DNA from: Phycisphaerae bacterium
GTDB lineage: Bacteria > Planctomycetota > Phycisphaerae > UBA1845 > Fen-1342
Direction of reading: 5' to 3'
Assembly (NCBI GenBank): GCA_017999985.1
Contig: JAGNKU010000003.1
Span: 1 to 64,000, forward strand
DNA: 64,000 nucleotides
Each line of letters opens with the position of its first letter. Positions within the stretch are counted from its first letter, which is position 1. The translations under genes were made by a program, and so were the position numbers. Shown here one piece after another: positions 1 through 64,000 of this stretch. Under the pieces are notes generated by a model that did not search any database, was not told the DNA's origin, and saw only the letters and a list, made by a program, of their open reading frames with translations.

Positions 1-20
1 TCCCTCTAGTGCCTAACTTA

Positions 21-62
21 CGCAGGATCAAGGAGTTGGCTCCGGATCCTGCGTTTTCTTTT
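21..62 (+). terminator. Rho-independent terminator upstream of the integrase
   Basis: A perfect 9-bp inverted repeat (CGCAGGATC at 21-29, GATCCTGCG at 45-53) is followed at once by TTTTCTTTT at 54-62. This is the form of an intrinsic terminator on the plus strand, so it probably ends a gene lying to the left of the window and insulates the integrase gene. Confidence 0.75.
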
Positions 63-131
63 GCGCAGGGGTGACCAAAAGGTGCCCACCGCAAACGTCG
101 CAGGGTCCGGAGTGGCCATGGAGGCCCTGCG

Positions 132-1316
132 ATGGCAGCCATCTTCCGCAAACCCGGCAGGCAGACCTGGTGGATCACCTACTACGTGAACGGCCTGCGG
201 GTCCGGCACTCGCTACGGACCCGCGATGAGCGGATCGCCCGCCTCAGGCTCAAGAAGTTGGAAGGGGACCTTGTCACGGGCGACCTGGTCCAAGCGTCGC
301 GGACGCCGCTCGTCCCGTTCCTCACGGCATTCTGCGAACACTTGAGCACGATTCGAACGCGGAAGTCGTACAAGAACGACCTCTCCTACCTGCGGACCGT
401 GTTCGGCCCGGTGTGCGACGCGCTGAAGCCGGGCAGCACGATCAACCACGGGTGCCGGGCGACGAAACCAATCACCGTGAAGGACCGGTTTGCTGGCCGC
501 CACATTCAGGTCAAGGTGCTCGAAGAGCTCACCGCCGGCATCATCGAGGGGCATATCACGCAACGGGTGAAGCACGAGGGAATCGCCCCGAAGACCGCGA
601 ATCGAATCCGGGAGGTGCTGCACATCCTGTTTACCTACGCGATCCGGCAGCATGGATTCCGCTCGCCCGACCGGCGATTCCCCAACCCCGTCGACGCGGT
701 TCCGCGACGGAAGGAACCGGAGCGGCACATTCGGTTCCTGACGTTGCCGCAGATCGACGAGCAACTGCTCGTGCTGGCGGAGCGGCCGGTCATCCAGGCC
801 CTGGTCGCGATGTACATCTACGCAGGCCTGCGTCGCGAGGAGGCGTTGTGGCTGACACCGGACGATGTCGACCTCAAAGCGGGCATGATCCGTGTGCGTC
901 AAAAAGTCGTGAACGGCGAATCCTGGCAGCCCAAAACGCGGCGAAATCGCCGCGTGCCGATTTCGTCCACGCTGCGGAGCTACTTGGAGGCTTGTCAGCC
1001 AGCCGAGGACTCCGTTTGGTTTTTCCCATCGCCAACGGGCAAGCGCTGGGACCCGGACAACTTTTCCCAGGACCTACGCGAGATCAACGAGCGGAACGGC
1101 CTGTCGTGGACGTGCCTCGACTTCCGGCATTCGTTCGGCAGCCACCTGGCCCAGAAGGGCGAGTCGCTCTACAAGATCGCGGAGCTGATGGGCAACAGCC
1201 CAGAGATTTGTCGGCGGCACTATGCGGCTTTGATTCCCGAGGAAATGCGGGACACGGTCGAGTTCGACGTGAGACCGCGGGTGGTGCAGCCGGATGCGGA
1301 AGCCCGGTCAGCGTGA
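132..1316 (+). CDS. tyrosine recombinase / phage-type integrase
   Basis: A site-specific DNA strand-exchange enzyme of the tyrosine recombinase family, 394 aa, usual length for a mobile-element integrase. Residues 1-60 look like an arm-binding region, 60-190 like the core-binding SAM-like domain, and 200-370 like the catalytic domain. Visible catalytic residues are Arg234 (GLRREE), Lys268, Arg332 (DFRHSFGSHL) and the nucleophile Tyr364 (RRHYAAL). The first His of the HxxR box is Leu329 and the second conserved His is Asn (MGNSPE), variants I believe occur in planctomycete integrases. The ATG follows GGAGG at 120-124 with 7-nt spacing. It lies at the left edge of a region with several broken genes, which suggests an integrated element, but I could not identify attachment sites. 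Confidence 0.93.
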   Translation: MAAIFRKPGRQTWWITYYVNGLRVRHSLRTRDERIARLRLKKLEGDLVTGDLVQASRTPLVPFLTAFCEHLSTIRTRKSYKNDLSYLRTVFGPVCDALKPGSTINHGCRATKPITVKDRFAGRHIQVKVLEELTAGIIEGHITQRVKHEGIAPKTANRIREVLHILFTYAIRQHGFRSPDRRFPNPVDAVPRRKEPERHIRFLTLPQIDEQLLVLAERPVIQALVAMYIYAGLRREEALWLTPDDVDLKAGMIRVRQKVVNGESWQPKTRRNRRVPISSTLRSYLEACQPAEDSVWFFPSPTGKRWDPDNFSQDLREINERNGLSWTCLDFRHSFGSHLAQKGESLYKIAELMGNSPEICRRHYAALIPEEMRDTVEFDVRPRVVQPDAEARSA

Positions 1317-1374
1317 CGTACGCGTGCTCGTTTGAGGACCGGTCCGCCCGGTATAGTGGATGTGGACGGCACGT

Positions 1375-1554
1375 ATGTCTGGCATCCGTGACGATTTCGA
1401 TCATGCGGAGCCGGGCGAGCCACTCACTCCGATTGAAGCGACTCGCCTGTGGGCCACGTACTGCGCCGGCGCCAACCCGCTCGCGATCGTGGCCCTCGAC
1501 TACCTGTATCGCGCGCTCCGCAATGCGAGGAGAAGATCATGCGTATGTTACTGA
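1375..1554 (+). CDS. small hypothetical protein
   Basis: A 59-residue reading frame with a mostly helical middle (PLTPIEATRLWATYCAG). It sits between the integrase and the collagen-like gene and overlaps the latter's start by 16 bp. The ribosome binding site is weak and I recognise no family. It could be a real small gene translationally coupled to the next one, or a chance frame. Confidence 0.3.
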   Translation: MSGIRDDFDHAEPGEPLTPIEATRLWATYCAGANPLAIVALDYLYRALRNARRRSCVCY

Positions 1555-2498
1555 GCCCACGGTTGCGTCGCGGAAGTGTGACACCTGCACTTCTCGGCTT
1601 TGCTTGCGTCGGTCTGCTCGTTGCTCAGATCGAGCCGGGCTGCATTCCGCCGGCCGATGAAGCGGGCCCGCAGTACGTCGGTCTCACCGAGGACGACGTG
1701 CGGCAGATCGTGCAACAGGTCTTGGCGGAGCAGCAGATTGCCGCCCGCCAGGGACCGCAGGGAGCCGAGGGTCCACAGGGACCGCAAGGCGTCCCCGGGC
1801 AACCGGGCACACAAGGTCAGCCAGGGCAGGACGGAGACCCAGGGGCGAACTGCTGGGACCTGAACGGTGACGGCATTGGCAACTTGGCGACTGAGGATGT
1901 CAACCATGACGGGGTCGTGGATGTCCTCGATTGCCGGGGCGCAGCAGGCCCTGTTAATTGCGGTGATTGTGATACCAGTTTCGTGAACGAGGGCCAGGCG
2001 AATTCAATCACCGGATCGATGGTTCAGGTAGGAAGCGTCACGCACGACAAGCTGAGCTCGCAGGGACAACCGGTCGACAGGGTGCTCAAGTCAGACGGTG
2101 ACGGCAGCGTGGTGTGGGGCGTTGATAGCACCGGTGGAGGCCAGTTGGAGTGCGGCGATTGCGACAGCGTTTTCGTAAATGAGCAGCAACCGGATGCGAT
2201 TTCGGCAGACATGATCGCCGCTCGCGCGGTGACGGGCGTGAAGATCGATCAAATGGGTGCGACGGACGGCCAAGTGCTCAAGTGGGACGACGGCACGGGG
2301 ACGTGGGCTCCGGACGACGACCTCCAGGGTGGTGGGGGCGGGGGTGGTGATATTACCGCCGTGTATGCGGACGCCGGACTGATGGGCGGCGCTACATCGG
2401 GAGAGGCGCATCTCAATGTGGGTGATGGCGCCGGCATTGTCGTGGGGTCGGATACAGTCTCGGTTGGTCAAGGATGGCCGTGTCGGGATCGGAGCTGA
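1539..2498 (+). CDS. collagen-like repeat surface/fibre protein, N-terminal part of a frameshifted gene
   Basis: The ATG at 1539 follows GAGGAGAA; an alternative ATG is at 1545. Residues 1-35 form a hydrophobic signal segment with a Cys at 35 that could be lipidated. Residues 72-104 are eleven uninterrupted Gly-X-Y collagen triplets, followed by an Asp/Asn-rich stretch (DLNGDG, DVNHDG) like a calcium loop. Two related units of about 60 residues follow, each beginning CGDCD then FVNE (near residues 139 and 204). The frame ends in an unconvincing tail after SDTVSV, while an S74 chaperone domain continues in another frame from about 2460. The two pieces look like one fibre or adhesin gene broken by an indel. 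Collagen-like fibre proteins of this kind occur in planctomycetes and phages. Confidence 0.75.
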   Translation: MRMLLSPRLRRGSVTPALLGFACVGLLVAQIEPGCIPPADEAGPQYVGLTEDDVRQIVQQVLAEQQIAARQGPQGAEGPQGPQGVPGQPGTQGQPGQDGDPGANCWDLNGDGIGNLATEDVNHDGVVDVLDCRGAAGPVNCGDCDTSFVNEGQANSITGSMVQVGSVTHDKLSSQGQPVDRVLKSDGDGSVVWGVDSTGGGQLECGDCDSVFVNEQQPDAISADMIAARAVTGVKIDQMGATDGQVLKWDDGTGTWAPDDDLQGGGGGGGDITAVYADAGLMGGATSGEAHLNVGDGAGIVVGSDTVSVGQGWPCRDRS

Positions 2499-2955
2499 TC
2501 CCGTAGATTACGGCGTGACGCTAGCCGTCAACGGTCAGGCTGCCAAACCGGGCGGAGGGGACTGGGCGGCACTGTCAGACCGTCGACTAAAAAAGGACAT
2601 TGAGCCGCTGCTGGGCGCGCTTGATCGGGTCCTCGCCCTTCGTGGCGTGACCTTTGAGTACAACGATCCACACACACCCCTAACTCTGCCGGGTAGGCAG
2701 GTCGGCTTCATTGCGCAGGATGTAGAAGGGGTTTTTCCAGAGTGGGTGAGTGAGGGTGAAAACGGGTACAAATACGTGGCACCCCGAGGCTTCCAGGCCC
2801 TCATCGTCGAGGCCCTACGTGAGCTTCGCCAGGAAAAGGAGGCACAGATCAGGGCGCTACAGGACGAGAGTGCCACACTGCGCGCACGCTTGGCGGTACT
2901 TGAGGCCCGGCTTGGAATGACCACGTCATCGTCTGCGGCGTCAACAATGGAATGA
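2416..2955 (+). CDS. S74 intramolecular chaperone (endosialidase-type) domain, C-terminal part of the frameshifted fibre gene
   Basis: The frame encodes a peptidase S74 / intramolecular chaperone domain, which trimerises fibre proteins and then cuts itself off. The signature SDRRLKKDI starts at Ser54 of this frame (codon at 2575); Ser and Lys five residues later match the Ser-Lys dyad of K1F-type chaperones. Next come FIAQDVEGVFPEWV and an ALIVEALREL segment, then a coiled coil to the end (residues about 125-165). No separate start with a good ribosome binding site is seen, so this is most likely the end of the gene starting at 1539, shifted near 2458-2485. Alternatives are a sequencing error or a genuine pseudogene. 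Confidence 0.8.
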   Translation: MWVMAPALSWGRIQSRLVKDGRVGIGADPVDYGVTLAVNGQAAKPGGGDWAALSDRRLKKDIEPLLGALDRVLALRGVTFEYNDPHTPLTLPGRQVGFIAQDVEGVFPEWVSEGENGYKYVAPRGFQALIVEALRELRQEKEAQIRALQDESATLRARLAVLEARLGMTTSSSAASTME

Positions 2956-3118
2956 TCCGACTCTATCAACTGGCACGCTACCGGCATGGCGTCAGGCTAG
3001 GACAAAACTGTCCCTGGTAATCCAGGCACGCGTACGCGCGGCCCTTGCCAGCCAATGCGTTCACAAGTAGCGGGCCCGACGCGGTTCTTACGCCCTGCCG
3101 GTATACGCAATACCACGC

Positions 3119-3493
3119 ATGCGCGAGTTCCTTGCGAGCAACGGGTGGGATCAAGCCGTGATCGAAGCCGACGAGGCTGGCCACCGCATGCTGGATTCCG
3201 GCTCGATCGACCGGGAGCTGAAGTGCTGGCAGGAAGTTCGTCGTGAAGCGCGCATGGCCGGCCTCTCGGAGCACGAAAAGGCCCTCGCACGATTGGCTGA
3301 GAAGCACACCCCCGTCAGCACGGTGCGCCTGCGAGAACTGTACGTTGCCGGGTGCCACGAGCGCGGCATCCCGCCATTGGCCCGGCGAACGTTCTCGAAG
3401 TGCCTTAGTCGGTTGATCGCGGCTGACCTTCTGCGCGTTACCGCCCGACCAGGCGCGGGTGGACGCCGCCTCGCGTACGTCGCGGACAAGTGA
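3119..3493 (+). CDS. orphan winged-helix protein resembling the Cdc6/Orc1 C-terminal domain
   Basis: The protein has 124 aa. Residues 50-110 (LSEHEKALARLAEK, then LYVAGCHERGIPPLARRTFSKCLSRL) resemble the C-terminal winged-helix domain of archaeal-type Cdc6/Orc1 initiators, including the pattern Y..GC...GI.P..R.FS..LS.L. There is no AAA+ ATPase domain in front and none in the 160 bp upstream. It is either a stand-alone DNA-binding protein of a mobile element or the stump of a larger initiator. The ribosome binding site is not clear. The similarity is remembered, not computed. Confidence 0.5.
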   Translation: MREFLASNGWDQAVIEADEAGHRMLDSGSIDRELKCWQEVRREARMAGLSEHEKALARLAEKHTPVSTVRLRELYVAGCHERGIPPLARRTFSKCLSRLIAADLLRVTARPGAGGRRLAYVADK

Positions 3494-3974
3494 GGCTCGC
3501 CATCCGACCCGATGGTCCGTTTGGCACGCCGCGCGGCATAGGTTCAAGAAGCCCGCGGTCAAGAGTGCCTCCGTCGCGCGCCTGCGCGACCTTCAAAGCA
3601 CCGCCCGGGCATTCCGCCGCGGTGCTCCTCATGCTGTCTTGAAACAAATCACTTCCTTGCGCGGCACGTGCGGATACCACGCGTCGGGCAAACGCCTTGG
3701 ATTGGCGATCAAAGGCTGATCGATGCTGCGACCAGGTAATCACCAGGTTTCAGCTCGTTCAGCGGTAGCTCGATCGACCGGGAGTCTTCCCGTTGTCTTG
3801 GCCGCGCCGCGCGTGTCTTTCCTCCGTCTTGCGCTGTCTCGCGTGCGACAGTCGGTCCTCGCCCTCTCCTTCTGACCCGACTGCCCACGCTGTTGGGGCG
3901 CGTGCAGTCAAACGCATCGGCTTCCGCGGCCGATGCAGCGCATGCCCCCGCTCCGCTTCTCACGCCCCGCATCG
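3494..3974. other. gene-poor stretch with a possible gene remnant
   Basis: No convincing gene. On the minus strand an open frame (3972 to 3709) ends in SIELPLNELKPGDYLVAAS, which looks like the last strands of a secreted beta-sandwich or VWFA-related protein. Its upstream part is low-quality Arg/Ala-rich sequence, so it is probably a decayed 3' end. No RNA gene or terminator is evident. Confidence 0.3.
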
Positions 3975-5078
3975 TCAGGGCGAGCCGGTAAACGACACCT
4001 GGAATAGCGCGAAGTCGGCCATGTCCACGCCGACGTCGCGGTCGATGTCGGTTCGCAGGCAGCAGAGCATGGGTTCTATGCCGGGACCACTAAAGCACAC
4101 GGCCAGGGTCTCGAACTCGGAGAAGTCTACGTCGCCGTCGAAGTCGAGGTCGCACGGGTTCCACGGTCCCAGGATTGGGCGGATGAGGGGATATCGATCG
4201 ACCGCACCTCCGGGGCCGCCGGTTACGTACGGCTGGTCACAAATTGCGTCGCTGCCGGCCTCGGTCTGTTCCGGGCCGCAGAACTCGTCGATATTAGGGT
4301 GCCCGCTCCAGAAGTTACCGCCTTCGGCGTAACCGCCATCCCAGACGTTGCTGGCGCCGCTGTAGTCAGTCGCATGTTGCCCATTATTGATCAGAGCGTT
4401 GTGGTAAACCGCATTGTCGCTTCCCGCCAACACTATACCGGAATCTATGCTGCCCTCAACCCGGTTGCCAACCAGCACGCCCTGGTATGCATGCATGATG
4501 AGCATGCCTTGCCAATTCTCCGTGAGTGTGTTGCCCGATATCAAGAAGTCCCACGTCCCGCCCTGGAGCTCAATGCCCGCTCCAAACTGATTGTCGACAC
4601 CGTTCCTAGCAAGCGAGTTGTTAACAATCGCGCACCCATCACCCGGGCCCAAATAGACACCGGTGCAAGTGCACAACAATACAGAGTTCTCCTGTACGAC
4701 GACATCATGGCAGAAATCGCCATAGATCCCGTACTCGAACAGCAGTACGACGCTATTCCGTACAACGACATTGTGCCGGTTGCTAAAGTCGATGCCCACG
4801 AGTGCGCCGTTTCCGAGGATCACTCGCCCGTTGCCGTCGAACGTGACGTTGTCCGCGCCAAAATCGATGCACCAACCGGTCGCATCGGTTATGTCCGCGA
4901 CGAGGATGACAATATCGTAATCGCCGTTGAGCATCGCGGAGCAGCTTTCGCAGGAGTCGCAGTAGCCGATCCGCTGAGCGCCCGCCGGCACGGAGCCTAG
5001 AAAGCACGCGACGTAAGCGCAGGTGCAGATGCGAAGTGCGGGAGCGATGCATCGTTGACGTGCATGGTCCTTCTGCAT
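3975..5078 (-). CDS. secreted NosD-like parallel beta-helix protein with dockerin-like tail
   Basis: The 367-aa protein has a signal peptide (hydrophobic core about residues 12-33, cleavage likely near AGA-QRI). Residues 60-250 are short repeated strands rich in N, G and hydrophobics (DNVTFDGNGRVILGNG, NVVVRNS, FLISGNTLTENW, NAVYHNAL), typical of right-handed beta-helices of the NosD/periplasmic copper-binding group. Residues about 310-365 carry two Ca-loop motifs (DLDFDGDVDFSEF and DIDRDVGVDMADF) spaced like a type I dockerin. No substrate can be inferred; the protein is probably surface or extracellular. It stands alone between two gene-poor stretches. Confidence 0.85.
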   Translation of the reverse strand: MQKDHARQRCIAPALRICTCAYVACFLGSVPAGAQRIGYCDSCESCSAMLNGDYDIVILVADITDATGWCIDFGADNVTFDGNGRVILGNGALVGIDFSNRHNVVVRNSVVLLFEYGIYGDFCHDVVVQENSVLLCTCTGVYLGPGDGCAIVNNSLARNGVDNQFGAGIELQGGTWDFLISGNTLTENWQGMLIMHAYQGVLVGNRVEGSIDSGIVLAGSDNAVYHNALINNGQHATDYSGASNVWDGGYAEGGNFWSGHPNIDEFCGPEQTEAGSDAICDQPYVTGGPGGAVDRYPLIRPILGPWNPCDLDFDGDVDFSEFETLAVCFSGPGIEPMLCCLRTDIDRDVGVDMADFALFQVSFTGSP

Positions 5079-5386
5079 GAGTTGTGCTCCGGCCAGACCG
5101 GATCATCCGCAGTATAACGCGCAGGTGACAATTCTCGACCGGGCGGTACGGCGGAACAGCGCGGCGTCGAGGCTGAAAAAGTGCCGATAACCGCGCCGCG
5201 GACCGGCCCCGTGCCCTACGCGGGATTGCCGCCGTCGTTCTCGCGTAACCGCTGTCCCAGTTACTTGCCAGTCAGTCTCCACGCACAACCGCGACTCCGC
5301 GCGCGGGCGCAGGCCTGCGTCGCGTTCCCGAAGGCCATGCCGGCGTTGGCATGACGTCGACTTCTACCTCATGCGAGGAAAACACC
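5079..5386. other. intergenic region between two divergent genes
   Basis: About 308 bp with no gene. On the minus strand a TATACT (5111-5116) could be the -10 of the beta-helix gene, but I see no matching -35. Nothing else is recognised. Confidence 0.3.
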
Positions 5387-6660
5387 ATGACTACGATTCA
5401 AGCATGCGTAAACCCGAGGTTGCTGACCAAAGCGAGCCGGCTGTTCACTGGGACGCTGGAGGGCCGCATCACCGAGCTGCTCCAGAATGCTCGGCGGGCC
5501 GGCGCCAAACACGTGGAAATCACCAACGAGAACGGCGTCGTCACCGTGCGAGACGACGGCTGCGGCATCGACGACTTCGCCAAGCTCCTCGACTTGGGCG
5601 GCTCAGGCTGGGAGGAGGATTTCCAGGCCAGCGAAGACCCGGCCGGCGTTGGGCTGTTCTGCCTGGCGCCGCGGGCGGCCACGATCCATTCCAACGGCCG
5701 GATGGTGCAGATCAGCGACGAGGGCTGGCACGGCGCGCCGGTGGAGGTGCTGCCTGATCCCGATCCGGTGCCGGGCACGATCGTCCAGTTCGAAGACGAT
5801 GAGTGGTCGCATGCCACCGTGAGTCCGCTGGCGGTCTTCAGCGGCCTGAATGTCGCGGTAGACGACTGCCCGTGCGCAACCGAAACGTTCGTCGGCGAGC
5901 GGGCGGTGCACATTCTCGAGCTGGGCTGCCGGATCGAGGTGCGCGAAGCGGAGCAGCTCACGCACTGGCATCGCCAGGCGCGCCGCAGCTTCGCGTACAG
6001 CGACAACGTCCTGATCAACTTCCACGGCCAGATGACCAGCTTCGACTTCCACCCGGTCAGCGAGCAGGGACTCTGGTTCCTGGTTGATCTCACGGGCGAA
6101 CCGACCGGGATCCGGCTGATGCTGCCGGCGCGGACACAGCTTGTGCAAAACGAGGCGTTTGCCCAGCTGAAAGCGGCGCTGGAGCTGGAGGCTTACCGCT
6201 ATCCGCAGCGTCGCGGCCATCATCGCCTGCCGTACAAGCAGTACCTGCGCGCGCAGGAGTTGGGCATCGCGCTGCCCGAGGCGACACCGACGTTCCAGGT
6301 GGGCCTGCTGTCGACGAGCGAACCACCGGAACCGGTCGAGGTGACAATGCCAAAGAACTTCCCACTCGCGCGCTGCTATCGCTTCGACCCGGACTTGCCG
6401 GAGGGAACAGACGTGGACGAAACCAACGCGCACCTGCTGGCCGCGCTCGGGAAGTTCAGTGAGCCGTTCATCCCGGTCAGCATCCGCAGCGAATACAACG
6501 GATACTCATGGGCCAGCCTGCCGAGGATCGGCAAGGTCACGATCATGGCCGGCAAGGATCTGCACGAGGCCTGCGTCTGGACGGGCACGCTGCGGTGCGT
6601 CGAGAGGCTCGTCATCACAGCAACGACGAGCGACGGCAGAGTGTTCTCGTCGCCACCGTT
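5387..6660 (+). pseudogene. GHKL-fold ATPase, 3' truncated
   Basis: An Hsp90-like ATP-binding protein starts at the ATG at 5387 (GAGG upstream). The Bergerat fold motifs are clear in the first 100 residues: ELLQNARRAGA (N box), DDGCGI (G1) and GVGLF (G2). The homologous sequence stops near TTSDGRVFSS at about 6650. Beyond that the open frame to 7273 is only the antisense of a methyltransferase gene on the other strand. The native C-terminus has therefore been lost at a junction around 6640-6660. Such stand-alone GHKL ATPases occur on mobile elements; no partner is left here. The exact break point needs homologue alignment. Confidence 0.75.
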
Positions 6661-7335
6661 CCGCTGCTCATCGTGCATCTTCGAGAAGATCAGGTACAGG
6701 AACTGCCAGAAGGCTTTGTCCTTCTGCATTCCTTCATTGCCGTGGATGAAGTTATGGCACCGGCGGAAGGCGATCCGGAGCATCTCGGGATCCGCTCGGC
6801 GCATCCGGATGTCCGACGCCACCTCGCGCGTGCCGGGCGTCTCGTCGCCCATGGGCCAGTCGCCAAGTGGCTGGAACTTGACGTCGAACCGGGTGGCCTT
6901 CTTCTGCAGGAAGAAGAAATCTAGGCCGTTGGTCCAGAGGCCGTATTGGCACTGCTCCGCGGCGGCCATGAAGCTCTTGAGCTCAGCCAAGTCGCTCTCG
7001 GCCTGCTCGTGGTCGCGCATCTTGGTGGCGCCCTTCTTGCCGTTTTTGGGCTCGGGCCGACACACCGCGACGCGGCACACGTTCCCCTGCGTGTGTTCGC
7101 CGCCAGGCTTGAAAATGGCGATCTCCACGCGTTTGCGGCTGCCCTCGATCGCGATCGGGAAGTCCGCCTCCATGTCATCCACGGAGATGGCGTACTCGTG
7201 GAACAGCGCTCGCGCGATTCGCTGGCGGACGACTTCTTTCGGGGTTTCCTTCTTTGGCGCCCCTGAGATGTAATCGAGGATCATCCCGTCCCCGAGTGCG
7301 TCCGCGCTCGCTGGCGCCTTGTTACTTTTTGCCAT
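6645..7335 (-). pseudogene. type I restriction-modification DNA methylase, N-terminal fragment
   Basis: The start ATG at 7335 follows GGGAGA. The first 230 or so residues (DYISGAPKKETPKEVVRQRIARALFHE, then VEIAIFKPGG and FIHGNEGMQKDKAFWQFLYLIF) match the N-terminal region of N-6 adenine DNA methylases (HsdM) that carry a restriction-type N-terminal domain. The recognisable sequence ends near KMHDEQ, before any SAM-binding or NPPF motif. The open frame then runs to 6376 only as antisense of the ATPase gene. The fragment cannot be an active methylase. It meets the truncated ATPase end to end, indicating a deletion or recombination joint. Confidence 0.75.
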
Positions 7336-7652
7336 TGCGCGTTTCTCCCTCGGTGAGGTCGTCGGTGACGGTGCTTGGTGCACCGGTTCACCGGGACTCG
7401 GCAAGGAGGTCGGGTAAGCCAGCACGTCACAAGGCGTTGCGCGCCCGACCACGAAGAAAGCGCAGGGGAAACCCCGCGACAAAGTAACGTAACTCATTGT
7501 CGCATAATGCGTTATGGTTGACGCGGCTGGGGAAATGGTTTATTCTTCTTATGAGCAAGCCCCCGGTTCGCGCTCAAGGCTTCGGCCTGGTCCCTTCAGC
7601 CGGGCCATGATAGAGCAGGTGACGGCGACGGCTGCCAAGATGGAGGTGTGTG
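7336..7652. other. intergenic region with a short palindrome
   Basis: About 317 bp between the minus-strand methylase fragment and the small plus-strand gene at 7653. It contains the palindrome CGCATAATGCG (7501-7511), which could be an operator or promoter element for either side. I see no gene in it. Confidence 0.3.
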
Positions 7653-7868
7653 ATGGGTCTGATACGGACGGCGCTTGGATTCGGCTGCCTGGCTCTGGCC
7701 GGCAAAGCGATCCAAGCTATGGAGAAGTGCCCGAAGGAGGGGCCGGGCAAACTACCGTGTAATTTCGTGAAGGGCGGAGCAGCCGCCGTGCTTGTGGCGG
7801 TTGCGGACAATTTGATAGATAGTGCGCCGGCGAGGGGAGTGAAAAGCCCCGGAAGATCAAAGCGGTGA
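7653..7868 (+). CDS. small hypothetical protein, possibly membrane-associated
   Basis: The protein has 71 aa. The ATG at 7653 has an ideal GGAGG (7642-7646) six bases upstream, better support than most nearby frames. Residues 1-20 (MGLIRTALGFGCLALAGKAI) and about 37-52 are mildly hydrophobic, with a basic tail. I recognise no family. It lies between two methyltransferase remnants, so it may be a leftover of the same element or a small toxin-like or membrane peptide. Confidence 0.5.
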   Translation: MGLIRTALGFGCLALAGKAIQAMEKCPKEGPGKLPCNFVKGGAAAVLVAVADNLIDSAPARGVKSPGRSKR

Positions 7869-7981
7869 ATGGCCAGTGGATGCGAGCTCATTTCAGGCCG
7901 AGGGCCAGCTTCGGGTTTCGTCCTGGGCAACTTCACCGCATCGTGCAAACGAACGCTAGCGCGACGTGAAAACCAGCGCAC

Positions 7982-8998
7982 CTACGCGGCGCTCGTGTGG
8001 TGTGAGGCGGCGCCCAGAACCGCCAACCGGTTTCGGGCCATGCGCACGTAGCGCGGGTTCAGCTCGAATCCGATGAAATCCCGCCCCAGTTTTCTGGCGA
8101 CGACCGCCGTCGTGCCGGAGCCCATGAACGGATCGAGAACAATCGCCCTGCGAAAGCCAGCGCGGCACCCGCAGCCGGGAGAAATCACAAGCCCGCGTGC
8201 TCGCGACCGATACGTGTGTTCGTCGTAGTCCCGAAGCTCGGTTTCGGATGCCCTTCTGTCCGCGGCTTTCAGCCGGCCCGCTTGGACATCCCGGACGCGA
8301 ATGTTGAACGCGCCGGGATTCTCGGGGAGCCGGTGCACCTTCTCCTTCGCCATGCCACAGCGAATGCACACCTCCAGCGGGCAACCCGCCTTGATGGGTG
8401 TCTCAACCAGATGTTCCGGAAAGACCGCGAAATGCGCGCCGGGACACGGGCGTGTCGAAATCTCCCAGCAGTCGCCCGGGTTCCTGCCGCCGGGAGACAA
8501 CCAGCGCGGATCCTGCTCGCGGATGATTCGCGCCTCCCCGCCCGGCGGGTGCCCGACCCAGCCGGCTCCGCCGGGGACCTTGACAGCACCGCGCTCGCCC
8601 ATGATTGCGCCGAGTGAGCGGGTCTCGGCTGCGATTCTCCAGAAGTCGCCCGGATTCTTGCCGCGCGGATGAAACGCACCAGGCGCCGCGGGCTCCGGCG
8701 GCTCGCGCATGGTGGCCATCAGCTCGTTCGTCGCGCTGATCGTGCCGTATACCGCGAGGCCGCGGAACGGTCCCGCCGCCGCCCCGCTGCTGTTCGTCCA
8801 CTCCGGGGCGCTGCTCGACTCGATCCGCGGCGCCGCGTAGCTCCAGCTCGACAGCGCCACCGCCGAGACCACTCCCTGCCTCGTCGGCGGCCAGCGCGAG
8901 GCGTTTACCGGGAAACCGCTGCTCGAGTTCCATCCGCGTGCGCGGATAATCCTCGCCCATGCCCCCGCCGCCCCACCGGTCGCGGCAGGTTGGGTCAA
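7982..8998 (-). pseudogene. DNA methyltransferase (N4/N6 type), N-terminally truncated
   Basis: The last 70 residues hold a clear SAM-binding motif I (VLDPFMGSGTTAVVARKLGRD, then FIGFELNPRYVRMARNRL). The middle has HPRGKNPGDFWRI and GRNPGDCWEI plus a Cys cluster (CIRCG, GCGC). In this class motif I lies at the C-terminus and the catalytic [D/S/N]PPY motif at the N-terminus; no such motif is present. The first 90 residues are low-quality sequence with no obvious ribosome binding site. The gene has probably lost its N-terminal half and cannot methylate DNA. It may be the remnant of the same restriction-modification cargo as the methylase fragment downstream. Confidence 0.7.
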
Positions 8999-9070
8999 GC
9001 AAATACCCCTAACCAGAAGGGTGGGCGGCCGCCGCTGGACAAGGGCAAGGTGCTGGCAGGCATCTTCTGG

Positions 9071-9100
9071 AAAAAAAGCGGCCGGCGCGGGGCCGGCCGC
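9071..9100 (-). terminator. Rho-independent terminator of the TPR/OmpA-like lipoprotein operon
   Basis: GCGGCCGGC (9078-9086) pairs with GCCGGCCGC (9092-9100) around a 5-nt loop. Read on the minus strand, the stem is followed by seven T (9077-9071). It lies just past the stop of the TPR gene at 9122 and is a textbook intrinsic terminator. Confidence 0.9.
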
Positions 9101-9121
9101 TGCACTGCAGGGGGTTGGTGC

Positions 9122-10381
9122 CTAATGGGTATCTTCGGGCGCGCCGAGCAGTTCATAGACGCGGCACAGGAGCGCTTCGTACTCGGCCGGGTCGCCATCG
9201 TGCGTGGCGACAAGCTGCTCGAACAGGCGTGTGAGTTCGTCCGTCTTGGCGGTATCGCCGGGCGGGGCCGCGGGGGTCGGGGTGGTGGCGGACGCGATCA
9301 CGGCCTCCATTTCCTCCAGAAGCCGCTTGGTCGGGTCCGCGTCGAGTCCGGATGCGGGGGTGGGCGGGACGGTCAGCACGTCGGCCGCGAGAACGACCCC
9401 GGTGGCGTCGTTTGCCGGCGGCCTCGCCGTGATGATGGTATTATCACCGCCGGCCGTGGGCGACTGGTCGGCGGCATTGGGGGTCGGAGGCGGAGTGGCG
9501 GGGAGGTCGCTCAGTGAGCCGGTAGTCGCGCTGGTGGTGTCGGGCGACGCGATGGTCGTGGGGGGCTCTGCCGCGATGATGGTGGTTTCGGTGGTCGTGG
9601 ACGCTTCCGACGCGGGTACGCTGGCGATGGCTTCGGTGGACGCGGTCTGGGTGGGCGCAGCTTCGGTCGCGGCGGCGGTACGAAGGGCCTCCTCGGCGGC
9701 GGCCAGGCGCGAGACCTCGTGCAGTTGCGCGCGCGCTTCGGTGAAATCAGGATTGTGTACGAGCGCCTGTTCGAGTGTGCGGGCGGCGTCGGCGTAGCGG
9801 CGGGCTTCGGTCTGAATGACGGCGAGGTTGAAGTAGGCGTCGGCCTCGGAGCCGGCCAGCATGAAGGCGGCAAGGGCGTCGGCGTCGCGATTGAGCTTGG
9901 CGAGGACGAGGCCGCGATTCATGTGGGCGCGGGTGAAGTTAGGCTGCAACTCGATGGCGTGGGCGAGGGCCTGGTCGGCCTCTTCGTAGCGGTTCTCGAG
10001 GTACAGGCTGAAGCCGAGGTTGTTGTACAGGTGCGCGGTGTTGGGCTGTCGGGCAAGCGCAGCGCGGAACTCGGCCGAGGCCTCGGCGTGCCGGCCGAGC
10101 TTGTTCAGCGTGATGCCGAGCCGGTTACGGGCGGCGGGCAGGTCCGGGGTGAGTTCCAGGGCCTTGCGGTACTGTTCCGCGGCCTGCTCAAGGCGGCCCT
10201 GTTGTTCGAGCAGATGGCCGTGCGCGACGTAGGTGGAGGCGTTCAGCCGGGGGGTCGCGTCGGTGTGCGACTGGGGCAGCGCTCCGGGATTGAACTGCTG
10301 CTCCGTGGTCTGACAGGCGACGAGGCCGCTGACGACGACGGTGACCACCGCAATGCCGATTCGCAGGGTGAGCTTGTGCAC
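9122..10381 (-). CDS. TPR-repeat lipoprotein
   Basis: The 419-aa protein starts at GTG (10381) with GGGAG upstream. A lipobox (LVAC, Cys about 23) marks a lipoprotein. Residues about 48-215 contain tandem tetratricopeptide repeats (for example GRLEQAAEQYRKALELTPDLPAARNRLG). The rest is a long Ala/Thr/Pro-rich low-complexity linker with a short helical C-terminus. It probably acts as a protein-interaction scaffold at the outer membrane, similar in layout to TadD-type pilotins, though no tad genes are nearby. It is the second gene of an operon with the OmpA-like lipoprotein (20-bp gap). Confidence 0.85.
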   Translation of the reverse strand: MHKLTLRIGIAVVTVVVSGLVACQTTEQQFNPGALPQSHTDATPRLNASTYVAHGHLLEQQGRLEQAAEQYRKALELTPDLPAARNRLGITLNKLGRHAEASAEFRAALARQPNTAHLYNNLGFSLYLENRYEEADQALAHAIELQPNFTRAHMNRGLVLAKLNRDADALAAFMLAGSEADAYFNLAVIQTEARRYADAARTLEQALVHNPDFTEARAQLHEVSRLAAAEEALRTAAATEAAPTQTASTEAIASVPASEASTTTETTIIAAEPPTTIASPDTTSATTGSLSDLPATPPPTPNAADQSPTAGGDNTIITARPPANDATGVVLAADVLTVPPTPASGLDADPTKRLLEEMEAVIASATTPTPAAPPGDTAKTDELTRLFEQLVATHDGDPAEYEALLCRVYELLGAPEDTH

Positions 10382-10401
10382 CGTAGCACTCCCATTCTGG
10401 G

Positions 10402-10917
10402 TTACTGGCTGCGTGGCGCGCTCGCGGCATCAGTGCCGGCCGCGCCCTGCCGTTGATTCGGGACGTACATGCCTTCGTGGGCCTTGATCATGACGGCCTG
10501 GATCGCGTCCATGCCGCTGGTGGCGGGCATATCCTGGACGACGACCTCGGCGGTCGTGTCGATGCCCGCTTCCTGGAGATAGGACTGGATGCGCGCGGTG
10601 CGCTCGACAAGGAGCGTCTCGCTGGTCTCATCCGTGCTGAACCGGATCGCGCCGCCGTGCAGATCGAGCAGTGCTGACAGGCGGGCCATGCGCTCCTCGC
10701 CGAGCGAGTTGAGCTCGGGGCGATGGGGCACGAAATGGACATCCGAAATCGACATGTCCGCGAGCAGGGCATTGTTGGTCATGTGGGCGTACTCGGCCTG
10801 CAGGGGACTGGGGGTGTCGGTCGTGCCGTGCGGTGGGGCGTTGAGCCGCGACACGGGTTGCTGACAGGCAGTGCAGATCAGGCCGAGGGCGATGCTGCTC
10901 AGGAGAAAAGGCCTCAT
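10402..10917 (-). CDS. OmpA-like lipoprotein
   Basis: The protein has 171 aa with a lipobox near CTAC (Cys about 18). Residues 60-140 (DVHFVPHRPELNSLGEERMARLS through ERTARIQSYLQEAGID) follow the strand-helix pattern of a peptidoglycan-binding OmpA-like domain, but they lack the classic NX2LSX2RA signature, so the assignment is moderate. It is the first gene of a two-gene operon with the TPR lipoprotein and divergent from the AsmA-like gene at 11061. Confidence 0.65.
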   Translation of the reverse strand: MRPFLLSSIALGLICTACQQPVSRLNAPPHGTTDTPSPLQAEYAHMTNNALLADMSISDVHFVPHRPELNSLGEERMARLSALLDLHGGAIRFSTDETSETLLVERTARIQSYLQEAGIDTTAEVVVQDMPATSGMDAIQAVMIKAHEGMYVPNQRQGAAGTDAASAPRSQ

Positions 10918-11060
10918 CGGGGGCTCCTGGAGTTCCGCGCCCGCGCCACCCGCGGACCACCGGGTCTGCGAGCCGCCGACGGCGCAAACAAGCAGTTATC
11001 CATAAAATCGGACCGTGGCGGTCGGGACCTGAAGGCCGAGTTTGGCGGTAGAATCCCCGC

Positions 11061-12584
11061 ATGCGCAGCGCCCGCTCCATCGCCGTGACCGTGCTGGCCG
11101 TCGTGACGTTCGGGTCGCTGCTGCTGACGGGCGGGGCGGCGTGGCACGTGCGGAGTGCGGGATACCGCAAGTCCTGCGCGTCGCAATTGAGCCGAAGCCT
11201 GGGGTTGCCCGCCGAGATCGGGCGCGTTGTGCCACGCTCCCGTACCGCGCGGGAGTTCCAGCAGGTGCGGATCTGGCTCCCGGAGAAACGGGGGGAAGCC
11301 GCGCTGTGCGAGCGGGCGCTGGTGACGCAGACGCCGACGTCGGAGCAGCCGGAGGCGTATGAACTGGAACTGCGCGGGGGGCACTGCGAGATTTCGACGC
11401 GCACATGGCTGCGGGGGGACTACCGGGCGGTGCTGGAGTCCGGCCTGCGGCCCGGGTTCGATCCGGATGGGCCGCGGCGCGTCGTGTTCCACGGCATGGA
11501 CCTGTCCTTCGAGCGCGAGCAGTTCCGCGCGGGGCTGGATGACGCGGGCGGCGTGGTCCTGTTCGACGATCCACACGTGGGGCGCGCGACGGTCACCTGC
11601 CGGCAGCTCAACGGCTACGCGGCGCCGGAGCCGGTCACGCTGCGGGCGGAGTTCTCGCCGCAGGCGCGCGGCATCCGGCTCGACCGGGTCGAACTGACCG
11701 TGCCGGAGCTGCCCATCGCGATCGTCGGGTTGAAGGCCCTGACGGGGCTGGACCTGCAGACCGGTACGTTTGGCGGGCGCGTCGTTTACCGCGAGACAGG
11801 TAGCCAGCGGGAGCTGTCGGTCTCCGGGCGCGTGAAGGACGTGCAGCTCGCGGAATGCACCGGGGCGTTCCTGTCGCCGGCGTGGCGCGGGCGCGCGCCG
11901 GACGTGGAGCTGATGGAACTGGCGGTGGTCGACGGCGTGCCGCAGTGGGCCGCGTTCAGAGGCATCTTCACGGACGTGGCGCTGGGGGACATACTCGCGG
12001 CGGTCGGGCTCCAGGACATCGACGGCGAGGTGGTGCTGCGGATTCAGTCGGCGGAACTGTCGCCGGACGGCGTGGACCGGTTCGTGGCCTCGGGGCGCTG
12101 TGCACGCCTGTCGCTTGACCGACTGACGGCGGCGCTGGGCTGGGGCCGGATGAGCGGCCAGGCCCGCCTGGTGATCGATGACCTGACGGTCGAAAGCAAC
12201 CGGCTCGCATCGCTGGATGCCGAGATCATCGTGGAGCCGACGGGGCCGGAGTCGGATTGGATCGAGCGCAACCTGCTGTCGGAGGTCCTGCGGCGGACGA
12301 TTGGTTTCGCCTTGCCGTCGTTTCTGCCGGACCGTTTCGAGTACACGCAGTTGGGGGTGCGCCTGGAAGTGCGCGACGAAACCCTCTACGTGTTCGGGAC
12401 GCACGGCGCGGGGCAGAAGACGATTCTCAGTGTGCGGATCGGCGAGCAGGAGCTGCCGGTGGTGCCCGAGCCGGAACGCCCGATTGACCTACGACCGCTG
12501 TGCGACGAGTTGCGGGCGCGACTCACCGCGCAACTGGCCGGGCACTTGCGGCGCCTCAAGGCCGAGGCCGCCGCAACGGAGTAG
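11061..12584 (+). CDS. AsmA/TamB-like membrane-anchored protein
   Basis: The 507-aa protein has one N-terminal membrane anchor (residues 5-27), then a long periplasmic region of repeated amphipathic beta-strands. The pattern (GLPAEIGRV early, later GELTGTF-like units and a C-terminal LEVRDETLYVFGTHG) resembles AsmA-like inner-membrane proteins that span the periplasm. The gene ends 6 bp before the sensor kinase, so the two are co-transcribed. The function is unproven; a role in envelope lipid homeostasis is a family-level inference only. Confidence 0.55.
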   Translation: MRSARSIAVTVLAVVTFGSLLLTGGAAWHVRSAGYRKSCASQLSRSLGLPAEIGRVVPRSRTAREFQQVRIWLPEKRGEAALCERALVTQTPTSEQPEAYELELRGGHCEISTRTWLRGDYRAVLESGLRPGFDPDGPRRVVFHGMDLSFEREQFRAGLDDAGGVVLFDDPHVGRATVTCRQLNGYAAPEPVTLRAEFSPQARGIRLDRVELTVPELPIAIVGLKALTGLDLQTGTFGGRVVYRETGSQRELSVSGRVKDVQLAECTGAFLSPAWRGRAPDVELMELAVVDGVPQWAAFRGIFTDVALGDILAAVGLQDIDGEVVLRIQSAELSPDGVDRFVASGRCARLSLDRLTAALGWGRMSGQARLVIDDLTVESNRLASLDAEIIVEPTGPESDWIERNLLSEVLRRTIGFALPSFLPDRFEYTQLGVRLEVRDETLYVFGTHGAGQKTILSVRIGEQELPVVPEPERPIDLRPLCDELRARLTAQLAGHLRRLKAEAAATE

Positions 12585-12590
12585 CGAACC

Positions 12591-14576
12591 GTGCGTGGTG
12601 CCGCGCAGCGTTCCCTGGTCCTGCTGCTGGTAGTGGTCAGCCTGCTGCTGACGGGGCTCACGCTGTGGGCGGTCAGCGCGCAGGGGCGGGCCCTGCAGGC
12701 ACGCGACTGGGCCGACCTGCGGAACTCGGCGGCGGCGGCGGCGGCGGAGCGACACTCCGCGTGGCGCGCGGACGCCGAACGGGCGCTGGTGCACGCGGGG
12801 CGGGCGTTGGAGGCGGGGGGCGCGGACGAATTCGACGCGTGGATCAGCGGGCGCGCGGACTGGCTGCTGGCGTGCTCGTCGACGTGCGGGGAGGCGTGGG
12901 TCGTGCATCCACGTACGCCGTTGGAAGAGCCCCTTCCGGAGGTGGCTGCGGCGCCAGCACCGGACAGCGCGCCGACGAGCCCGGAGCTGGAGGCGGGCGG
13001 GCGCGATCTGCTGTCCACGCTGCGGGATCTGCAGTACCAGGCGCTCAGCCCGGACCCGCTGACCCGCAGCGGGGCGCTGCTGGCGATGGCGGCGTGCGAG
13101 CAGCAGCTTGGGCACCCGCTGGCGGCGGCCCGGATTTTCGCCGATGCCGCGCAACTGTTGCGCTCCACACCGCGGCTGGCGCGGTTCGCGTTTCGCGCGG
13201 AGCTGGCGCGCATCGATTCGCTGTGGGCGGCGGGGGACCGCGAGCGGGCGCGGGCAACGGCGGCCGCGTTTCTCGGGGGGTTGCTGGCCGATCATCCCGC
13301 GCGGCTGGGGCCGGCGGAGGCGGAGCGGCTGCAGGCACAGACGGAGTTGCTGGCGTTGCCGGTGGAGGATCCGGTGAGCGTGGCGCTGGCCGAGGTCTGC
13401 AATCGGGCGGCGCGGCGGGCGGCCGTCGTCGAGGTGGTGCTGGATGTGTTGGGCGCGCGCGCTGGCGCGGAGGAAGCGGAGCCGCGGCGCGGGGAGTTCC
13501 TGTACGCCGTCACCGCGGCCGGCGAGCCGCTGGTGCTGACGGTGGGGGCCGTGTCGCGCGACTTTGAGATCGCGCTGGTGGCGCCGGCCGCGGACGTGCT
13601 GGCGCGCTACTGGCGGGCGGGTGACGGGGAGCGGTCGTGGCGGGTACGCCTGCCCCAGATGCCGGCGGAGCCGGGCGTGATGCCGCTGCTGGATTTGGGA
13701 CCGGAGTTCGGCTGCGCGTTGATTGAACCGACCGCGGCGAAGACGGCGGCGTTGCGCGCGACGGCGCGGCGGCGCATGGGGTTCGTGCTCGCGACGGGGA
13801 CGGGGATGGCGGCGGCGTGGGCGCTGGTGATCTGGGTGATGCTGCGGGTGGTGGCGCGGCAACGGGAGCTGGCGCGCCTGCAAGGGCGTTTCGTGGCGGA
13901 CGTCAGCCACGAGTTGAAGACGCCGCTCGCATTGATCCGGTTGTTGTCGGAGACGCTGGCGAGTCGGCGGGTGCGTGATCCGGAGCGGATCCACGCCTAC
14001 CACGAGACGATCACGCGCGAGGCGGAGCGGTTGAGCGTGCTGCTGGACAACATCCTGGATCTGGGGCGGATCGAGTCGGGGCGGAAGCAATACGAGTTTC
14101 GCGCGTGCGATATCGCGGCGGTGGCGCGGCAGGCGTGGACGCTGTTCGAGCCTCAGTTTCAGAGCGAGGGGTTCGAGGCGCGGCTGGAGCTGGCGCCGGG
14201 CCTGCCGGTGGTGCGGGCGGACGCGCAGGCGCTGCAGCAGGTGCTGGTGAATCTGCTGCAGAATGCGTATCGCTACGCTGGCGAGCGCAAGTTCGTGCGC
14301 CTGGCGGTGTCACGCGAGGGATACGTGATCGTGATGGTCGTCGAGGATCACGGGATCGGCATGAGTCGCAACCAGCTCGACCGGTTGGGGGAGAGCTTCT
14401 TCCGGGCGGACGATACGCGCGTGCGGCAGACGCGCGGTGTCGGGCTGGGGCTGGCGATCGTGAACCACATCGTGACGGCGCACCGCGGGAAGATCGAAGT
14501 GCAGTCCCGGCCGGGGCAGGGGAGCACGTTCACGGTGTGGATTCCGTTTGAGCCGGCGGAGGAGCGGCCGCAATAG
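12591..14576 (+). CDS. membrane sensor histidine kinase
   Basis: The 661-aa protein starts at GTG. It has an N-terminal TM helix (about residues 8-28), a large Ala-rich sensory region including a helical-repeat-like part (residues 130-260), and a second TM near 396-420. The HisKA domain has the phospho-acceptor His at about 440 in DVSHELKTPLALI. The HATPase_c domain has NLLQNAYRYA (N box), EDHGIGM (G1) and GVGLGLAIV (G2). No response regulator gene is adjacent, so the partner is elsewhere. Co-transcription with the AsmA-like gene suggests envelope-related sensing. Confidence 0.9.
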   Translation: MRGAAQRSLVLLLVVVSLLLTGLTLWAVSAQGRALQARDWADLRNSAAAAAAERHSAWRADAERALVHAGRALEAGGADEFDAWISGRADWLLACSSTCGEAWVVHPRTPLEEPLPEVAAAPAPDSAPTSPELEAGGRDLLSTLRDLQYQALSPDPLTRSGALLAMAACEQQLGHPLAAARIFADAAQLLRSTPRLARFAFRAELARIDSLWAAGDRERARATAAAFLGGLLADHPARLGPAEAERLQAQTELLALPVEDPVSVALAEVCNRAARRAAVVEVVLDVLGARAGAEEAEPRRGEFLYAVTAAGEPLVLTVGAVSRDFEIALVAPAADVLARYWRAGDGERSWRVRLPQMPAEPGVMPLLDLGPEFGCALIEPTAAKTAALRATARRRMGFVLATGTGMAAAWALVIWVMLRVVARQRELARLQGRFVADVSHELKTPLALIRLLSETLASRRVRDPERIHAYHETITREAERLSVLLDNILDLGRIESGRKQYEFRACDIAAVARQAWTLFEPQFQSEGFEARLELAPGLPVVRADAQALQQVLVNLLQNAYRYAGERKFVRLAVSREGYVIVMVVEDHGIGMSRNQLDRLGESFFRADDTRVRQTRGVGLGLAIVNHIVTAHRGKIEVQSRPGQGSTFTVWIPFEPAEERPQ

Positions 14577-14687
14577 CGCGGCAGGCGCGCGACGCGACGG
14601 GGTCCGCGGCTTGAGGTCCAGATTCGCAAAAACGATCAAGCGGCGGCGATCGTCCACAGGTAGTCTCCTGGGTGACGGGAGCAAGCG

Positions 14688-15584
14688 ATGAAGCTGCAGA
14701 CGGAGCAAACGTACAAGGAACGCATGCTGCGAGTGTTGGTGCACATTCAGCAGCATCTCGATGACGCGCTGGAGCTTAACGACCTCGCCGGTCTGGCGCA
14801 TTTCTCGCCGTACCATTTTCACCGCGTCTTCCAGGGCATGGTTGGCGAGACGCTCATGGCGCACGTGCGGCGGCTGCGCCTCGAGCGGGCGGCGCTGCGG
14901 CTGAAGCACACGGACCAGCCGGTCACGCGGATCGCGTTCGAGGCCGGGTACGAGACGCACGAGGCGTTCACACGGGCGTTCCGCGCGATGTTCGCCGAGT
15001 CGCCGTCGCAGTTCCGCGAGCTGCACCAGGTGCTCCCGCTGCCGGACGTGCCGTCCGGCGTGCACTACCAGCCCGCCGGGGGCCTGGACGATTTCACACT
15101 CCATTACACGGGAGGACCAGCGATGGAAGCCAGCATCAAGAAGTTGGAAGCGCTGCGGGTGGCGTTTGTGCGGCACGTGGGGCCGTATCACGAGGTGGGC
15201 GCGACATGGGGACAGTTGTGTGGCTGGGCCGGGCCGCGCCGGCTCTTGGGGCGTGACACGGTGTTCCTTGGGCTGTGTCACGATGATCCGCAGGTGACGC
15301 CGCCGGACAAGATCCGGTACGACGCGTGCATGGTAGTGGGGGAAAAAGTACAAGCGGAAGGAGCGGTGGGAATCCAGACGATCCCGGGCGGCGACTACGC
15401 GGTGACGGTGCACCGCGGGCCGTACGAGCGGCTGCACGAGACGTACGCGCGGCTGTGTGGCGAATGGCTGCCGAAGCAGGGTCGGGAGATGCGTGGCGCG
15501 CCGTCGCTGGAGTTCTACAAGAACGACCCGAACCGGACGCCGCCGGAGGAACTGATCACGGAGGTATGCGTCCCGCTGGAGTAG
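14688..15584 (+). CDS. AraC-family regulator with GyrI-like effector domain
   Basis: The protein has 298 aa. Residues 8-110 form two helix-turn-helix units of the AraC type (LNDLAGLAHFSPYHFHRVFQ; VTRIAFEAGYETHEAFTRAFR). Residues about 145-297 are a SOUL/GyrI-like small-molecule-binding domain (KKLEALRVAFVRHVGPYHEVG, with PGGDYAVTVHRGPYERL). The domain order is that of Rob/BltR-type regulators of stress or drug-efflux genes. A weak TAGTCTCCTGGGTGACGGGAG region precedes the ATG. The target genes are unknown. Confidence 0.92.
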   Translation: MKLQTEQTYKERMLRVLVHIQQHLDDALELNDLAGLAHFSPYHFHRVFQGMVGETLMAHVRRLRLERAALRLKHTDQPVTRIAFEAGYETHEAFTRAFRAMFAESPSQFRELHQVLPLPDVPSGVHYQPAGGLDDFTLHYTGGPAMEASIKKLEALRVAFVRHVGPYHEVGATWGQLCGWAGPRRLLGRDTVFLGLCHDDPQVTPPDKIRYDACMVVGEKVQAEGAVGIQTIPGGDYAVTVHRGPYERLHETYARLCGEWLPKQGREMRGAPSLEFYKNDPNRTPPEELITEVCVPLE

Positions 15585-15758
15585 ACGCACAGCTTCCGCG
15601 GCTCTGGAGTTCCGGCCCGCCGTCCTATTGGGCGCACACGTTCTTCCGCGTGTCCAGCATGTTACCCATGTGGACGGCTGGGCAACGCCGACGGGCGTTG
15701 AGCAGCTGCGGATCTTCTGGAATACGCCGCGCATTGACCGGCGCGCCTGCTCTGGCTG

Positions 15759-16508
15759 CTACTCATACACAGGTCTGGCGGTGGTGGCGCTGCCGCACCG
15801 TGTGGCTTCCAGCTCCACCGCGCGCGGGAACAGGATGTTGTTCTCCTTGTGGATATGCGTGTGCAGGTCGGCCTCGAACTCGGCCAGACCGCTCAGCAGG
15901 GCGCGGTACGTGTTGCAGGCATCGACCGGCGGCGCGTAGCCGGCCGTCAACTCGCGGAGGCGCGCCAGGGCGGCGCCGGCCGAATCGTGCTCATGCTCCA
16001 TGACGCGAATGGGGTTTTGCACGGATCCACAGTGGGCGGCGGTGCATGCACTGGTGGATTCCATGCTCGCGATCATGGGGAAGAGGATGCGCTCTTCTTT
16101 CATCATGTGCGCTTCGAGTTCCGCCTGCAGATCGCCGAAGACCTCCTGCACGTCGGTCAGCTCGGTATGGCGCGTTCCGTGCACCTGGTAGACCTTGGCG
16201 ACGAGCTGGGTCAGACGCGGCAACTCGCGGCGCAGATACGCATGATGCGTGTCGACGATATTCGCGATCAGATCGGCGAGTGGGGCGGTCGTCCAATCCG
16301 CGTCGTTGGTCGCGGTGGCGTCGGCGTCCGCCGCGCCGAGCGCGGCGGCGACAGCCCGCGGGTCAATTCCGCCCGCAGCGCAGGCGTCGCGCAGCGGAGT
16401 CTGGCCGCCACAGCAATAATCGACGCCGAAGCGCTCGAAGACGCGGGCACGGGCCGGACGTTCGGCGACGAGTTGGCCGACGGGGGTCGCGAGTTCGATG
16501 GGGCTCAT
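15759..16508 (-). CDS. iron-sulfur cluster repair di-iron protein (RIC/YtfE/ScdA family)
   Basis: The 249-aa protein repairs Fe-S clusters damaged by NO or oxidants. The start at 16508 is chosen for its AAGGAG. The N-terminal ScdA_N domain has the DYCCGGQ cysteine motif (about residue 30). The hemerythrin-like domain follows, with His/Glu ligands in DTHHAYLRRELPRL, HMMKEERILFP, MEHEHDSAGAAL and HTHIHKENNILFP. It is divergent from an Rrf2-family regulator at 16682 and shares a 173-bp control region with it. Together with hcp and ygbA further on, it points to a life that meets nitrosative stress. Confidence 0.92.
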   Translation of the reverse strand: MSPIELATPVGQLVAERPARARVFERFGVDYCCGGQTPLRDACAAGGIDPRAVAAALGAADADATATNDADWTTAPLADLIANIVDTHHAYLRRELPRLTQLVAKVYQVHGTRHTELTDVQEVFGDLQAELEAHMMKEERILFPMIASMESTSACTAAHCGSVQNPIRVMEHEHDSAGAALARLRELTAGYAPPVDACNTYRALLSGLAEFEADLHTHIHKENNILFPRAVELEATRCGSATTARPVYE

Positions 16509-16582
16509 CCAGACGCTCCTTGCTGGTTGGCTGGTGCTGGCACCGGCCGGTTGTGGGCTAAACATAAACCAATACGTCCACG

Positions 16583-16665
16583 TTGATATTTGGAGTCTAG
16601 CGCGCATAATCGAGCGGTCAAGGTTGCGGTTGGCTTGTGCCTGACCCGCGGCCGGAAGCCGCGGG
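16583..16665 (+). promoter_or_regulatory. promoter and leader hairpin of the Rrf2 gene, ric intergenic region
   Basis: TTGATA (16583-16588) and CATAAT (16605-16610) have a 16-bp spacer and fit a sigma-70 promoter reading toward the Rrf2 gene. A perfect 8-bp hairpin (16645-16652 with 16658-16665) lies in the leader, ending 16 nt before the ATG. The region also contains the start of the divergent ric gene, so autoregulation and control of ric by the Rrf2 protein are plausible. I found no convincing NsrR-type palindrome. Confidence 0.5.
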
Positions 16666-16681
16666 CCTGCGAGGACTTGGG

Positions 16682-17110
16682 ATGACGATTTCACACACCG
16701 CCGAATATGCCTTGCGGGCCATCGTCTGGCTGGCCCGCGACCCCGACATCACGCTGGGCACGCCGCGGATCGCACGGGCCACGCACGTTCCGGCGGGCTA
16801 CCTGGCGCGCGTCCTGCAGGCACTGGCACGGGCCGGCCTGGTGGAGTCGAACCCCGGCCGGTCGGGCGGCTTCCGGTTGCGGCGCGCACCACGGGAAATC
16901 TCAGTCCTCGACGTGATCAACGCGGTGGACCCGGTGCAGCGTATCGAGCGCTGCCCGCTGGGGCTGAAGTCGCATCGCGGGCGTTTGTGCCCGCTGCATC
17001 GCCGACTGGACGAGGCCGCCGCGCTGGTGCAGCGCGCGTACGCGCAGACGAGCATCGCGGAAATCGTTGCCGAGGCAACGCCCCTCGCGGCACTGTGCGA
17101 GTCAGTATGA
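16682..17110 (+). CDS. Rrf2-family transcriptional regulator
   Basis: The 142-aa protein is a winged-helix regulator of the NsrR/IscR group. The ATG at 16682 follows GAGG. The N-terminal wHTH is clear (ISHTAEYALRAIVWLA, GYLARVLQALARAGLVES, GRSGGFRL). Members bind Fe-S clusters through three cysteines; here the ligand region shows only two (CPLGLKSHRGRLCPLH), plus a Cys near the C-terminus, so cluster binding may differ. Divergence from the RIC gene suggests that it senses NO or oxidants and controls repair. Confidence 0.9.
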   Translation: MTISHTAEYALRAIVWLARDPDITLGTPRIARATHVPAGYLARVLQALARAGLVESNPGRSGGFRLRRAPREISVLDVINAVDPVQRIERCPLGLKSHRGRLCPLHRRLDEAAALVQRAYAQTSIAEIVAEATPLAALCESV

Positions 17111-17177
17111 CGGCCGCGCAATCTCGATAGTGGTGTGCGTGGGCCGATTGTCCCGGGTGCGGGTGTGCCCCGCCGCG

Positions 17178-18821
17178 TCAGAGCTCCGGGCCGCCGTCGT
17201 ATTGACCGTAGACGCCCTTCAGCGTTTCCATCATTTCGCCGACGGTGGCGAGGGCTTCGGCGGCGTCGATCAGCGCGGGCATGACGTTTTCGCCTGCGGC
17301 GGCGGACTGGCGCAGGCGCTCCAGGGCGGCCGCGTGGCGCTGCCGGTCGCGGCGCTGCTTCATGTCCTTCAGCCGGGAGACCTGCTCGCGCTCGACGTGC
17401 TCGTCGATCTTGAGGATCGGGATGCGCTCGAAGTCGTGCTCCTGGTACTTGTTGACCCCGACCATGATGCGCTCGCCACGATCGAACTCGGCGCCGAAGC
17501 GGGCGGACGAGTCCGCGATCGCGCGGCGGAAGTAGCCCTGCTCGGTGGCCTTCAGCACGCCGCCGAGGTCGTTGTAGATGTGGTCGAGGATCTCCTGCGC
17601 CTGGCGCTGGACTTCGCTGGTGAGCCATTCGACGAAGTAGCTGCCGCCGAGCGGATCGACCACGCGGGTGACGCCGGTCTCGTCGGCGATGATCTGCTGG
17701 GTGCGGAGGGCGATCTTGACGGCGTTCTCGGTGGGCAGGGCGAGCGTCTCGTCCATGCTGTTGGTGTGGAGGGATTGCGTGCCGCCGAGCACGGCCGCCA
17801 GGGCCTGGTACGCGACACGAATGATGTTGACCATGGGTTGCTGCTCGGTGAGCGAGACGCCGGCGGTCTGGCAGTGGCAGCGGAGCCACCAACTGCGTTC
17901 GCGTTCGGCGTGGAAGCGGTCGCGCGTGATGTGGGCCCACATGCGGCGGGCGGCGCGGAGCTTGGCGATCTCCTCGAAGAACTCGTTGTGCACATCCCAG
18001 AAGAAGCTGAGGCGCGGGAGGAACGCATCCGGGGCGAGGCCGCGCTTGATGGACTCCTCGGCGTAGCACATGCCGTCGGCGATGGTGAAGGCGAGCTCCT
18101 GCGGAGCGGTGGCGCCGGCTTCGCGGATGTGATAGCCGCTGACGCTGACCGTGTTCCACTGCGGCATGTGCTGCGTGCAGTATTCGATCGTGTCGATGAC
18201 GAGCTTGACACTGGGTCCGGGCGGGAAGACGAACTCGTTCTGGGCGTGGAACTCCTTGAGGATGTCGTTCTGAAGCGTGCCGCGGAGCTTGTCGAGCCCG
18301 ACGCCCTGCTCGCGCGCGACGCAGATGTAGAAGGCGAGCAGGATGGCCGCCGGCGCGTTGATCGTCATGCTGGTGCTGACGTCGGCGAGGTTGATGCCGC
18401 TGAGGAGTACGCGCATGTCTTCGAGCGAGGCGATGGCGACGCCGCACTTGCCGACTTCGCCGAGCGCCAGGGGGTCGTCGGAATCACGGCCCATGAGTGT
18501 GGGCAGGTCGAAGGCGGTCGAGAGGCCGGTCTGGCCTTTTTCGAGCAGGTACTTGAAGCGGGCGTTGGTCTGGGCGGCGGTGCCGAAGCCGGCGAACTGC
18601 CGCATGGTCCAGACGCGCTTGCGGTACATGTCGGAGTGCATGCCGCGCGTGAAGGGGAAGTGGCCAGGGTGGCCGATGTCGTGAAGGAACTCGATCCCGC
18701 CGATGTCGTCCGGCCCGTAGACGCGCTTGATGGGGATGCCGGACATGGTCGTCGGATCAGGCGCGTGGTGCCCATGGCCGCCATGGTGCTTGGGTGAGTG
18801 CGGAACGGTCCTGGTGCTCAT
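17178..18821 (-). CDS. acyl-CoA mutase large subunit, isobutyryl-CoA-mutase-like
   Basis: A B12-dependent carbon-skeleton mutase, 547 aa, covering the TIM-barrel substrate domain only; the C-terminal cobalamin-binding domain is absent, so a separate small subunit must exist elsewhere. Family motifs include GQTGLSTAFDLPTLMG and QNDILKEF. Two specificity positions are informative: Phe76 (RQFAGFG) stands where methylmalonyl-CoA mutase has Tyr89, and Gln194 (HAQNEF) where it has Arg207. Phe plus Gln is the isobutyryl-CoA mutase combination, so a methylmalonyl substrate is unlikely. The start at 18821 has GGAGAG upstream. A His-rich tail occupies residues 8-20. The gene has no operon neighbours. 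Confidence 0.88.
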   Translation of the reverse strand: MSTRTVPHSPKHHGGHGHHAPDPTTMSGIPIKRVYGPDDIGGIEFLHDIGHPGHFPFTRGMHSDMYRKRVWTMRQFAGFGTAAQTNARFKYLLEKGQTGLSTAFDLPTLMGRDSDDPLALGEVGKCGVAIASLEDMRVLLSGINLADVSTSMTINAPAAILLAFYICVAREQGVGLDKLRGTLQNDILKEFHAQNEFVFPPGPSVKLVIDTIEYCTQHMPQWNTVSVSGYHIREAGATAPQELAFTIADGMCYAEESIKRGLAPDAFLPRLSFFWDVHNEFFEEIAKLRAARRMWAHITRDRFHAERERSWWLRCHCQTAGVSLTEQQPMVNIIRVAYQALAAVLGGTQSLHTNSMDETLALPTENAVKIALRTQQIIADETGVTRVVDPLGGSYFVEWLTSEVQRQAQEILDHIYNDLGGVLKATEQGYFRRAIADSSARFGAEFDRGERIMVGVNKYQEHDFERIPILKIDEHVEREQVSRLKDMKQRRDRQRHAAALERLRQSAAAGENVMPALIDAAEALATVGEMMETLKGVYGQYDGGPEL

Positions 18822-19040
18822 GTAAGCTCTCCAGCGGACGGCACGTGGTTGTGCGCGCCGGGCTGTCCCCGGGCACACAACGCGATACCGTATTCTACAC
18901 GAAAGGCGGCGTTCCGGGCTGCGCCCGCTGGGCGTGGGCGAAATCCGGCCGGCTGGTATTGCCAGGCCGGGCCGGGCGGCTACAACCATACATGCGAATG
19001 TGGCCCGCGTGTCCGATGGACCCAGGTCGGAGCGGCAGCA

Positions 19041-19952
19041 ATGAGCACGATCGAGACGGCTTCAGCCCCCGAGCGCGAACTGGCGAAGTCGCCGCCGGAG
19101 TTTTCCTGTGCCGAGATCTGGGGCGGGAACCGCCCGATCGACACGGCGATCGAGCTCCCGGGCGTGCATGGGCGGGTGTACTCGCAGCCGTGCCGCGGGG
19201 GGCGGGGCGGCGACATTCATTACGTCTCACTGTGCAACTCGGGGTTGCTGTCGCGGATGTGCCTGGCGGACGTGGCCGGCCACGGTGAGACGGTGGCGCT
19301 GGTGAGCGAGGAGATCCACCGGTTGCTCCGCCGGTTCATGGACAACCTGGACGAGCGGCGCGTGCTGGCCGAGCTCAACCGGCGGCTCACGCGTGGGACG
19401 GAAACGGCGATGACGACGGCCGTGGCGGTCAGCTACATTCCGCCGCTGCATCTGGTCTATATCAGCAGCGCAGGGCACCCGCCGGCGTGGCTGTATCGGC
19501 GGGCGGAGGCGCGTTGGGAACGGCTGGCGCCGTGCCCGGGCGAGCGGGAGGAGCGTGCGCTGGTGGATTTGCCGCTGGCGGTGGACGCGGAGACGCGGTT
19601 TTCGCGGCGGCGCGTCCGGGTGCGTCCCGGCGATCGGCTGCTGCTGATGACGGATGGCATTCTGGAGGCCCCGGCGCCCGGCGGTGAGCTATTCGGGGAA
19701 GAGCGCCTGGCGGCAGTACTGGACCAGCAGCACGCGGCGCAGGCCGGCGAACTGGCCCACGCGATCATGGCGGCGGTCCACGCGCACGTGGGCAGGCCGC
19801 AACTGGTGCATGACGATGTGACGCTACTGGTGGCCGAATTCACGCCGGGGCCGCGGGCGCTCGGGATTTGGGAGGTGCTGAAGAACCGGGTGTTGCGGCC
19901 GCTGGGCTGGGGACGCGGTGAACCGGCGCAAACCGCCGGCGGTTTGACCTGA
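19041..19952 (+). CDS. SpoIIE/PP2C-type serine phosphatase
   Basis: The protein has 303 aa. The PP2C-like SpoIIE fold is visible from DIHYVSLCNSGLLSRMCLADVAGHGE (first metal-binding Asp) through TAMTTAVAVSY, SAGHPPAWLYR, LLLMTDGILEA (metal Asp) and HDDVTLLV (last metal Asps). Such enzymes dephosphorylate anti-sigma-factor antagonists. No sensory domain is attached and no partner gene is adjacent. The ATG at 19041 is chosen because the family homology begins soon after. A perfect 16-bp palindrome (19930-19945) lies at its 3' end. Confidence 0.87.
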   Translation: MSTIETASAPERELAKSPPEFSCAEIWGGNRPIDTAIELPGVHGRVYSQPCRGGRGGDIHYVSLCNSGLLSRMCLADVAGHGETVALVSEEIHRLLRRFMDNLDERRVLAELNRRLTRGTETAMTTAVAVSYIPPLHLVYISSAGHPPAWLYRRAEARWERLAPCPGEREERALVDLPLAVDAETRFSRRRVRVRPGDRLLLMTDGILEAPAPGGELFGEERLAAVLDQQHAAQAGELAHAIMAAVHAHVGRPQLVHDDVTLLVAEFTPGPRALGIWEVLKNRVLRPLGWGRGEPAQTAGGLT

Positions 19953-20216
19953 ATGGGTGGTCGTCAGCGGGGGCTGCGAGATTTTGCGCAGGGCGTGCCC
20001 CGGGGGAGCCGGAGTCCGCAGTTGACAAACCCGGATTAGGCACTAAGAAAGGGGCTTCTCACGCCGGCCGCTCCGTGGCCGGTCACGGCACGGGGCTTGT
20101 AGGTCGAGTGCCGGGAGCCGGGGCGAGGTTGGGCCTCGCCCACGCCGTGATTGGAAGACGTCGTCGCCAAGCGGCTTGCGGGCCGGCACCGGGCGGCGGC
20201 GGAAGGAGTGCCCGGA

Positions 20217-20441
20217 ATGGCGAAGTACAAGATCGAGATTGACCGTGAGCTGTGCATCGGCGACGGGGCGTGCTGCGGCGAAGCGCCGAACACCTTTGAG
20301 ATGGACGACGAGAACATCGCGAAGGTGTCGAACGCCGATGGCCACACCGACGAGGAGATCATGCAGGCCGCGCAGGTTTGCCCGGTCGATGCGATCATTC
20401 TGACCGACGCCAAGACGGGCGAGAAGGTCTGGCCGAAGTAA
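20217..20441 (+). CDS. small ferredoxin, single cluster
   Basis: The 74-aa electron-transfer protein has Cys13, Cys19 and Cys55 (CIGDGAC, later CPVDAI). Asp16 stands at the place of the second cysteine and Ala23 at the usual last cysteine of the first group, with an extra Cys20. This is the pattern of [3Fe-4S] or Asp-ligated [4Fe-4S] ferredoxins rather than a classic four-Cys site. GGAAGGAG precedes the ATG. No redox partner gene is adjacent. Confidence 0.85.
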   Translation: MAKYKIEIDRELCIGDGACCGEAPNTFEMDDENIAKVSNADGHTDEEIMQAAQVCPVDAIILTDAKTGEKVWPK

Positions 20442-20553
20442 TCGCGCGGCACGCGCGGCGCGCTTACGCCAGGACACAGCGGCGCTCCAGCGGACTGGCG
20501 GTGGGGACGTTCCGGCAGCGTGGTTGTGCCTTGGCGTTTTTGCGCGCCGGTGG

Positions 20554-21222
20554 TCAAGGGCGCGCAAGCACATCCCAGACCAGCCGGGCGACCACGACGT
20601 ACGCGTTACCCCACGCGCCGGCGCGGAAGAACTGCGCGGGTGACCCAGGGTCCCCGATGAACGGCCGCAAGACCCACGCCATCTGAATCCCCACGAACAC
20701 GTAGAGCACGAGCCAACTGCGCAGCAGGACGCGGTGGCGGCGGTTGCGGGCAATAAGCGGGCGGTAGGCGCGGCGGAGTTGCCATTGGCCGGCGAGGCTC
20801 GCGACCGCGAACATCACGCCGTTGAAGAGGATCGCCGGCTGATACCCGGTGAACGACACGTACCAGAAGACGGTGTACGGGGCGAGGGCTGCCAGAACGA
20901 TGGTCAGCGCGGCCTGCGCGCCGACGAGAGCGCGCACCACGGCGTCGAAGTCGCCGCGCACGCCGAGGAGGGTGTTGAGCACGAAGAAGCTGGGCAGGGC
21001 GAGCGCGAACGTGGCGAGCAGCAGGAGTGGCACCTTGCTGGCGGAGATCAGCACCTGCGGCGCGCGGTCGCCGGCGAAGCCGCCGTAGCTGCCCATGACG
21101 GCGCCGTAGATTGCGCCGCAGCTCACCAGCAGGGCCAGCAACGTGCGTCGGCGGACAAGCGGCCGCGTGTCGGCGGGCACACCGCGGAGGAGGGCGTCGG
21201 CGCTCTGGGCCAGCGTCAACAT
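20554..21222 (-). CDS. membrane protein, MAWVLRPFIGDP family (paralogue 2)
   Basis: The 222-aa protein has about six TM segments. Near the C-terminus it has MAWVLRPFIGDPGSPAQFF, matched almost exactly in the gene immediately upstream, so the two are tandem paralogues in one operon (6-bp gap). Similar planctomycete proteins carry automatic labels such as WH2 domain protein, which I do not find meaningful. The function is unknown. Confidence 0.75.
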   Translation of the reverse strand: MLTLAQSADALLRGVPADTRPLVRRRTLLALLVSCGAIYGAVMGSYGGFAGDRAPQVLISASKVPLLLLATFALALPSFFVLNTLLGVRGDFDAVVRALVGAQAALTIVLAALAPYTVFWYVSFTGYQPAILFNGVMFAVASLAGQWQLRRAYRPLIARNRRHRVLLRSWLVLYVFVGIQMAWVLRPFIGDPGSPAQFFRAGAWGNAYVVVARLVWDVLARP

Positions 21223-21228
21223 ATCGAG

Positions 21229-22038
21229 CTAGCTGAACAGGCTCTGGAGCGTGCCGAGGACGGCTTCGAAGAAATTGGAGGCCCGCGGGCGGAACCAGGC
21301 GAAGGGGCGGTTGGGGTCGCCGATGAAGGGGCGCAGCACCCAGGCCATCTGCGCGCCGACGAGGCCGAAGACGATGATCCACGCCTGGAACACGGCCTTG
21401 ACGTGCCGGCCGAGCACGCGGCCCTCGATGCGGTCGAGCGCGCCCAGCGGGTCGGGCGGCGGAGCGGGGGCGCCGTCGGGCGTTGGCGGCGGTGTGGTCG
21501 GGGGGGTCGGTTCATCGGACGGTGGCAGGAGCTTGTCGACCAGGCTGAGCCGGTGCAGTGTCTGAAGCAGGAAGAGGAGCCCGAGCACGCCGCCGACGGC
21601 GAACAACAGCACGTTGAGCAGCACCATGAAGGAGTAATTCTCGGTGCTCACGGAGAAGAAGGCGGTGATCGGGCCGAAGGAGGCGATGATCGCGAGGGTG
21701 ACAGCCAGCGCAGCGATGAGAAGCCGGAATACGGAGGCCAGCGAGAGCCGCGATCCGACGAGCGCGTTGAAGACATAGAGCGAGGGGAAAGTCACGATCA
21801 GCGTCAGCAGGAATAGCAGCGGCACCTTGACGGCGGAGGCGAGCAGTTGCTCGTAGACGGGCGGCTTGCGGTTGAAGAGCGCGAACCAGCCGACGCAGAA
21901 CCCAGCGAACAGGCCGAGCAGCAGGATCATGGCCAGCATGCCGGGGACGCGGATGCGGATCGAGCCGTCCTTGATCGCGGAGATACGGGTTGCCTCGCCG
22001 CGCAGGACGCGGTCGAGCTCTTTCAGCGCTTGCAGCAT
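21229..22038 (-). CDS. membrane protein, MAWVLRPFIGDP family (paralogue 1)
   Basis: The 269-aa protein has an N-terminal amphipathic helix, then about six TM segments interrupted by a Pro-rich loop (about residues 165-190, PPTTPPPTPDG). The C-terminus again carries QMAWVLRPFIGDP, followed by NRPFAWFRP. The start at 22038 has a GGAG nine bases upstream; upstream in-frame codons lack support. It is the first gene of a two-gene operon with its shorter paralogue. The function is unknown. Confidence 0.75.
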   Translation of the reverse strand: MLQALKELDRVLRGEATRISAIKDGSIRIRVPGMLAMILLLGLFAGFCVGWFALFNRKPPVYEQLLASAVKVPLLFLLTLIVTFPSLYVFNALVGSRLSLASVFRLLIAALAVTLAIIASFGPITAFFSVSTENYSFMVLLNVLLFAVGGVLGLLFLLQTLHRLSLVDKLLPPSDEPTPPTTPPPTPDGAPAPPPDPLGALDRIEGRVLGRHVKAVFQAWIIVFGLVGAQMAWVLRPFIGDPNRPFAWFRPRASNFFEAVLGTLQSLFS

Positions 22039-22280
22039 GAGTGCAGTCTCCACCCGAAGCAGCGGGCGAATCCCGGCGCCGGCCATCGGCGTCCGGGGCC
22101 AGCCCGGAATCCTACCGTGGTCAGTTTCCCGCGGCGAGCGCGGTGCGCTCGTGCATGGTACGTCGCGTGGTGGCGGCGGGTTCGCGATGCGCGGCGCGCC
22201 AGCGATGCAGACGGGCGGCGCGGATGCTCGCACGGGCGGGGAATCCAGGGGGGCTGGCGCTTGACAAGCGGCGACGGGCT

Positions 22281-22309
22281 TTGACAGAGCTTGGGGGGTC
22301 ATTTACGAT
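22281..22309 (+). promoter_or_regulatory. sigma-70 promoter for the OPT transporter gene
   Basis: TTGACA (22281-22286), a 17-bp spacer and TACGAT (22304-22309) form a good vegetative promoter about 118 bp upstream of the transporter start. The remainder of the 388-bp gap (22039-22426) holds no gene that I can support. Confidence 0.6.
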
Positions 22310-22426
22310 CGACCCGGCGGCGGGGCGCGGCGCCGCCGATCCTTCCGGGGCCGGCGCGCCGGGCCGGGCGGCGCGGGCCGGCGCTGACGTGACGGGACGA
22401 TCAGGCCACGAACAGGTGCGGCAGCG

Positions 22427-24358
22427 ATGGCGATCAAGCAACTCACCGACGAGCAAATCCGGACGATGACGGTCGAGGAAAAGGACCGTTGGTGGCTGGA
22501 GAACGTGTACCAGGGGGACGTCAAGCAGATGACGGTACGCGTGGTCCTGATGGGCTTCGTGCTCGGCGGGCTGCTGTCGATCAGCAACCTGTACGTCGGG
22601 GCGAAGGCCGGCTGGTCGCTGGGCGTGGCGATCACGTCGGTCATTCTCGCGTTCGTGTTCTTCAAGGCGCTGGAGAAGACGGGGCTGATCCGCGGCTATC
22701 ACGTGCTGGAAAGCAACATCCTGCAGTCGATCGCCTGCTCGGCGGGCTACATGAACGGCCCGCTGATCGCGAGCATGGCGGCCTACATGATCATCACCAA
22801 CCAGGTGGTCCCCTGGTGGCAGATGATCATGTGGCTGCTGGGGCTGGCCGTGCTCGGCGTGCTGTTCGCGTTCCCGTTGAAGCGCCGGTTCATCAACGAG
22901 GAGCAGTTGCCGTTCCCGGAGGGCCGGGCCGCCGGCGTCGTGATGGAGACGCTGCACAGCGAGGACTCGGGGAAGTCGGTCTTGCCGGCGAAGCTGCTGG
23001 TGGTCTTCGGCATCCTCGCGGCGCTCGCGAAACTCGCGCAGGCCGAGAAGATCACGTCCTGGCTGCACAAGCTCGAGCTGCCCGTCATCCGACTGCCCGA
23101 GTTTCTCGATGAATGGTACTTCCGCCTGCAGGCGCAGTTTGGCTGGTGGGCCCCGAATATCCTCGGCACGCCGTTGCGGGAGCTGACCATCCGGCCGGAA
23201 CTGGACATCCCGATGATCGGGGCGGGCGGGCTGATGGGGATTCGCACGGGGGTGTCGTTGATGGTCGGGGCGGTCGTCAATTACTGCATCATCGCGCCAA
23301 TCATGATCAATCGCGGGGACATTCTGGGGATCGTCCGGCCGAACGGCGAGCTGGGGTTCGATTTTCGCCAGATCGCGATGTGGGCCCTGTGGGGCGGGGT
23401 CGCGATGATGACGACTGCATCGCTGTACTCGTTCCTGGCGAAGCCGCAGATGTTCATCAGCGCGTTCAAGGCGCTGGGCCGGCGGCAGGAACGCACGGTC
23501 GACCCGGTTCGGCATATCGAGCTGCCGCTGTGGGTGTCACTGGTGGGTGTGCCGATCGTCGGGGCGTACATGGTCTGGATCGCGCACTGGTTCTTCGGCG
23601 TGCAGCTCTGGATGGGCGCGGTGGCTGTGCCGATGGTGTTTGTCTTCACGCTCATCGGCGTGAACTCGACGGCGTTGACGTCGATCACGCCGACCGGCGC
23701 GCTGGGGAAGATCACGCAGTTGGCGTATGCCGGGCTGGCGCCGGGGAACATCACGACGAATATCGCGACGGCGGGGATCAGCGCCGAGGTGGCCGGCAGC
23801 GCGTCGAACCTGATCCAGAACATCAAGCCGGGGTACATGCTGGGTGGCAAGCCGCGGCTGCAGGCGCTGGGGCATGTGATCGGCGCGTTCTCGGGCGCGA
23901 TCTTCTCGGTGGCGGTGTTCTACCCGCTCTTCCTGAAGGGTAACCCGGCGGGCCTGATCAGCGCGGATTTCTCGTATCCCGCGGCGACCGTGTGGAAGGC
24001 GGTGGCGGAGATTCTGACGCGGGGCATCGATGAGCTGCAGAACTCGGCGGTGTGGGCGGTGGGCATCGGCGCGGTGCTGGGGATCCTGTTCGAGATCCTG
24101 CGGGCGCAGAGCAAGGGGCGGTTCTGGCTGTCGGGCGTCGGCATCGGCCTGGCGTTCGTGATCCCGTTCCGGACCTGCTTCGCGATGTTCCTGGGATCGT
24201 TCGTGTTCTGGGTGATCGGGCGGATCTGGCCGCGGCCCGAGCAGCGCATGAACGCGGTGTACGTGCAGAACCAGGAGTCGATCTGCGCCGGGGTGGTGGC
24301 GGGCGCGGCACTGATGGGGGTGGCGGTGATGGCGCTGGACATTCTGATGGGAGACTGA
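22427..24358 (+). CDS. OPT/YSL-family oligopeptide or metal-chelate transporter
   Basis: The 643-aa integral membrane protein is the usual length for bacterial OPT transporters, with about 14-16 TM segments. Characteristic stretches include LSISNLYVGAKAGWSLGVAITS, LPFPEGRAAGVVMETLH and the NITTNIATAGISAEVAGSAS region. Family members are proton-coupled importers of oligopeptides or metal chelates; the substrate here is not predictable. It is followed 40 bp later by a lipoprotein gene in the same direction. Confidence 0.93.
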   Translation: MAIKQLTDEQIRTMTVEEKDRWWLENVYQGDVKQMTVRVVLMGFVLGGLLSISNLYVGAKAGWSLGVAITSVILAFVFFKALEKTGLIRGYHVLESNILQSIACSAGYMNGPLIASMAAYMIITNQVVPWWQMIMWLLGLAVLGVLFAFPLKRRFINEEQLPFPEGRAAGVVMETLHSEDSGKSVLPAKLLVVFGILAALAKLAQAEKITSWLHKLELPVIRLPEFLDEWYFRLQAQFGWWAPNILGTPLRELTIRPELDIPMIGAGGLMGIRTGVSLMVGAVVNYCIIAPIMINRGDILGIVRPNGELGFDFRQIAMWALWGGVAMMTTASLYSFLAKPQMFISAFKALGRRQERTVDPVRHIELPLWVSLVGVPIVGAYMVWIAHWFFGVQLWMGAVAVPMVFVFTLIGVNSTALTSITPTGALGKITQLAYAGLAPGNITTNIATAGISAEVAGSASNLIQNIKPGYMLGGKPRLQALGHVIGAFSGAIFSVAVFYPLFLKGNPAGLISADFSYPAATVWKAVAEILTRGIDELQNSAVWAVGIGAVLGILFEILRAQSKGRFWLSGVGIGLAFVIPFRTCFAMFLGSFVFWVIGRIWPRPEQRMNAVYVQNQESICAGVVAGAALMGVAVMALDILMGD

Positions 24359-24398
24359 GACGGGCGCCGATCAGTCGGTTGCCGTTGGAGGTTGCAGC

Positions 24399-25430
24399 GT
24401 GGCGCGAGGCACAAGACTCCCGTGGGTCCTGGTGGGTGGGCTGCTGGCAAGCCTGATGGCCGGGGGCTGCGCGCCGCCGCCGCCGAGCGAAGACGCGATT
24501 CTCTACTACCTGCGGAACGCCCGCGTGCGCGGTCCGGTCCGACGGGCGTGGCCGGCGGGACAGGCGTACTTGGACGGGCTGATGCGGCGCGCGGCGGTGC
24601 TGCGGGGCCACCTGGCGCCGCTGCAGGCGCTGCTGAACCCGGAGTCGCTGTGGCTCGCGAGCGACCCGCGCTGGCAGGAGCGCGCGGCGCTGGAGGCGGA
24701 GGCGCAGGCACTCGAGAAGCTGCTCTTGCCCGGTGGTGAGCCGCAGCAGGTCCGCAGCAAAGCCGTGGCTGACCTGCAGCAAGCCGTCGCCGCGGTCCCC
24801 GACGGTTTGGGGCTGGATGACGCCGCGCGCAAAGCGGAATTCGTGGCCAAGGTGTGGGCGGCGCTGGGGATGGACGATCCGCCCGTTGCGGCGCAGGTGG
24901 CGGAGCTGGAGGCGACGGCGCAGCAACGCGTGGCGCTGTATCGCGTGGTGCTGAGCGCGGCGGATGACCTGGACGCGGCGCAACCGGGACTGCGGTTCAA
25001 GGACAGCGGGCGGCAGGCCGCGGTGCAGGCGCAGTACGACGCGATCCAGCAGCGGCTGAGCGCGGAGCGCGAGAATTGGTGGTCGCGCGCCGAGGAGACG
25101 ATGATCGCGGCTGCGAGCGCATTGCGGACGATCAACAAGCGCGAGCGCCGCTGGGACTACGAGCTGCTGAACAACCAGAAGCAGTACTTCGGCGACGAGT
25201 TGGAGGCCGCGGCCAAGCAGCTTGTCACGTTGGCTGAGGCCGGCGACGCGAAGGCCAGGGCGCTCGAAGCACGCCGCGCGCAGGCCACGGGACCGGAGAA
25301 GACGCAGGTGGAGGTACGGCTCAGCGGCGAGCGCCAATGCGCGGAGGAACTGCATGCGCGGGCGCGGGCGCTGCGGGCGCGTTTGGACGAGATCAAGCAG
25401 CGCGTCGCGGAAGCGGGCCGGCAGAGCTGA
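24399..25430 (+). CDS. coiled-coil lipoprotein of unknown function
   Basis: The 343-aa protein has a signal peptide with lipobox (MAGGC, Cys about 24) followed by a Pro run. The rest is almost entirely charged helices with heptad character (for example residues 85-130, 165-200 and 280-340). I recognise no family. It probably sits on the periplasmic face of a membrane and may be co-transcribed with the OPT transporter. Confidence 0.75.
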   Translation: MARGTRLPWVLVGGLLASLMAGGCAPPPPSEDAILYYLRNARVRGPVRRAWPAGQAYLDGLMRRAAVLRGHLAPLQALLNPESLWLASDPRWQERAALEAEAQALEKLLLPGGEPQQVRSKAVADLQQAVAAVPDGLGLDDAARKAEFVAKVWAALGMDDPPVAAQVAELEATAQQRVALYRVVLSAADDLDAAQPGLRFKDSGRQAAVQAQYDAIQQRLSAERENWWSRAEETMIAAASALRTINKRERRWDYELLNNQKQYFGDELEAAAKQLVTLAEAGDAKARALEARRAQATGPEKTQVEVRLSGERQCAEELHARARALRARLDEIKQRVAEAGRQS

Positions 25431-25520
25431 GCGTGGGCAACGGGGGCCCGCAGGTCTGGTTGGAGTCGCGGCTGCCGGCGCTGGACCGGCGGAGGCGTCA
25501 CTCAGCGCGGGCGCGCATCG

Positions 25521-25856
25521 TCAGGACGGCCGCGGCAGTTCGTCGATCTTCGCGGCGAGGATAAAGTCGCTCTCGGTCAGCCCGTCGACCTTGTGCGTCC
25601 AGATCTCGACGCCCACCTTGCCCCAGCTCAGGTACAGGTCCGGGTGGTGGCCTTCGTCCTCGGCGAGTTCGCCGACGCTGTTGACGAACGCCAGCGCCGA
25701 AACGAAGTCTGGAAAGCTCAGGCTTTTGCTCAGATGATGATTGTGCACCACCTCCCAGCCGCGCAACTGGTCGAGTAGCGGGATGATCTCCGCGTGGGTC
25801 AGGGCCGGCACGCCCCCATGGCAGGGCACACAGCGTTTGGCGGTGAGTTCGGACAT
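25521..25856 (-). CDS. pterin-4a-carbinolamine dehydratase
   Basis: The 111-aa enzyme dehydrates 4a-hydroxytetrahydropterin. It shows the family core LRGWEVVHNHHLSKSLSFPDF, then EDEGHHPDLYLSWGKVGVEIWTH, with the conserved catalytic His pair (HHPD) and downstream His. An unusual N-terminal CVPCHGG motif could bind metal; I recall it as common in bacterial members. The start at 25856 follows AAGGGAG. It is a monocistronic gene with no aromatic hydroxylase nearby. Confidence 0.93.
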   Translation of the reverse strand: MSELTAKRCVPCHGGVPALTHAEIIPLLDQLRGWEVVHNHHLSKSLSFPDFVSALAFVNSVGELAEDEGHHPDLYLSWGKVGVEIWTHKVDGLTESDFILAAKIDELPRPS

Positions 25857-26034
25857 GGCGGTCTCCCTTCTGCCGGGATTGTAGACACGTGGACGCATGT
25901 GTCCGGGGGCGGGGACCGGGGACGCCGCGCAGCGGTTGGTGCCCGCGACGCACGCGGGAGCGAGAACGTGCCGAGTGCCGGGCAGCAGGTCACACGGCTT
26001 CCGCCGGCCCGGAGGGCGGTTTTATCGGTCTGCG

Positions 26035-26063
26035 TTGAATCGCGAAGCGCGACTTTGTAAGAT
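26035..26063 (+). promoter_or_regulatory. putative promoter of the propeller/dockerin gene
   Basis: TTGAAT (26035-26040), a 17-bp spacer and TAAGAT (26058-26063) resemble a sigma-70 promoter about 180 bp before the ATG at 26243. The rest of the gap 25857-26242 shows no gene or clear RNA structure. Confidence 0.45.
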
Positions 26064-26242
26064 CGAGTCGGCGGCCGGTCGGAGCAGCACGGCAGGCGTG
26101 GGGAAGAAGCATTCCTGCCTCGTGCATTGTGTCGCTGAAGGGCGTGGCAGGCTTCCGTGGCTGATGAAACCACGGGCGCGCCGCCGCGACGACACACCCG
26201 GACCCGGGTCGCGCTGCACCGCGGACAGAGGAGAGTGGGCGC

Positions 26243-27409
26243 ATGCGGAACACCAACACCGGTTGGGCCAGCCTGATCGCAACGCTCGCAGGCACGGGCG
26301 TGGCGCTGGCCGGGCCCCCGCAGTTGGGCCGGTCGGAGCTGATCTCGCCCGCAGGGACGTGGCCGAGTGTCTGGCAGGGGACCGTGGCGTATCTGGAAGG
26401 TGCTGGGGGGGCGGTCATGTTCTACGATGGGATCGAATCGGTGCTGGTGTACCCGCTTGCGCTGCACAACTACGAACCGGACAACCGCGGCGGGGTGCTG
26501 GCGTGGCGCAATTCGCAAGGTTCGGCGGGCACCAACGAGATCCTGCGTTGGGATGGCGGGCCGGCCATCAACATCTCGAATTCGCCGGGCGTTGTGGATA
26601 CCGATGTGGCGGTGGCGGAAAACGGTGATGTGTTGTGGGTCCGTGATCACTACTGGCTGATGTGGTACGACGCGTCAGTCGGCCAGGCGTTCAACCTGAA
26701 CACGCCGGGGATTGCGCCGGCCCCGTATGTCACGGCGACGGGGATGCTGACGTATGCGTATCAGGATCCCGTCACGTTTGAGGTCCAGTATTTCGACGGC
26801 ACAACCACGCTGACGCTCGGGCTGGGTCTCGGGCAGGGTACGGACTACAAGGCGCGCCCCAGCGCGCACGGGGGTGCGGTGGCGTGGATCGGGCGGGGGG
26901 CGGGCGACATCTTCGTGGCGGGCGAGCTGTTCTACTGGAAAGACGGGCTGACGGTGCGGGTCACGAATGACGACGCGCTGGGTGGCCGCTCCGACGACTA
27001 CCCGAGCCTGTGGTACGACCTGGTGGTGTGGCAGCGCGCGCCCAACGGCGGTACCCAGACGCGGGTGTTCCTCTGGGATGGTGCCGAGGCCGTGGCGTTA
27101 ACGACGACGCGCAGCTTGTATCCCAGCCTGCACCGCGGCACCGTGGCCTGGGTGGACTACGCCAGCGGGCTGCGGCGGGCGCCGCTCATATCGGACTTCC
27201 CGGGAGACTGTAGTCTGGACGGCGTCGTGGATGCGGAGGACTTGGCGCTGTTCGTGGAGTGCTGCACAGGTCCAGGCAACGGGCCAGCGGCGATGGGCTG
27301 TGGGTGCAGTGATCTGAACGCGGATGACGATGTCGACTTCGCGGACTTCGCAGGTCTCCAGCGATTACCGGGGCTGCGCGCGGACGCGCCGCACCCTCCG
27401 GATGAGTAA
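26243..27409 (+). CDS. secreted propeller-like protein with dockerin-like tail
   Basis: The 388-aa protein has a weak signal peptide (residues 1-24, ending near LAGPP). Residues 30-310 are repeated strands ending in W and Y motifs, like TolB/WD40-type propellers. The tail (CSLDGVVDAEDLALFVECC, then DLNADDDVDFADFAGLQ) is a dockerin-like double Ca loop. The final residues (RLPGLRADAPHPPDE) do not look native. In another frame the sequence would read AITGAARG, closer to family endings, so a late frameshift is possible. GAGGAGA precedes the ATG. Confidence 0.75.
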   Translation: MRNTNTGWASLIATLAGTGVALAGPPQLGRSELISPAGTWPSVWQGTVAYLEGAGGAVMFYDGIESVLVYPLALHNYEPDNRGGVLAWRNSQGSAGTNEILRWDGGPAINISNSPGVVDTDVAVAENGDVLWVRDHYWLMWYDASVGQAFNLNTPGIAPAPYVTATGMLTYAYQDPVTFEVQYFDGTTTLTLGLGLGQGTDYKARPSAHGGAVAWIGRGAGDIFVAGELFYWKDGLTVRVTNDDALGGRSDDYPSLWYDLVVWQRAPNGGTQTRVFLWDGAEAVALTTTRSLYPSLHRGTVAWVDYASGLRRAPLISDFPGDCSLDGVVDAEDLALFVECCTGPGNGPAAMGCGCSDLNADDDVDFADFAGLQRLPGLRADAPHPPDE

Positions 27410-27601
27410 GCGCGCCGGATATCGGACGAGGGCGGCAGGCGTCGCGCGGGTCTGAGACGGGGCTGGATCACCGTGGGGGGCGTACCGACCGATGAACACT
27501 GTGAGCGCGGACCGTCGTACGCGCGAGGCGTTCCGCCCCGCGCGGGTCTGGCGTACCGGGATGTGGGTCCGAACTGGCCGAATGCGGGAGTACCGCGCGC
27601 G

Positions 27602-29356
27602 ATGGCGGAACGAGCGATACAAGTCCTGCTGGTCGGCGCCGACGAAGCGGCGAATCGCCGGATGTGCGACTTGCTCGCCCGGAGCGCGGGGCGGCGCTAC
27701 GCGGTGGACTGCGTGCCCACGTTCGAGGAGGGTGTCGGGTGGCTGGCACGCCAGGTGCACGACGTGTGTCTGGTGAGCTATCGGCTCGGCCCGCACAACG
27801 GGCTGGACTTTCTGCGCGCGGCGGCCGCTCAGCACGGCCGGGCCCCGGTGATCCTGCTGGCGGCGGAGGGCGATCGCGATATCGACGTGGCGGCGATGGC
27901 GGCGGGCGCCGCGGACTTCATCGTGGAAGGCCGGGTCGATACCCCGTTGCTGGAGCGCGCGATCCGCTACGCACTCGAGCGCCGGGCGTCGGAGGACCGG
28001 CTGCGCGAGCAGGCACTGTTGCTGAAATTCCAGAACATGGAGCTGGAAGCGCAGCGGGCGCAGCTCAAGGCGCAGCAACTCGACCTGCTGGCGAGCAACA
28101 GCGCGCTGGAGGAGGCGCGGCAGGCGGCCGAGGCGGCGAGCCGGACAAAGAGCGAGTTCCTGGCGAACATGAGCCACGAGATTCGCACGCCGATGACCTC
28201 GATCCTCGGCTTTTCCGATTTGCTCGCGGAGGGCTGCGAGCAGCGTTGTCACTTCGCACGTGAGCAGTTGCCCGCCCTCCTGCAGACGATCCGGCGCAAC
28301 GGCGAGTACCTGCTGCAGATCATCAACGACATTCTGGACCTGTCGAAGATCGAGGCGGGGCAGATGGTCGTGGAGCGTATCGCCTGCGCGCCGCTGCGGC
28401 TGTTGGCGGAGGTGCACGCGCAGCTGGCGGAGCGAGCGGCGAGCAGGGGTCTGACCTTGCAGGTGGAGTGCGAGGGACCACTGCCGGAGTTCATCCAGAG
28501 CGATCCGACCCGGCTGCGGCAGATTCTCATCAACCTGGTGGGCAACGCGCTGAAGTTCACCGAGCAGGGCGGGGTGCGCGTCGTGGCGCGGCTGCTGTGC
28601 GACGAGGCGGGGCGGGACGACGACACGCCGCTGGCGGGGCGCCTGCAAATCACGGTCTACGACACCGGCATCGGGATGGCGCCAGCGGAACTGGAACGGC
28701 TGTTCCGGCCGTTCACGCAGGCGGACTCGTCGACCACCCGCCGGTACGGCGGCACGGGGCTGGGGCTGACGATCAGCCGCCGGCTGGCGCAACTGCTCGG
28801 CGGCGACATCACGGTGTCGAGCACGCCGGGGGAGGGGAGCACGTTTCACCTGACCGTGGCCACCGGGTCGCTGGCGGGCGTGCGGCTGCTCGGGGCGGCC
28901 GAGTGCGACCCGGCGTCGCCGTCGGAGCAACCCGGACCGCCCGCGGCGCAGGTGCGAGGCCGAGTGCTGTATGCGGAGGATGGCCCGGACAACCAGCGTC
29001 TGATCTCCTTTCTGCTGCGGCGGGCGGGTTGCGAGGTCACGACGGTGGAGAATGGGCGGCTGGCGCTGGAGGCGGCCCTGGCGGCGGAGCGGGCGGGCAC
29101 GCCCTACGACGTCGTGCTCATGGACATGCAAATGCCGCAAATGGACGGCTACACGGCGACGGCCATGCTGCGCGAGCAAGGCTACGGGGGGCGGATCGTG
29201 GCGCTGACGGCGCACGCGATGCTCCAGGATCGCGAGAAATGCCTGGCGGCTGGGTGCGACGACTATGCCAGCAAGCCGATCGACCGCGCGACACTGCTGG
29301 AGACGGTGCGGCGGAACGTGGAGGCGGCCGCGTTGGGCGGCACGCGGGGGACATAG
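27602..29356 (+). CDS. hybrid sensor histidine kinase with two receiver domains
   Basis: The 584-aa protein is cytosolic, with no TM. Residues 5-125 are a receiver-like domain in which the phospho-acceptor Asp is replaced by Ser ([12 protein letters not shown]), so this domain is probably a non-phosphorylated docking or sensory module. A coiled coil (130-175) leads to HisKA with His192 ([10 protein letters not shown]) and HATPase_c with [16 protein letters not shown] and GTGLGLTI. The C-terminal receiver (about 460-580) keeps Asp508 ([11 protein letters not shown]). It is convergent with a NarXL-type pair. Confidence 0.9.
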
Positions 29357-29381
29357 CAGGCCGCGAGCTGGGTGCGGGGGA

Positions 29382-30014
29382 CTATTCCACGAGGCCGTGT
29401 TGGAGCGCGTAGCGGGTCAATTCCGCGTTGTGCCGCAGCCCCAGCTTCTCGAGGATGCGGGTGCGAAACGTGCTGACCGTCTTGACGCTCAGGGCGAGTT
29501 CGCGGGCGATGTCGCTGACGCGGTGTCCGCCGGCGAGCAGGCAGAGCACCTGGTATTCGCGGTTCGAGAGGGTTTCGTGCGGCGGCTTGTCGGCGAGCGT
29601 GTCGACGTGCGCCGCGAGGCAGGCCGCGGTGCCAGCGGAAATATAGCGCTTGCCGCCCGCGACTATGCGGAGGGCCGTGATCAGCTCGTCGGGCGGATTG
29701 CCCTTGTGCACGTAGCCGGCCGCGCCGGACTTGACGGCCCGCACGGCGTACTGCTCCTCCGGGTACATGCTGAGCACGAGCACGGGCAGGTCGGGGTATT
29801 CGCGCCGCAATTCCGGCAGGAGCTCCAGGCCGGACATGTCCGGGAGGGCCAGATCCATCAGCACGACGTCCCAGTGTCCGGTGCGTACGGTGCGCAGCAG
29901 CTCGGCGCCGGAGCCGGCCTCGCCGGCGACGACGATATCCGGAGTGTCTGCCATGATGCGCTTGACGCCCTCGCGCACGATGGCGTGGTCCTCGGCGATG
30001 AGAACGCGGATCAT
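29382..30014 (-). CDS. NarL/LuxR-family response regulator
   Basis: The 210-aa protein has a receiver domain with Asp54 (VLMDLALPDMSG) and a C-terminal LuxR-type HTH (LSNREYQVLCLLAGGHRVSDIARELALSVKTVSTFRTRILEKL). Its ATG overlaps the stop of the upstream kinase gene by 4 bp, so the pair is translationally coupled and almost certainly cognate. Confidence 0.94.
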   Translation of the reverse strand: MIRVLIAEDHAIVREGVKRIMADTPDIVVAGEAGSGAELLRTVRTGHWDVVLMDLALPDMSGLELLPELRREYPDLPVLVLSMYPEEQYAVRAVKSGAAGYVHKGNPPDELITALRIVAGGKRYISAGTAACLAAHVDTLADKPPHETLSNREYQVLCLLAGGHRVSDIARELALSVKTVSTFRTRILEKLGLRHNAELTRYALQHGLVE

Positions 30015-31159
30015 GTCGTGGCCTCCGGGGCGGTGTCCACGAGGGGCATGCGCAGCCGCACGAGCGCACCCCCGCCGGGCGAGTTCCTGACATCCAGTTG
30101 CCCGCCCCAACGCAACGCGCGCTCGCGCATGCCGACCAGGCCGTGCGACTCAGCGCCGGCGGCCTGCGGCGCCGTGAGGCCGATCCCGTCGTCCGTGACG
30201 GTCATGGTGAGGATGCGCCGGCGCACGCGCAGCGCGACGGCGACGTGCGTGGCTTTGGCGTGGCGGGCGACGTTCGTCAGGCTTTCCTGGAGAATGCGGA
30301 AGACGGCGGTGGCCGGGCCCGGGGGCACATGCGTATGTGTCCGCGGCAGGGCGAGTGAGACTTGCAGGCCGGTTCGCTGGCTGAAGTCGCGCACGAACCA
30401 CTCGAGCGCGGCGACGAGGCCGAGGTCGTCGAGCAGCATCGGGCGCAGGTCGGCGCAGATGCGCCGGACGGCCTGGATCGTCGTGTTGAGCAGGTTGCCC
30501 ATCGAGACCAGGCGGGTGCAGGCAGCCTCATTCAGGCCGGCGCGTTCCCGCAACCAGTAGACGTCCATGTTCAGCGCGGTCAGCGCCTGTCCGAGCTCAT
30601 CGTGCAATTCGCGCGCGATGCGGGCCCGTTCTTCTTCACGCACCGTTTGCAGGTGCTGGTTCAGGCGGCGTAGGTCGGCGGCGAGCGCGCGAAAGCGCTG
30701 TTCGCTGTTGCGCAGGGCCTCCTCGGCGCGTTTGCGCTCCGTGATGTCCACCATGGTGCCCTGGATGACCGTGAGCCGGCCGCGCGCGTCGGGCACCAGG
30801 CTGACGTTCTCGAGGATGTAAATCGGCGTGCCGTCGCGGCGGCGCAGGCACAGCTCGGAGTTCGTCAACTCGCCGGATTGCCGCAGGCGGGCAATGAAGG
30901 CCTTGCGGTCCCCGTCGCCGAAGTACAGGTCCTTGGCGGAGCCGGCCATGACCTGCCTGGGGGAGCGGTAGCCAAGCATGGTTGCGAACGAGCGGTTGCA
31001 TTCGAGGATGCGGCCATCGAGGGTGGTGCGGTAGACGCCGGCCAAGTCGCGTTCGAACACGAGGCGGTAATGCTCATCCGCCGACGCGGACCGGGACGCG
31101 GCCGGGCGCGAACGGCTGCGGGGCGCGGCGGGCGCGCGGGCCTTACGTGGACTGGGCAT
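30011..31159 (-). CDS. PAS-domain histidine kinase of the NarX/DegS (HisKA_3) type
   Basis: The 382-aa protein has a PAS domain at residues 30-150 (VYRTTLDGRILECNRSFATMLGY). The HisKA_3 dimerisation domain has His186 in RARIARELHDELGQALTAL, and the HATPase is the short type (LQESLTNVARHAKA, DDGIGL, GLVGMRERA). It has no membrane segment, so it senses a cytosolic signal. The basic N-terminus (residues 1-28) is probably disordered. It is co-translated with the NarL-type regulator. Confidence 0.93.
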   Translation of the reverse strand: MPSPRKARAPAAPRSRSRPAASRSASADEHYRLVFERDLAGVYRTTLDGRILECNRSFATMLGYRSPRQVMAGSAKDLYFGDGDRKAFIARLRQSGELTNSELCLRRRDGTPIYILENVSLVPDARGRLTVIQGTMVDITERKRAEEALRNSEQRFRALAADLRRLNQHLQTVREEERARIARELHDELGQALTALNMDVYWLRERAGLNEAACTRLVSMGNLLNTTIQAVRRICADLRPMLLDDLGLVAALEWFVRDFSQRTGLQVSLALPRTHTHVPPGPATAVFRILQESLTNVARHAKATHVAVALRVRRRILTMTVTDDGIGLTAPQAAGAESHGLVGMRERALRWGGQLDVRNSPGGGALVRLRMPLVDTAPEATT

Positions 31160-31261
31160 GCTGCTTTCCGCGACTTGCAGTCTGGACTATGTCTACCCAT
31201 CCCATGATAGGCACTGGGAAGTGTCAAAGCCAACTCGGGCGGGGGGCGGTCTTGCCGCCGA

Positions 31262-31284
31262 CCCCTTCCCGGCGTGGGAAGGGG
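31262..31284 (-). terminator. hairpin downstream of the DegQ gene
   Basis: CCCCTTCCC (31262-31270) and GGGAAGGGG (31276-31284) form a 9-bp stem with a 5-nt loop, 20 bp past the protease stop codon. It lacks a T run, so intrinsic termination is probable but not certain. Confidence 0.5.
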
Positions 31285-31303
31285 CCGGCGGGCGGGCGAC
31301 CGC

Positions 31304-32788
31304 TCAGCGCTTCAGGAGCACGAAGCGCTGGGAGTCGCCGCTGCGGACACGCAGGAGGATGCCCTTAGACAGGTTGCGGTCGGCGATGGCGGCGCGGAAC
31401 TCGTTGATGCTGGCGACGCTTTGTCCACCGACGCTGGTGACGACGTCCTGGGGCAGGATCCCGCAGCGCTCGGCGACGCCGCCGGGCTCGACGCTGGTCA
31501 CCACCACACCTGTGGTCTGGCCGTCGAGCCGGAGCTGGCGCGCCAATTCGGGCGTGAGCGTCTGGACGGTCATGCCCAGGTCTTCGCGCTGACCGTCCGG
31601 GCCGCGGGCCATCTGGGCCTGCCCCTCCAGCTCGCCGACCTCGATCGTGAGGGCCTTGCGCTTGCCGTCGCGGAGGATGTCCACTTCGGCACGGGTCCCG
31701 GGGGCGGTGGCGGCGACCGCGTTACGCAACTGGTTCATGTCGCCGACCGCCTTGCCATTGAACTTGAGGATGATGTCGCCGGCCTGGAGCCCGGCTTTCT
31801 GGGCGGGCCCGTCTGCCGAGACGTCGCCCACCAGCACGCCCTCGGTGCTCTCGAAACCGAAGGACTCCGCCAAGTCCGGCGTGAGGTTCTGGATGGCGAC
31901 GCCGACCCAGCCGCGGACGACTTTGCCTTTGTCAATGATGCTGTCCATGATCTGGCGCGCCAGGTTCGCGGGGATGGAAAAGCCGACGCCCTGGTAGCCG
32001 CCGGTGCGGCTCGCGATGGCCGTGTTGATGCCGATGACCTGGCCGTCGAGATTGACGAGCGGGCCGCCGCTGTTACCGGGGTTGATGGCCGCGTCGGTCT
32101 GAATGAAGTCCTCGTAGTCGGTGATGCCCATGTTGGCGCGGCCCTTGGCACTGACGATGCCCGCCGTGACCGTGTGCGCGAGCCCAAAGGGATTGCCGAT
32201 GGCGAGCACCCACTCGCCGACCCTGATCTGGTCGGAGTCGCCGAGTACGGCGGGCAGCAGCTTATCGGCCTCGATCTTGACGACGGCGAGGTCGGTCTTG
32301 GGGTCCGTGCCGACGACCTTGGCTTCGAACACGCGGTTGTCAGAGAGGGTGACCGTGAGCTGGTTCGCGCTGTCGATGACGTGGTTGTTCGTGAGAATGT
32401 AGCCGTCCTTCGTCACGATGACGCCGCTGCCGAGGCCGCGCTGCACGTACTCACGGCCAGGGGCTTCACGTGGCAGGCGTTCGCCGAAGAAGCGTTCGAG
32501 CAGGTCGTTCGCCGAGTCGTCCTCGAAGGGCAGGCCCGGGAAGCGCTGGTTGACCGGGAGCTTCTTCGTCGAGCGGATGTTCACCACGGAGGGCGTGAGA
32601 GCTTTGGTGACGTCCTCAAAAGCGGTGGACAGATCACGTGCTAGCTTGAGCTGCTCGCGGGCGGCGGTGGCCTGGCCGCGCTCGACGGCGTAGGCAACTC
32701 GGCTCACGAAGTCGGGCCAGGCCGTTCCGAGCAGAACGGCGCAGCCGGCGACGACCAAAACGTAAATCAGGGCTCTACGGGTTTTCAT
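31304..32788 (-). CDS. degQ: DegP/DegQ-type periplasmic serine protease (Do family)
   Basis: The 494-aa periplasmic protease and chaperone has an N-terminal membrane/signal segment (residues 6-24). The trypsin-like domain carries the triad His136 (LTNNHVID), Asp166 (KTDLAVV) and Ser240 (NPGNSGGP). Two PDZ domains follow (about 290-375 and 395-490; GVLVGDVSADGPAQKAGLQAGDII and GVVVTSVEPGGVAERCGILPQDVV). The length suits DegQ/MucD. It lies close to, and divergent from, the sigma-54/hsp20 locus, so both may serve protein quality control. Confidence 0.93.
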   Translation of the reverse strand: MKTRRALIYVLVVAGCAVLLGTAWPDFVSRVAYAVERGQATAAREQLKLARDLSTAFEDVTKALTPSVVNIRSTKKLPVNQRFPGLPFEDDSANDLLERFFGERLPREAPGREYVQRGLGSGVIVTKDGYILTNNHVIDSANQLTVTLSDNRVFEAKVVGTDPKTDLAVVKIEADKLLPAVLGDSDQIRVGEWVLAIGNPFGLAHTVTAGIVSAKGRANMGITDYEDFIQTDAAINPGNSGGPLVNLDGQVIGINTAIASRTGGYQGVGFSIPANLARQIMDSIIDKGKVVRGWVGVAIQNLTPDLAESFGFESTEGVLVGDVSADGPAQKAGLQAGDIILKFNGKAVGDMNQLRNAVAATAPGTRAEVDILRDGKRKALTIEVGELEGQAQMARGPDGQREDLGMTVQTLTPELARQLRLDGQTTGVVVTSVEPGGVAERCGILPQDVVTSVGGQSVASINEFRAAIADRNLSKGILLRVRSGDSQRFVLLKR

Positions 32789-33217
32789 GATTCTGCTCCT
32801 TTATTGCTGATGCATGACTTTGTACGCCGAAACAAGCCAGCCTGTTCGCGCCGGGGAGCAAGACGCGTGCCGCGTGGCGCGGTGGATTACGCCCGCGGCG
32901 GCGCGATTTTGACAGGTGGGGCGTGTGTCGGGCGTCGTGGCCGGCCGGCCAAAATGACAGGTGATGCCGCCGCAGACGGAGCGGATGGGCAAGCGAAAAG
33001 CTGCGCAGCCCGGGTCGAAGTGGCGGACGTCGGGCGGGCGGACTGCCAAGTTGACCATCCGGCAGTCGCGGCGTCTCAACGGGGGAGTAATTGTAACGCA
33101 TTGTGCAGAGGAGATTTGCGCCTGTTGCCGCGCATGGCACGCGATTTGCCGTTGCGTCTGGCGGAACGACGCCGAGCGGCGGCGTCGGCGAGTTATAGAA
33201 AATCAAGGAGGCAGACC
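32789..33217. other. intergenic region between degQ and hsp20
   Basis: About 429 bp with no supported gene. It contains the start region of degQ on the minus strand and the sigma-54 promoter of hsp20 near its right end. I see no CIRCE or other heat-shock operator. Confidence 0.5.
33135..33149 (+). promoter_or_regulatory. sigma-54 (RpoN) promoter of the hsp20 genes
   Basis: TGGCACG (33135-33141), four bases, then TTGC (33146-33149) matches the -24/-12 consensus TGGCACGnnnnTTGC exactly. It lies about 70 bp upstream of the first hsp20 start. No enhancer-binding-protein site is obvious upstream. In-gene look-alikes elsewhere in the window are weaker. Confidence 0.75.
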
Positions 33218-33652
33218 ATGTGGCCGGATCGTATGGCGTTGACAGGGCCCTTCGGCGAGCTGCGCCGGGAGATGGACCGCCTGCTCGATAGCTTTGGCGT
33301 CACCGGTGCGCCCTGGCGGCAGGCGCAGTTCCCCGCGCTGAACGTGTGGGACAACGGTGAGGCGGTGTTCGTGGAAGCGGAGCTACCCGGCGTGGCGCGC
33401 GACGATTTCGAGGTCTACGCCGTCGGGAACGAGTTGACGATCAAGGGACGGCGTCGTGCGCAGGCGAACGAAAAGAAGGTCGCGTATCAGCGGCAGGAGC
33501 GCACCTTGGGCGAGTTCGTGCGCATGCTGACGCTGCCGTGCGACGTGGACGCGGACAAGGTCGAGGCCGTGCTGAAGGACGGCGTGCTGACGGTGCAGTT
33601 GCCCAAGGCAGCGGCCGCGCGGCCGAAGCGCATCACGGTGAAGACGGCGTAG
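33218..33652 (+). CDS. small heat-shock protein, Hsp20/alpha-crystallin family
   Basis: The 144-aa ATP-independent holdase chaperone has its ATG at 33218 after AAGGAGG. Residues 1-40 are the variable N-terminal arm. The alpha-crystallin domain follows (about 42-130: LNVWDNGEAVFVEAELPGV, GNELTIKGRR, ERTLGEFVRMLTLP, VLKDGVLTVQLPKA), with a C-terminal RITVKTA tail. It is first in a two-gene unit with a second Hsp20 51 bp downstream. Confidence 0.95.
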   Translation: MWPDRMALTGPFGELRREMDRLLDSFGVTGAPWRQAQFPALNVWDNGEAVFVEAELPGVARDDFEVYAVGNELTIKGRRRAQANEKKVAYQRQERTLGEFVRMLTLPCDVDADKVEAVLKDGVLTVQLPKAAAARPKRITVKTA

Positions 33653-33703
33653 GGGACATCGGGCGGCGACGCGGAAATCGAAACAAGCATTGGAGGTGTG
33701 GTC

Positions 33704-34102
33704 ATGGCCACCGAAACCAGCATCCAGAAGAGTGAAGCGCAGGCGTTGACGCCGGAGCGCGTCCGCGGCGGTCAGACATACGTCCCGGCCGTCGATATCG
33801 TGGAGACGGACGGCAAGCTGATGCTGATCGCGGACTTGCCGGGCGTGACGCCCGAGGGCCTGGACGTGCGGTACGAGCGCGGCCAGCTCACGATCAGCGG
33901 GCGCGTGACGCCGCGGCAGGATCCGCGGACGAACTACCTGCTGCGGGAGTACGGCATCGGCGATTTCTACCGTGCGTTCGAGGTCGGGCAGGGCATCGAC
34001 GCGGGCAAGATCGAGGCCGAGCTGCGTGACGGCGTGCTGACGCTGCATCTGCCGATGGTGCAGGAGCTGATGCCGCGTAAGATCGCAGTGAAGGCTGGCT
34101 GA
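33704..34102 (+). CDS. small heat-shock protein, Hsp20/alpha-crystallin family (second copy)
   Basis: The 132-aa protein has its ATG at 33704 with GGAGG seven bases upstream. The alpha-crystallin domain spans about residues 25-120 (PAVDIVETDGKLMLIADLPGV, GQLTISGRV, FYRAFEVGQGID, LRDGVLTLHLPM). It differs from the first Hsp20 in its N-terminal arm, so the two probably form mixed or separate oligomers. Confidence 0.95.
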   Translation: MATETSIQKSEAQALTPERVRGGQTYVPAVDIVETDGKLMLIADLPGVTPEGLDVRYERGQLTISGRVTPRQDPRTNYLLREYGIGDFYRAFEVGQGIDAGKIEAELRDGVLTLHLPMVQELMPRKIAVKAG

Positions 34103-34133
34103 CGACGCACCATTGTCAGCGTGTTCAAGACAG

Positions 34134-34171
34134 GCCCCGCTCCGCACCCTGCTGGAAGGGCGGAGCGGGGC
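34134..34171. terminator. bidirectional terminator between hsp20 and pstB
   Basis: A perfect 12-bp stem (34134-34145 with 34160-34171, GC-rich) with a 14-nt loop lies between two convergent genes. It has no strong T run on either side but the right position to end both transcripts. Confidence 0.7.
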
Positions 34172-34176
34172 GTCGG

Positions 34177-35028
34177 TTATCCGAAGCGGCCGGTGATGTA
34201 GTCTTGGGTGCGGGGGTTGCTCGGGTTGGTGAAGATGTGGGCGGTGTCGTCGACTTCGATCAGTTCGCCGACGTAGAGGAACGCGGTGATGTCGGAGACG
34301 CGGGCGGCCTGCTGCATGTTGTGCGTCACGATGATGATCGTGTAGTTGCCGCGCAGCTCGGCCATCAGGTTCTCGATGCGGTCGGTCGCCATGGGGTCGA
34401 GTGCGGAGGTGGGCTCATCCATGAGAAGTAGCTCCGGCTCGACCGCCAACGCCCGCGCGATGCACAGGCGCTGCTGCTGGCCGCCGGAGAGACTGAGGGC
34501 GCTGTCCGCGAGGCGGTCCTTCACCTCGTCCCAGAGGGCGGCCTTCTGGAGGCTGCGCTCGACGACTTCGGCCAGCTCGCCGCGGCGGACGCCGTGAATG
34601 CGCGGGCCGTAGGCGACATTGTCGAAGACCGACTTGGGGAAGGGGTTGGGTTTCTGAAAGACCATGCCGACGCGCTTGCGCAGGAGCGTGACGTCAATCT
34701 GGGCGCCGTAGATATCCTCGTCCTCGAGGAGCAGCCGGCCGGTGGTGTGGCAGCCGGGGATGAGGTCGTTCATGCGGTTGATCGCGCGCAGCAGGGTGCT
34801 CTTGCCGCAGCCGCTGGGGCCGATGATGGCGGTGATGCGGCCGCGCGGAATCGCGAGTGAGACATCCTTGACCGCGGCGTTTTGTCGATAGAAGACCGAG
34901 AAGCGGTCCGCGGTGACGTGCTGCTGCGCGGAGGCGGCGCTTGGCGCGCCGCGGTCGGGCAACGCCGCGCTGGCGGACATCAGCGGGAACGGGCTGCGCA
35001 GCATGGGTTCGGCGGGGCTCATGAGCAT
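34177..35028 (-). CDS. pstB: phosphate ABC transporter ATP-binding protein
   Basis: The 283-aa ATPase subunit of the Pst high-affinity phosphate importer shows Walker [10 protein letters not shown], the Q-loop region [10 protein letters not shown] typical of PstB, signature LSGGQQQR and Walker B LLLMDEP. The start at 35028 follows GAGG and lies 4 bp past the pstA stop. An upstream in-frame start would overlap pstA. It is the last gene of the pstSCAB cluster. Confidence 0.96.
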
Positions 35029-35032
35029 CCGA

Positions 35033-36382
35033 TTACCTCGACAAGCGGCGCGCGATGCGGGCGCGGGCCACCAGGGCCGCGCCATTGAGGGCCAGCACCA
35101 GCGCTAGCAGGGTCAGGACCATGCCGTACTGCACGTGGCGGATTTCATCGACGGCCGCGTGCTCGGTGCACAGGTTGTAGATGTTCCACGGCAGCGCCGG
35201 CGTCGGCTGGGTCAGCGTCTCCCAGATGCGGAGCGCAGGGCCGGCGCTGACGGCGGCGGTGAAGATGATCGGGGCGGTTTCGCCCGCGGCGCGGCCCATG
35301 CTGATGACGACGCCGGTGAGGATGCCGGGCAGGGCGGCGGGGAACACGACGGTGACGATGGCGTGCCATTTGCTGGCGCCGACGCTAAGGGCGGCCTCCT
35401 TGAAGGTGCGGGGCACGGCGCGGAGGGCTTCCTCGGAGGCGCGGATGACCATGGGCAGGATGAGCAGGGCCAGAGTCAATGAGCCGGTCAGGACGCTCTT
35501 TGCCGGCGAGACGTGCAGGGCATTGATGAAGAACGCCAGCCCGAACAGGCCGAAGACGATGCTGGGGACGCCGGCCAGCGTGCTGATGCAACTGCGGAGG
35601 AGGCTGACGAGCCAGTTTTCGCCGGCGTATTCGACGAGGTAGATGGCCGAGACGATGCCCATGGGAACGGCGAAGAAGATGGCCCCGAGCGTGAGATATA
35701 ACGTGCCGAGAACCTCCGGCCAGATGCCGCCGAAGAAATGCGCATCGACCGCGGTGTCGAATAGGAAGCGCCAGTAGAACGTGAGCTGGGGGCGCAGCAG
35801 ATCCGCGAGGTGTGTGGGGAGGTACTCGAAGATCGGCTCGACCGCGGTGCCCTTGAACTCGTTGACGCGCGGGGTGAACACGGGGCGGCCCTGTTGCTGG
35901 CCGTCGGGGCCGTAGTCCCAGGTTTGTACATACAGGATCTGCCGGAGCTTGAGCTGCGCGCGGTCCCAGCGCGTCTGGCCGTAGGCGTCACGGACCAGGG
36001 CGGGCGGGGGATCGCCGGGAAGTGGGCCGAGTAGGGTGCGCAGGTTGGTCTTCAGGTCGTCCAGCGACTCGCGATAGGCCCGGCGCTGAGCGGCGGGATA
36101 GCCGGGCAGCTTCTGCTCGAAGCTCGCCAGTGCGTCGTAGATCGGCTGGCGGGCAGCGGTGGCCGCGGCCACTTCGGCTTCGACGGCCGCCTGGTCGCCG
36201 CTGTCGAAATGCGCCCGCATCATCCGGCGATACTCGACGGTGCCGCGGAAGACGAACGCGGTCGCTCCGCGGGCGATGATGGGCGCGAGCAGCACGACGA
36301 GCGCCGCTGCGACCAGGACGATCGAGAAGGACCCGAGTCCGGTGAACGAGCGGTCCAGTACTTTGCGTGTTCCGAGGCGCAT
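35033..36382 (-). CDS. pstA: phosphate ABC transporter permease, with large periplasmic insertion
   Basis: The 449-aa permease is longer than the usual roughly 290 aa. After the first TM (residues 18-38) there is an extra, mostly helical region of about 170 residues (about 45-215, with [22 protein letters not shown] and [13 protein letters not shown]). The normal permease core follows ([28 protein letters not shown], and the EAA-type loop [23 protein letters not shown]). The insertion is on the periplasmic side and may touch PstS. Confidence 0.94.
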
Positions 36383-36387
36383 GTTCT

Positions 36388-37557
36388 TCAGCCGTGCCTG
36401 CGGACGGAGCGCCGGATGACACGCTCACTGACCAGGTTGCAGATGAACGCGATGGTGAGCAGGGCCAGCGCCATCGCGAACAGTACGTGGTAGCGGGCCG
36501 AGCCGGTCACGTGGTCGGCCTCGCCCATGTCGCCGGCGATAGTGGCCGTCAGCGTGCGCACCGGCTGCAGCAGGTTGTACCAGGGCTGGGGAATCTGGGC
36601 GGCGTTGCCGGAGGCCATCCAGACGACCATCGTTTCGCCGATGGCGCGCATCAGGCCGAGGATAACGGCGGCACAGATGCCGCTGGCGGCAGCGGGGATG
36701 ACGACGCGAACGAGGACTTCGGCGCGGGTGGCGCCCAGGGCGTAGGCGCCTTCGCGCAGCTCGCGGCCGACGGCCTGCAGGGCGTCCTCGGAGACGCTGG
36801 TGATCGTAGGCAAGGCCATGATGCCGAGGATGATGGAGACGTTCAGGGCGTTGGCGCCGCTGGGGACCTGGACCTGCGCCAGGTGTTGCCCAACCCACAC
36901 GAGCAGAAGCAGGGCGCCGGGGGTGAGCAGGACGGCGACGACCACACGCGCCCAGCTGCTGCCGCGGCCAGGTGCGACGCGCGCGGTGAGCAGGTCGCTC
37001 AGGACGAACAGGGCGAGCGCCGCCAGCGGTCCGGCGAGGCACCACCAGCCGATCATCAGGACGGTGCCGCCCCGGCTCTGGAGCAGCGGTGCGAACACGA
37101 CCAGTGCGAAGAACCCGTAGGCCACCGAGGGAATCGCCGCGAGCACCTCGATGACCGGCTTGACGATCTGCCGGAAACTGAACGGCAGGACGTCGCTCAG
37201 GCAGACCGCGCCGAGCACGCCGAGCGGAACCGCGACGAGCGCCGCTCCGAGTGTGACCAGGCCGCTGCCGACAAAGATGGCCAGCGCGCCGAACTCGGCT
37301 GGGTCGCGCGACGGATACCAGTGCGTGCTGGTGAAGAACTCGCGCAGGCCGCGGAGCTGAAAGAATGGCACGGCGTCGCGCGCGATGTAGAAGAAGATGA
37401 ACAGCACGGCCAGCGCGGAGCTGGATGTGATCAGCAGCAGGACGCCATGCCCGGCCAGCGCAACCAGCGCGCGCAGGCGGCTCGCGCGCCTGCTGAGGCG
37501 CAGCGGGCGCGGGTGCGCGGTGCGCACCAGCACAGCTCCGGCGGCCTGGGTCGTCAC
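36388..37557 (-). CDS. pstC: phosphate ABC transporter permease
   Basis: The 389-aa inner-membrane permease has a basic N-terminus, a TM at about 33-58, then the conserved core (GLVTLGAALVAVPLGVLGAVCLSD, IEVLAAIPSVAYGFFALVVF, and the coupling loop EDALQAVGRELREGAYALGATRAEV). It is slightly longer than typical PstC, with an extra loop around 170-220. It sits between pstS (6-bp gap) and pstA (5-bp gap) in one operon. Confidence 0.95.
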   Translation of the reverse strand: MTTQAAGAVLVRTAHPRPLRLSRRASRLRALVALAGHGVLLLITSSSALAVLFIFFYIARDAVPFFQLRGLREFFTSTHWYPSRDPAEFGALAIFVGSGLVTLGAALVAVPLGVLGAVCLSDVLPFSFRQIVKPVIEVLAAIPSVAYGFFALVVFAPLLQSRGGTVLMIGWWCLAGPLAALALFVLSDLLTARVAPGRGSSWARVVVAVLLTPGALLLLVWVGQHLAQVQVPSGANALNVSIILGIMALPTITSVSEDALQAVGRELREGAYALGATRAEVLVRVVIPAAASGICAAVILGLMRAIGETMVVWMASGNAAQIPQPWYNLLQPVRTLTATIAGDMGEADHVTGSARYHVLFAMALALLTIAFICNLVSERVIRRSVRRHG

Positions 37558-37563
37558 GCGCTG

Positions 37564-38445
37564 CTACTCTTTGGCGGGGCCGGCCGCGGGCGGATAGCTG
37601 GTCAGCGGCACGAAGCCGAGCGCCTCGATGATCTCCTGGCCCTTGGGCGTTAAGTACAGGGTGACGTAAGCGTGCAGGTGGCTGCCGAGCTTCGGGTAGC
37701 CGTTGGTGAACATGTACAGCGGCCGGCTGATTGGATACTGGCCGGACAGGCACGTCTCGCGGGTGGGGACGACGTTGCCGATCGTCAGTTCTTTGACGGT
37801 GCGATCGACGAAGCCCAGGCCGAGGTAGCCGATGGCGGCGTTGGTGCTCTGGATACGCTGGCGGATGGCGCCGTTGCTGCCGACGTACTCGACGTCCGCG
37901 GCCATCTTCTCCTGGTTCATGACGAAGTGGTCGAAGGACTCGTACGTGCCGCTGTTGGTGTCGCGACTGATCTTGACGATCTTCAGATCGGGGCCGCCGA
38001 CCTGTTTCCAGTTCGTGATCTTGCCGGTGTAGATGTCGCGCACCTGGTCGAGCGTGAGGTTCTTGACGGGATTGCTGGGGTGGACGACGACGGCGATGCA
38101 GTCCAGGGCGATCACGTGTGCGATGGGCAGGACGCGCTTGTCGACCGCGGCCTTGAACTCCTCGTCCTTCATGAAGCGCGACATGGTGGCCGCGTCGCAG
38201 GTGCTGTTAATCAGGCTCTTCGCGCCGTTGCCGCTGCCCGACTCGCTGACGCTAATCTTCACGTCCTTGTTGGCCGCGAGGTAGTACTCCGCCAGGGCCT
38301 TGGCGATCGGGCCCACGGTCGTTGAGCCGTCTACCACCAGCTCGTTCTTGTTGCCGCCGCCATCCTGGGCCGGCGCCGGGGCCGCCATGCAGAACCCGCA
38401 CACCGTCACCAGGGCCATCGCCGAGCACATGTTTCGCATCATCAT
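37564..38445 (-). CDS. pstS: phosphate-binding periplasmic protein
   Basis: The 293-aa solute-binding protein has a signal peptide (residues 1-26, cleavage near APAQ-DG). Phosphate-site motifs are visible: VVDGSTTVGPIAKALAEYY, SESGSGNGAKSLI and SRDTNSGTYESF. It is the first gene of the pst transporter genes, with a direct-repeat Pho box about 75-100 bp upstream. Confidence 0.95.
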   Translation of the reverse strand: MMMRNMCSAMALVTVCGFCMAAPAPAQDGGGNKNELVVDGSTTVGPIAKALAEYYLAANKDVKISVSESGSGNGAKSLINSTCDAATMSRFMKDEEFKAAVDKRVLPIAHVIALDCIAVVVHPSNPVKNLTLDQVRDIYTGKITNWKQVGGPDLKIVKISRDTNSGTYESFDHFVMNQEKMAADVEYVGSNGAIRQRIQSTNAAIGYLGLGFVDRTVKELTIGNVVPTRETCLSGQYPISRPLYMFTNGYPKLGSHLHAYVTLYLTPKGQEIIEALGFVPLTSYPPAAGPAKE

Positions 38446-38518
38446 CCCTCGACTCCTGTCATCGTGTGCACCCCAGGGGGCGCGCCTGGTCGGCGCACAC
38501 CGGAGTCATAGCCGTGGC

Positions 38519-38547
38519 GTGTTAATGCTCGGTTAAGGTCAGGTGAC
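38519..38547 (-). promoter_or_regulatory. Pho box upstream of pstS
   Basis: Heptamers GTGTTAA (38519), CGGTTAA (38530) and AGGTGAC (38541) on the plus strand are spaced exactly 11 bp apart; read toward pstS they are TTAACCG and TTAACAC. This matches the 11-bp periodicity of PhoB/PhoP binding sites and resembles the array upstream of phoB. Confidence 0.6.
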
Positions 38548-38564
38548 AAATTGGCCAGCGCCGG

Positions 38565-40418
38565 TCAGGCCGCGTCCTGGGGGATGGTCACCGTCACTTG
38601 CGTCCCGGCTCCCGGCCGGCTTTCGAGTTGGACGCGGCCGCGCAGGGCGCCGACGGCATGGCGGACGATGGAGAGTCCGAGGCCCGTGCCGCGTTGCGGT
38701 CCGGAGCGGGCGCGCTGCACCTGGTAGAAACGTTCGAAGACGCGCTGCTGGTCTTCGGGCGGGATGCCGCAGCCGTCGTCGGTCACGCGAAAGACCGCCT
38801 CGTCGCCGGCGACACGCAGCTCGAGATTCACGTGGCCGCCGGGCTCGGTGAACTTGATGGCGTTGTCGACGAGGTTGTCAATCGCCAGCCGCAGCAGATG
38901 AGGGTTCGCGAGCATCGTGCGCGCGTCCGGCGGCACGCGGGTCGCCTGCCAGTGCAGGCTCTTGCGTTCGAGCGCTTCGGCGAAACGGCTCTCCAGATCC
39001 TGCAGCCAGCGTTTGCAGTCGAGCGCTTCCGGCTCGAAGCGCTCCGTCGGCGTCTCCAGCCGCGAGAGGTCGAGCAGGTCCGCAACCATCAGTTGCAGCC
39101 GCTCGCTGTGGCGATCGATCTTCTCCAGGAACGAGCGTGCGGCAGGTCCCTCGGTGGCGAGGTCCATTGCGAGCAACGTCTCGACGGCGGCGCGGATCGT
39201 CGAGAGCGGTGTGCGCAGCTCGTGCGACGCGTTCGCGACGAAGTCCGTCCGCATCTGGAGCAGGCGCTGTACTTCGGTCACGTTGCTCAGCAGCGCGACC
39301 CGGCCGACGGGCGCGGCGCCGGCGTCCGCGTTGGGTTCGGCGAGCGTGACCTGCGTGCCGCGCGCGACAAGATGCGCAGTGCCCGCGGGGCTCTCGACTG
39401 CGAGGCGGATTTCCACGTCGGGCTCGGGTGCCGCGGCCTCGCGCGGACTAAGCAGTTGCTGCAGCGGGTGGTGCGGAATCACGTTTTCGAGCGGGACGCC
39501 GACGAGCTTTCCGCCGGGGCCGGGCTTGAGGTCCAGCATCTGGATCGCCGGCGGGTTGATCAGGGCGATGCGGCCGTCGCTGCCGGTGACGATCACGCCC
39601 TCCTGCAGGTGGTCCACGAGAGCCTGCAGCATGTGACGCTGGCGGTCGATGACCTTGAGCTGGCCGGTGAGCCGGCGGCGCAGCGTGTTGAGCGCGGCGG
39701 TGACGCCGGTGAACGCGCTGTCATCGCCGACGGCCAAGTGCGCGGACAGGTCGCCGGCCGACAGCGTACGGATCGCGCGGATGGCATGCTTGAGCACACG
39801 CCGGCGCAGGCGGATATTGAGGAAGAACAGGGCGAGTAGCAGGGCGGCCACGGTGGCCGCGACCACGCCGATCACCTGCGCGGCGGCGACGGGATCGGCG
39901 GTCAGTGTCCAGCGCGGACGCGCCAGCCAGACGACGGCCAACGGCACGTCGTCGTCGGTTCGGACGCGGACGGCGACCATGATGTGCGGGCGGCCTTCAT
40001 GGCCCCAGGGGCGCGTGTCGGCGCCCCACTCGCCGCCGGGACGAATGGCTTGGCGCACCTCGGGGGTTTCCTGGAAGTCGCTGGTGCGATCGGGTCCGCC
40101 AGTGCCGTCGGGTCCAAGCAGGGCGACCTGCACGCCGGCCGCCGTCAGCGTCTGGACGAGTTCGGACACGGCGTGGGACTGCGCGTGTGCCTCGGAAGCG
40201 CGGATGACGTCGCGGAGCAGGCGGGCCTGGGTGAGCAGGTCACGCTGGGTCTGCCGGGACTGCTGCTCTTCCTGCGCGCGGCCGAGGAGCCAGATGGCGA
40301 GCGCGCACACAACCACACACAGGACGCCCCCGCCGATCAGGAATCTCCACGGCCGGCCGCTGATGGTCGTATCCCGTCTACGTGGCCTCCGGCGCGCTAT
40401 CCGGCAGCCGGAAAGCAT
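38565..40418 (-). CDS. phoR: phosphate-regulon-type sensor histidine kinase
   Basis: The 617-aa membrane kinase has TM helices at about 26-46 and 178-201 flanking a periplasmic domain, then HAMP (200-255), PAS (255-380), HisKA with His399 (NASHELRTPLSTI) and HATPase_c (NLVDNAIKF, DDGCGIP, GTGLGLSIV). The periplasmic domain is larger than that of E. coli PhoR. The start overlaps the end of phoB by 41 bp. The position between phoB and pstS supports a Pho role. Confidence 0.9.
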   Translation of the reverse strand: MLSGCRIARRRPRRRDTTISGRPWRFLIGGGVLCVVVCALAIWLLGRAQEEQQSRQTQRDLLTQARLLRDVIRASEAHAQSHAVSELVQTLTAAGVQVALLGPDGTGGPDRTSDFQETPEVRQAIRPGGEWGADTRPWGHEGRPHIMVAVRVRTDDDVPLAVVWLARPRWTLTADPVAAAQVIGVVAATVAALLLALFFLNIRLRRRVLKHAIRAIRTLSAGDLSAHLAVGDDSAFTGVTAALNTLRRRLTGQLKVIDRQRHMLQALVDHLQEGVIVTGSDGRIALINPPAIQMLDLKPGPGGKLVGVPLENVIPHHPLQQLLSPREAAAPEPDVEIRLAVESPAGTAHLVARGTQVTLAEPNADAGAAPVGRVALLSNVTEVQRLLQMRTDFVANASHELRTPLSTIRAAVETLLAMDLATEGPAARSFLEKIDRHSERLQLMVADLLDLSRLETPTERFEPEALDCKRWLQDLESRFAEALERKSLHWQATRVPPDARTMLANPHLLRLAIDNLVDNAIKFTEPGGHVNLELRVAGDEAVFRVTDDGCGIPPEDQQRVFERFYQVQRARSGPQRGTGLGLSIVRHAVGALRGRVQLESRPGAGTQVTVTIPQDAA

Positions 40419-41088
40419 ACCCCACGCCCCGGATGGTGTGAATGCAGGGGGCGGCGCTGCCGAGTTTCTTGCGCAGAGCGGCGATGTGCACGTCCATGGC
40501 GCGGTTGGTGACGGCGGCGCCCTGGCCGAGGGCGTTGTCGATGAGCTGCTCGCGCGTCAGCACGCGGCCGCGCGCGGCCATCAGCACGGCGAGTATGCGA
40601 AACTCGGTGGCGGTAACGTCGAGCGCGCGGCCGTCGACCTGGACCTCGTGGCGCCCGTGGTCGAGCACCAGCGGCCCGGCGCTGAGCACCTCGCGCTTGC
40701 CGCTGGCGGTGCGCTGGCGGCGCATGACCGCCGCGACTCGCGCGAGCACGAGCTTCACGGAGAACGGCTTGCGCACGTAATCGTCGGCGCCGAGCGCGAA
40801 CCCGACCAGCTCGTCCTCGTCCTCGGCCTTGGCGGTCAGCATGATGATCGGCACGCCGGCGGTGCGCGGATCGCGCTTCATCCGCAGCGCGACCTCGTCG
40901 CCGGACAAACGCGGCAACATGCGGTCGAGGATCATCAGGTCGGGCGGCTGGCGGCTCGCCTCGGCCAGGGCCTGCTCACCGTCGGTGCTGCGTCGGCAGT
41001 GGTAGCCTTCGCGTTCCAGGTGGTAGCAGAGCAGGTCGGCCAGGTCGACCTCGTCCTCGACCACCAGGATGGTTGCGCGGTCGCTCAT
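40378..41088 (-). CDS. phoB: PhoB-type response regulator
   Basis: The 236-aa OmpR-family regulator has a receiver domain with Asp55 (LMILDRMLPRLSG) and Lys in YVRKPF. The C-terminal winged helix has VTATEFRILAVLMAARGRVLTREQLID and VDVHIAALRKKLG (here MDVHIAAL). It is the first gene of the phoB-phoR unit, with a five-fold 11-bp repeat array just upstream, suggesting autoregulation. Confidence 0.93.
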   Translation of the reverse strand: MSDRATILVVEDEVDLADLLCYHLEREGYHCRRSTDGEQALAEASRQPPDLMILDRMLPRLSGDEVALRMKRDPRTAGVPIIMLTAKAEDEDELVGFALGADDYVRKPFSVKLVLARVAAVMRRQRTASGKREVLSAGPLVLDHGRHEVQVDGRALDVTATEFRILAVLMAARGRVLTREQLIDNALGQGAAVTNRAMDVHIAALRKKLGSAAPCIHTIRGVGYAFRLPDSAPEAT

Positions 41089-41122
41089 CGGCAGACTCCG
41101 AGGGACTCGAACACGGCCCAGT

Positions 41123-41173
41123 CTGTCAATAACATGTTACCAGTTGTTCAAGGCCCGATTAAGACCAGGTTAG
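41123..41173. promoter_or_regulatory. five-unit Pho box array upstream of phoB
   Basis: Heptamers CTGTCAA (41123), ATGTTAC (41134), TGTTCAA (41145), CGATTAA (41156) and AGGTTAG (41167) lie exactly 11 bp apart. The first is one base from the E. coli Pho-box half site CTGTCAT. The array ends 35 bp before the phoB start on the minus strand and lies 27 bp before the GTG of the glycosyltransferase gene on the plus strand, so it may serve both. Confidence 0.65.
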
Positions 41174-41199
41174 CCCCCGATTCGCTGCAGGAGTGCCGC

Positions 41200-42522
41200 G
41201 TGACAGAAAACGGGCGTCGCATCTTGGCCCGCCTTGGCTGGGGGCACCGCGGCTTTCGCGTGCGCAGCGGCGGGGCGGCCCTGCTGGCCTTGTGCCTGCT
41301 GCTGGCATTGCCGTTCATCGGGGACCAGATCGCGTTTCAGCAGCGCATGCGCTGGCACAACCCGGACCTGCGCGGGTGGCTCGCCAACGCGGTCGAGCTG
41401 GCGCAATCCGATGGCCGGACCTTCTATGCCGCGAACCCGTTTTACATCTACCCGCCGTTCTTTCTCACGTTGATCTGGCCGCTGACGAAGCTGCCCGCGG
41501 CCGCGGCCGCGGCCGTGTTTGAGACGGCGAAGTGGATTGCGCTGGTCGTGGCTTTGCGCCTGGCGTGGCGGTTGTGCAGTCGGCCGGGCGAGGACCTGCC
41601 GCCGATCGTCGCGCTGGGCAGCCTGCTCTGCACGTGGCGGTTCATCGACAACGATTTCGGGATGGGAAACATCAACGTGCTGCTGCTGTGCATGGTGCTG
41701 GGCGGGTGCTGGCTGGCGACGCGCGGGCGCTGGTATGCGGCCGGCGCGATAATCGCCGTCGCCGCGGCGGTGAAGCTCACGCCGGCGTTGCTGCTCGTCT
41801 ACTGGGCGTACAAGGGGTGGTGGCGGACGTGGGTGGGGGCGGCGGCGGGCTTGCTCGTCTGTCTTGTGATCTGGCCGGCGGTGTGGCTGGGTTGGGAGCA
41901 GAATCTGCAGTTGCTGGGCGGATGGTACAACGCGGTCGTGGCAGGCTTTGTGACGCAGGGCGCTGTGCGCTCGGAGCACACCAACCAGGCGCTGGTGGGC
42001 ATTCTCAACCGGCTGTTCGGTCCGACCATCGATGCGGAACGTTATGTGCAGGTGACGTTGATCGAGCTGTCGGCGGCGGCGCGGAACGGCCTGCGCCTCG
42101 CGCTCAGCGCCGGCGTGCTGGGCGTGCTGGCGTGGGCTTGTCGCGGGCGCGGCCGTGTGGCGCGGCGACCGCTCGCCCACGCGGCGGAGCTGGGTTTGGT
42201 GTTCATTGGGATGCTGCTACTGTCGGGCCTGTCATGGAAGGCGCATTTCGTGACGCTGCTGCTGCCATATTCGGTCTTGCTGACGTATCTCGCGGATGCA
42301 CGGCATTCGCGGCGAAGGCGTGTGGTCGGCGTGTCGCTGGCGATTTCGTTCGCGCTGTGCACGCTGACAAGTGACATTATCACGCCGGCCGGGGCGAACT
42401 ACGCCGAGGCGCTGGGCCTGATTGCACTGGGTGCGGTCGCGGCTGGCGCGGGGCTGGTGGCCGTGTGCGGCACGCTGCGCGCGGAGGCGCCAGAGCCGCA
42501 AGACGGTGGGTCGATAGCGTGA
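41200..42522 (+). CDS. GT87-type (DUF2029) membrane glycosyltransferase
   Basis: The 440-aa protein has about ten TM segments. The motif PFYIYPPFFLTLIWPL and a periplasmic loop with an Asp/Asn-rich stretch (FIDNDFGMGNINVLLL) are typical of polyprenyl-phosphate-mannose-dependent mannosyltransferases of family GT87. The start GTG at 41200 follows GCAGGAG with 6-nt spacing. It overlaps the next gene's start (GTGA). The five-unit Pho array lies directly upstream, so phosphate control is possible. Confidence 0.8.
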   Translation: MTENGRRILARLGWGHRGFRVRSGGAALLALCLLLALPFIGDQIAFQQRMRWHNPDLRGWLANAVELAQSDGRTFYAANPFYIYPPFFLTLIWPLTKLPAAAAAAVFETAKWIALVVALRLAWRLCSRPGEDLPPIVALGSLLCTWRFIDNDFGMGNINVLLLCMVLGGCWLATRGRWYAAGAIIAVAAAVKLTPALLLVYWAYKGWWRTWVGAAAGLLVCLVIWPAVWLGWEQNLQLLGGWYNAVVAGFVTQGAVRSEHTNQALVGILNRLFGPTIDAERYVQVTLIELSAAARNGLRLALSAGVLGVLAWACRGRGRVARRPLAHAAELGLVFIGMLLLSGLSWKAHFVTLLLPYSVLLTYLADARHSRRRRVVGVSLAISFALCTLTSDIITPAGANYAEALGLIALGAVAAGAGLVAVCGTLRAEAPEPQDGGSIA

Positions 42523-43484
42523 ACGCACGCGACGAGAATGCCTTCGTGGTCGAGCGCTGCACGCCGGCGTACCTTACGCCAGGGCGGAAGGCGGTGCTGC
42601 GTGAGCGAGCGGTCGCGGCCGTGGCCGGTCTGGCCGCGTGCACGGCTTGTCCGCGGCACTGCGGCGTCGACCGCACGGCGGGAGAGCTTGGTATTTGCCA
42701 GGTAGGTCGTCACGCCCGCGTGAGCTCGGCGTTCGCGCACTTCGGCGAAGAGGGTTGCCTGCGTGGCACGCGCGGCAGCGGGACGATCTTCTTCTCCGGC
42801 TGCAACTTGCGCTGCGTATTCTGCCAGAATGCAGACATCAGTCAGACGCTGGACGGGCAGGTCTGCGGGCCCGACGCGATTGCCGACATGATGCTGGCGC
42901 TGCAGGACGCGGGCTGTCACAACATCAACTTCGTGACGCCGGAGCATGTCGTGCCGCAAGTCCTGGAAGCACTGGCGGATGCGGTGGGGCTGGGGCTGCA
43001 CATTCCGATTGTCTATAACACGAGTGCGTACGATGCGCTTGAGTCGCTGCAAATGCTCGACGGGCTCGTGGACATCTACATGCCGGATTTCAAGCTGTGG
43101 TCGGACGACGCCGGCGAGCGGTATCTGCACGCGCGCGATTATGCCGCACGTGCGCGCTGCGCGATCGCCGAGATGCACCGGCAGGTCGGGCCGCTGCGGC
43201 TCACACGCGACGGCGTAGCGTGTCGCGGCGTGCTGGTGCGGCACTTGGTCATGCCGGGGTTGCTGGCGGAGAGCGCGGCGATTTTCCGCTGGTTGGCGGA
43301 CGAGGTCTCGCCGGATACGTATGTGAACATCATGGCCCAGTACCGGCCGGCGAACCTGGTCGGACGGCGCGAATCCGACGGCACCGACGTGCGGTTCGCG
43401 GAGGTCAATCGCCGCGTGACGGCCCAGGAGATGACGGGGGCGTATCGCCTGGCGCGAGCGGCGGGTTTGTGGCGTTTCGATTGA
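42519..43484 (+). CDS. PflA-like radical SAM protein (PflX group)
   Basis: The 321-aa protein carries the radical SAM cluster motif CxxxCxxC at Cys95, Cys99 and Cys102 (SGCNLRCVFCQN). An N-terminal Cys-rich segment (CTACPRHCGV, GICQVG) precedes it, as in COG1313 PflX proteins. It reductively cleaves SAM; the substrate is unknown. The start GTG overlaps the glycosyltransferase stop, indicating coupling. Its 3' end overlaps the convergent peptidase gene by 80 bp. Confidence 0.9.
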   Translation: MNARDENAFVVERCTPAYLTPGRKAVLRERAVAAVAGLAACTACPRHCGVDRTAGELGICQVGRHARVSSAFAHFGEEGCLRGTRGSGTIFFSGCNLRCVFCQNADISQTLDGQVCGPDAIADMMLALQDAGCHNINFVTPEHVVPQVLEALADAVGLGLHIPIVYNTSAYDALESLQMLDGLVDIYMPDFKLWSDDAGERYLHARDYAARARCAIAEMHRQVGPLRLTRDGVACRGVLVRHLVMPGLLAESAAIFRWLADEVSPDTYVNIMAQYRPANLVGRRESDGTDVRFAEVNRRVTAQEMTGAYRLARAAGLWRFD

Positions 43485-44265
43485 ACGGACTGACGGCCGG
43501 GGTGAAACGTGTGACCGGGTCCTGCCGGTAGTATAGGCGGAACTGTTCGTAGAGGTCCGGGTGGCGGCGTTGGAGGGGGATCGGCAGTTCGAAAAACGCC
43601 TCCGTGACGACGGCGAAGAACTCCGCCGGGCTCGTGGCACCATAGGGGTTGATCAGCGTCGGCCGACCGTGCCGCAGGTCGTCAACGAGGCGCTCGTACT
43701 CGCCGCCGAGCACGCGCTGCCAGTCCGCGTACATGGATCGCTTGGGCAGCGCCGGCGCACCCTCGACCGCCCCGGACTCACTGTCGAGTTGGTGGGCGAA
43801 CTCGTGCAGGACGACGTTGCGGCCGTCGGCGGGCCGATCGGCGCCGGCGCGGACGTCTGTCCACGACAGCACGACGGGGCCACGGTACCACGACTCGCCC
43901 GCCCGCCCGGTCACGCCCTCGGCCACCACGCCGCCGGGCAGGCGCTGCGTCGTTTCGGCGTAGTAGCGGTCCGGGTAGATCAGGATCGTGTCCGTCTTGG
44001 GGAAGTAGTCCGTGTCGCGATTCAGCAGCAGCAGCGCGGCCTGCGCACCGATCATGACGCGCATCTCATCGGTAACTTCAACGCCGCCACAGCCTTCAAA
44101 ACGCTTCTCAGCGAGCAGCACCTGTATGTGTCCGCGCAGCTCGGCCTGGTCGTCGGGCGTAAGCCGATGGTAGTAGGGCACACGCTGCGCCAGCACGGCC
44201 AGCCAACCGGGCGGCAACGGCTGGGCCCGCAGGCGACGACGGCGACGGCGCTTGAACCCGAACAT
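43405..44265 (-). CDS. M90-family (MtfA-like) zinc metallopeptidase
   Basis: The 286-aa protein has the zinc site HEFAH at His154-His158 with a downstream Glu in ATSPAEFFAVVTEAFFE. The DUF980/MtfA core is clear (PYYHRLTPDDQAELRGHIQVLLAEKRFEG, VLSWTDV, VLHEFAHQLD). E. coli MtfA binds Mlc and is a peptidase; the target here is unknown. The C-terminal 30 residues (PFNRNATNPPLAPG) are low-complexity and overlap the neighbouring radical SAM gene, so the native end may be shorter. Confidence 0.93.
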   Translation of the reverse strand: MFGFKRRRRRRLRAQPLPPGWLAVLAQRVPYYHRLTPDDQAELRGHIQVLLAEKRFEGCGGVEVTDEMRVMIGAQAALLLLNRDTDYFPKTDTILIYPDRYYAETTQRLPGGVVAEGVTGRAGESWYRGPVVLSWTDVRAGADRPADGRNVVLHEFAHQLDSESGAVEGAPALPKRSMYADWQRVLGGEYERLVDDLRHGRPTLINPYGATSPAEFFAVVTEAFFELPIPLQRRHPDLYEQFRLYYRQDPVTRFTPAVSPFNRNATNPPLAPGDTPPSSPGPSRGD

Positions 44266-44295
44266 GCGCGTATGATCTCCAGTCAGCGCGGGCGG

Positions 44296-44994
44296 CTATT
44301 CGAACTCGCCCGGCGGCAGGCCCTCCGCGATGTCGGCCAGCGTCGCGCGGTCGCGAATGGTGATGCTCTGGGCGTCCGGCAGATCGATCAGGCCGATTTC
44401 CGCGAGGCGGCGCAGCGTGCGCGAGAGCGTCTCGCTCGTGACGTTCAGGTGGCTCGCGAGGTCCTTCTTCAACACCGGCAGCGTGAACGTGCCACCCGTG
44501 ACCGAACCGTCGACCCGCAGGAGGTAGCCCGCGACCCGGCCGAGCGCGTCGCGCAACACGATATCTTCCATCAGGCCGATGAGCTGCCGTACCCAGTGCG
44601 CCATGCCCTCGAGAAACTGGACGCACAATTCGTGGTTCGTCGCCAGCAGCCGGCGAAAAGTCTCCGCCGGCAGAAGCACGCACTCCGTGTCTTCCAGCGC
44701 CTCCGCGTGCGCGGGGCATTGAAAGCGACCGATGACGGCGATTTCGGCGAACGTCTTGCCGGGCTCGGCGAAGTGCAGGACGTGGTCTTTGCCGCTGGGA
44801 GCGAGCTTGTAGACGCGGACGACGCCCGTGCCGACGCAATACAGGCCAGGGCAATCGTCGCCCTGGCGGAAGATCTGGGTGCCCTTTTTGAACCGGACCA
44901 GGCGCGCCTGTCCGCTGAGCAGGACGAGGGAATCTTCCGTTAACTTGTTGAACAGGCGGCACTTGCGAATGATGTCGTGCACGACGGGGTTCAT
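44296..44994 (-). CDS. Crp/Fnr-family regulator, probably FNR/DNR-type
   Basis: The 232-aa protein has a cyclic-nucleotide-binding-like domain (residues 15-130: [26 protein letters not shown]) and a C-terminal HTH ([26 protein letters not shown]). The recognition helix ETLSR matches the E..SR pattern that reads TTGAT-nnnn-ATCAA in FNR. It lacks FNR's N-terminal cysteine cluster, so it may sense NO or haem (DNR-like) or use another cue. A perfect box lies 36 bp upstream of its own start and serves the divergent hcp operon; another controls the octahaem operon. Confidence 0.9.
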
Positions 44995-45029
44995 CGAATG
45001 GCGGCCTCAGCAGGAAAATTAGTACTAAT

Positions 45030-45043
45030 TTGATCCAGATCAA
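45030..45043. promoter_or_regulatory. FNR/DNR box between the Crp/Fnr gene and the hcp operon
   Basis: TTGATCCAGATCAA is a perfect inverted FNR-type site. It lies 36 bp before the regulator gene on the minus strand and 80 bp before the ferredoxin of the hcp operon on the plus strand. A TATGCC follows (45071-45076), about 5 bp further than ideal class II spacing. Confidence 0.85.
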
Positions 45044-45123
45044 GGTCTGGTGGCGTGCATTGTCCGAAACTATGCCTCGACGGGCAAGCGGTGACGCCGC
45101 ACCCGTCACGGCGAGGATTGGCG

Positions 45124-45906
45124 ATGCTGCGAGACGTGGTCCTGATCGAAGAAGAGCTGTGCGACGGCTGCGGGCAATGCGTGCCGGCGTGCGAGGAGGG
45201 CGCGCTGCAGATCGTGAACGGCAAGGCACGGCTGGTCGCGGATCGGTTGTGCGATGGGCTGGGGGCCTGCCTGGGGCACTGCCCGCGCGGGGCGATTCGG
45301 ATCGAGAAGCGCGAGAGCGAAGCGTTTGACGCGGCGGCCGTGGCGGCGCGACAGCGCGCTGTGCAGCACGCGCCGGCGTCGCGGCCGCAACACAGCGGCT
45401 GCCCTGGAACGCGTTTCGCCCAGTTTGAACGCCGGTCGGAGCGCGTGCCCGCCAACGCGGCGGAGCAACCATCCGAGTTGACCCACTGGCCGGTGCAGTT
45501 GCGGCTGTTGTCGCCCGCGGCGCCCGTGCTGCGTGGAGCGAAGCTGCTGGTGGCCGCGGACTGCGTGCCCGTGGCGTACGCGGATTTCCACCGGCGGTTT
45601 CTGCGGGACCATGCGGTGGCGATTGCGTGCCCGAAGCTGGACGACACGCGGGGATACGTGGAGAAGCTGGCGGAGATGATCGCGGCCAACGAGCTCGCCG
45701 GAATCACGGTGGTGCATATGGAAGTGCCGTGCTGTACGGGTATCCTACAGGCGGTGCTCGAGGCACGGCGGTTGGCGGGCAGCACGCTGCCGATCCGGGA
45801 CGTGGTCATCACGACGCGTGGCGCGATCGGCGCGCAACGCGAAATACCCGCCGACGGCGGCGCATTTCAGGAAACCACTCCGGCCTGCGGCCGGGACACT
45901 CACTAA
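45124..45906 (+). CDS. ferredoxin of the hcp operon, dicluster type with C-terminal domain
   Basis: The protein has 260 aa. Residues 1-60 hold two clusters: CDGCGQCVPAC (Cys13, 16, 19, 23) and CDGLGACLGHC, where Leu46 replaces the second Cys, so the second site may be [3Fe-4S] or absent. Residues about 130-250 form a domain with a conserved Cys region (VPCCTGI), seen in proteins encoded beside hcp. It ends 15 bp before hcp and probably delivers electrons to it. Confidence 0.88.
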   Translation: MLRDVVLIEEELCDGCGQCVPACEEGALQIVNGKARLVADRLCDGLGACLGHCPRGAIRIEKRESEAFDAAAVAARQRAVQHAPASRPQHSGCPGTRFAQFERRSERVPANAAEQPSELTHWPVQLRLLSPAAPVLRGAKLLVAADCVPVAYADFHRRFLRDHAVAIACPKLDDTRGYVEKLAEMIAANELAGITVVHMEVPCCTGILQAVLEARRLAGSTLPIRDVVITTRGAIGAQREIPADGGAFQETTPACGRDTH

Positions 45907-45921
45907 CAAGGAGCAACGCGC

Positions 45922-47235
45922 ATGTTCTGTAACCAGTGTGAACAAACGGCCCGCGGCAAGGGGTGCACCGAGATCGGCGTGTGCGGCAAAGACGCCGACA
46001 TGCAGTCGCTGCAGGAGATCCTGCTGTACGGGCTGAAGGGGATGGCCGCTTACGCGCATCACGCGCGGCGCCTGGGCATGGTCGATGAAGCGGTGGACGC
46101 GTTCACCGAAGAAGCCCTGTTCGCCACGGTCACGAATGTCAACTTCGACATGAGCAGCCTGCTGGAGCTGGTGCTCGAATGCGGGCGCCAGAACCTGCGC
46201 GTCATGCAGATGCTGGACGAGGGGCACGTGAAGCGTTTCGGTACGCCGTCGCCGACGACGGTCTACGAGGGCACGAAGGCCGGCCCGGGGATCCTCGTCA
46301 CCGGGCATGATATGGTGGACCTGGACGACCTGCTGAGGCAGACCGCCGGCACGGGTGTAAACGTGTATACGCACGGCGAGATGCTCCCGGCGCACATGTA
46401 CCCGGAATTGCGGAAGTACCCGCACCTGGCCGGGCACTTCGGCGGGGCGTGGCAGAAGCAGAAGCGCGAGTTCGTCGATTTCACCGGCGCGATCCTGGCG
46501 ACGACGAATTGCGTGCTGATCCCGCGCGAGGAGTACAAGGATCGGCTGTTCACCACACGCGTCACGGCGGTGCCGGGCGGCACGCGGCTGACGAGCAACG
46601 ACTTCTCGGCGGTCATCGAATGCGCGAAGCGCTGCACGCCGCTGAAGAACGTGCCGACGCGCGAATCCACCATCGGGTTCCACCAGTCGGTGATTCTCGG
46701 GCTGGCGGATAAGATCGTGGCGGCGGTGAAGGCCGGTAAGCTGAAGCACTTTTTCCTGATCGGCGGCTGCGACGGCGCGGAGGTCGGCCGCAACTACTTC
46801 TCCGATTACGCGAACGCGACGCCGCCGGACAGCCTGATTCTGACGCTGGGCTGCGGCAAGTACCGGATTCGCGAGCACGACTTCGGCACGTTCCAGCTTG
46901 ACGGTGTCGGGCCGATCCCGCGGTTGCTCGACATGGGGCAGTGCAATAACGCCTACAGCGCGATCCAGGTCGCGGTCGCGCTGTCGAAGGCATTCAATTG
47001 CGGTGTGAACGACTTGCCGCTGACGATCGTGCTGTCGTGGTTCGAGCAGAAGGCGGTGGCGGTGCTCCTGACGCTGCTCGCCCTGGGCGTGAAGGGCATT
47101 CGCATTGGTCCGGCGGCGCCGGCGTTCGTGTCGCCGAACGTGTTCCGCATCCTGCAGGACAAGTACGATCTGAAGCTGACCAGCAACAAGACGCCACTGG
47201 CGGACCTCCAGGAGGCGCTGGCACCCGTGGCGTAG
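45922..47235 (+). CDS. hcp: hydroxylamine reductase / hybrid-cluster protein
   Basis: The 437-aa length fits the shorter class III Hcp. The N-terminal cluster motif is C3-x2-C6-x8-C15-x5-C21 (CNQCEQTARGKGCTEIGVC), as in Desulfovibrio. Hybrid-cluster ligand regions are visible: GHDMVDL, THGEMLPAHMYPEL, GGCDG, LGCGKYR, GQCNNAYS and SWFEQKAVAVL. It reduces hydroxylamine in vitro and NO in vivo in known cases. GGAG precedes the ATG. It is second in the FNR-box operon. Confidence 0.96.
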   Translation: MFCNQCEQTARGKGCTEIGVCGKDADMQSLQEILLYGLKGMAAYAHHARRLGMVDEAVDAFTEEALFATVTNVNFDMSSLLELVLECGRQNLRVMQMLDEGHVKRFGTPSPTTVYEGTKAGPGILVTGHDMVDLDDLLRQTAGTGVNVYTHGEMLPAHMYPELRKYPHLAGHFGGAWQKQKREFVDFTGAILATTNCVLIPREEYKDRLFTTRVTAVPGGTRLTSNDFSAVIECAKRCTPLKNVPTRESTIGFHQSVILGLADKIVAAVKAGKLKHFFLIGGCDGAEVGRNYFSDYANATPPDSLILTLGCGKYRIREHDFGTFQLDGVGPIPRLLDMGQCNNAYSAIQVAVALSKAFNCGVNDLPLTIVLSWFEQKAVAVLLTLLALGVKGIRIGPAAPAFVSPNVFRILQDKYDLKLTSNKTPLADLQEALAPVA

Positions 47236-47267
47236 TGACCGGCGCGGCACTGGCCAGGACGAGTTCC

Positions 47268-48020
47268 ATGAGCACTCCCGCGTTCGACGACCGGGCCGAC
47301 TGCTACGATGCCCTGATCGACTGGCCGAAACGGCTGGCCAACGAGGAGCCGTTTTACCGCGGGCTGTTCGAGCGCAACGGCGTACGCCGGGTGCTCGACG
47401 CAGCCTGCGGCACCGGCCGGCACGCGGCCATGTTCCGCTCGTGGGGTTGCGCAGTCGAAGGCGCCGACCTCAGTCCCGCGATGATCGCGCAATGCCAGCG
47501 GCAGTTTGGCGAATCGCCGACGCTGCGCTGGGTCGTGCGGCCGTTCGATCAACCGGTCGAGGCCGCCGGCTTTTTCGATGCTGCGATCTGTGTCGGCAAT
47601 TCGCTGGCGCTGGCCGCCGACATCGCCACGGCCGAGCGCGCGGTCCGGCAGATGCTCAGCGCGGTGCGGCCCGGCGGCGTGTGCGTGCTCCAAGTGCTGA
47701 ACCTCTGGCATCTGCCGGATGGGCCGACGGTGTGGCAGAAGTGCAAGCGCGTGCCGATCGACGGCGTGGACCACGTGCTCGTCAAGGGCGTGCACCGCGC
47801 GGGCAACCGGGGGTTCGTTGACCTGGTCGATCTGACGCTGATGCCGGACGGAGTGGTGCCGCGCTACGACTGCCCGACGTTTCTGGGGCTCGAAGCGGCG
47901 GACGTAGTGCGCATGGCGGGGCAGGCCGGCGCGCGAGAGGTGCGGTGCTACGGCGGCTATCGCGGCGCTGCATACGAGCGCGACCGGAGCACGGATCTCA
48001 TCGTGGTGGCGGAGCGATGA
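47268..48020 (+). CDS. class I SAM-dependent methyltransferase in the hcp operon
   Basis: The 250-aa protein has motif I VLDAACGTGRHAAMF, an acidic residue in VEGADLS, and a FDAAICVGNSLAL region, as in Methyltransf_25 proteins. The acceptor is unknown. It lies between hcp and ygbA with a 4-bp overlap into ygbA, so it shares their regulation, and a role in NO-stress metabolism is possible. I see no other clue to its substrate. Confidence 0.88.
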   Translation: MSTPAFDDRADCYDALIDWPKRLANEEPFYRGLFERNGVRRVLDAACGTGRHAAMFRSWGCAVEGADLSPAMIAQCQRQFGESPTLRWVVRPFDQPVEAAGFFDAAICVGNSLALAADIATAERAVRQMLSAVRPGGVCVLQVLNLWHLPDGPTVWQKCKRVPIDGVDHVLVKGVHRAGNRGFVDLVDLTLMPDGVVPRYDCPTFLGLEAADVVRMAGQAGAREVRCYGGYRGAAYERDRSTDLIVVAER

Positions 48021-48403
48021 GCAGGTTGGTTGCGGCCGGGGCAGCAGCGCGCACCGGGCGCACGCTGCGACGTGACCTGCGCACGCTGGCCACGTTTGTC
48101 CGCGTGTACTGCCACAGCCAACACCGCGCTGCCGAACGTGTGCCCGTCGAGTTAAGGACCATCGAACTGGCAGCGCTGTGTGGCCGGCCCGTGGAGTTGT
48201 GCAGGGTCTGCCGCAAGCTGCTGCAGCATGCGGTGGTGATGCGGCTGCGCTGCCCGTATAACCAGAAACCGATTTGCAGGAAATGTCCGACGCACTGCTA
48301 CGCGCCGGAGTACCGCGCGCAGATTCGAGCGGTCATGCGATACGCGGGCATACGGTTGATGCTTAAGGGGCGACTGCACTATGCCTTGCACCTGTTCACC
48401 TGA
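48017..48403 (+). CDS. ygbA: YgbA-type protein (nitrous oxide-stimulated promoter family)
   Basis: The 128-aa protein has the family pattern of cysteines and CPTHCYAPEYRAQIRAVMRYAG preceded by CRVCRKLLQHAVVMRLRCPYNQKPICRKCP. I take this as PF11756. In E. coli ygbA is induced under nitrosative stress. The many CxxC units suggest metal or cluster binding. It is the last gene of the operon and overlaps the methyltransferase stop. Confidence 0.88.
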   Translation: MSRLVAAGAAARTGRTLRRDLRTLATFVRVYCHSQHRAAERVPVELRTIELAALCGRPVELCRVCRKLLQHAVVMRLRCPYNQKPICRKCPTHCYAPEYRAQIRAVMRYAGIRLMLKGRLHYALHLFT

Positions 48404-48440
48404 GTCGCCCGAAAGCGCGCACGACGGAGCGGCCGCAAAC

Positions 48441-48482
48441 TTGATTTGGATCAACCCGCTCGCGACCAGATTTGCATATGCT
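48441..48482 (+). promoter_or_regulatory. class II FNR-type promoter of the octahaem operon
   Basis: A perfect TTGATTTGGATCAA box (48441-48454) is followed by TATGCT at 48477-48482. The centre-to-centre distance of 32 bp places the box at about -41.5, the class II FNR activation position. The tetrahaem cytochrome gene starts at 48528. Confidence 0.85.
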
Positions 48483-48527
48483 GTTGGCTGGTATTGGGCA
48501 CCGCACGTCTGAGGTCAGGAGTCCCCC

Positions 48528-49223
48528 GTGGGTGAACCCGCGGCCACCACCGAGCCGGCAGCGCGCGATGGCCGTCTGCGCGCGATCGTAGTGCCGCTGG
48601 TGCTGCTGGCGCTGGCGGCCGTGCTCGTCGCGGACCCGTGGCGCTTCGGCGACCCGGTGCCGCCACCGACGGTTGTGCCGGCGTGGGCGATTGACCCGAC
48701 GCCGGTGCGGCAGCCGAAACTCAAGGCCGAGATTCAACTTGCCGGCTTCACGTATCGCTGCAGCGATTGCCACCGGTTGTTCACCTCGCCGCCGGAAACG
48801 ACGCGCCCGTTGACGCAACATCGCGACATTGTCCTGAAGCACGGCATCAACACGCGCTGCTTCAACTGTCACCATCCGACGAATCGGGATACGTACGTGG
48901 ATGACTGGGGCCGAGAGATCCCGGCGGACCAGCCGCAACTGCTCTGCGCCAAGTGTCATGGGCCGGTGTATCGCGACTGGCTGAAAGGGGCCCACGGGCG
49001 GACAAACGGTTACTGGGACGAGCAGCGCGGCGCGCAGAGGCGGCTCAAGTGCATCCAGTGCCACGACCCACACCAGCCGCCGTTCCCGCCCATGCATCCG
49101 GCCCCGCCGCCGAACACGCTCCGGATGGGTGAGCAGCGCTTCCCGGAGGAGCACCCGGCGACCGATCCACTGCGCATCTACCGGCGGTCCGAGGCTGGGC
49201 ACGCAAGCCCGGAGGAGGAGTGA
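48528..49223 (+). CDS. membrane-anchored tetrahaem cytochrome c
   Basis: The protein has 231 aa and starts at GTG. There is one N-terminal TM (about 18-36) and four CxxCH haem sites at Cys78, Cys111, Cys140 and Cys175. It has no NapC/NrfH-type core that I can see. It is the first gene of a four-gene operon with tight overlaps and probably shuttles electrons from the NrfCD-like pair to the octahaem enzyme. Confidence 0.9.
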   Translation: MGEPAATTEPAARDGRLRAIVVPLVLLALAAVLVADPWRFGDPVPPPTVVPAWAIDPTPVRQPKLKAEIQLAGFTYRCSDCHRLFTSPPETTRPLTQHRDIVLKHGINTRCFNCHHPTNRDTYVDDWGREIPADQPQLLCAKCHGPVYRDWLKGAHGRTNGYWDEQRGAQRRLKCIQCHDPHQPPFPPMHPAPPPNTLRMGEQRFPEEHPATDPLRIYRRSEAGHASPEEE

Positions 49224-50224
49224 TGGACCCGTCCCGGCCGGATCCCGGCCCTGCGACGCCCGGACTGACCCGCCGCGGTTTCCTGCGCAAAGGCGCCGCG
49301 ACGGTTGCGGGGGCGTCCGCGCTGGCGGCGGCACTCTCGCCCCTGAAGGACCTCGCGCCGGGCGATCGGCCGACGCTGGCGCAGCTCCTGCAACGGCACT
49401 ACAAGGAGATGACGCCCGAAGAGAAGCGGGCGGTGCTGGAGCGTGTCACGCACGAGGTTGCGCAGCGTTACCAGGTGACGCCCCGGGTGAGTGATCCGCC
49501 GCCGCTGGACGGGGTGGAATACGTCTACGCCCTGAACCTCAGCCGCTGCATCGGCTGCCGCAAGTGCGTGCACGCGTGCGTCCGCGAGAACAACCAGTCG
49601 CGGGCACCCGAAATTCAGTACATCCGGGTGCTGAAGATGGAGAAAGGCAGTATCGACGTCGAGACGTCGGACCATCATTACGACCCGCCGATCGTGCCGG
49701 AGCACGACAGCTACTACATGCCGGTGCAATGCCACCAGTGCAAGAAGCCGCCGTGCGTGAAGGCCTGCCCGGTCGAGGCGACGTGGCAGGAGCCGGACGG
49801 CATCACGGTGATCGATTACGACTGGTGCATCGGATGCCGCTACTGCGAGGCGGCGTGCCCGTACTGGGCGCGGCGGTTCAACTTTGCGGAGCCGCAGGTG
49901 CCGGCCGACGAACTCAACCCGGACATGGCGTATCTCTCGAACCGCCCGCGCGCGAAGGGCGTGATGGAGAAGTGCACGTACTGCCTCCATCGCACGCGCG
50001 TCGGGCGCATGCCGGCGTGCGTGGAGGTCTGTCCGACGGGCTCGCGGAAGTTCGGCAACGTGCTCGACCCGGAGAGCGAGGTCGCCTACATCCTGCGGCA
50101 GAAGCGCGTGTACGTCCTGAAGGAAGAGGTCGGCACGCTGCCGCGCTTCTTCTACTACTTCGACGAGCGCGGCAGCCGCTATCACGAGCCGATCAGCCCG
50201 GCCGAGCCGGGAGGTGGGGCGTGA
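49223..50224 (+). CDS. NrfC-like periplasmic ferredoxin, four [4Fe-4S] clusters
   Basis: The protein has 333 aa. A twin-arginine signal (TRRGFLRKGA, residues 16-25) sends it to the periplasm. Four cysteine groups (CIGCRKCVHAC; CHQCKKPPCVKACP; CIGCRYCEAACP; CTYCLHRTRVGRMPACVEVC) match the PsrB/NrfC/DsrO pattern. The start ATG at 49223 overlaps the previous stop and follows GGAGGAGG. It pairs with the NrfD-like gene that overlaps its end (GTGA). Confidence 0.94.
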   Translation: MDPSRPDPGPATPGLTRRGFLRKGAATVAGASALAAALSPLKDLAPGDRPTLAQLLQRHYKEMTPEEKRAVLERVTHEVAQRYQVTPRVSDPPPLDGVEYVYALNLSRCIGCRKCVHACVRENNQSRAPEIQYIRVLKMEKGSIDVETSDHHYDPPIVPEHDSYYMPVQCHQCKKPPCVKACPVEATWQEPDGITVIDYDWCIGCRYCEAACPYWARRFNFAEPQVPADELNPDMAYLSNRPRAKGVMEKCTYCLHRTRVGRMPACVEVCPTGSRKFGNVLDPESEVAYILRQKRVYVLKEEVGTLPRFFYYFDERGSRYHEPISPAEPGGGA

Positions 50225-51438
50225 AGCGCTACTGCACGTTCTTGTGGGAGTGCGTCCGCCTCAGCTTCGTTGGCGATTGGCGCTACCACACCTGGATGAC
50301 GGTCCTGACGGTCGTCACGCTGCTGGGCGTGTATGCCTACTGCCAGCAGCTCGTGCAGGGCCTGGTGACCACTGGCATGACCGACCAGGTCTCGTGGGGC
50401 TTGTACATCGCGAACTTCACCTATCTCGTCGGTCTCGCGGCGGCGGCGGCGATGCTGGTGATTCCGGTCTATGTGTACCGCAACATGCACCTGCACGACG
50501 TGGTCATCTTCGGCGAGCTGCTCGCCGTCGCGGTGATCATCATGTGCCTGCTGTTCGTGACGGTGGACCTCGGCCGGCCGGACCGGGCGGCGCACCTGCT
50601 GCTGCGCTTCAACTTCCCGATCTCGATGCTGACGTGGGACGTGATCGCGCTGAACGGCTACCTGCTGCTGAACCTGCACATTTGTGGCTATCTGCTGTAT
50701 TCCGCGTATTGCGGCCGCAAGCCGTCGCCGGTCTTCTACGTGCCCTTCGTGTTCATCGCGATCGTCTGGGCCGTGAGCATTCATACGGTGACCGCGTTCC
50801 TGTACGTCGGTCTCGGCGGGCGGCCGTTCTGGAACTCGGCCATCATTGCCCCGCGCTTCCTGGCCAGCGCGTTCGCCGCCGGGCCGGCGTTCATCATCCT
50901 GACGCTGCAGGTCGTCCGGCGGTTCACGCGGCACCGCGTCACCGACGACGCGCTGTTCACGCTGCGCCGGATCGTGCAGGTCGCGATGATCATCAACTTT
51001 TTCCTGCTGGGCTGCGAGGTGTTCACGGAGTTTTACGCGGACACCGCGCACCTGGCATCGTCGCGCTACCTGTACTTCGGGCTGCACGGCCGCCACGCGC
51101 TGGTGCCGTGGATCTGGACGGCGATCGCGTTCAACCTGGTCGCGACGATCCTGCTGGTGCTGCCGGCGTCGCGGGCCCTGCGTTTTCTGAACACCGCCTG
51201 TGTGCTGGCCATCGTCGGCATCTGGATCGAGAAGGGCATGGGGCTGATCGTGCCGGCGTTCATTCCGACGCAGCTCGGCGAGATCGTGGAGTACACGCCG
51301 ACGCTGCGCGAGGTGTTGGTCTGCCTGGGCATCTGGGCCTTCGGCCTGCTGCTCTACACGATCTTCGTCCGTATCTCCGTGCCGGTGCTGGCCGGCGATC
51401 TGACTTACGCGAAACGCTACGGAGTCCAACCGTCATGA
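50221..51438 (+). CDS. NrfD/PsrC-like quinol-oxidising membrane protein
   Basis: The 405-aa protein starts at GTG. About ten TM helices span residues 22-395. The family resembles HybB/NrfD (WGLYIANFTYLVGLAAAAAMLVI; LLLRFNFPISMLTWDVIALNGYLLLNL; ALVPWIWTAIAFN). It exchanges electrons between the quinone pool and the NrfC-like partner. It overlaps both neighbours, so the four products are made together. Confidence 0.94.
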   Translation: MKRYCTFLWECVRLSFVGDWRYHTWMTVLTVVTLLGVYAYCQQLVQGLVTTGMTDQVSWGLYIANFTYLVGLAAAAAMLVIPVYVYRNMHLHDVVIFGELLAVAVIIMCLLFVTVDLGRPDRAAHLLLRFNFPISMLTWDVIALNGYLLLNLHICGYLLYSAYCGRKPSPVFYVPFVFIAIVWAVSIHTVTAFLYVGLGGRPFWNSAIIAPRFLASAFAAGPAFIILTLQVVRRFTRHRVTDDALFTLRRIVQVAMIINFFLLGCEVFTEFYADTAHLASSRYLYFGLHGRHALVPWIWTAIAFNLVATILLVLPASRALRFLNTACVLAIVGIWIEKGMGLIVPAFIPTQLGEIVEYTPTLREVLVCLGIWAFGLLLYTIFVRISVPVLAGDLTYAKRYGVQPS

Positions 51439-52871
51439 ACCGCAATGTCCTCGGCATCATCGCCACCGCATGCGGGGCCGTCGCGGCCACCGCGCAGACC
51501 TGGGGCCTGACCGAGCTGTCCGCGGAGAGCAAGGCCTGCATCGAGTGCCACAAGAAAGACAGCACGGCCGTGTACCAGCAATGGGGCACGAGCAAGCACT
51601 ACCGCGCCAACATCGGCTGCTACGAATGCCACGCCGCGCAGGAAGGCGAGCCCGATGCCTTCAAGCATGAGGGCCAGTGGATCGCCACGATCGTCTCGCC
51701 GAAGGACTGCGCCCGCTGCCACGCGCGCGAGGCGCAGGAATTCAGCGGCTCCCACCATTCGAAGGGAGCGCGCATCCTGGGCTCGCTCGACAACACGCTG
51801 GCCGAGGTCGTCGAGGGTAACCGCGGCATGATCACGCCCGCGTTCCAGAACGGCGTCGCGGCGTCGGCCGTGCTTGGCTGCTGGCAATGCCACGGCACGG
51901 AGATCAAGGTGCTGCCCGGCGGCAAGCTCGACCCCGCGACCTGGCCGAACACCGGGATCGGCCGGATCAATCCGGACGGCTCGGAGGGCTCGTGCTCGGC
52001 GTGTCACAGCCGGCACGCGTTTTCGGCGGAGCAGGCCCGCAACCCGGATAACTGCGGCAAGTGCCACATGGGGCCGGACCATCCGCAGATGGAGATCTAC
52101 TACGAGTCGAAGCACGGCATCGCGTTTCGCGCGCACAAAGATAAGCTGAACCTGGCCTCGCCGAAGTGGATCGTGGGCGAGGACTACAGCCTGGCCCCGA
52201 CCTGCGCGACATGCCACATGAGTGCGACGAAGAACCAGCCGGTATCGCACGACGTCGGTCTGCGAATCAGTTGGAACAACCGGCCGGCGCTCTCGATCCG
52301 CCCGGAGATCAGCGACAAGAAGATGGGGCTGCCGGGCGCGGAGGTCGGCTGGGAGAAGCGTCGCGCGGCAATGAAGGACGTGTGCCTCAATTGTCACGCG
52401 AACCAGTGGGTCGACAACTTCTACGTGCAGTACGACAGCTTGATCGAGCTATACCACGCAAAGTTCGCGCAACCAGGCCTGGAACTGTACACGCTGGCCA
52501 AGCCGCTGCTGCGGCCGGTGGAGTTCTCCAACAAGATCGATTTCACGTGGTATGAAATCTGGCACCACGAGGGCCGGCGGGCGCGGCACGGGGCGTCGAT
52601 GATGGGGCCGGACTACACGCACTGGCACGGCACCTACGAGGTCGCCAAGCACTTCTATTCCGAGTACGTGCCCGAGCTCGAAGAACTGGTGCACGCGGGG
52701 AAGGCGTCCGGCGTGCCGGAGAAAACCGCCGCGGCGGAGGCGCTGGGCAAGAAGCTGGAAGAGGTGCTCAACAGCGCCAACCACCAGTGGTACCTGAACA
52801 AGCTCGATCCGGCGGAGCAAGCCCGGCGCCAGCAGCAGATGGAGGAATTCAAGAAGCGCTACGGGCAGTAG
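51435..52871 (+). CDS. octahaem cytochrome c, hydroxylamine oxidoreductase family
   Basis: The 478-aa protein has an N-terminal signal segment (residues 1-22). Eight CxxCH sites occur at Cys35, 62, 92, 149, 187, 207, 257 and 317; the fourth (CWQCH) would be the catalytic haem in this family. A conserved GPDYTHWHG motif near residues 391-399 contains Tyr394, a candidate equivalent of the Tyr that crosslinks to P460 haem in true HAO, which I cannot verify. There is no C-terminal membrane anchor. The NrfCD-like partners and FNR-type promoter favour reduction of nitrite or hydroxylamine over ammonia-oxidiser HAO activity. Confidence 0.9.
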   Translation: MNRNVLGIIATACGAVAATAQTWGLTELSAESKACIECHKKDSTAVYQQWGTSKHYRANIGCYECHAAQEGEPDAFKHEGQWIATIVSPKDCARCHAREAQEFSGSHHSKGARILGSLDNTLAEVVEGNRGMITPAFQNGVAASAVLGCWQCHGTEIKVLPGGKLDPATWPNTGIGRINPDGSEGSCSACHSRHAFSAEQARNPDNCGKCHMGPDHPQMEIYYESKHGIAFRAHKDKLNLASPKWIVGEDYSLAPTCATCHMSATKNQPVSHDVGLRISWNNRPALSIRPEISDKKMGLPGAEVGWEKRRAAMKDVCLNCHANQWVDNFYVQYDSLIELYHAKFAQPGLELYTLAKPLLRPVEFSNKIDFTWYEIWHHEGRRARHGASMMGPDYTHWHGTYEVAKHFYSEYVPELEELVHAGKASGVPEKTAAAEALGKKLEEVLNSANHQWYLNKLDPAEQARRQQQMEEFKKRYGQ

Positions 52872-52892
52872 GGGCGCGGGTTGGGGGTTGAA

Positions 52893-52942
52893 GCGCAAGC
52901 AGAAAGCCACGGCCGCCTGCGACCGTGGCTTTCTGGTTGCGC
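52893..52942. terminator. long bidirectional terminator hairpin
   Basis: A perfect 12-bp stem (AGAAAGCCACGG at 52901-52912 with 52923-52934) is extended by an outer GCGCAA/TTGCGC pair (52893-52898, 52937-52942) after a 2-nt internal loop. The inner stem has A/T ends suited to termination both ways. It separates the convergent octahaem and candidate selenoprotein genes. Confidence 0.85.
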
Positions 52943-52977
52943 CGCACGGGCGGAGCGAAGGCTCCGCAGCCGGCGGA

Positions 52978-54075
52978 CTACGGCTGGGACGTCAGCAGGT
53001 TGACGAACGGATTGATATCCTGGAAGCCAACGCTGCCGTCTTCGTTGATGTCGCAGTTGCTGTGGGGGCAATCCGGAAAATCCGCGATGTATTGCCACCA
53101 GTTGGTCAGGGCGAGCACGAACGGGTTAATATCCCGGAAGTTCACTTCGCCATCGCAGTTGGAATCACCGCGCAGCGTCTCGCACTCGTCCGGTATGCCG
53201 TTGCTGTTGGTGTCACGGGACACGCCGGAGGAGATGTCACACTCGTCCGGCAGGTCGTTCAGATTGCAGTCCGCGGAGTTGCCGGAGGAGAGGTCCTCTG
53301 CGTCCGGGACGCCGTTGAAGTTGCAGTCCGGGCCGAACGGCCAGCTCAGGACGGCGGCGTTGAAGATCTCGGCCGGGGCGGAGCTGTTGGGGGTCTGTGC
53401 CCAGGCGACGATCTTGATGTTGGCCTGGTTGGCCCAGCTCGTGGTGTCGAAAGTGATGTTGCGCGCGACCATCTGGCACTCGCCGGGGGCGAGCGTCATG
53501 TCCTGGGAGGTCGCCGCCTGCCGGAAGCACCAGCGCGAGTACGTGGGTGAACTCGGGTAGTGGTCCAGCACCGCTGCGATCCAGACGCGCATGTTGTGGC
53601 TGGCGCCGGGCTCGACGCAGACGTTGGCGCGGATGGTGAAGGTCGAGCCCATCGACTGGACACCCGTGACCGTGATCCGGACGTTGGTCGCCACGGCGCG
53701 CCGCTGGTTGTACTTGCCGGTGTACGCGGTGAGCGCGCCCTGGTAACTGCCGGCGCCGACCACCGACGTGATGCCGTCGAACCAGGCGGTGGGCGTCCCG
53801 GTCACGTTGTAGAAGTTGTCCCGCGTGTTGCCCCACCCGGTCGCATACGAATCGCCGATGTGGATTTGCAGCAAGGCCAAGTGCGGGGCGATGGCGGGGT
53901 CATTGAGCATTGTGTTCAACGCCTGACCGGCGTAAGTGCAGTAGCTTCAGGTGACGCTCGTGAATTCTTCGACGAGCACCACCCGATCTGCCGCTTGGGC
54001 CGGTGCGAGGCCGAGCGCGAACGCGCCCAGCAGGGGCAGCAACCACGCACTGCGTACCAGACGTCCACTGTCCAT
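52978..54075 (-). CDS. candidate secreted selenoprotein: thioredoxin-fold (Omp28-like) with U-S-Y-C motif and dockerin-like tail
   Basis: It reads as one 365-residue protein if the TGA at 53949-53947 (codon 43) is selenocysteine. The ATG at 54075 follows AAGGAG. A signal peptide (residues 8-29) leads to VVLVEEFTSVT-U-SYC-TYAGQAL. The neighbour at 54555 has EEFTSTS-C-GYC-VYAGLAL at the same place, so TGA replaces the first Cys of the CxxC redox motif. After it 322 codons stay open and homologous (DSYATGW, GTPTAWFDG). Two Ca-loop repeats (NGVPDAEDL, NGIPDECE) and a dockerin-like end with two INPFV motifs follow. A hairpin fit for SECIS lies just after TGA. The alternative is a nonsense mutation; the location and hairpin argue against it. 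Confidence 0.72.
53919..53949 (-). promoter_or_regulatory. candidate bacterial SECIS: TGA plus downstream hairpin
   Basis: The in-frame TGA (53949-53947) is followed after 18 nt by a loop starting GGU. The hairpin is ACGCC-GGUCA-GGCGU (stem 53933-53929 with 53923-53919, loop 53928-53924), a perfect 5-bp GC-rich stem. In E. coli fdhF the loop GGU also starts 18 nt after UGA. The Cys paralogue keeps the codons but not the pairing (its 3' arm reads GGCAC). The lower stem is weak (U-U mismatch, then one U-G). Confidence 0.6.
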
Positions 54076-54554
54076 GCGCGACTCCTTTGTTTAGAGATGA
54101 TTCCGTGGGGACCCAATGGTACCGCTGTCAATTGAGCAGCCCGGGCGGTCCAGCATCACGGGCCGTTGCACACCTGTTGTGTGGATACACATATCGCAAT
54201 ATCCCGTACGTGTCACCAACTTGACCGTTGCAAGGCACACCGGGTGACGCCCTCCCCGCTGCGACGGGTCCGCAAGGCAGAAGGTGGCGCCGCTCGTCGT
54301 CCCCTCTGCGGGGCACGGCTTGTTCATTGTAACGCAGGCCCCTAGCCGTCCGATAGCGAAACTTTCGCGATCTCTGTGGCCTGCGCGGATTTCGTCGCCC
54401 AGGCAGTCCGCCGCCGGCTGCCGCCAATCGAGTGATTCAACGCGCACAATGCCCCCGGGCGTGCACGCATAAGCCATGCTCACCCCGCCGGTTATCCGCC
54501 TGCGCCGCTCCCGGAGCGACGCGCCCGGCTCCCTCCCGGGCTCGTCGCACTCGT
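54076..54554. other. intergenic region between the Sec and Cys paralogues
   Basis: About 479 bp on the path from the Cys copy to the Sec copy. A TTGACA on the minus strand (54131-54126) may be the -35 of the Sec gene, without a clear -10. Short open frames here have no ribosome binding site or family signal. I see no tRNA-like fold. Confidence 0.4.
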
Positions 54555-55661
54555 TTACTGGCTCGTGAGCAGCACCACGAACGGGTTGATGTCGGCAAAC
54601 GTCACGCCGCCGTCGCGATTGATGTCGCCGTTGCCGGTTGGGCAATCGGGGAACGCCGCGTGCCATTCCGTCCAGTTGGACACCAGGAGCACGAACGGGT
54701 TGATGTCGCGGAAGTTGAGGATGCCGTCACAGTTGGCGTCGCCGACGACAATCTCACACTCGTCCGGCACGCCGTTGGTGTTTGTATCTACCGAACTGCC
54801 GCCGGCGATGTCGCACTCGTCCGGGACGTGGTTTGCATTGCAGTCCTGCGAGTCGCCGGAATTGAGATCCTCGTCATCCGGGCGGCCGTTGAAGTTGCAG
54901 TCGGCAGGGAAGGGCCACGGCAGCACCTTGGTCTGGTAGATTTCGGCCGGGTTCGACGTGGAGCTGTAGCTTTGGGGCTCCTGGGCCCAGACGATGAAGC
55001 GGATGTCGTTTTGGTTGGCCCAGCTCGTGCTGTCGAACGTGAAATTGCGCGCCACGGTCTGGCAGGTGCCCGGGGTGAGGGCCACGTCCTGGTAGGTGGC
55101 GGCCTGCTTGAAGCCGTTCCGCGAGTAGGCCGGTGAGGTCGGCCAGTTGTCCAAGACCTGCACCATGTAGACGCGGACGGTCTTGGCGGTCCCGCCAGCT
55201 TCCAAACACACCCGCGCCCGCAACGTGTACGTCTGGCCGCTGACCGGCACGCCGGTCGCGGTGATGGTCACGTCGGTCGGTACGGCCTTACGGGCGTTGA
55301 ACTGGCTCAGATACCAGTTGTATTGCTGTTGCGTGTTGGTGTAGGCCCCGGCGCACTGCAGGGTGCCGTCGAACCAGGCGACCGGCGTGCCGGATACACC
55401 GTAGAAGCTGGCGCGCGAGGTTGCCCAGGTGGTCGCGTACGAATCATTAATGTGGTACTGCACGAGCGTGAAGGTGTCGGGGAACTCGTCGAGGAGCATG
55501 TCCAGTGCCAGGCCGGCGTACACACAGTACCCGCAACTCGTACTCGTGAATTCCTCGGCGATGACGACCCGATCCGCTGCCCGTGCCGGCTGCGCGACCA
55601 GGCCCAACGTAGTCAAGGCGACCAGGATACACGCCCCCCGCCAGCTTCTTCCGCTCTCCAT
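54555..55661 (-). CDS. secreted thioredoxin-fold (Omp28-like) protein with CGYC motif and dockerin-like tail
   Basis: The 368-aa protein starts at ATG 55661 with CAGGAG upstream. The signal peptide ends near ARA-ADR (about residue 29). The redox site is EEFTSTSCGYCVYAG (Cys about 42 and 45), followed by LVQYHINDSYATTWATSR and GTPVAWFDGT, as in Omp28-related thioredoxin-fold proteins. Then come a beta-sandwich-like region, Ca-loop repeats (NGRPDDEDL, NGVPDECE) and a dockerin-like end (NFRDINPFVLLV, FADINPFVVLL). It is the cysteine homologue of the candidate selenoprotein downstream. The role is probably extracytoplasmic thiol redox chemistry; partners are unknown. Confidence 0.88.
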   Translation of the reverse strand: MESGRSWRGACILVALTTLGLVAQPARAADRVVIAEEFTSTSCGYCVYAGLALDMLLDEFPDTFTLVQYHINDSYATTWATSRASFYGVSGTPVAWFDGTLQCAGAYTNTQQQYNWYLSQFNARKAVPTDVTITATGVPVSGQTYTLRARVCLEAGGTAKTVRVYMVQVLDNWPTSPAYSRNGFKQAATYQDVALTPGTCQTVARNFTFDSTSWANQNDIRFIVWAQEPQSYSSTSNPAEIYQTKVLPWPFPADCNFNGRPDDEDLNSGDSQDCNANHVPDECDIAGGSSVDTNTNGVPDECEIVVGDANCDGILNFRDINPFVLLVSNWTEWHAAFPDCPTGNGDINRDGGVTFADINPFVVLLTSQ

Positions 55662-55780
55662 GATTCGCCGCTCCTGTGGCACCCTCGCTCAGGTCCGTGG
55701 CCGCCGCTCGGTTCGAGGGTCGCGGCCGCCGCGGCAGCGCCATCATAACGCCGCGTGCCCCTGGCCTGAAACAAAAACAC

Positions 55781-57010
55781 TTACGATTTGGGCTGGGACG
55801 CCGCAAACGCGCGTTTATCGGACGAGCACAGGGTGCTGGCGGCCGCGACCGCCAGCAAGGGCATCAGGGGCACGCGGTAACGAACACTGCCCACGTACAC
55901 ACTGTGCAGCAGTGTGAAGTACACGATCGGTAACCAGAGCAACGCCTGGAGCTGACAGGCATTCGTCTGGGTACCACGCGCGGTGCGCACCAGCCCGGCC
56001 GCCGCACCCAGCAGGAGCAGCGCGGTGTACGCGGCTCCGACAAAGGCGGCGGCGCCGGTGCGGTACTCAGTCACGTTGGGAATGAGGCTCCAGGTTCGCA
56101 GGAACTTGGTGCTTGCCAGTTGGAGCACGCGGGCCGGGTCGGCGCGCATTTGCGCGATGGCCAGCCGCGCCAAGGCGCGGTCGCGGGCAACTTCACCGAG
56201 CGTGGCCAGTTCGGGCAGCGCTTGGAGGAATGCCTGGTTGCTGCTGCCGTCGGCCTGGGGTCCCTGGGCGTCGTAGAGCGTGACGCCGCCGTTGGCTGAC
56301 AACCAGGCATACTCCCCCAGCACGGCGCGGTTCCGCAGGCCCCACGGCACCAGCGCGAGCCCGAGCACCACCGGGCACAGCAGTAACCGGGGCGCTGCCG
56401 ACCGACGCCGCGGGTGCAGCCAGGCGACGAGCAGCCAGCACGCCGGCAGCCATAGTACGGCCGAGGGGCGCGTCAGCGCGGCGGCCGCCCCGGTAACCGC
56501 GAGGCCAATCAACGCACCGCGCCCGGCGCCGGGGCCTGCGACGAAACGCCACGCGCAGGCCACCAGACTCAGCGCCAGCAACGTGAACGGCACTTCGGTC
56601 AGCAGCAGATTGGCGAAGAAGATGCCGAACGGATCACAGCATGTCAGCACGCCGGCGGCGAGCGCGGCCCGGCGTCCGAACGCGGCGTCCGCGAGTCGGT
56701 AGGCGACGCCGACGCTGGCAGCGCCGAAAAGCGTCTGCATCAGGCGCGCGACGAGGACGCCGGTGCTCCCGAGCGCGGCACAGGGCGCGAGCAGCAGCGG
56801 ATACAGGGGCATGCGCGCGGCCAGGCGACCATCGTCCGTCGCGAGGATGCCGTCGCGGACGAGGTGCGTGGCGAGTTGCCAGTGCAGGTCTTCGTCGGGG
56901 TAGTCGAACCCGGAGCCGTGTGTGGTCCAGCGGTAGACGACCCAGCCGGCGCGGAGCGCTAGCGCTGCTCCGCAGAGCCACCAGCCGAAGCCGGCCGGCG
57001 GAGTTTTCAC
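55781..57010 (-). CDS. GT39-like (ArnT/PMT-type) membrane glycosyltransferase
   Basis: The 409-aa protein has about ten TM segments. A catalytic-type acidic motif FDYPDEDLHW occurs in the first periplasmic loop (about residues 30-40), followed by RMPLYPLLLAP, like PMT_2/ArnT-family transferases that use polyprenyl-phosphate sugars. The GTG at 57010 overlaps the tilS stop (GTGA). A longer upstream reading would sit inside tilS and is rejected. Confidence 0.82.
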   Translation of the reverse strand: MKTPPAGFGWWLCGAALALRAGWVVYRWTTHGSGFDYPDEDLHWQLATHLVRDGILATDDGRLAARMPLYPLLLAPCAALGSTGVLVARLMQTLFGAASVGVAYRLADAAFGRRAALAAGVLTCCDPFGIFFANLLLTEVPFTLLALSLVACAWRFVAGPGAGRGALIGLAVTGAAAALTRPSAVLWLPACWLLVAWLHPRRRSAAPRLLLCPVVLGLALVPWGLRNRAVLGEYAWLSANGGVTLYDAQGPQADGSSNQAFLQALPELATLGEVARDRALARLAIAQMRADPARVLQLASTKFLRTWSLIPNVTEYRTGAAAFVGAAYTALLLLGAAAGLVRTARGTQTNACQLQALLWLPIVYFTLLHSVYVGSVRYRVPLMPLLAVAAASTLCSSDKRAFAASQPKS

Positions 57011-58476
57011 GGCCCGCTCGACGGGCGCGCCGTCGATGGCGTGAGGGTCAGGCGGAGGGCCTTGCGCGTCTCCGGGCGGAGCTTCACACGCTCGTCGATC
57101 CGCAGCGGCATCACCCAGAGCGGACCCTGCTGATCGCAGAGGATGCCGGTGCGGGCCCGAACTTCCGGGTCGATCTTCTGTTCGCCGAAGAAGTCGCTGA
57201 CGGTTTTGACACCCGGCGCGCCGAGCGGGTGGAAGCGGTCGCCGTCCTGCCGGCCGCGCACCAGCAGTGGCGGGCGCACGAATTCGAGGTCGAGCCATTC
57301 CTCGAGGCGGTTGGTGTTGCGGCGCAGGTCTTCGAGTTTTTCCGGGGTCATGTCGCAGACTTCGGCCATCAGCGTCTGGCCCAGCATCGGCAGGGCGGTA
57401 CGGCCCGGGCAGGCGACGAAGATCGTGCCGAGTTCGGGTGCGGGCTCATCGTCGTTGAGGGGGCGGAATTCCAGGCGGTCGTACTGCTTGCGGACGACGA
57501 CCGGGCCGGGCACGTGGACTTCCTTGCCGCTGGCGGGATCGTCAACGAGTCGCAGGATGGCTTCGACGTGCGCAAAGCTCAGATCCTGGTCGCCCTCCAG
57601 CACGAGTGAAATGGCCCGGCGGACGACCTCGGCCTGGATGATCCGCTGCTTGCCGAGCAGGGCACGCGTGTTCAGGACGATGTGCCGGGGGCGCTGGGCG
57701 ATGACCAGCGACTCGAAGGTCCGCTCCGCCGCATCCTCGAGGTAGGTGCCGAGCAGGCGGGCGTGCTCGCCGAGCCGGAGCAGGGCCTCGCTGACGTTGG
57801 GATTGAGCTGGGCCGCGAGCAGAGGCATGATTTCGTGGCGGATGCGGCCGCGCGTGAATTCTGGCGAGCGGTTGGTGCTGTCGGCGCGCACGCTCAGGCC
57901 GCGGGCGGCACAGAGTTCCTCGATGGTCGCGCGACGCTGGCTCAGCAGCGGGCGGACAACGCAGATCCGGCTGCCTGGCCGGATGGGCCGCACGTCGCGG
58001 ATGCCGGCCAGTCCGCGCAGCCCGGTTCCGCGGCAGATCCGGTGCAGGATCGTCTCCGCGTTGTCGTCCGCGTGATGGGCGACGGCAACGAGCTCGCTGC
58101 CGGCCTTGAGGGCGACCCTTTCGAGGAACTCGTAGCGCCGGTCGCGCGCCACCTCCTCCGGGGAGCCGCCTTCCTCGGCCACGACGGCGGGAATATCGGC
58201 CCGCTCGGTGTGATACGGCAGACCAAGCTGTTCCGCCAGTTCGGCGGCGAACGCGGCGTCGGCGTCGGCCTCGGCCCCGCGCATGCCATGGTGGAAGTGG
58301 GCCGCGTGCAGCTTCCAGCGCAGCTCCTCACGCTCCGAGAGGGCCTTCAGCGCGTGCACCAGCAGCGTGGAGTCGGGTCCGCCGGAAAGGCCAACAACCC
58401 AACTGGTGTGGGCGGCCAGGAGCTGCCGGCTCTCCAGCCAGGCCTGCACTTGATTGAGGAATGCGTCCCAGTTCAC
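57007..58476 (-). CDS. tilS: tRNA(Ile)-lysidine synthase
   Basis: The 489-aa enzyme converts C34 of the CAU-anticodon tRNA-Ile to lysidine so that it reads AUA. The PP-loop ATPase motif SGGPDS is at residues 31-36, followed by AAHFHHGMRG and AHHADDNAETILHR. The C-terminal half has the TilS substrate-binding and TilS-C domains (DRFHPLGAPGVKTVSDFFGEQKI). It is an essential housekeeping gene, coupled to the downstream glycosyltransferase by overlap only. Confidence 0.95.
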   Translation of the reverse strand: MNWDAFLNQVQAWLESRQLLAAHTSWVVGLSGGPDSTLLVHALKALSEREELRWKLHAAHFHHGMRGAEADADAAFAAELAEQLGLPYHTERADIPAVVAEEGGSPEEVARDRRYEFLERVALKAGSELVAVAHHADDNAETILHRICRGTGLRGLAGIRDVRPIRPGSRICVVRPLLSQRRATIEELCAARGLSVRADSTNRSPEFTRGRIRHEIMPLLAAQLNPNVSEALLRLGEHARLLGTYLEDAAERTFESLVIAQRPRHIVLNTRALLGKQRIIQAEVVRRAISLVLEGDQDLSFAHVEAILRLVDDPASGKEVHVPGPVVVRKQYDRLEFRPLNDDEPAPELGTIFVACPGRTALPMLGQTLMAEVCDMTPEKLEDLRRNTNRLEEWLDLEFVRPPLLVRGRQDGDRFHPLGAPGVKTVSDFFGEQKIDPEVRARTGILCDQQGPLWVMPLRIDERVKLRPETRKALRLTLTPSTARPSSGP

Positions 58477-58638
58477 AGCCTCAGCAGTATATGGCGCCCG
58501 GCCAGGAAAAGGGACCGCTCCGGGCTCACATCTGCGTTGGCGGTGGCGAAAACGCGGTCCCGGGGCACGGACACGAAAACCGACAAGTCATGTGTCCCGG
58601 GAGCACGGTTTCCGCAGTTGTTATATTGAAGGAGAGCA

Positions 58639-59286
58639 GTGCGAGCCATGATCACGCCGCGCCCCACGAGCGATTCTCACGCGACCCGCCGGTTGTTGGC
58701 GCAAGTCCAGGCCGGGCAGGCGACGGCCTTGAGTACCCTGCTGGCACGCCACCGCGCGTACCTGCGGCAGGTCGTCGAACTGTACCTCGACCCGCGGCTG
58801 CGGCAGCGCGTGGACCCGTCGGATATCGTGCAGGAGGCCCAGCTCGAGGCGACCCGCCGCATGGATGACTACCTGGCACGGCCCGCCCTCGCGTTCCGGC
58901 TCTGGCTGCGACGCATCGCGTACGACCGCCTGCTCATGCTGCGTCGCCGGCATCACGGCGCGCAGCGCCGGGCCCTGGCGCGCGAGGCGGCGCTGCCGGA
59001 GCAGTCCACGGCACGCCTTGGGCAACAGCTTCTGGACGACGGCACGAGCCCGAGCGCGCAGGCCGTCGGCGGGGAGCTGGCCCGTCGCGTGCGGCAGGCC
59101 CTGCTGTACCTGCCCGTGGATGATCGCGAATTGCTGCTGCTGCGGAACTTCGAGGGCCTCTCCAACCTGGAGGTCGCGGAGTTGCTGGGGTTGGAGCCGG
59201 CGGCGGCGAGCAAACGCTACGGCCGCGCGCTATTGCGGCTACGCGCCAGGCTGGTTGAAAGCGGACTGGCAGGGTCGCAGCCATGA
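58639..59286 (+). CDS. ECF-type sigma factor
   Basis: The 215-aa protein starts at GTG 58639 (AAGGAGAG six bases upstream); an ATG at 58648 is the alternative. Region 2 is visible in RQRVDPSDIVQEAQLEATRRMDDYL and region 4 in LPVDDRELLLLRNFEGLSNLEVAELLGLEPAAASKRYGRALLRLRARL. It belongs to the planctomycete ECF class found beside Ser/Thr kinases, and its stop overlaps the kinase start (ATGA). It is probably activated by phosphorylation rather than by an anti-sigma factor. Confidence 0.92.
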   Translation: MRAMITPRPTSDSHATRRLLAQVQAGQATALSTLLARHRAYLRQVVELYLDPRLRQRVDPSDIVQEAQLEATRRMDDYLARPALAFRLWLRRIAYDRLLMLRRRHHGAQRRALAREAALPEQSTARLGQQLLDDGTSPSAQAVGGELARRVRQALLYLPVDDRELLLLRNFEGLSNLEVAELLGLEPAAASKRYGRALLRLRARLVESGLAGSQP

Positions 59287-62200
59287 GAGAGACCACGGCG
59301 CGCGAAGACATGTCGGCCGAGGCCCTGCTGGGGCTGGCGGCGGACGAGTTCACACAGTGCCTGGAGCGCGGCGAACAGCCGGACATCGAGGAGTTCGCAC
59401 GCCGCTATCCGCAAATCGAGGCGGTCCTGCGGCAGGTCCTGCCGGCGTTGCGCGTGCTGCGGCCGACGGGGACGGGTCACCCGCCGGTGGCGTCCGCCGC
59501 GTGCGAAGTCAGCGGACAACTCGGCGACTATCGCATTGTGCGCGAGATCGGCCGCGGCGGCATGGGCGTGGTGTACGAGGCGGAGCAGATTTCGCTCAAC
59601 CGGCGCGTCGCGCTGAAGGTGTTGCCGTTCGCGGCGGTGCTCGATGCGCGGCAACTGCAGCGCTTCAAGAAAGAAGCGCAGGCCGCGGCCCAACTGCATC
59701 ACACGAACATCGTGCCGGTGTTCGCGGTGGGCTGCGAACGCGGTGTGCACTACTACGCGATGCAGTACATCGACGGGCAGCCGCTGTCGGTGGTGATTCG
59801 CGAGCTGCGCCAACTCGCGGGCCAGGCACCGCTGGAGGGCACACCTTCCTCGGTCGGTACGTCGGCGGCGGTGCTGGCGCTGCTCTCGGACGCAGGCGCG
59901 TGCCCGCCGCCGGACGAAGCCCCGGCGCCGCCGCCCGTTCCGGCCGGTGGACCCACCGAGACCATCATGACGCAGGGCGCGACGAACACGCCGGCGTATT
60001 TCCGTGCGATCGCGCAGCTGGGCGTGCAGGCGGCCGATGCGCTGCAGCATGCTCACGACGCGGGCGTCGTCCATCGCGACATCAAGCCCGCCAACCTGCT
60101 GCTCGACGCGGCCGGGCACATCTGGATTACGGACTTCGGTCTGGCGACCATCCGCAGCGATCCTGGCCTGACGCTGCCGGGTGACCTGCTCGGCACGGTG
60201 CGCTACATGAGCCCCGAGCAGGCTCGTGCCGGACGTCTGCCCGTCGATCAACGCACCGACATCTACGGGCTGGGGGCGACGCTCTATGAACTGCTGGGCC
60301 TGCGTCCCGCGGTGGCGGGGGACGATCGCGAGGAGCTGTTGCGTCGCATCGTGCACGTGGACCCACTGCCGCTGCGCCGCGTGAACCCCGCAGTTCCGGC
60401 GGAGCTGGAAATCATCGTCGCCAAGGCGCTCGCGAAGTATCCGTCGGAGCGCTACGCAAGTGCCCGCGCGCTGGCCGAGGATCTGGAGCGCTTCCTGTCG
60501 AACCGGCCGATCCTGGCGCGACCGCCGACCTGGCCGGACCGGGCGGCGAAATGGACGCGCCGACATCACACGATCGTGTCAGCGGCCGCGGTGGTGCTCG
60601 TATTGGCGGTCATCGGGCTGTCGATCAGCACGTTGCTGATTGCGCAGCAGCGCGCCGAGGCGTTGCGACAACGCGATCTGGCCAGCGCGCAGCGCAGCCG
60701 GGCCGAGGAGAATCTCCGGCTGGCGCAAGCCACGATGGACCGCGTCCTGACGCGCCTGACCGCCGAGGAACTGGGCGGTGGGGCGCAAATGGAGCGCTTG
60801 CGGCACGCCCTGCTGGAGGACCCGCCGGACGCGACCACGGTAACCCTGCTGAACAAGAGCCCGGCGGATGCGATCCGGGCGGGGGTTACTCAGGCTTACA
60901 CACGCGTGGCCCATCTCAACGCGTTGTTGGGGCGTGACGTCGCGGCGGAGGCCGCGTATCAGGCGGCCCGCGCGGCGTGCGAGGAGCTGCCGGGGGCGGC
61001 GACGGACGCGCCGCAACGCGCGGCGCTGGCGCGCAGCTACGGAGCGCTGGCGACGTTTCTCTGGGAGCGCGGTCGCCCGGCGGACGCGGAGCTGCCGGCC
61101 ACGCGCGCGTGGTCGGGGTGGGCGGGCCTGGCGGCGGAGTTCCCGTCGCAATTGGACTATCAGCGCGACGTGGCGTGCAGCCTGAACCTGCTGGGGCTGG
61201 TGTTGCGCGACCTGGACCGGCCGATCGAGGCGGAGGAGCGTGTGCGCGCCTGCGTGGCGACCTGGAAGTCCCTGGCGAGCGAATGCGCCACTGTGCCTCA
61301 GTACCGCCTGGAATTGGCGCGGGCCTTGCGGAACCACGCGACGCTGATGGTGCGCGGCGGACAATGCGCGGCGGCGGCGCCGATTGTGGCCGAGGTGCTG
61401 GAGCTGCAGCGCGCGCTGGTGCGGGGGTTCCCCGCTGAACTGGATTACGGGGCGGAGCTCGCCTACACGCAGCGCTGGTGGGAAGAGGTCGAGCGGTGCG
61501 ACAGCACGTTCCCGCGGGCGGCACAGCCGCGGCCGGAGCTGCCGCGCTATCAGGAGCTGGTGGCTGAGCTGCCGGAATTGCCGTGGTACCGGGGGCAGCT
61601 CGTGCGGGCTTACTCCGCGCTGGAGCACGCCCTCGCGGCCGCGGGCCGGGCGGAGGAGGCGGACACGGCCCACGACGAAGCGGTTGCGCTTCAGGAGCAG
61701 CTCGCGGCCAGCTTTCCGAACGTGGTGCGGTATGGTGCCGAACTCGTGGATCTGCACGTGCAGCGCGCGTCGGCGTTGCATCTGGCGTGGCGGCTGGGCG
61801 ATTCTGAAGCGGCCTATCGCCGCGCGATTGCGCTGCAAGAGCAGTTGGTGGTGGATTTCCCCGAGCATGCTGGCGGTGATGAGCTGCTGACAGCGCTGCA
61901 GAAGCGCCTGGCGGAGTTGCTCGACGAGCGGGCCGTGGGCGAGCTGGTGGCGTTGGGGAAGCGCTCACCGGCGGGCGTGGCCGAAGCGGTGGCGCTGGCG
62001 CGGGCCGCGCGGCTCGACGATGTCGCGGCGCGGCCGTTCACGCTGCTGATCTATGGCGAGTACCTGGGGCTGGGTGGCGATTACGAACGCGCCGCGGCGG
62101 TGGTGCAACAGGCGATCGGCGCCGGTGGGCGCGAGGCGTCGTTCTACAAGTCGCTCGGGTGGGCGCTGCTGGGCTGTGGCCGGGTGGCCGAAGCGCGCGC

Positions 62201-62594
62201 GGCGTTCGAGCAGGCCGTGCCCGTGGGGCGGCGCGATCCCGACCTGCTGGCGCGGCAGTGCCCGGACCCGACCACGGCGGCGTATTTCCTGGATTTGATA
62301 AGCGAGACGGCGTACACCGCGCACTGGGCGGACATTGTGCTGCTCGGCACGCGCTACGCGCCGTTCCCCTGGTTCTACGTAGGGCTGCGGCAGGAACTGG
62401 CGGGCGATCTGGCGGCGGCGCGCGCGGCGTATGGCCGGTGTGTCGAGCTGGGACAGCAGCCGCAGTCACACCACACGGCCCACTGGGCCGCGTACCGGCT
62501 GGAGCGGCTGTTGGAGCGCGAACCAACGCAGGCAAACGGGAGTCTAACTGGCGGCGGTGTGGCCGCCGAAGCGGGAGTTTCCGAATCTCCGTAG
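59283..62594 (+). CDS. large Ser/Thr protein kinase with TM and TPR-like region
   Basis: The 1103-aa protein has a PknB-type kinase domain (about residues 80-415): glycine loop GRGGMGVVYEA, VALKVLPF (ATP Lys), HRDIKPANLL (catalytic Asp about 266) and DFGLATI, with a Pro-rich insertion near 195-225. A TM lies at about 430-452. The rest is outside, with helical TPR-like repeats (for example VTQAYTRVAHLNALLGRDVAAEAAYQAA). It is co-translated with the ECF sigma factor, and phosphorylation of the sigma factor is the likely link. Confidence 0.93.
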   Translation: MRETTAREDMSAEALLGLAADEFTQCLERGEQPDIEEFARRYPQIEAVLRQVLPALRVLRPTGTGHPPVASAACEVSGQLGDYRIVREIGRGGMGVVYEAEQISLNRRVALKVLPFAAVLDARQLQRFKKEAQAAAQLHHTNIVPVFAVGCERGVHYYAMQYIDGQPLSVVIRELRQLAGQAPLEGTPSSVGTSAAVLALLSDAGACPPPDEAPAPPPVPAGGPTETIMTQGATNTPAYFRAIAQLGVQAADALQHAHDAGVVHRDIKPANLLLDAAGHIWITDFGLATIRSDPGLTLPGDLLGTVRYMSPEQARAGRLPVDQRTDIYGLGATLYELLGLRPAVAGDDREELLRRIVHVDPLPLRRVNPAVPAELEIIVAKALAKYPSERYASARALAEDLERFLSNRPILARPPTWPDRAAKWTRRHHTIVSAAAVVLVLAVIGLSISTLLIAQQRAEALRQRDLASAQRSRAEENLRLAQATMDRVLTRLTAEELGGGAQMERLRHALLEDPPDATTVTLLNKSPADAIRAGVTQAYTRVAHLNALLGRDVAAEAAYQAARAACEELPGAATDAPQRAALARSYGALATFLWERGRPADAELPATRAWSGWAGLAAEFPSQLDYQRDVACSLNLLGLVLRDLDRPIEAEERVRACVATWKSLASECATVPQYRLELARALRNHATLMVRGGQCAAAAPIVAEVLELQRALVRGFPAELDYGAELAYTQRWWEEVERCDSTFPRAAQPRPELPRYQELVAELPELPWYRGQLVRAYSALEHALAAAGRAEEADTAHDEAVALQEQLAASFPNVVRYGAELVDLHVQRASALHLAWRLGDSEAAYRRAIALQEQLVVDFPEHAGGDELLTALQKRLAELLDERAVGELVALGKRSPAGVAEAVALARAARLDDVAARPFTLLIYGEYLGLGGDYERAAAVVQQAIGAGGREASFYKSLGWALLGCGRVAEARAAFEQAVPVGRRDPDLLARQCPDPTTAAYFLDLISETAYTAHWADIVLLGTRYAPFPWFYVGLRQELAGDLAAARAAYGRCVELGQQPQSHHTAHWAAYRLERLLEREPTQANGSLTGGGVAAEAGVSESP

Positions 62595-62692
62595 GCGCAC
62601 GCGACCGGCCAGTGTGAGCCGGCGTGCGACGCGGGAACCGACCGCACGGGCCGGGCGCTCTCATTGCGCCCGCAGCAAAGGAGACTGACGGC

Positions 62693-63793
62693 ATGCGTAC
62701 GTATCGAGCGTCAGATTTCGTCTGGATGTGTGTCATGGCGGTGGTGGGCGTGCTGGGGCCGGGCGCGGCGTGGGATGCGCAGCCGCGGCAACCAGTGGCG
62801 GCGCGCGGCGCCGCGGTGGAAGTGATCTACTTCCAGAGCTGGTGGGATGAGTCGCCGGGGATCTGGTGCATGGACCCCGACGGGCGCAATAAGACCGCGC
62901 TGCCCGCGCACGTGCATGGTGAGCCGAGCAACTTCCTGCACGGCGGGCAGCGCTGGTTTCTTTCCATCCGCGAGGTCGGTGGGGGCTGCTACCCCGACGG
63001 TAGCCCACGCCGCGCGCTGTTCGCCGTGTGCGCCGATGGCCGCGCCGTGCGTCTGACCGCGCCGCCGGACCTCGAGCCGGCCACGGCAACGCCGCACTGG
63101 CTGCGGCACGCCGCGGACGGGCTGATCTCCTGGGTGGCGCGGCGCTGGGACGCGGCCGGCGCGGTGTGTGAAGGCGGAATCTACGTGGCCCGCGTGGATT
63201 TCGACGCGCACGGCGGGGTGCGTGGACTGGTCGAGGAGCCGGTGGCGCCGCGTGTGCGGCTGCCGCTGGCGGCTGCGGACTACGGCAGCGACGGGTGGTG
63301 GCGCAGTGCAGCGCCGGACATCCGCTCACATGATTGGGCGCCGGACGGGACCGCCGTCGTATATGACACCCGGGGCGGCGCGCTGCGGATCATGGATCTG
63401 GTGCACGGCGGCGTGAGAACGCTTACGGATGCGCGCGGTCGCTGGCCCGCGTGGTCGCCGGACGGCACGCGGGTCGCATTCGCCGAGTGCGGGCCGCTGA
63501 GCGCGCTGTGCGTGGTGGACGTGGACGGCGGGGCACCGCATATGGTCGGTGGACCGCTGCCGGGGGTGTGGGCGATCCTGCTACGCCCGGTGTGGTCGCC
63601 GACCGGCGCGGCGCTGGCATATCAACGCCTGAGCGATGAGACCGGCGATTTGCATGCGCCCCTGGACATGGATGTCGTGCGCGCCATGCGGGACGGCGGC
63701 GGCACGGCGAACCTGACGGCGGACACGCCGGAGTTTCTGCGGCCGGTGGCGTGGTGCGTGGTGCAGGAGGCGGTCACCGTGACGCGGCGGTGA
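62693..63793 (+). CDS. secreted TolB/WD40-like beta-propeller protein
   Basis: The 366-aa protein has a signal peptide (residues 8-27). Propeller-type repeats are recognisable (HDWAPDGTAVVYDTRGG, PAWSPDGTRVAFAECG, PVWSPTGAALAYQRL), of the PD40/TolB kind. AAAGGAG precedes the ATG with slightly long spacing. The ligand is unknown; it follows the kinase gene and may belong to the same transcript. Confidence 0.85.
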   Translation: MRTYRASDFVWMCVMAVVGVLGPGAAWDAQPRQPVAARGAAVEVIYFQSWWDESPGIWCMDPDGRNKTALPAHVHGEPSNFLHGGQRWFLSIREVGGGCYPDGSPRRALFAVCADGRAVRLTAPPDLEPATATPHWLRHAADGLISWVARRWDAAGAVCEGGIYVARVDFDAHGGVRGLVEEPVAPRVRLPLAAADYGSDGWWRSAAPDIRSHDWAPDGTAVVYDTRGGALRIMDLVHGGVRTLTDARGRWPAWSPDGTRVAFAECGPLSALCVVDVDGGAPHMVGGPLPGVWAILLRPVWSPTGAALAYQRLSDETGDLHAPLDMDVVRAMRDGGGTANLTADTPEFLRPVAWCVVQEAVTVTRR

Positions 63794-63813
63794 AGCAGCC
63801 AGCCGCGCGGGCG

Positions 63814-64000
63814 TCAGTACTCGTCCCGCATCCACGGCAGCGGTCCGCCGAAGATCGTGGCGGCCGCGGCGAGTTCGGTCTCCGGCGCAGAGGCGAGCTG
63901 CGCGAGGACCAGGTCCTGCGGTGAAAGAAAGCCGGTGTAGAGCGCAGCCAGGCCGCGTACGTGGAGGTCGAACGTGCCCCGCCCGCCGCGCGTGACCATC
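63814..64000 (-). CDS. C-terminal end of an Eis-like GNAT acetyltransferase (cut by window edge)
   Basis: The last 61 residues show LHVRGLAALYTGFLSPQDLVLAQL and a PLPWMRDEY end, the pattern of the C-terminal SCP2-like domain of Eis-type N-acetyltransferases. The 5' part lies beyond the window. It is convergent with the propeller gene. Confidence 0.75.
   Translation of the reverse strand, partial: MVTRGGRGTFDLHVRGLAALYTGFLSPQDLVLAQLASAPETELAAAATIFGGPLPWMRDEY

Follow-up and report, generated by a model that had tools for sequence, protein, structure and literature searches.

A selenocysteine-encoding gene for a thioredoxin/Omp28-like protein in a Phycisphaerae-type planctomycete

Selenoproteins of the GOS_C type were first reported in 2008 by Zhang and Gladyshev, with 74 selenocysteine (Sec) sequences, a thioredoxin-like fold and a SECIS (PMC2398784). 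In an inventory of 119 families from 2026, the profile NF045500 is entered as 'Hypothetical protein GOS_C', with the motif UxxC (PMC13188914). HBP35, a Cys protein of P. gingivalis, reduces insulin in a thioredoxin activity that requires C48 and C51; it is also a haemin-binding protein that promotes the use of haem (PMC2907840). We found no literature naming Omp28 together with selenoproteins.

The window, a DNA stretch of 64,000 nucleotides, comes from a Phycisphaerae-type planctomycete with a genome of 5.23 Mb in 31 contigs, 98.65% complete. It carries a gene that an earlier note, made from the sequence, had read as a selenoprotein of an architecture not previously described; that novelty is not upheld, as NF045500 is GOS_C, a UxxC family known since 2008 (PMC13188914, PMC2398784). 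Our overall explanation of the locus, to which we assign a probability of about 0.85, is an exported two-domain thioredoxin/Omp28-like protein with Sec as the nucleophilic active-site residue.

The UGA codon and its decoding

The minus-strand frame 54075..52978 opens with ATG, runs for 42 codons to a TGA (53949-53947) and continues for 322 sense codons to a TAG (Table 1). These are the coordinates and counts of the earlier note, and the Shine-Dalgarno-like AAAGGAG is present. Read by eye, the N-terminus resembles a signal peptide that ends AQA-A and has no lipobox Cys in the predicted signal region, in keeping with the export proposed before. The adjacent paralogue places the TGC of its Cys43 exactly opposite the TGA, again as the note had it.

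Table 1. Features of the Sec gene and its neighbouring paralogue
Feature	Position	Strand	Basis or remark
Sec-containing Omp28/thioredoxin-like gene	52978..54075	(-)	365 aa with U43
Shine-Dalgarno-like AAAGGAG	54082..54088	(-)	sequence
Predicted Sec-type signal peptide (MDSGRLVRSAWLLPLLGAFALGLAPAQA-A)	53989..54075	(-)	from sequence
Thioredoxin-fold domain, aa 31-129	53689..53985	(-)	AlphaFold2, structure and profile matches
TGA, selenocysteine U43, position 1 of UxxC	53947..53949	(-)	homologue codon comparison
TGC, resolving Cys46 of U-S-Y-C	53938..53940	(-)	sequence and homologues
SECIS hairpin, stem ACGCC/GGCGU, loop GGUCA (53928-53924)	53919..53933	(-)	comparative analysis
Omp28/HBP35-type beta domain, aa 130-249	53329..53688	(-)	HBP35 5y1a, Omp28 2r2c
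DCNxNGxPD repeats, thrombospondin type 3 Ca-binding-like, aa 250-299	53179..53328	(-)	sequence
Dockerin-like tail, aa 303-365	52981..53169	(-)	sequence, Pfam
Tandem Cys paralogue (CGYC)	54555..55661	(-)	57% identical to the window gene over whole length

The window protein was searched against 200 related genomes, where many homologues carry exactly one TGA, and 86 distinct homologous domains were fetched and aligned. The codon aligned to U43 is TGA in 59 domains and TGC or TGT in 24; 23 of the latter are true Cys homologues, the remaining one (L066) having a TGA three codons further on. AGC, GGC and TAT (Ser, Gly and Tyr) occur in one domain each. The earlier note asked whether this position alternates only between TGA and Cys: the 59 TGA and 23 Cys domains do so, the three other residues and the shifted TGA do not. 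TAA and TAG, which the same note would have taken as evidence against Sec, are found at this codon in none of the 86 domains, which also lack any second in-frame stop. The second Cys of UxxC is retained in 57 of the 59 TGA domains. TGA homologues occur in 27 of the 200 genomes and SelA was detected in 23 of those 27; the other four (G018, G021, G024 and G113) are incomplete assemblies (62-88%). Comparison of the window protein with genome contigs gave three Phycisphaerae records, all MAGs, two of which carry TGA and the third TGC.

The domains in which Tyr, Gly or Ser takes the Sec/Cys position are L083, L089 (3882-4586(+)) and L096; in the tree described below, L096 has both Cys and Sec sisters beside it. 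A TGA beside an NF045500 match in genome G132 (L136) was rejected as a Sec site, because it immediately precedes the initiator Met of a Cys homologue.

Is the organism able to use such a codon? The genome search that the earlier note had proposed retrieves all four factors: SelA (526.5 bits for two stretches together), SelB (325.6 bits together), SelD (360 bits; G000:C12:103672-104595(-), L018) and tRNA-Sec (68.8 bits, with a UCA anticodon according to ARAGORN). The organism is therefore equipped to make and insert Sec. SelD is itself a selenoprotein, with one in-frame TGA in YASCGGU-AGKL, the canonical SCGGU Sec site. The two model-matching stretches of SelA (G000:C6:150285-151697(+), L022/L023) lie some 27 residues apart, a split shared by many genomes of the same family that points to a small lineage-specific insertion.

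A hairpin common to the Sec genes occupies nucleotides 17-31, counting from the U of UGA, with a GGUNN loop at nucleotides 22-26; the GGU loop codon of the window gene lies at U+7. Pairing in this fixed register was assessed in 55 ungapped Sec genes and 19 Cys genes, with 1000 synonymous-codon randomisations as the control. Of the 55 Sec genes, 39 form the complete five-pair stem, as against 2 of the 19 Cys genes, while the randomised sets contain on average 3.8 and at most 12 such genes. Eleven further Sec genes form four pairs; five form none or one, and several of these fold a good hairpin shifted by one. The stem covaries on both sides (C21-G27 and G21-C27; C18-G30 and G18-C30), the compensatory pair types being C-G 16/G-C 30 and C-G 45/G-C 5. 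For the Gly of the loop, 52 of 55 Sec genes and 5 of 19 Cys genes use GGT (p=1.4e-8), although GGT is a minority codon elsewhere in the same genes, at 121 of 717 other glycines. When the register is allowed to vary, 46 of 59 Sec genes and 3 of 23 Cys genes have a stem of 5 bp or more with a GGU loop (control maximum 8). The tandem Cys paralogue lacks the GGU-loop SECIS and uses GGC for this glycine. The minimum-free-energy fold of the 66 nucleotides around the UGA, computed on the single sequence, is another, longer hairpin with a z score of only -1.5; folding one sequence was thus uninformative, and the conserved hairpin emerged from the comparison of homologues. The GGU-loop hairpin is far above synonymous-codon expectation and largely missing in the Cys homologues.

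Two explanations other than Sec bear on the TGA itself. It might be a nonsense mutation, TGC to TGA, in a decaying paralogue: an intact Cys paralogue adjoins the gene and one substitution suffices. A chance TGA is excluded, however, because 59 of the 86 homologues share the codon and none has TAA, TAG or a second stop; the codons 3' of the TGA are conserved as protein and the hairpin is under synonymous selection, all of which contradicts a pseudogene and leaves that reading with a negligible probability. Reassignment of TGA across the genome or lineage, for example to Trp or Gly, would fit its clear translation in these genes, but in the aligned domains TGA is confined to the Cys column, with a single instance three codons on, and never stands at a Trp or Gly position. 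With all four Sec factors and the hairpin present as well, we consider reassignment extremely improbable. Codon alternation, Sec machinery and SECIS together support the UxxC selenoprotein that had been claimed. Sec coding and the SECIS are demonstrated computationally, and it is virtually certain that UGA43 of the window gene codes selenocysteine.

Fold, tail and proposed function

The AlphaFold2 model, based on 58 homologues, has pLDDT values of about 91-99 over residues 31-250 and low confidence in the tail. The top PDB match is HBP35 (5y1a), with Z 23.2 and an rmsd of 2.7 Å over 217 residues; 2axo ranks second with Z 18.7. Thioredoxins match the first domain and the beta domain also aligns with Omp28 (2r2c, Z 8.8). 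A sequence profile independently retrieves thioredoxins (E=7e-7) and HBP35 (3e-5). Within the thioredoxin-fold domain, the segment TPTAW supplies an invariant proline, P95, at the thioredoxin cis-Pro position. The model thus confidently assigns the protein as thioredoxin plus Omp28-type beta domain, and the fold, demonstrated computationally, agrees with the thioredoxin fold and Omp28 kinship suggested earlier.

The repeats that follow resemble those matched by the NF045500 profile, which likewise covers DCNxNGxPD-type repeats; a Pfam TSP_3 match was obtained only in relatives of the window protein. The label 'dockerin-tailed' proved too strong. The tail is dockerin-like, its Dockerin type I (PF00404) score of 15.4 bits falling under the 22.9-bit Pfam cut-off, and cohesin PF00963 has no match in the window's genome, in a search that a divergent cohesin could escape. 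Tail-related copies in this genome number at least about 150. The tail motif NFxDINPFVxxL, seen in at least about 150 proteins with no cohesin match, is possibly a sorting or anchoring module in its own right.

We propose the following mechanism. The hairpin, with its loop starting 18 nucleotides past UGA43, would bring SelB and Sec-tRNA(Sec) to the ribosome; Sec would be inserted and the remaining 322 codons translated. After presumed export and cleavage of the signal, the U-x-x-C motif would alternate between a selenenylsulfide and a selenol/thiol state; the protein is probably a thiol/selenol oxidoreductase (reductase or isomerase) acting on extracytoplasmic substrates. The Ca-binding-type repeats and the dockerin-like tail may serve placement at the cell surface. 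Fold and motif make an exported thiol/selenol oxidoreductase a likely function; export itself, the redox chemistry and its direction, the substrate and the electron donor are aspects that we infer.

Paralogues and cytochrome-fused relatives

Besides the tandem copy, the window's genome has several further Cys paralogues and two further Sec paralogues, one with USTC (C16:108385) and one with UAYD (C2:108163; L075, 298-1008(+)), which lacks the resolving Cys. Another Sec paralogue, L095, has U-G-A-D and lacks it too. Given such paralogues and the Ser, Gly and Tyr homologues, the reaction may not be uniform across the family.

Parsimony on a tree of 84 domains, many of whose forks are weak, demands 18 changes for the Sec label, at least 9 of them forced by starred branches, and 16 for the Cys label, at least 8 forced in the same way. 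Sec copies repeatedly have Cys copies as neighbours. One lineage shows many Sec/Cys switches, of which well-supported branches force at least 8, and genomes that carry both kinds of copy next to each other offer a natural test of why Sec persists.

In one clade, which has about 20 domains (98% SH-aLRT), the full-length members measure some 800-870 residues; their Trx-Omp28 domain is followed by thrombospondin-3-like repeats and then by nine CxxCH motifs whose positions hardly vary. The nonahaem-fused proteins include Sec forms (L057, 1-2451(-); L068, 31-2547(-); L127, L131, L135 and L138) and Cys forms (L024, 1-2397(-), in the window's genome; L070, L133, L134 and L137). Pfam cytochrome c554 and paired CxxCH domains score above their cut-offs in all three fused proteins tested. 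The window protein itself contains no haem motif. That relatives carry this domain joined to nine-haem cytochromes suggests that its electrons may come from, or pass to, extracytoplasmic cytochromes; no other clue points as well to an electron partner. The window gene also lies tail to tail with a plus-strand respiratory module (48528-52871(+)), and this adjacency to Fe-S, NrfD and cytochrome genes is a weak clue of the same sort. The module comprises a haem protein, a DsrO/HybA-like Fe-S protein, NrfD and a multihaem cytochrome that weakly resembles the hydrazine dehydrogenase/HAO type.

These proteins form a widespread, little-studied selenoprotein group, expanded in the window's bacterial lineage and partly fused to nine-haem cytochromes. 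We see about an even chance that the window gene belongs to an undescribed, greatly expanded Phycisphaerae-type branch of extracytoplasmic Sec-thioredoxins, one clade of which, with its Sec-thioredoxin joined to a nonahaem c-type cytochrome, represents a novel redox enzyme class. If so, that clade would couple extracellular thiol chemistry to respiratory electron flow. The haem-fused relatives make electron delivery to surface thiols directly testable. Annotation that reads UGA as stop would shorten these genes; where UGA is treated only in that way, a large set of exported redox proteins has probably been missed or truncated in planctomycete genomes.

Relation to known families

How far does the likeness to described proteins account for the window gene? 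A true selenoprotein could still be mainly a ligand binder, for haem, metal or the capture of selenium or mercury, with a role in haem uptake like that of HBP35 and not as a disulfide oxidoreductase. The best structural match does bind haemin and support haem use, and the second Cys is missing in some Sec paralogues; however, UxxC and the Pro95 position are kept in most members, and HBP35 itself has a thioredoxin activity that needs both Cys residues (PMC2907840). We regard a predominantly ligand-binding role as unlikely. Less easily set aside, though still on the doubtful side, is the view that the gene is a plain member of the NF045500/GOS_C family with nothing distinctive. The NF045500 'Omp28-related selenoprotein' profile of 377 residues matches amino acids 26-359 over positions 34-373, extending across the C-terminal tail, and GOS_C was reported with UxxC and a Trx-like fold (PMC2398784). 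Against this, the match scores 47.9 bits under a cut-off of 200, and none of the 200 related genomes contains a match above that cut-off. The selenocysteine oxidoreductase that we favour can be set beside each of the known systems.

The E. coli fdhF SECIS likewise has a GGT/GGU apical-loop codon at U+7, but its stem differs and its protein is unrelated. DUF1223 (PF06764), of which we take 2axo to be a member, has the same overall fold and a weak Pfam match (E=0.0047), at 17.4 bits under a 30.7-bit cut-off. The Omp28 outer-membrane lipoprotein (NF033782) has an alignable beta domain and a weak sequence match around CxxC, but the window protein reaches only 22 of the 150 bits required and has a signal peptide free of a lipobox Cys. 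HBP35 shares both the thioredoxin and the beta domain over the 217 aligned residues, whereas its identity to the window protein is 12-13%, it has Cys in place of Sec and it is sorted via a different C-terminal domain. NF045500/GOS_C is alike in its Trx-like fold, UxxC, Sec/Cys alternation and SECIS-like element, with a profile that spans the Trx domain, beta domain and tail, and differs in the scores given above. Proteins of this kind are already known, as GOS_C, of which the window gene represents a divergent branch or subfamily with a dockerin-like tail.
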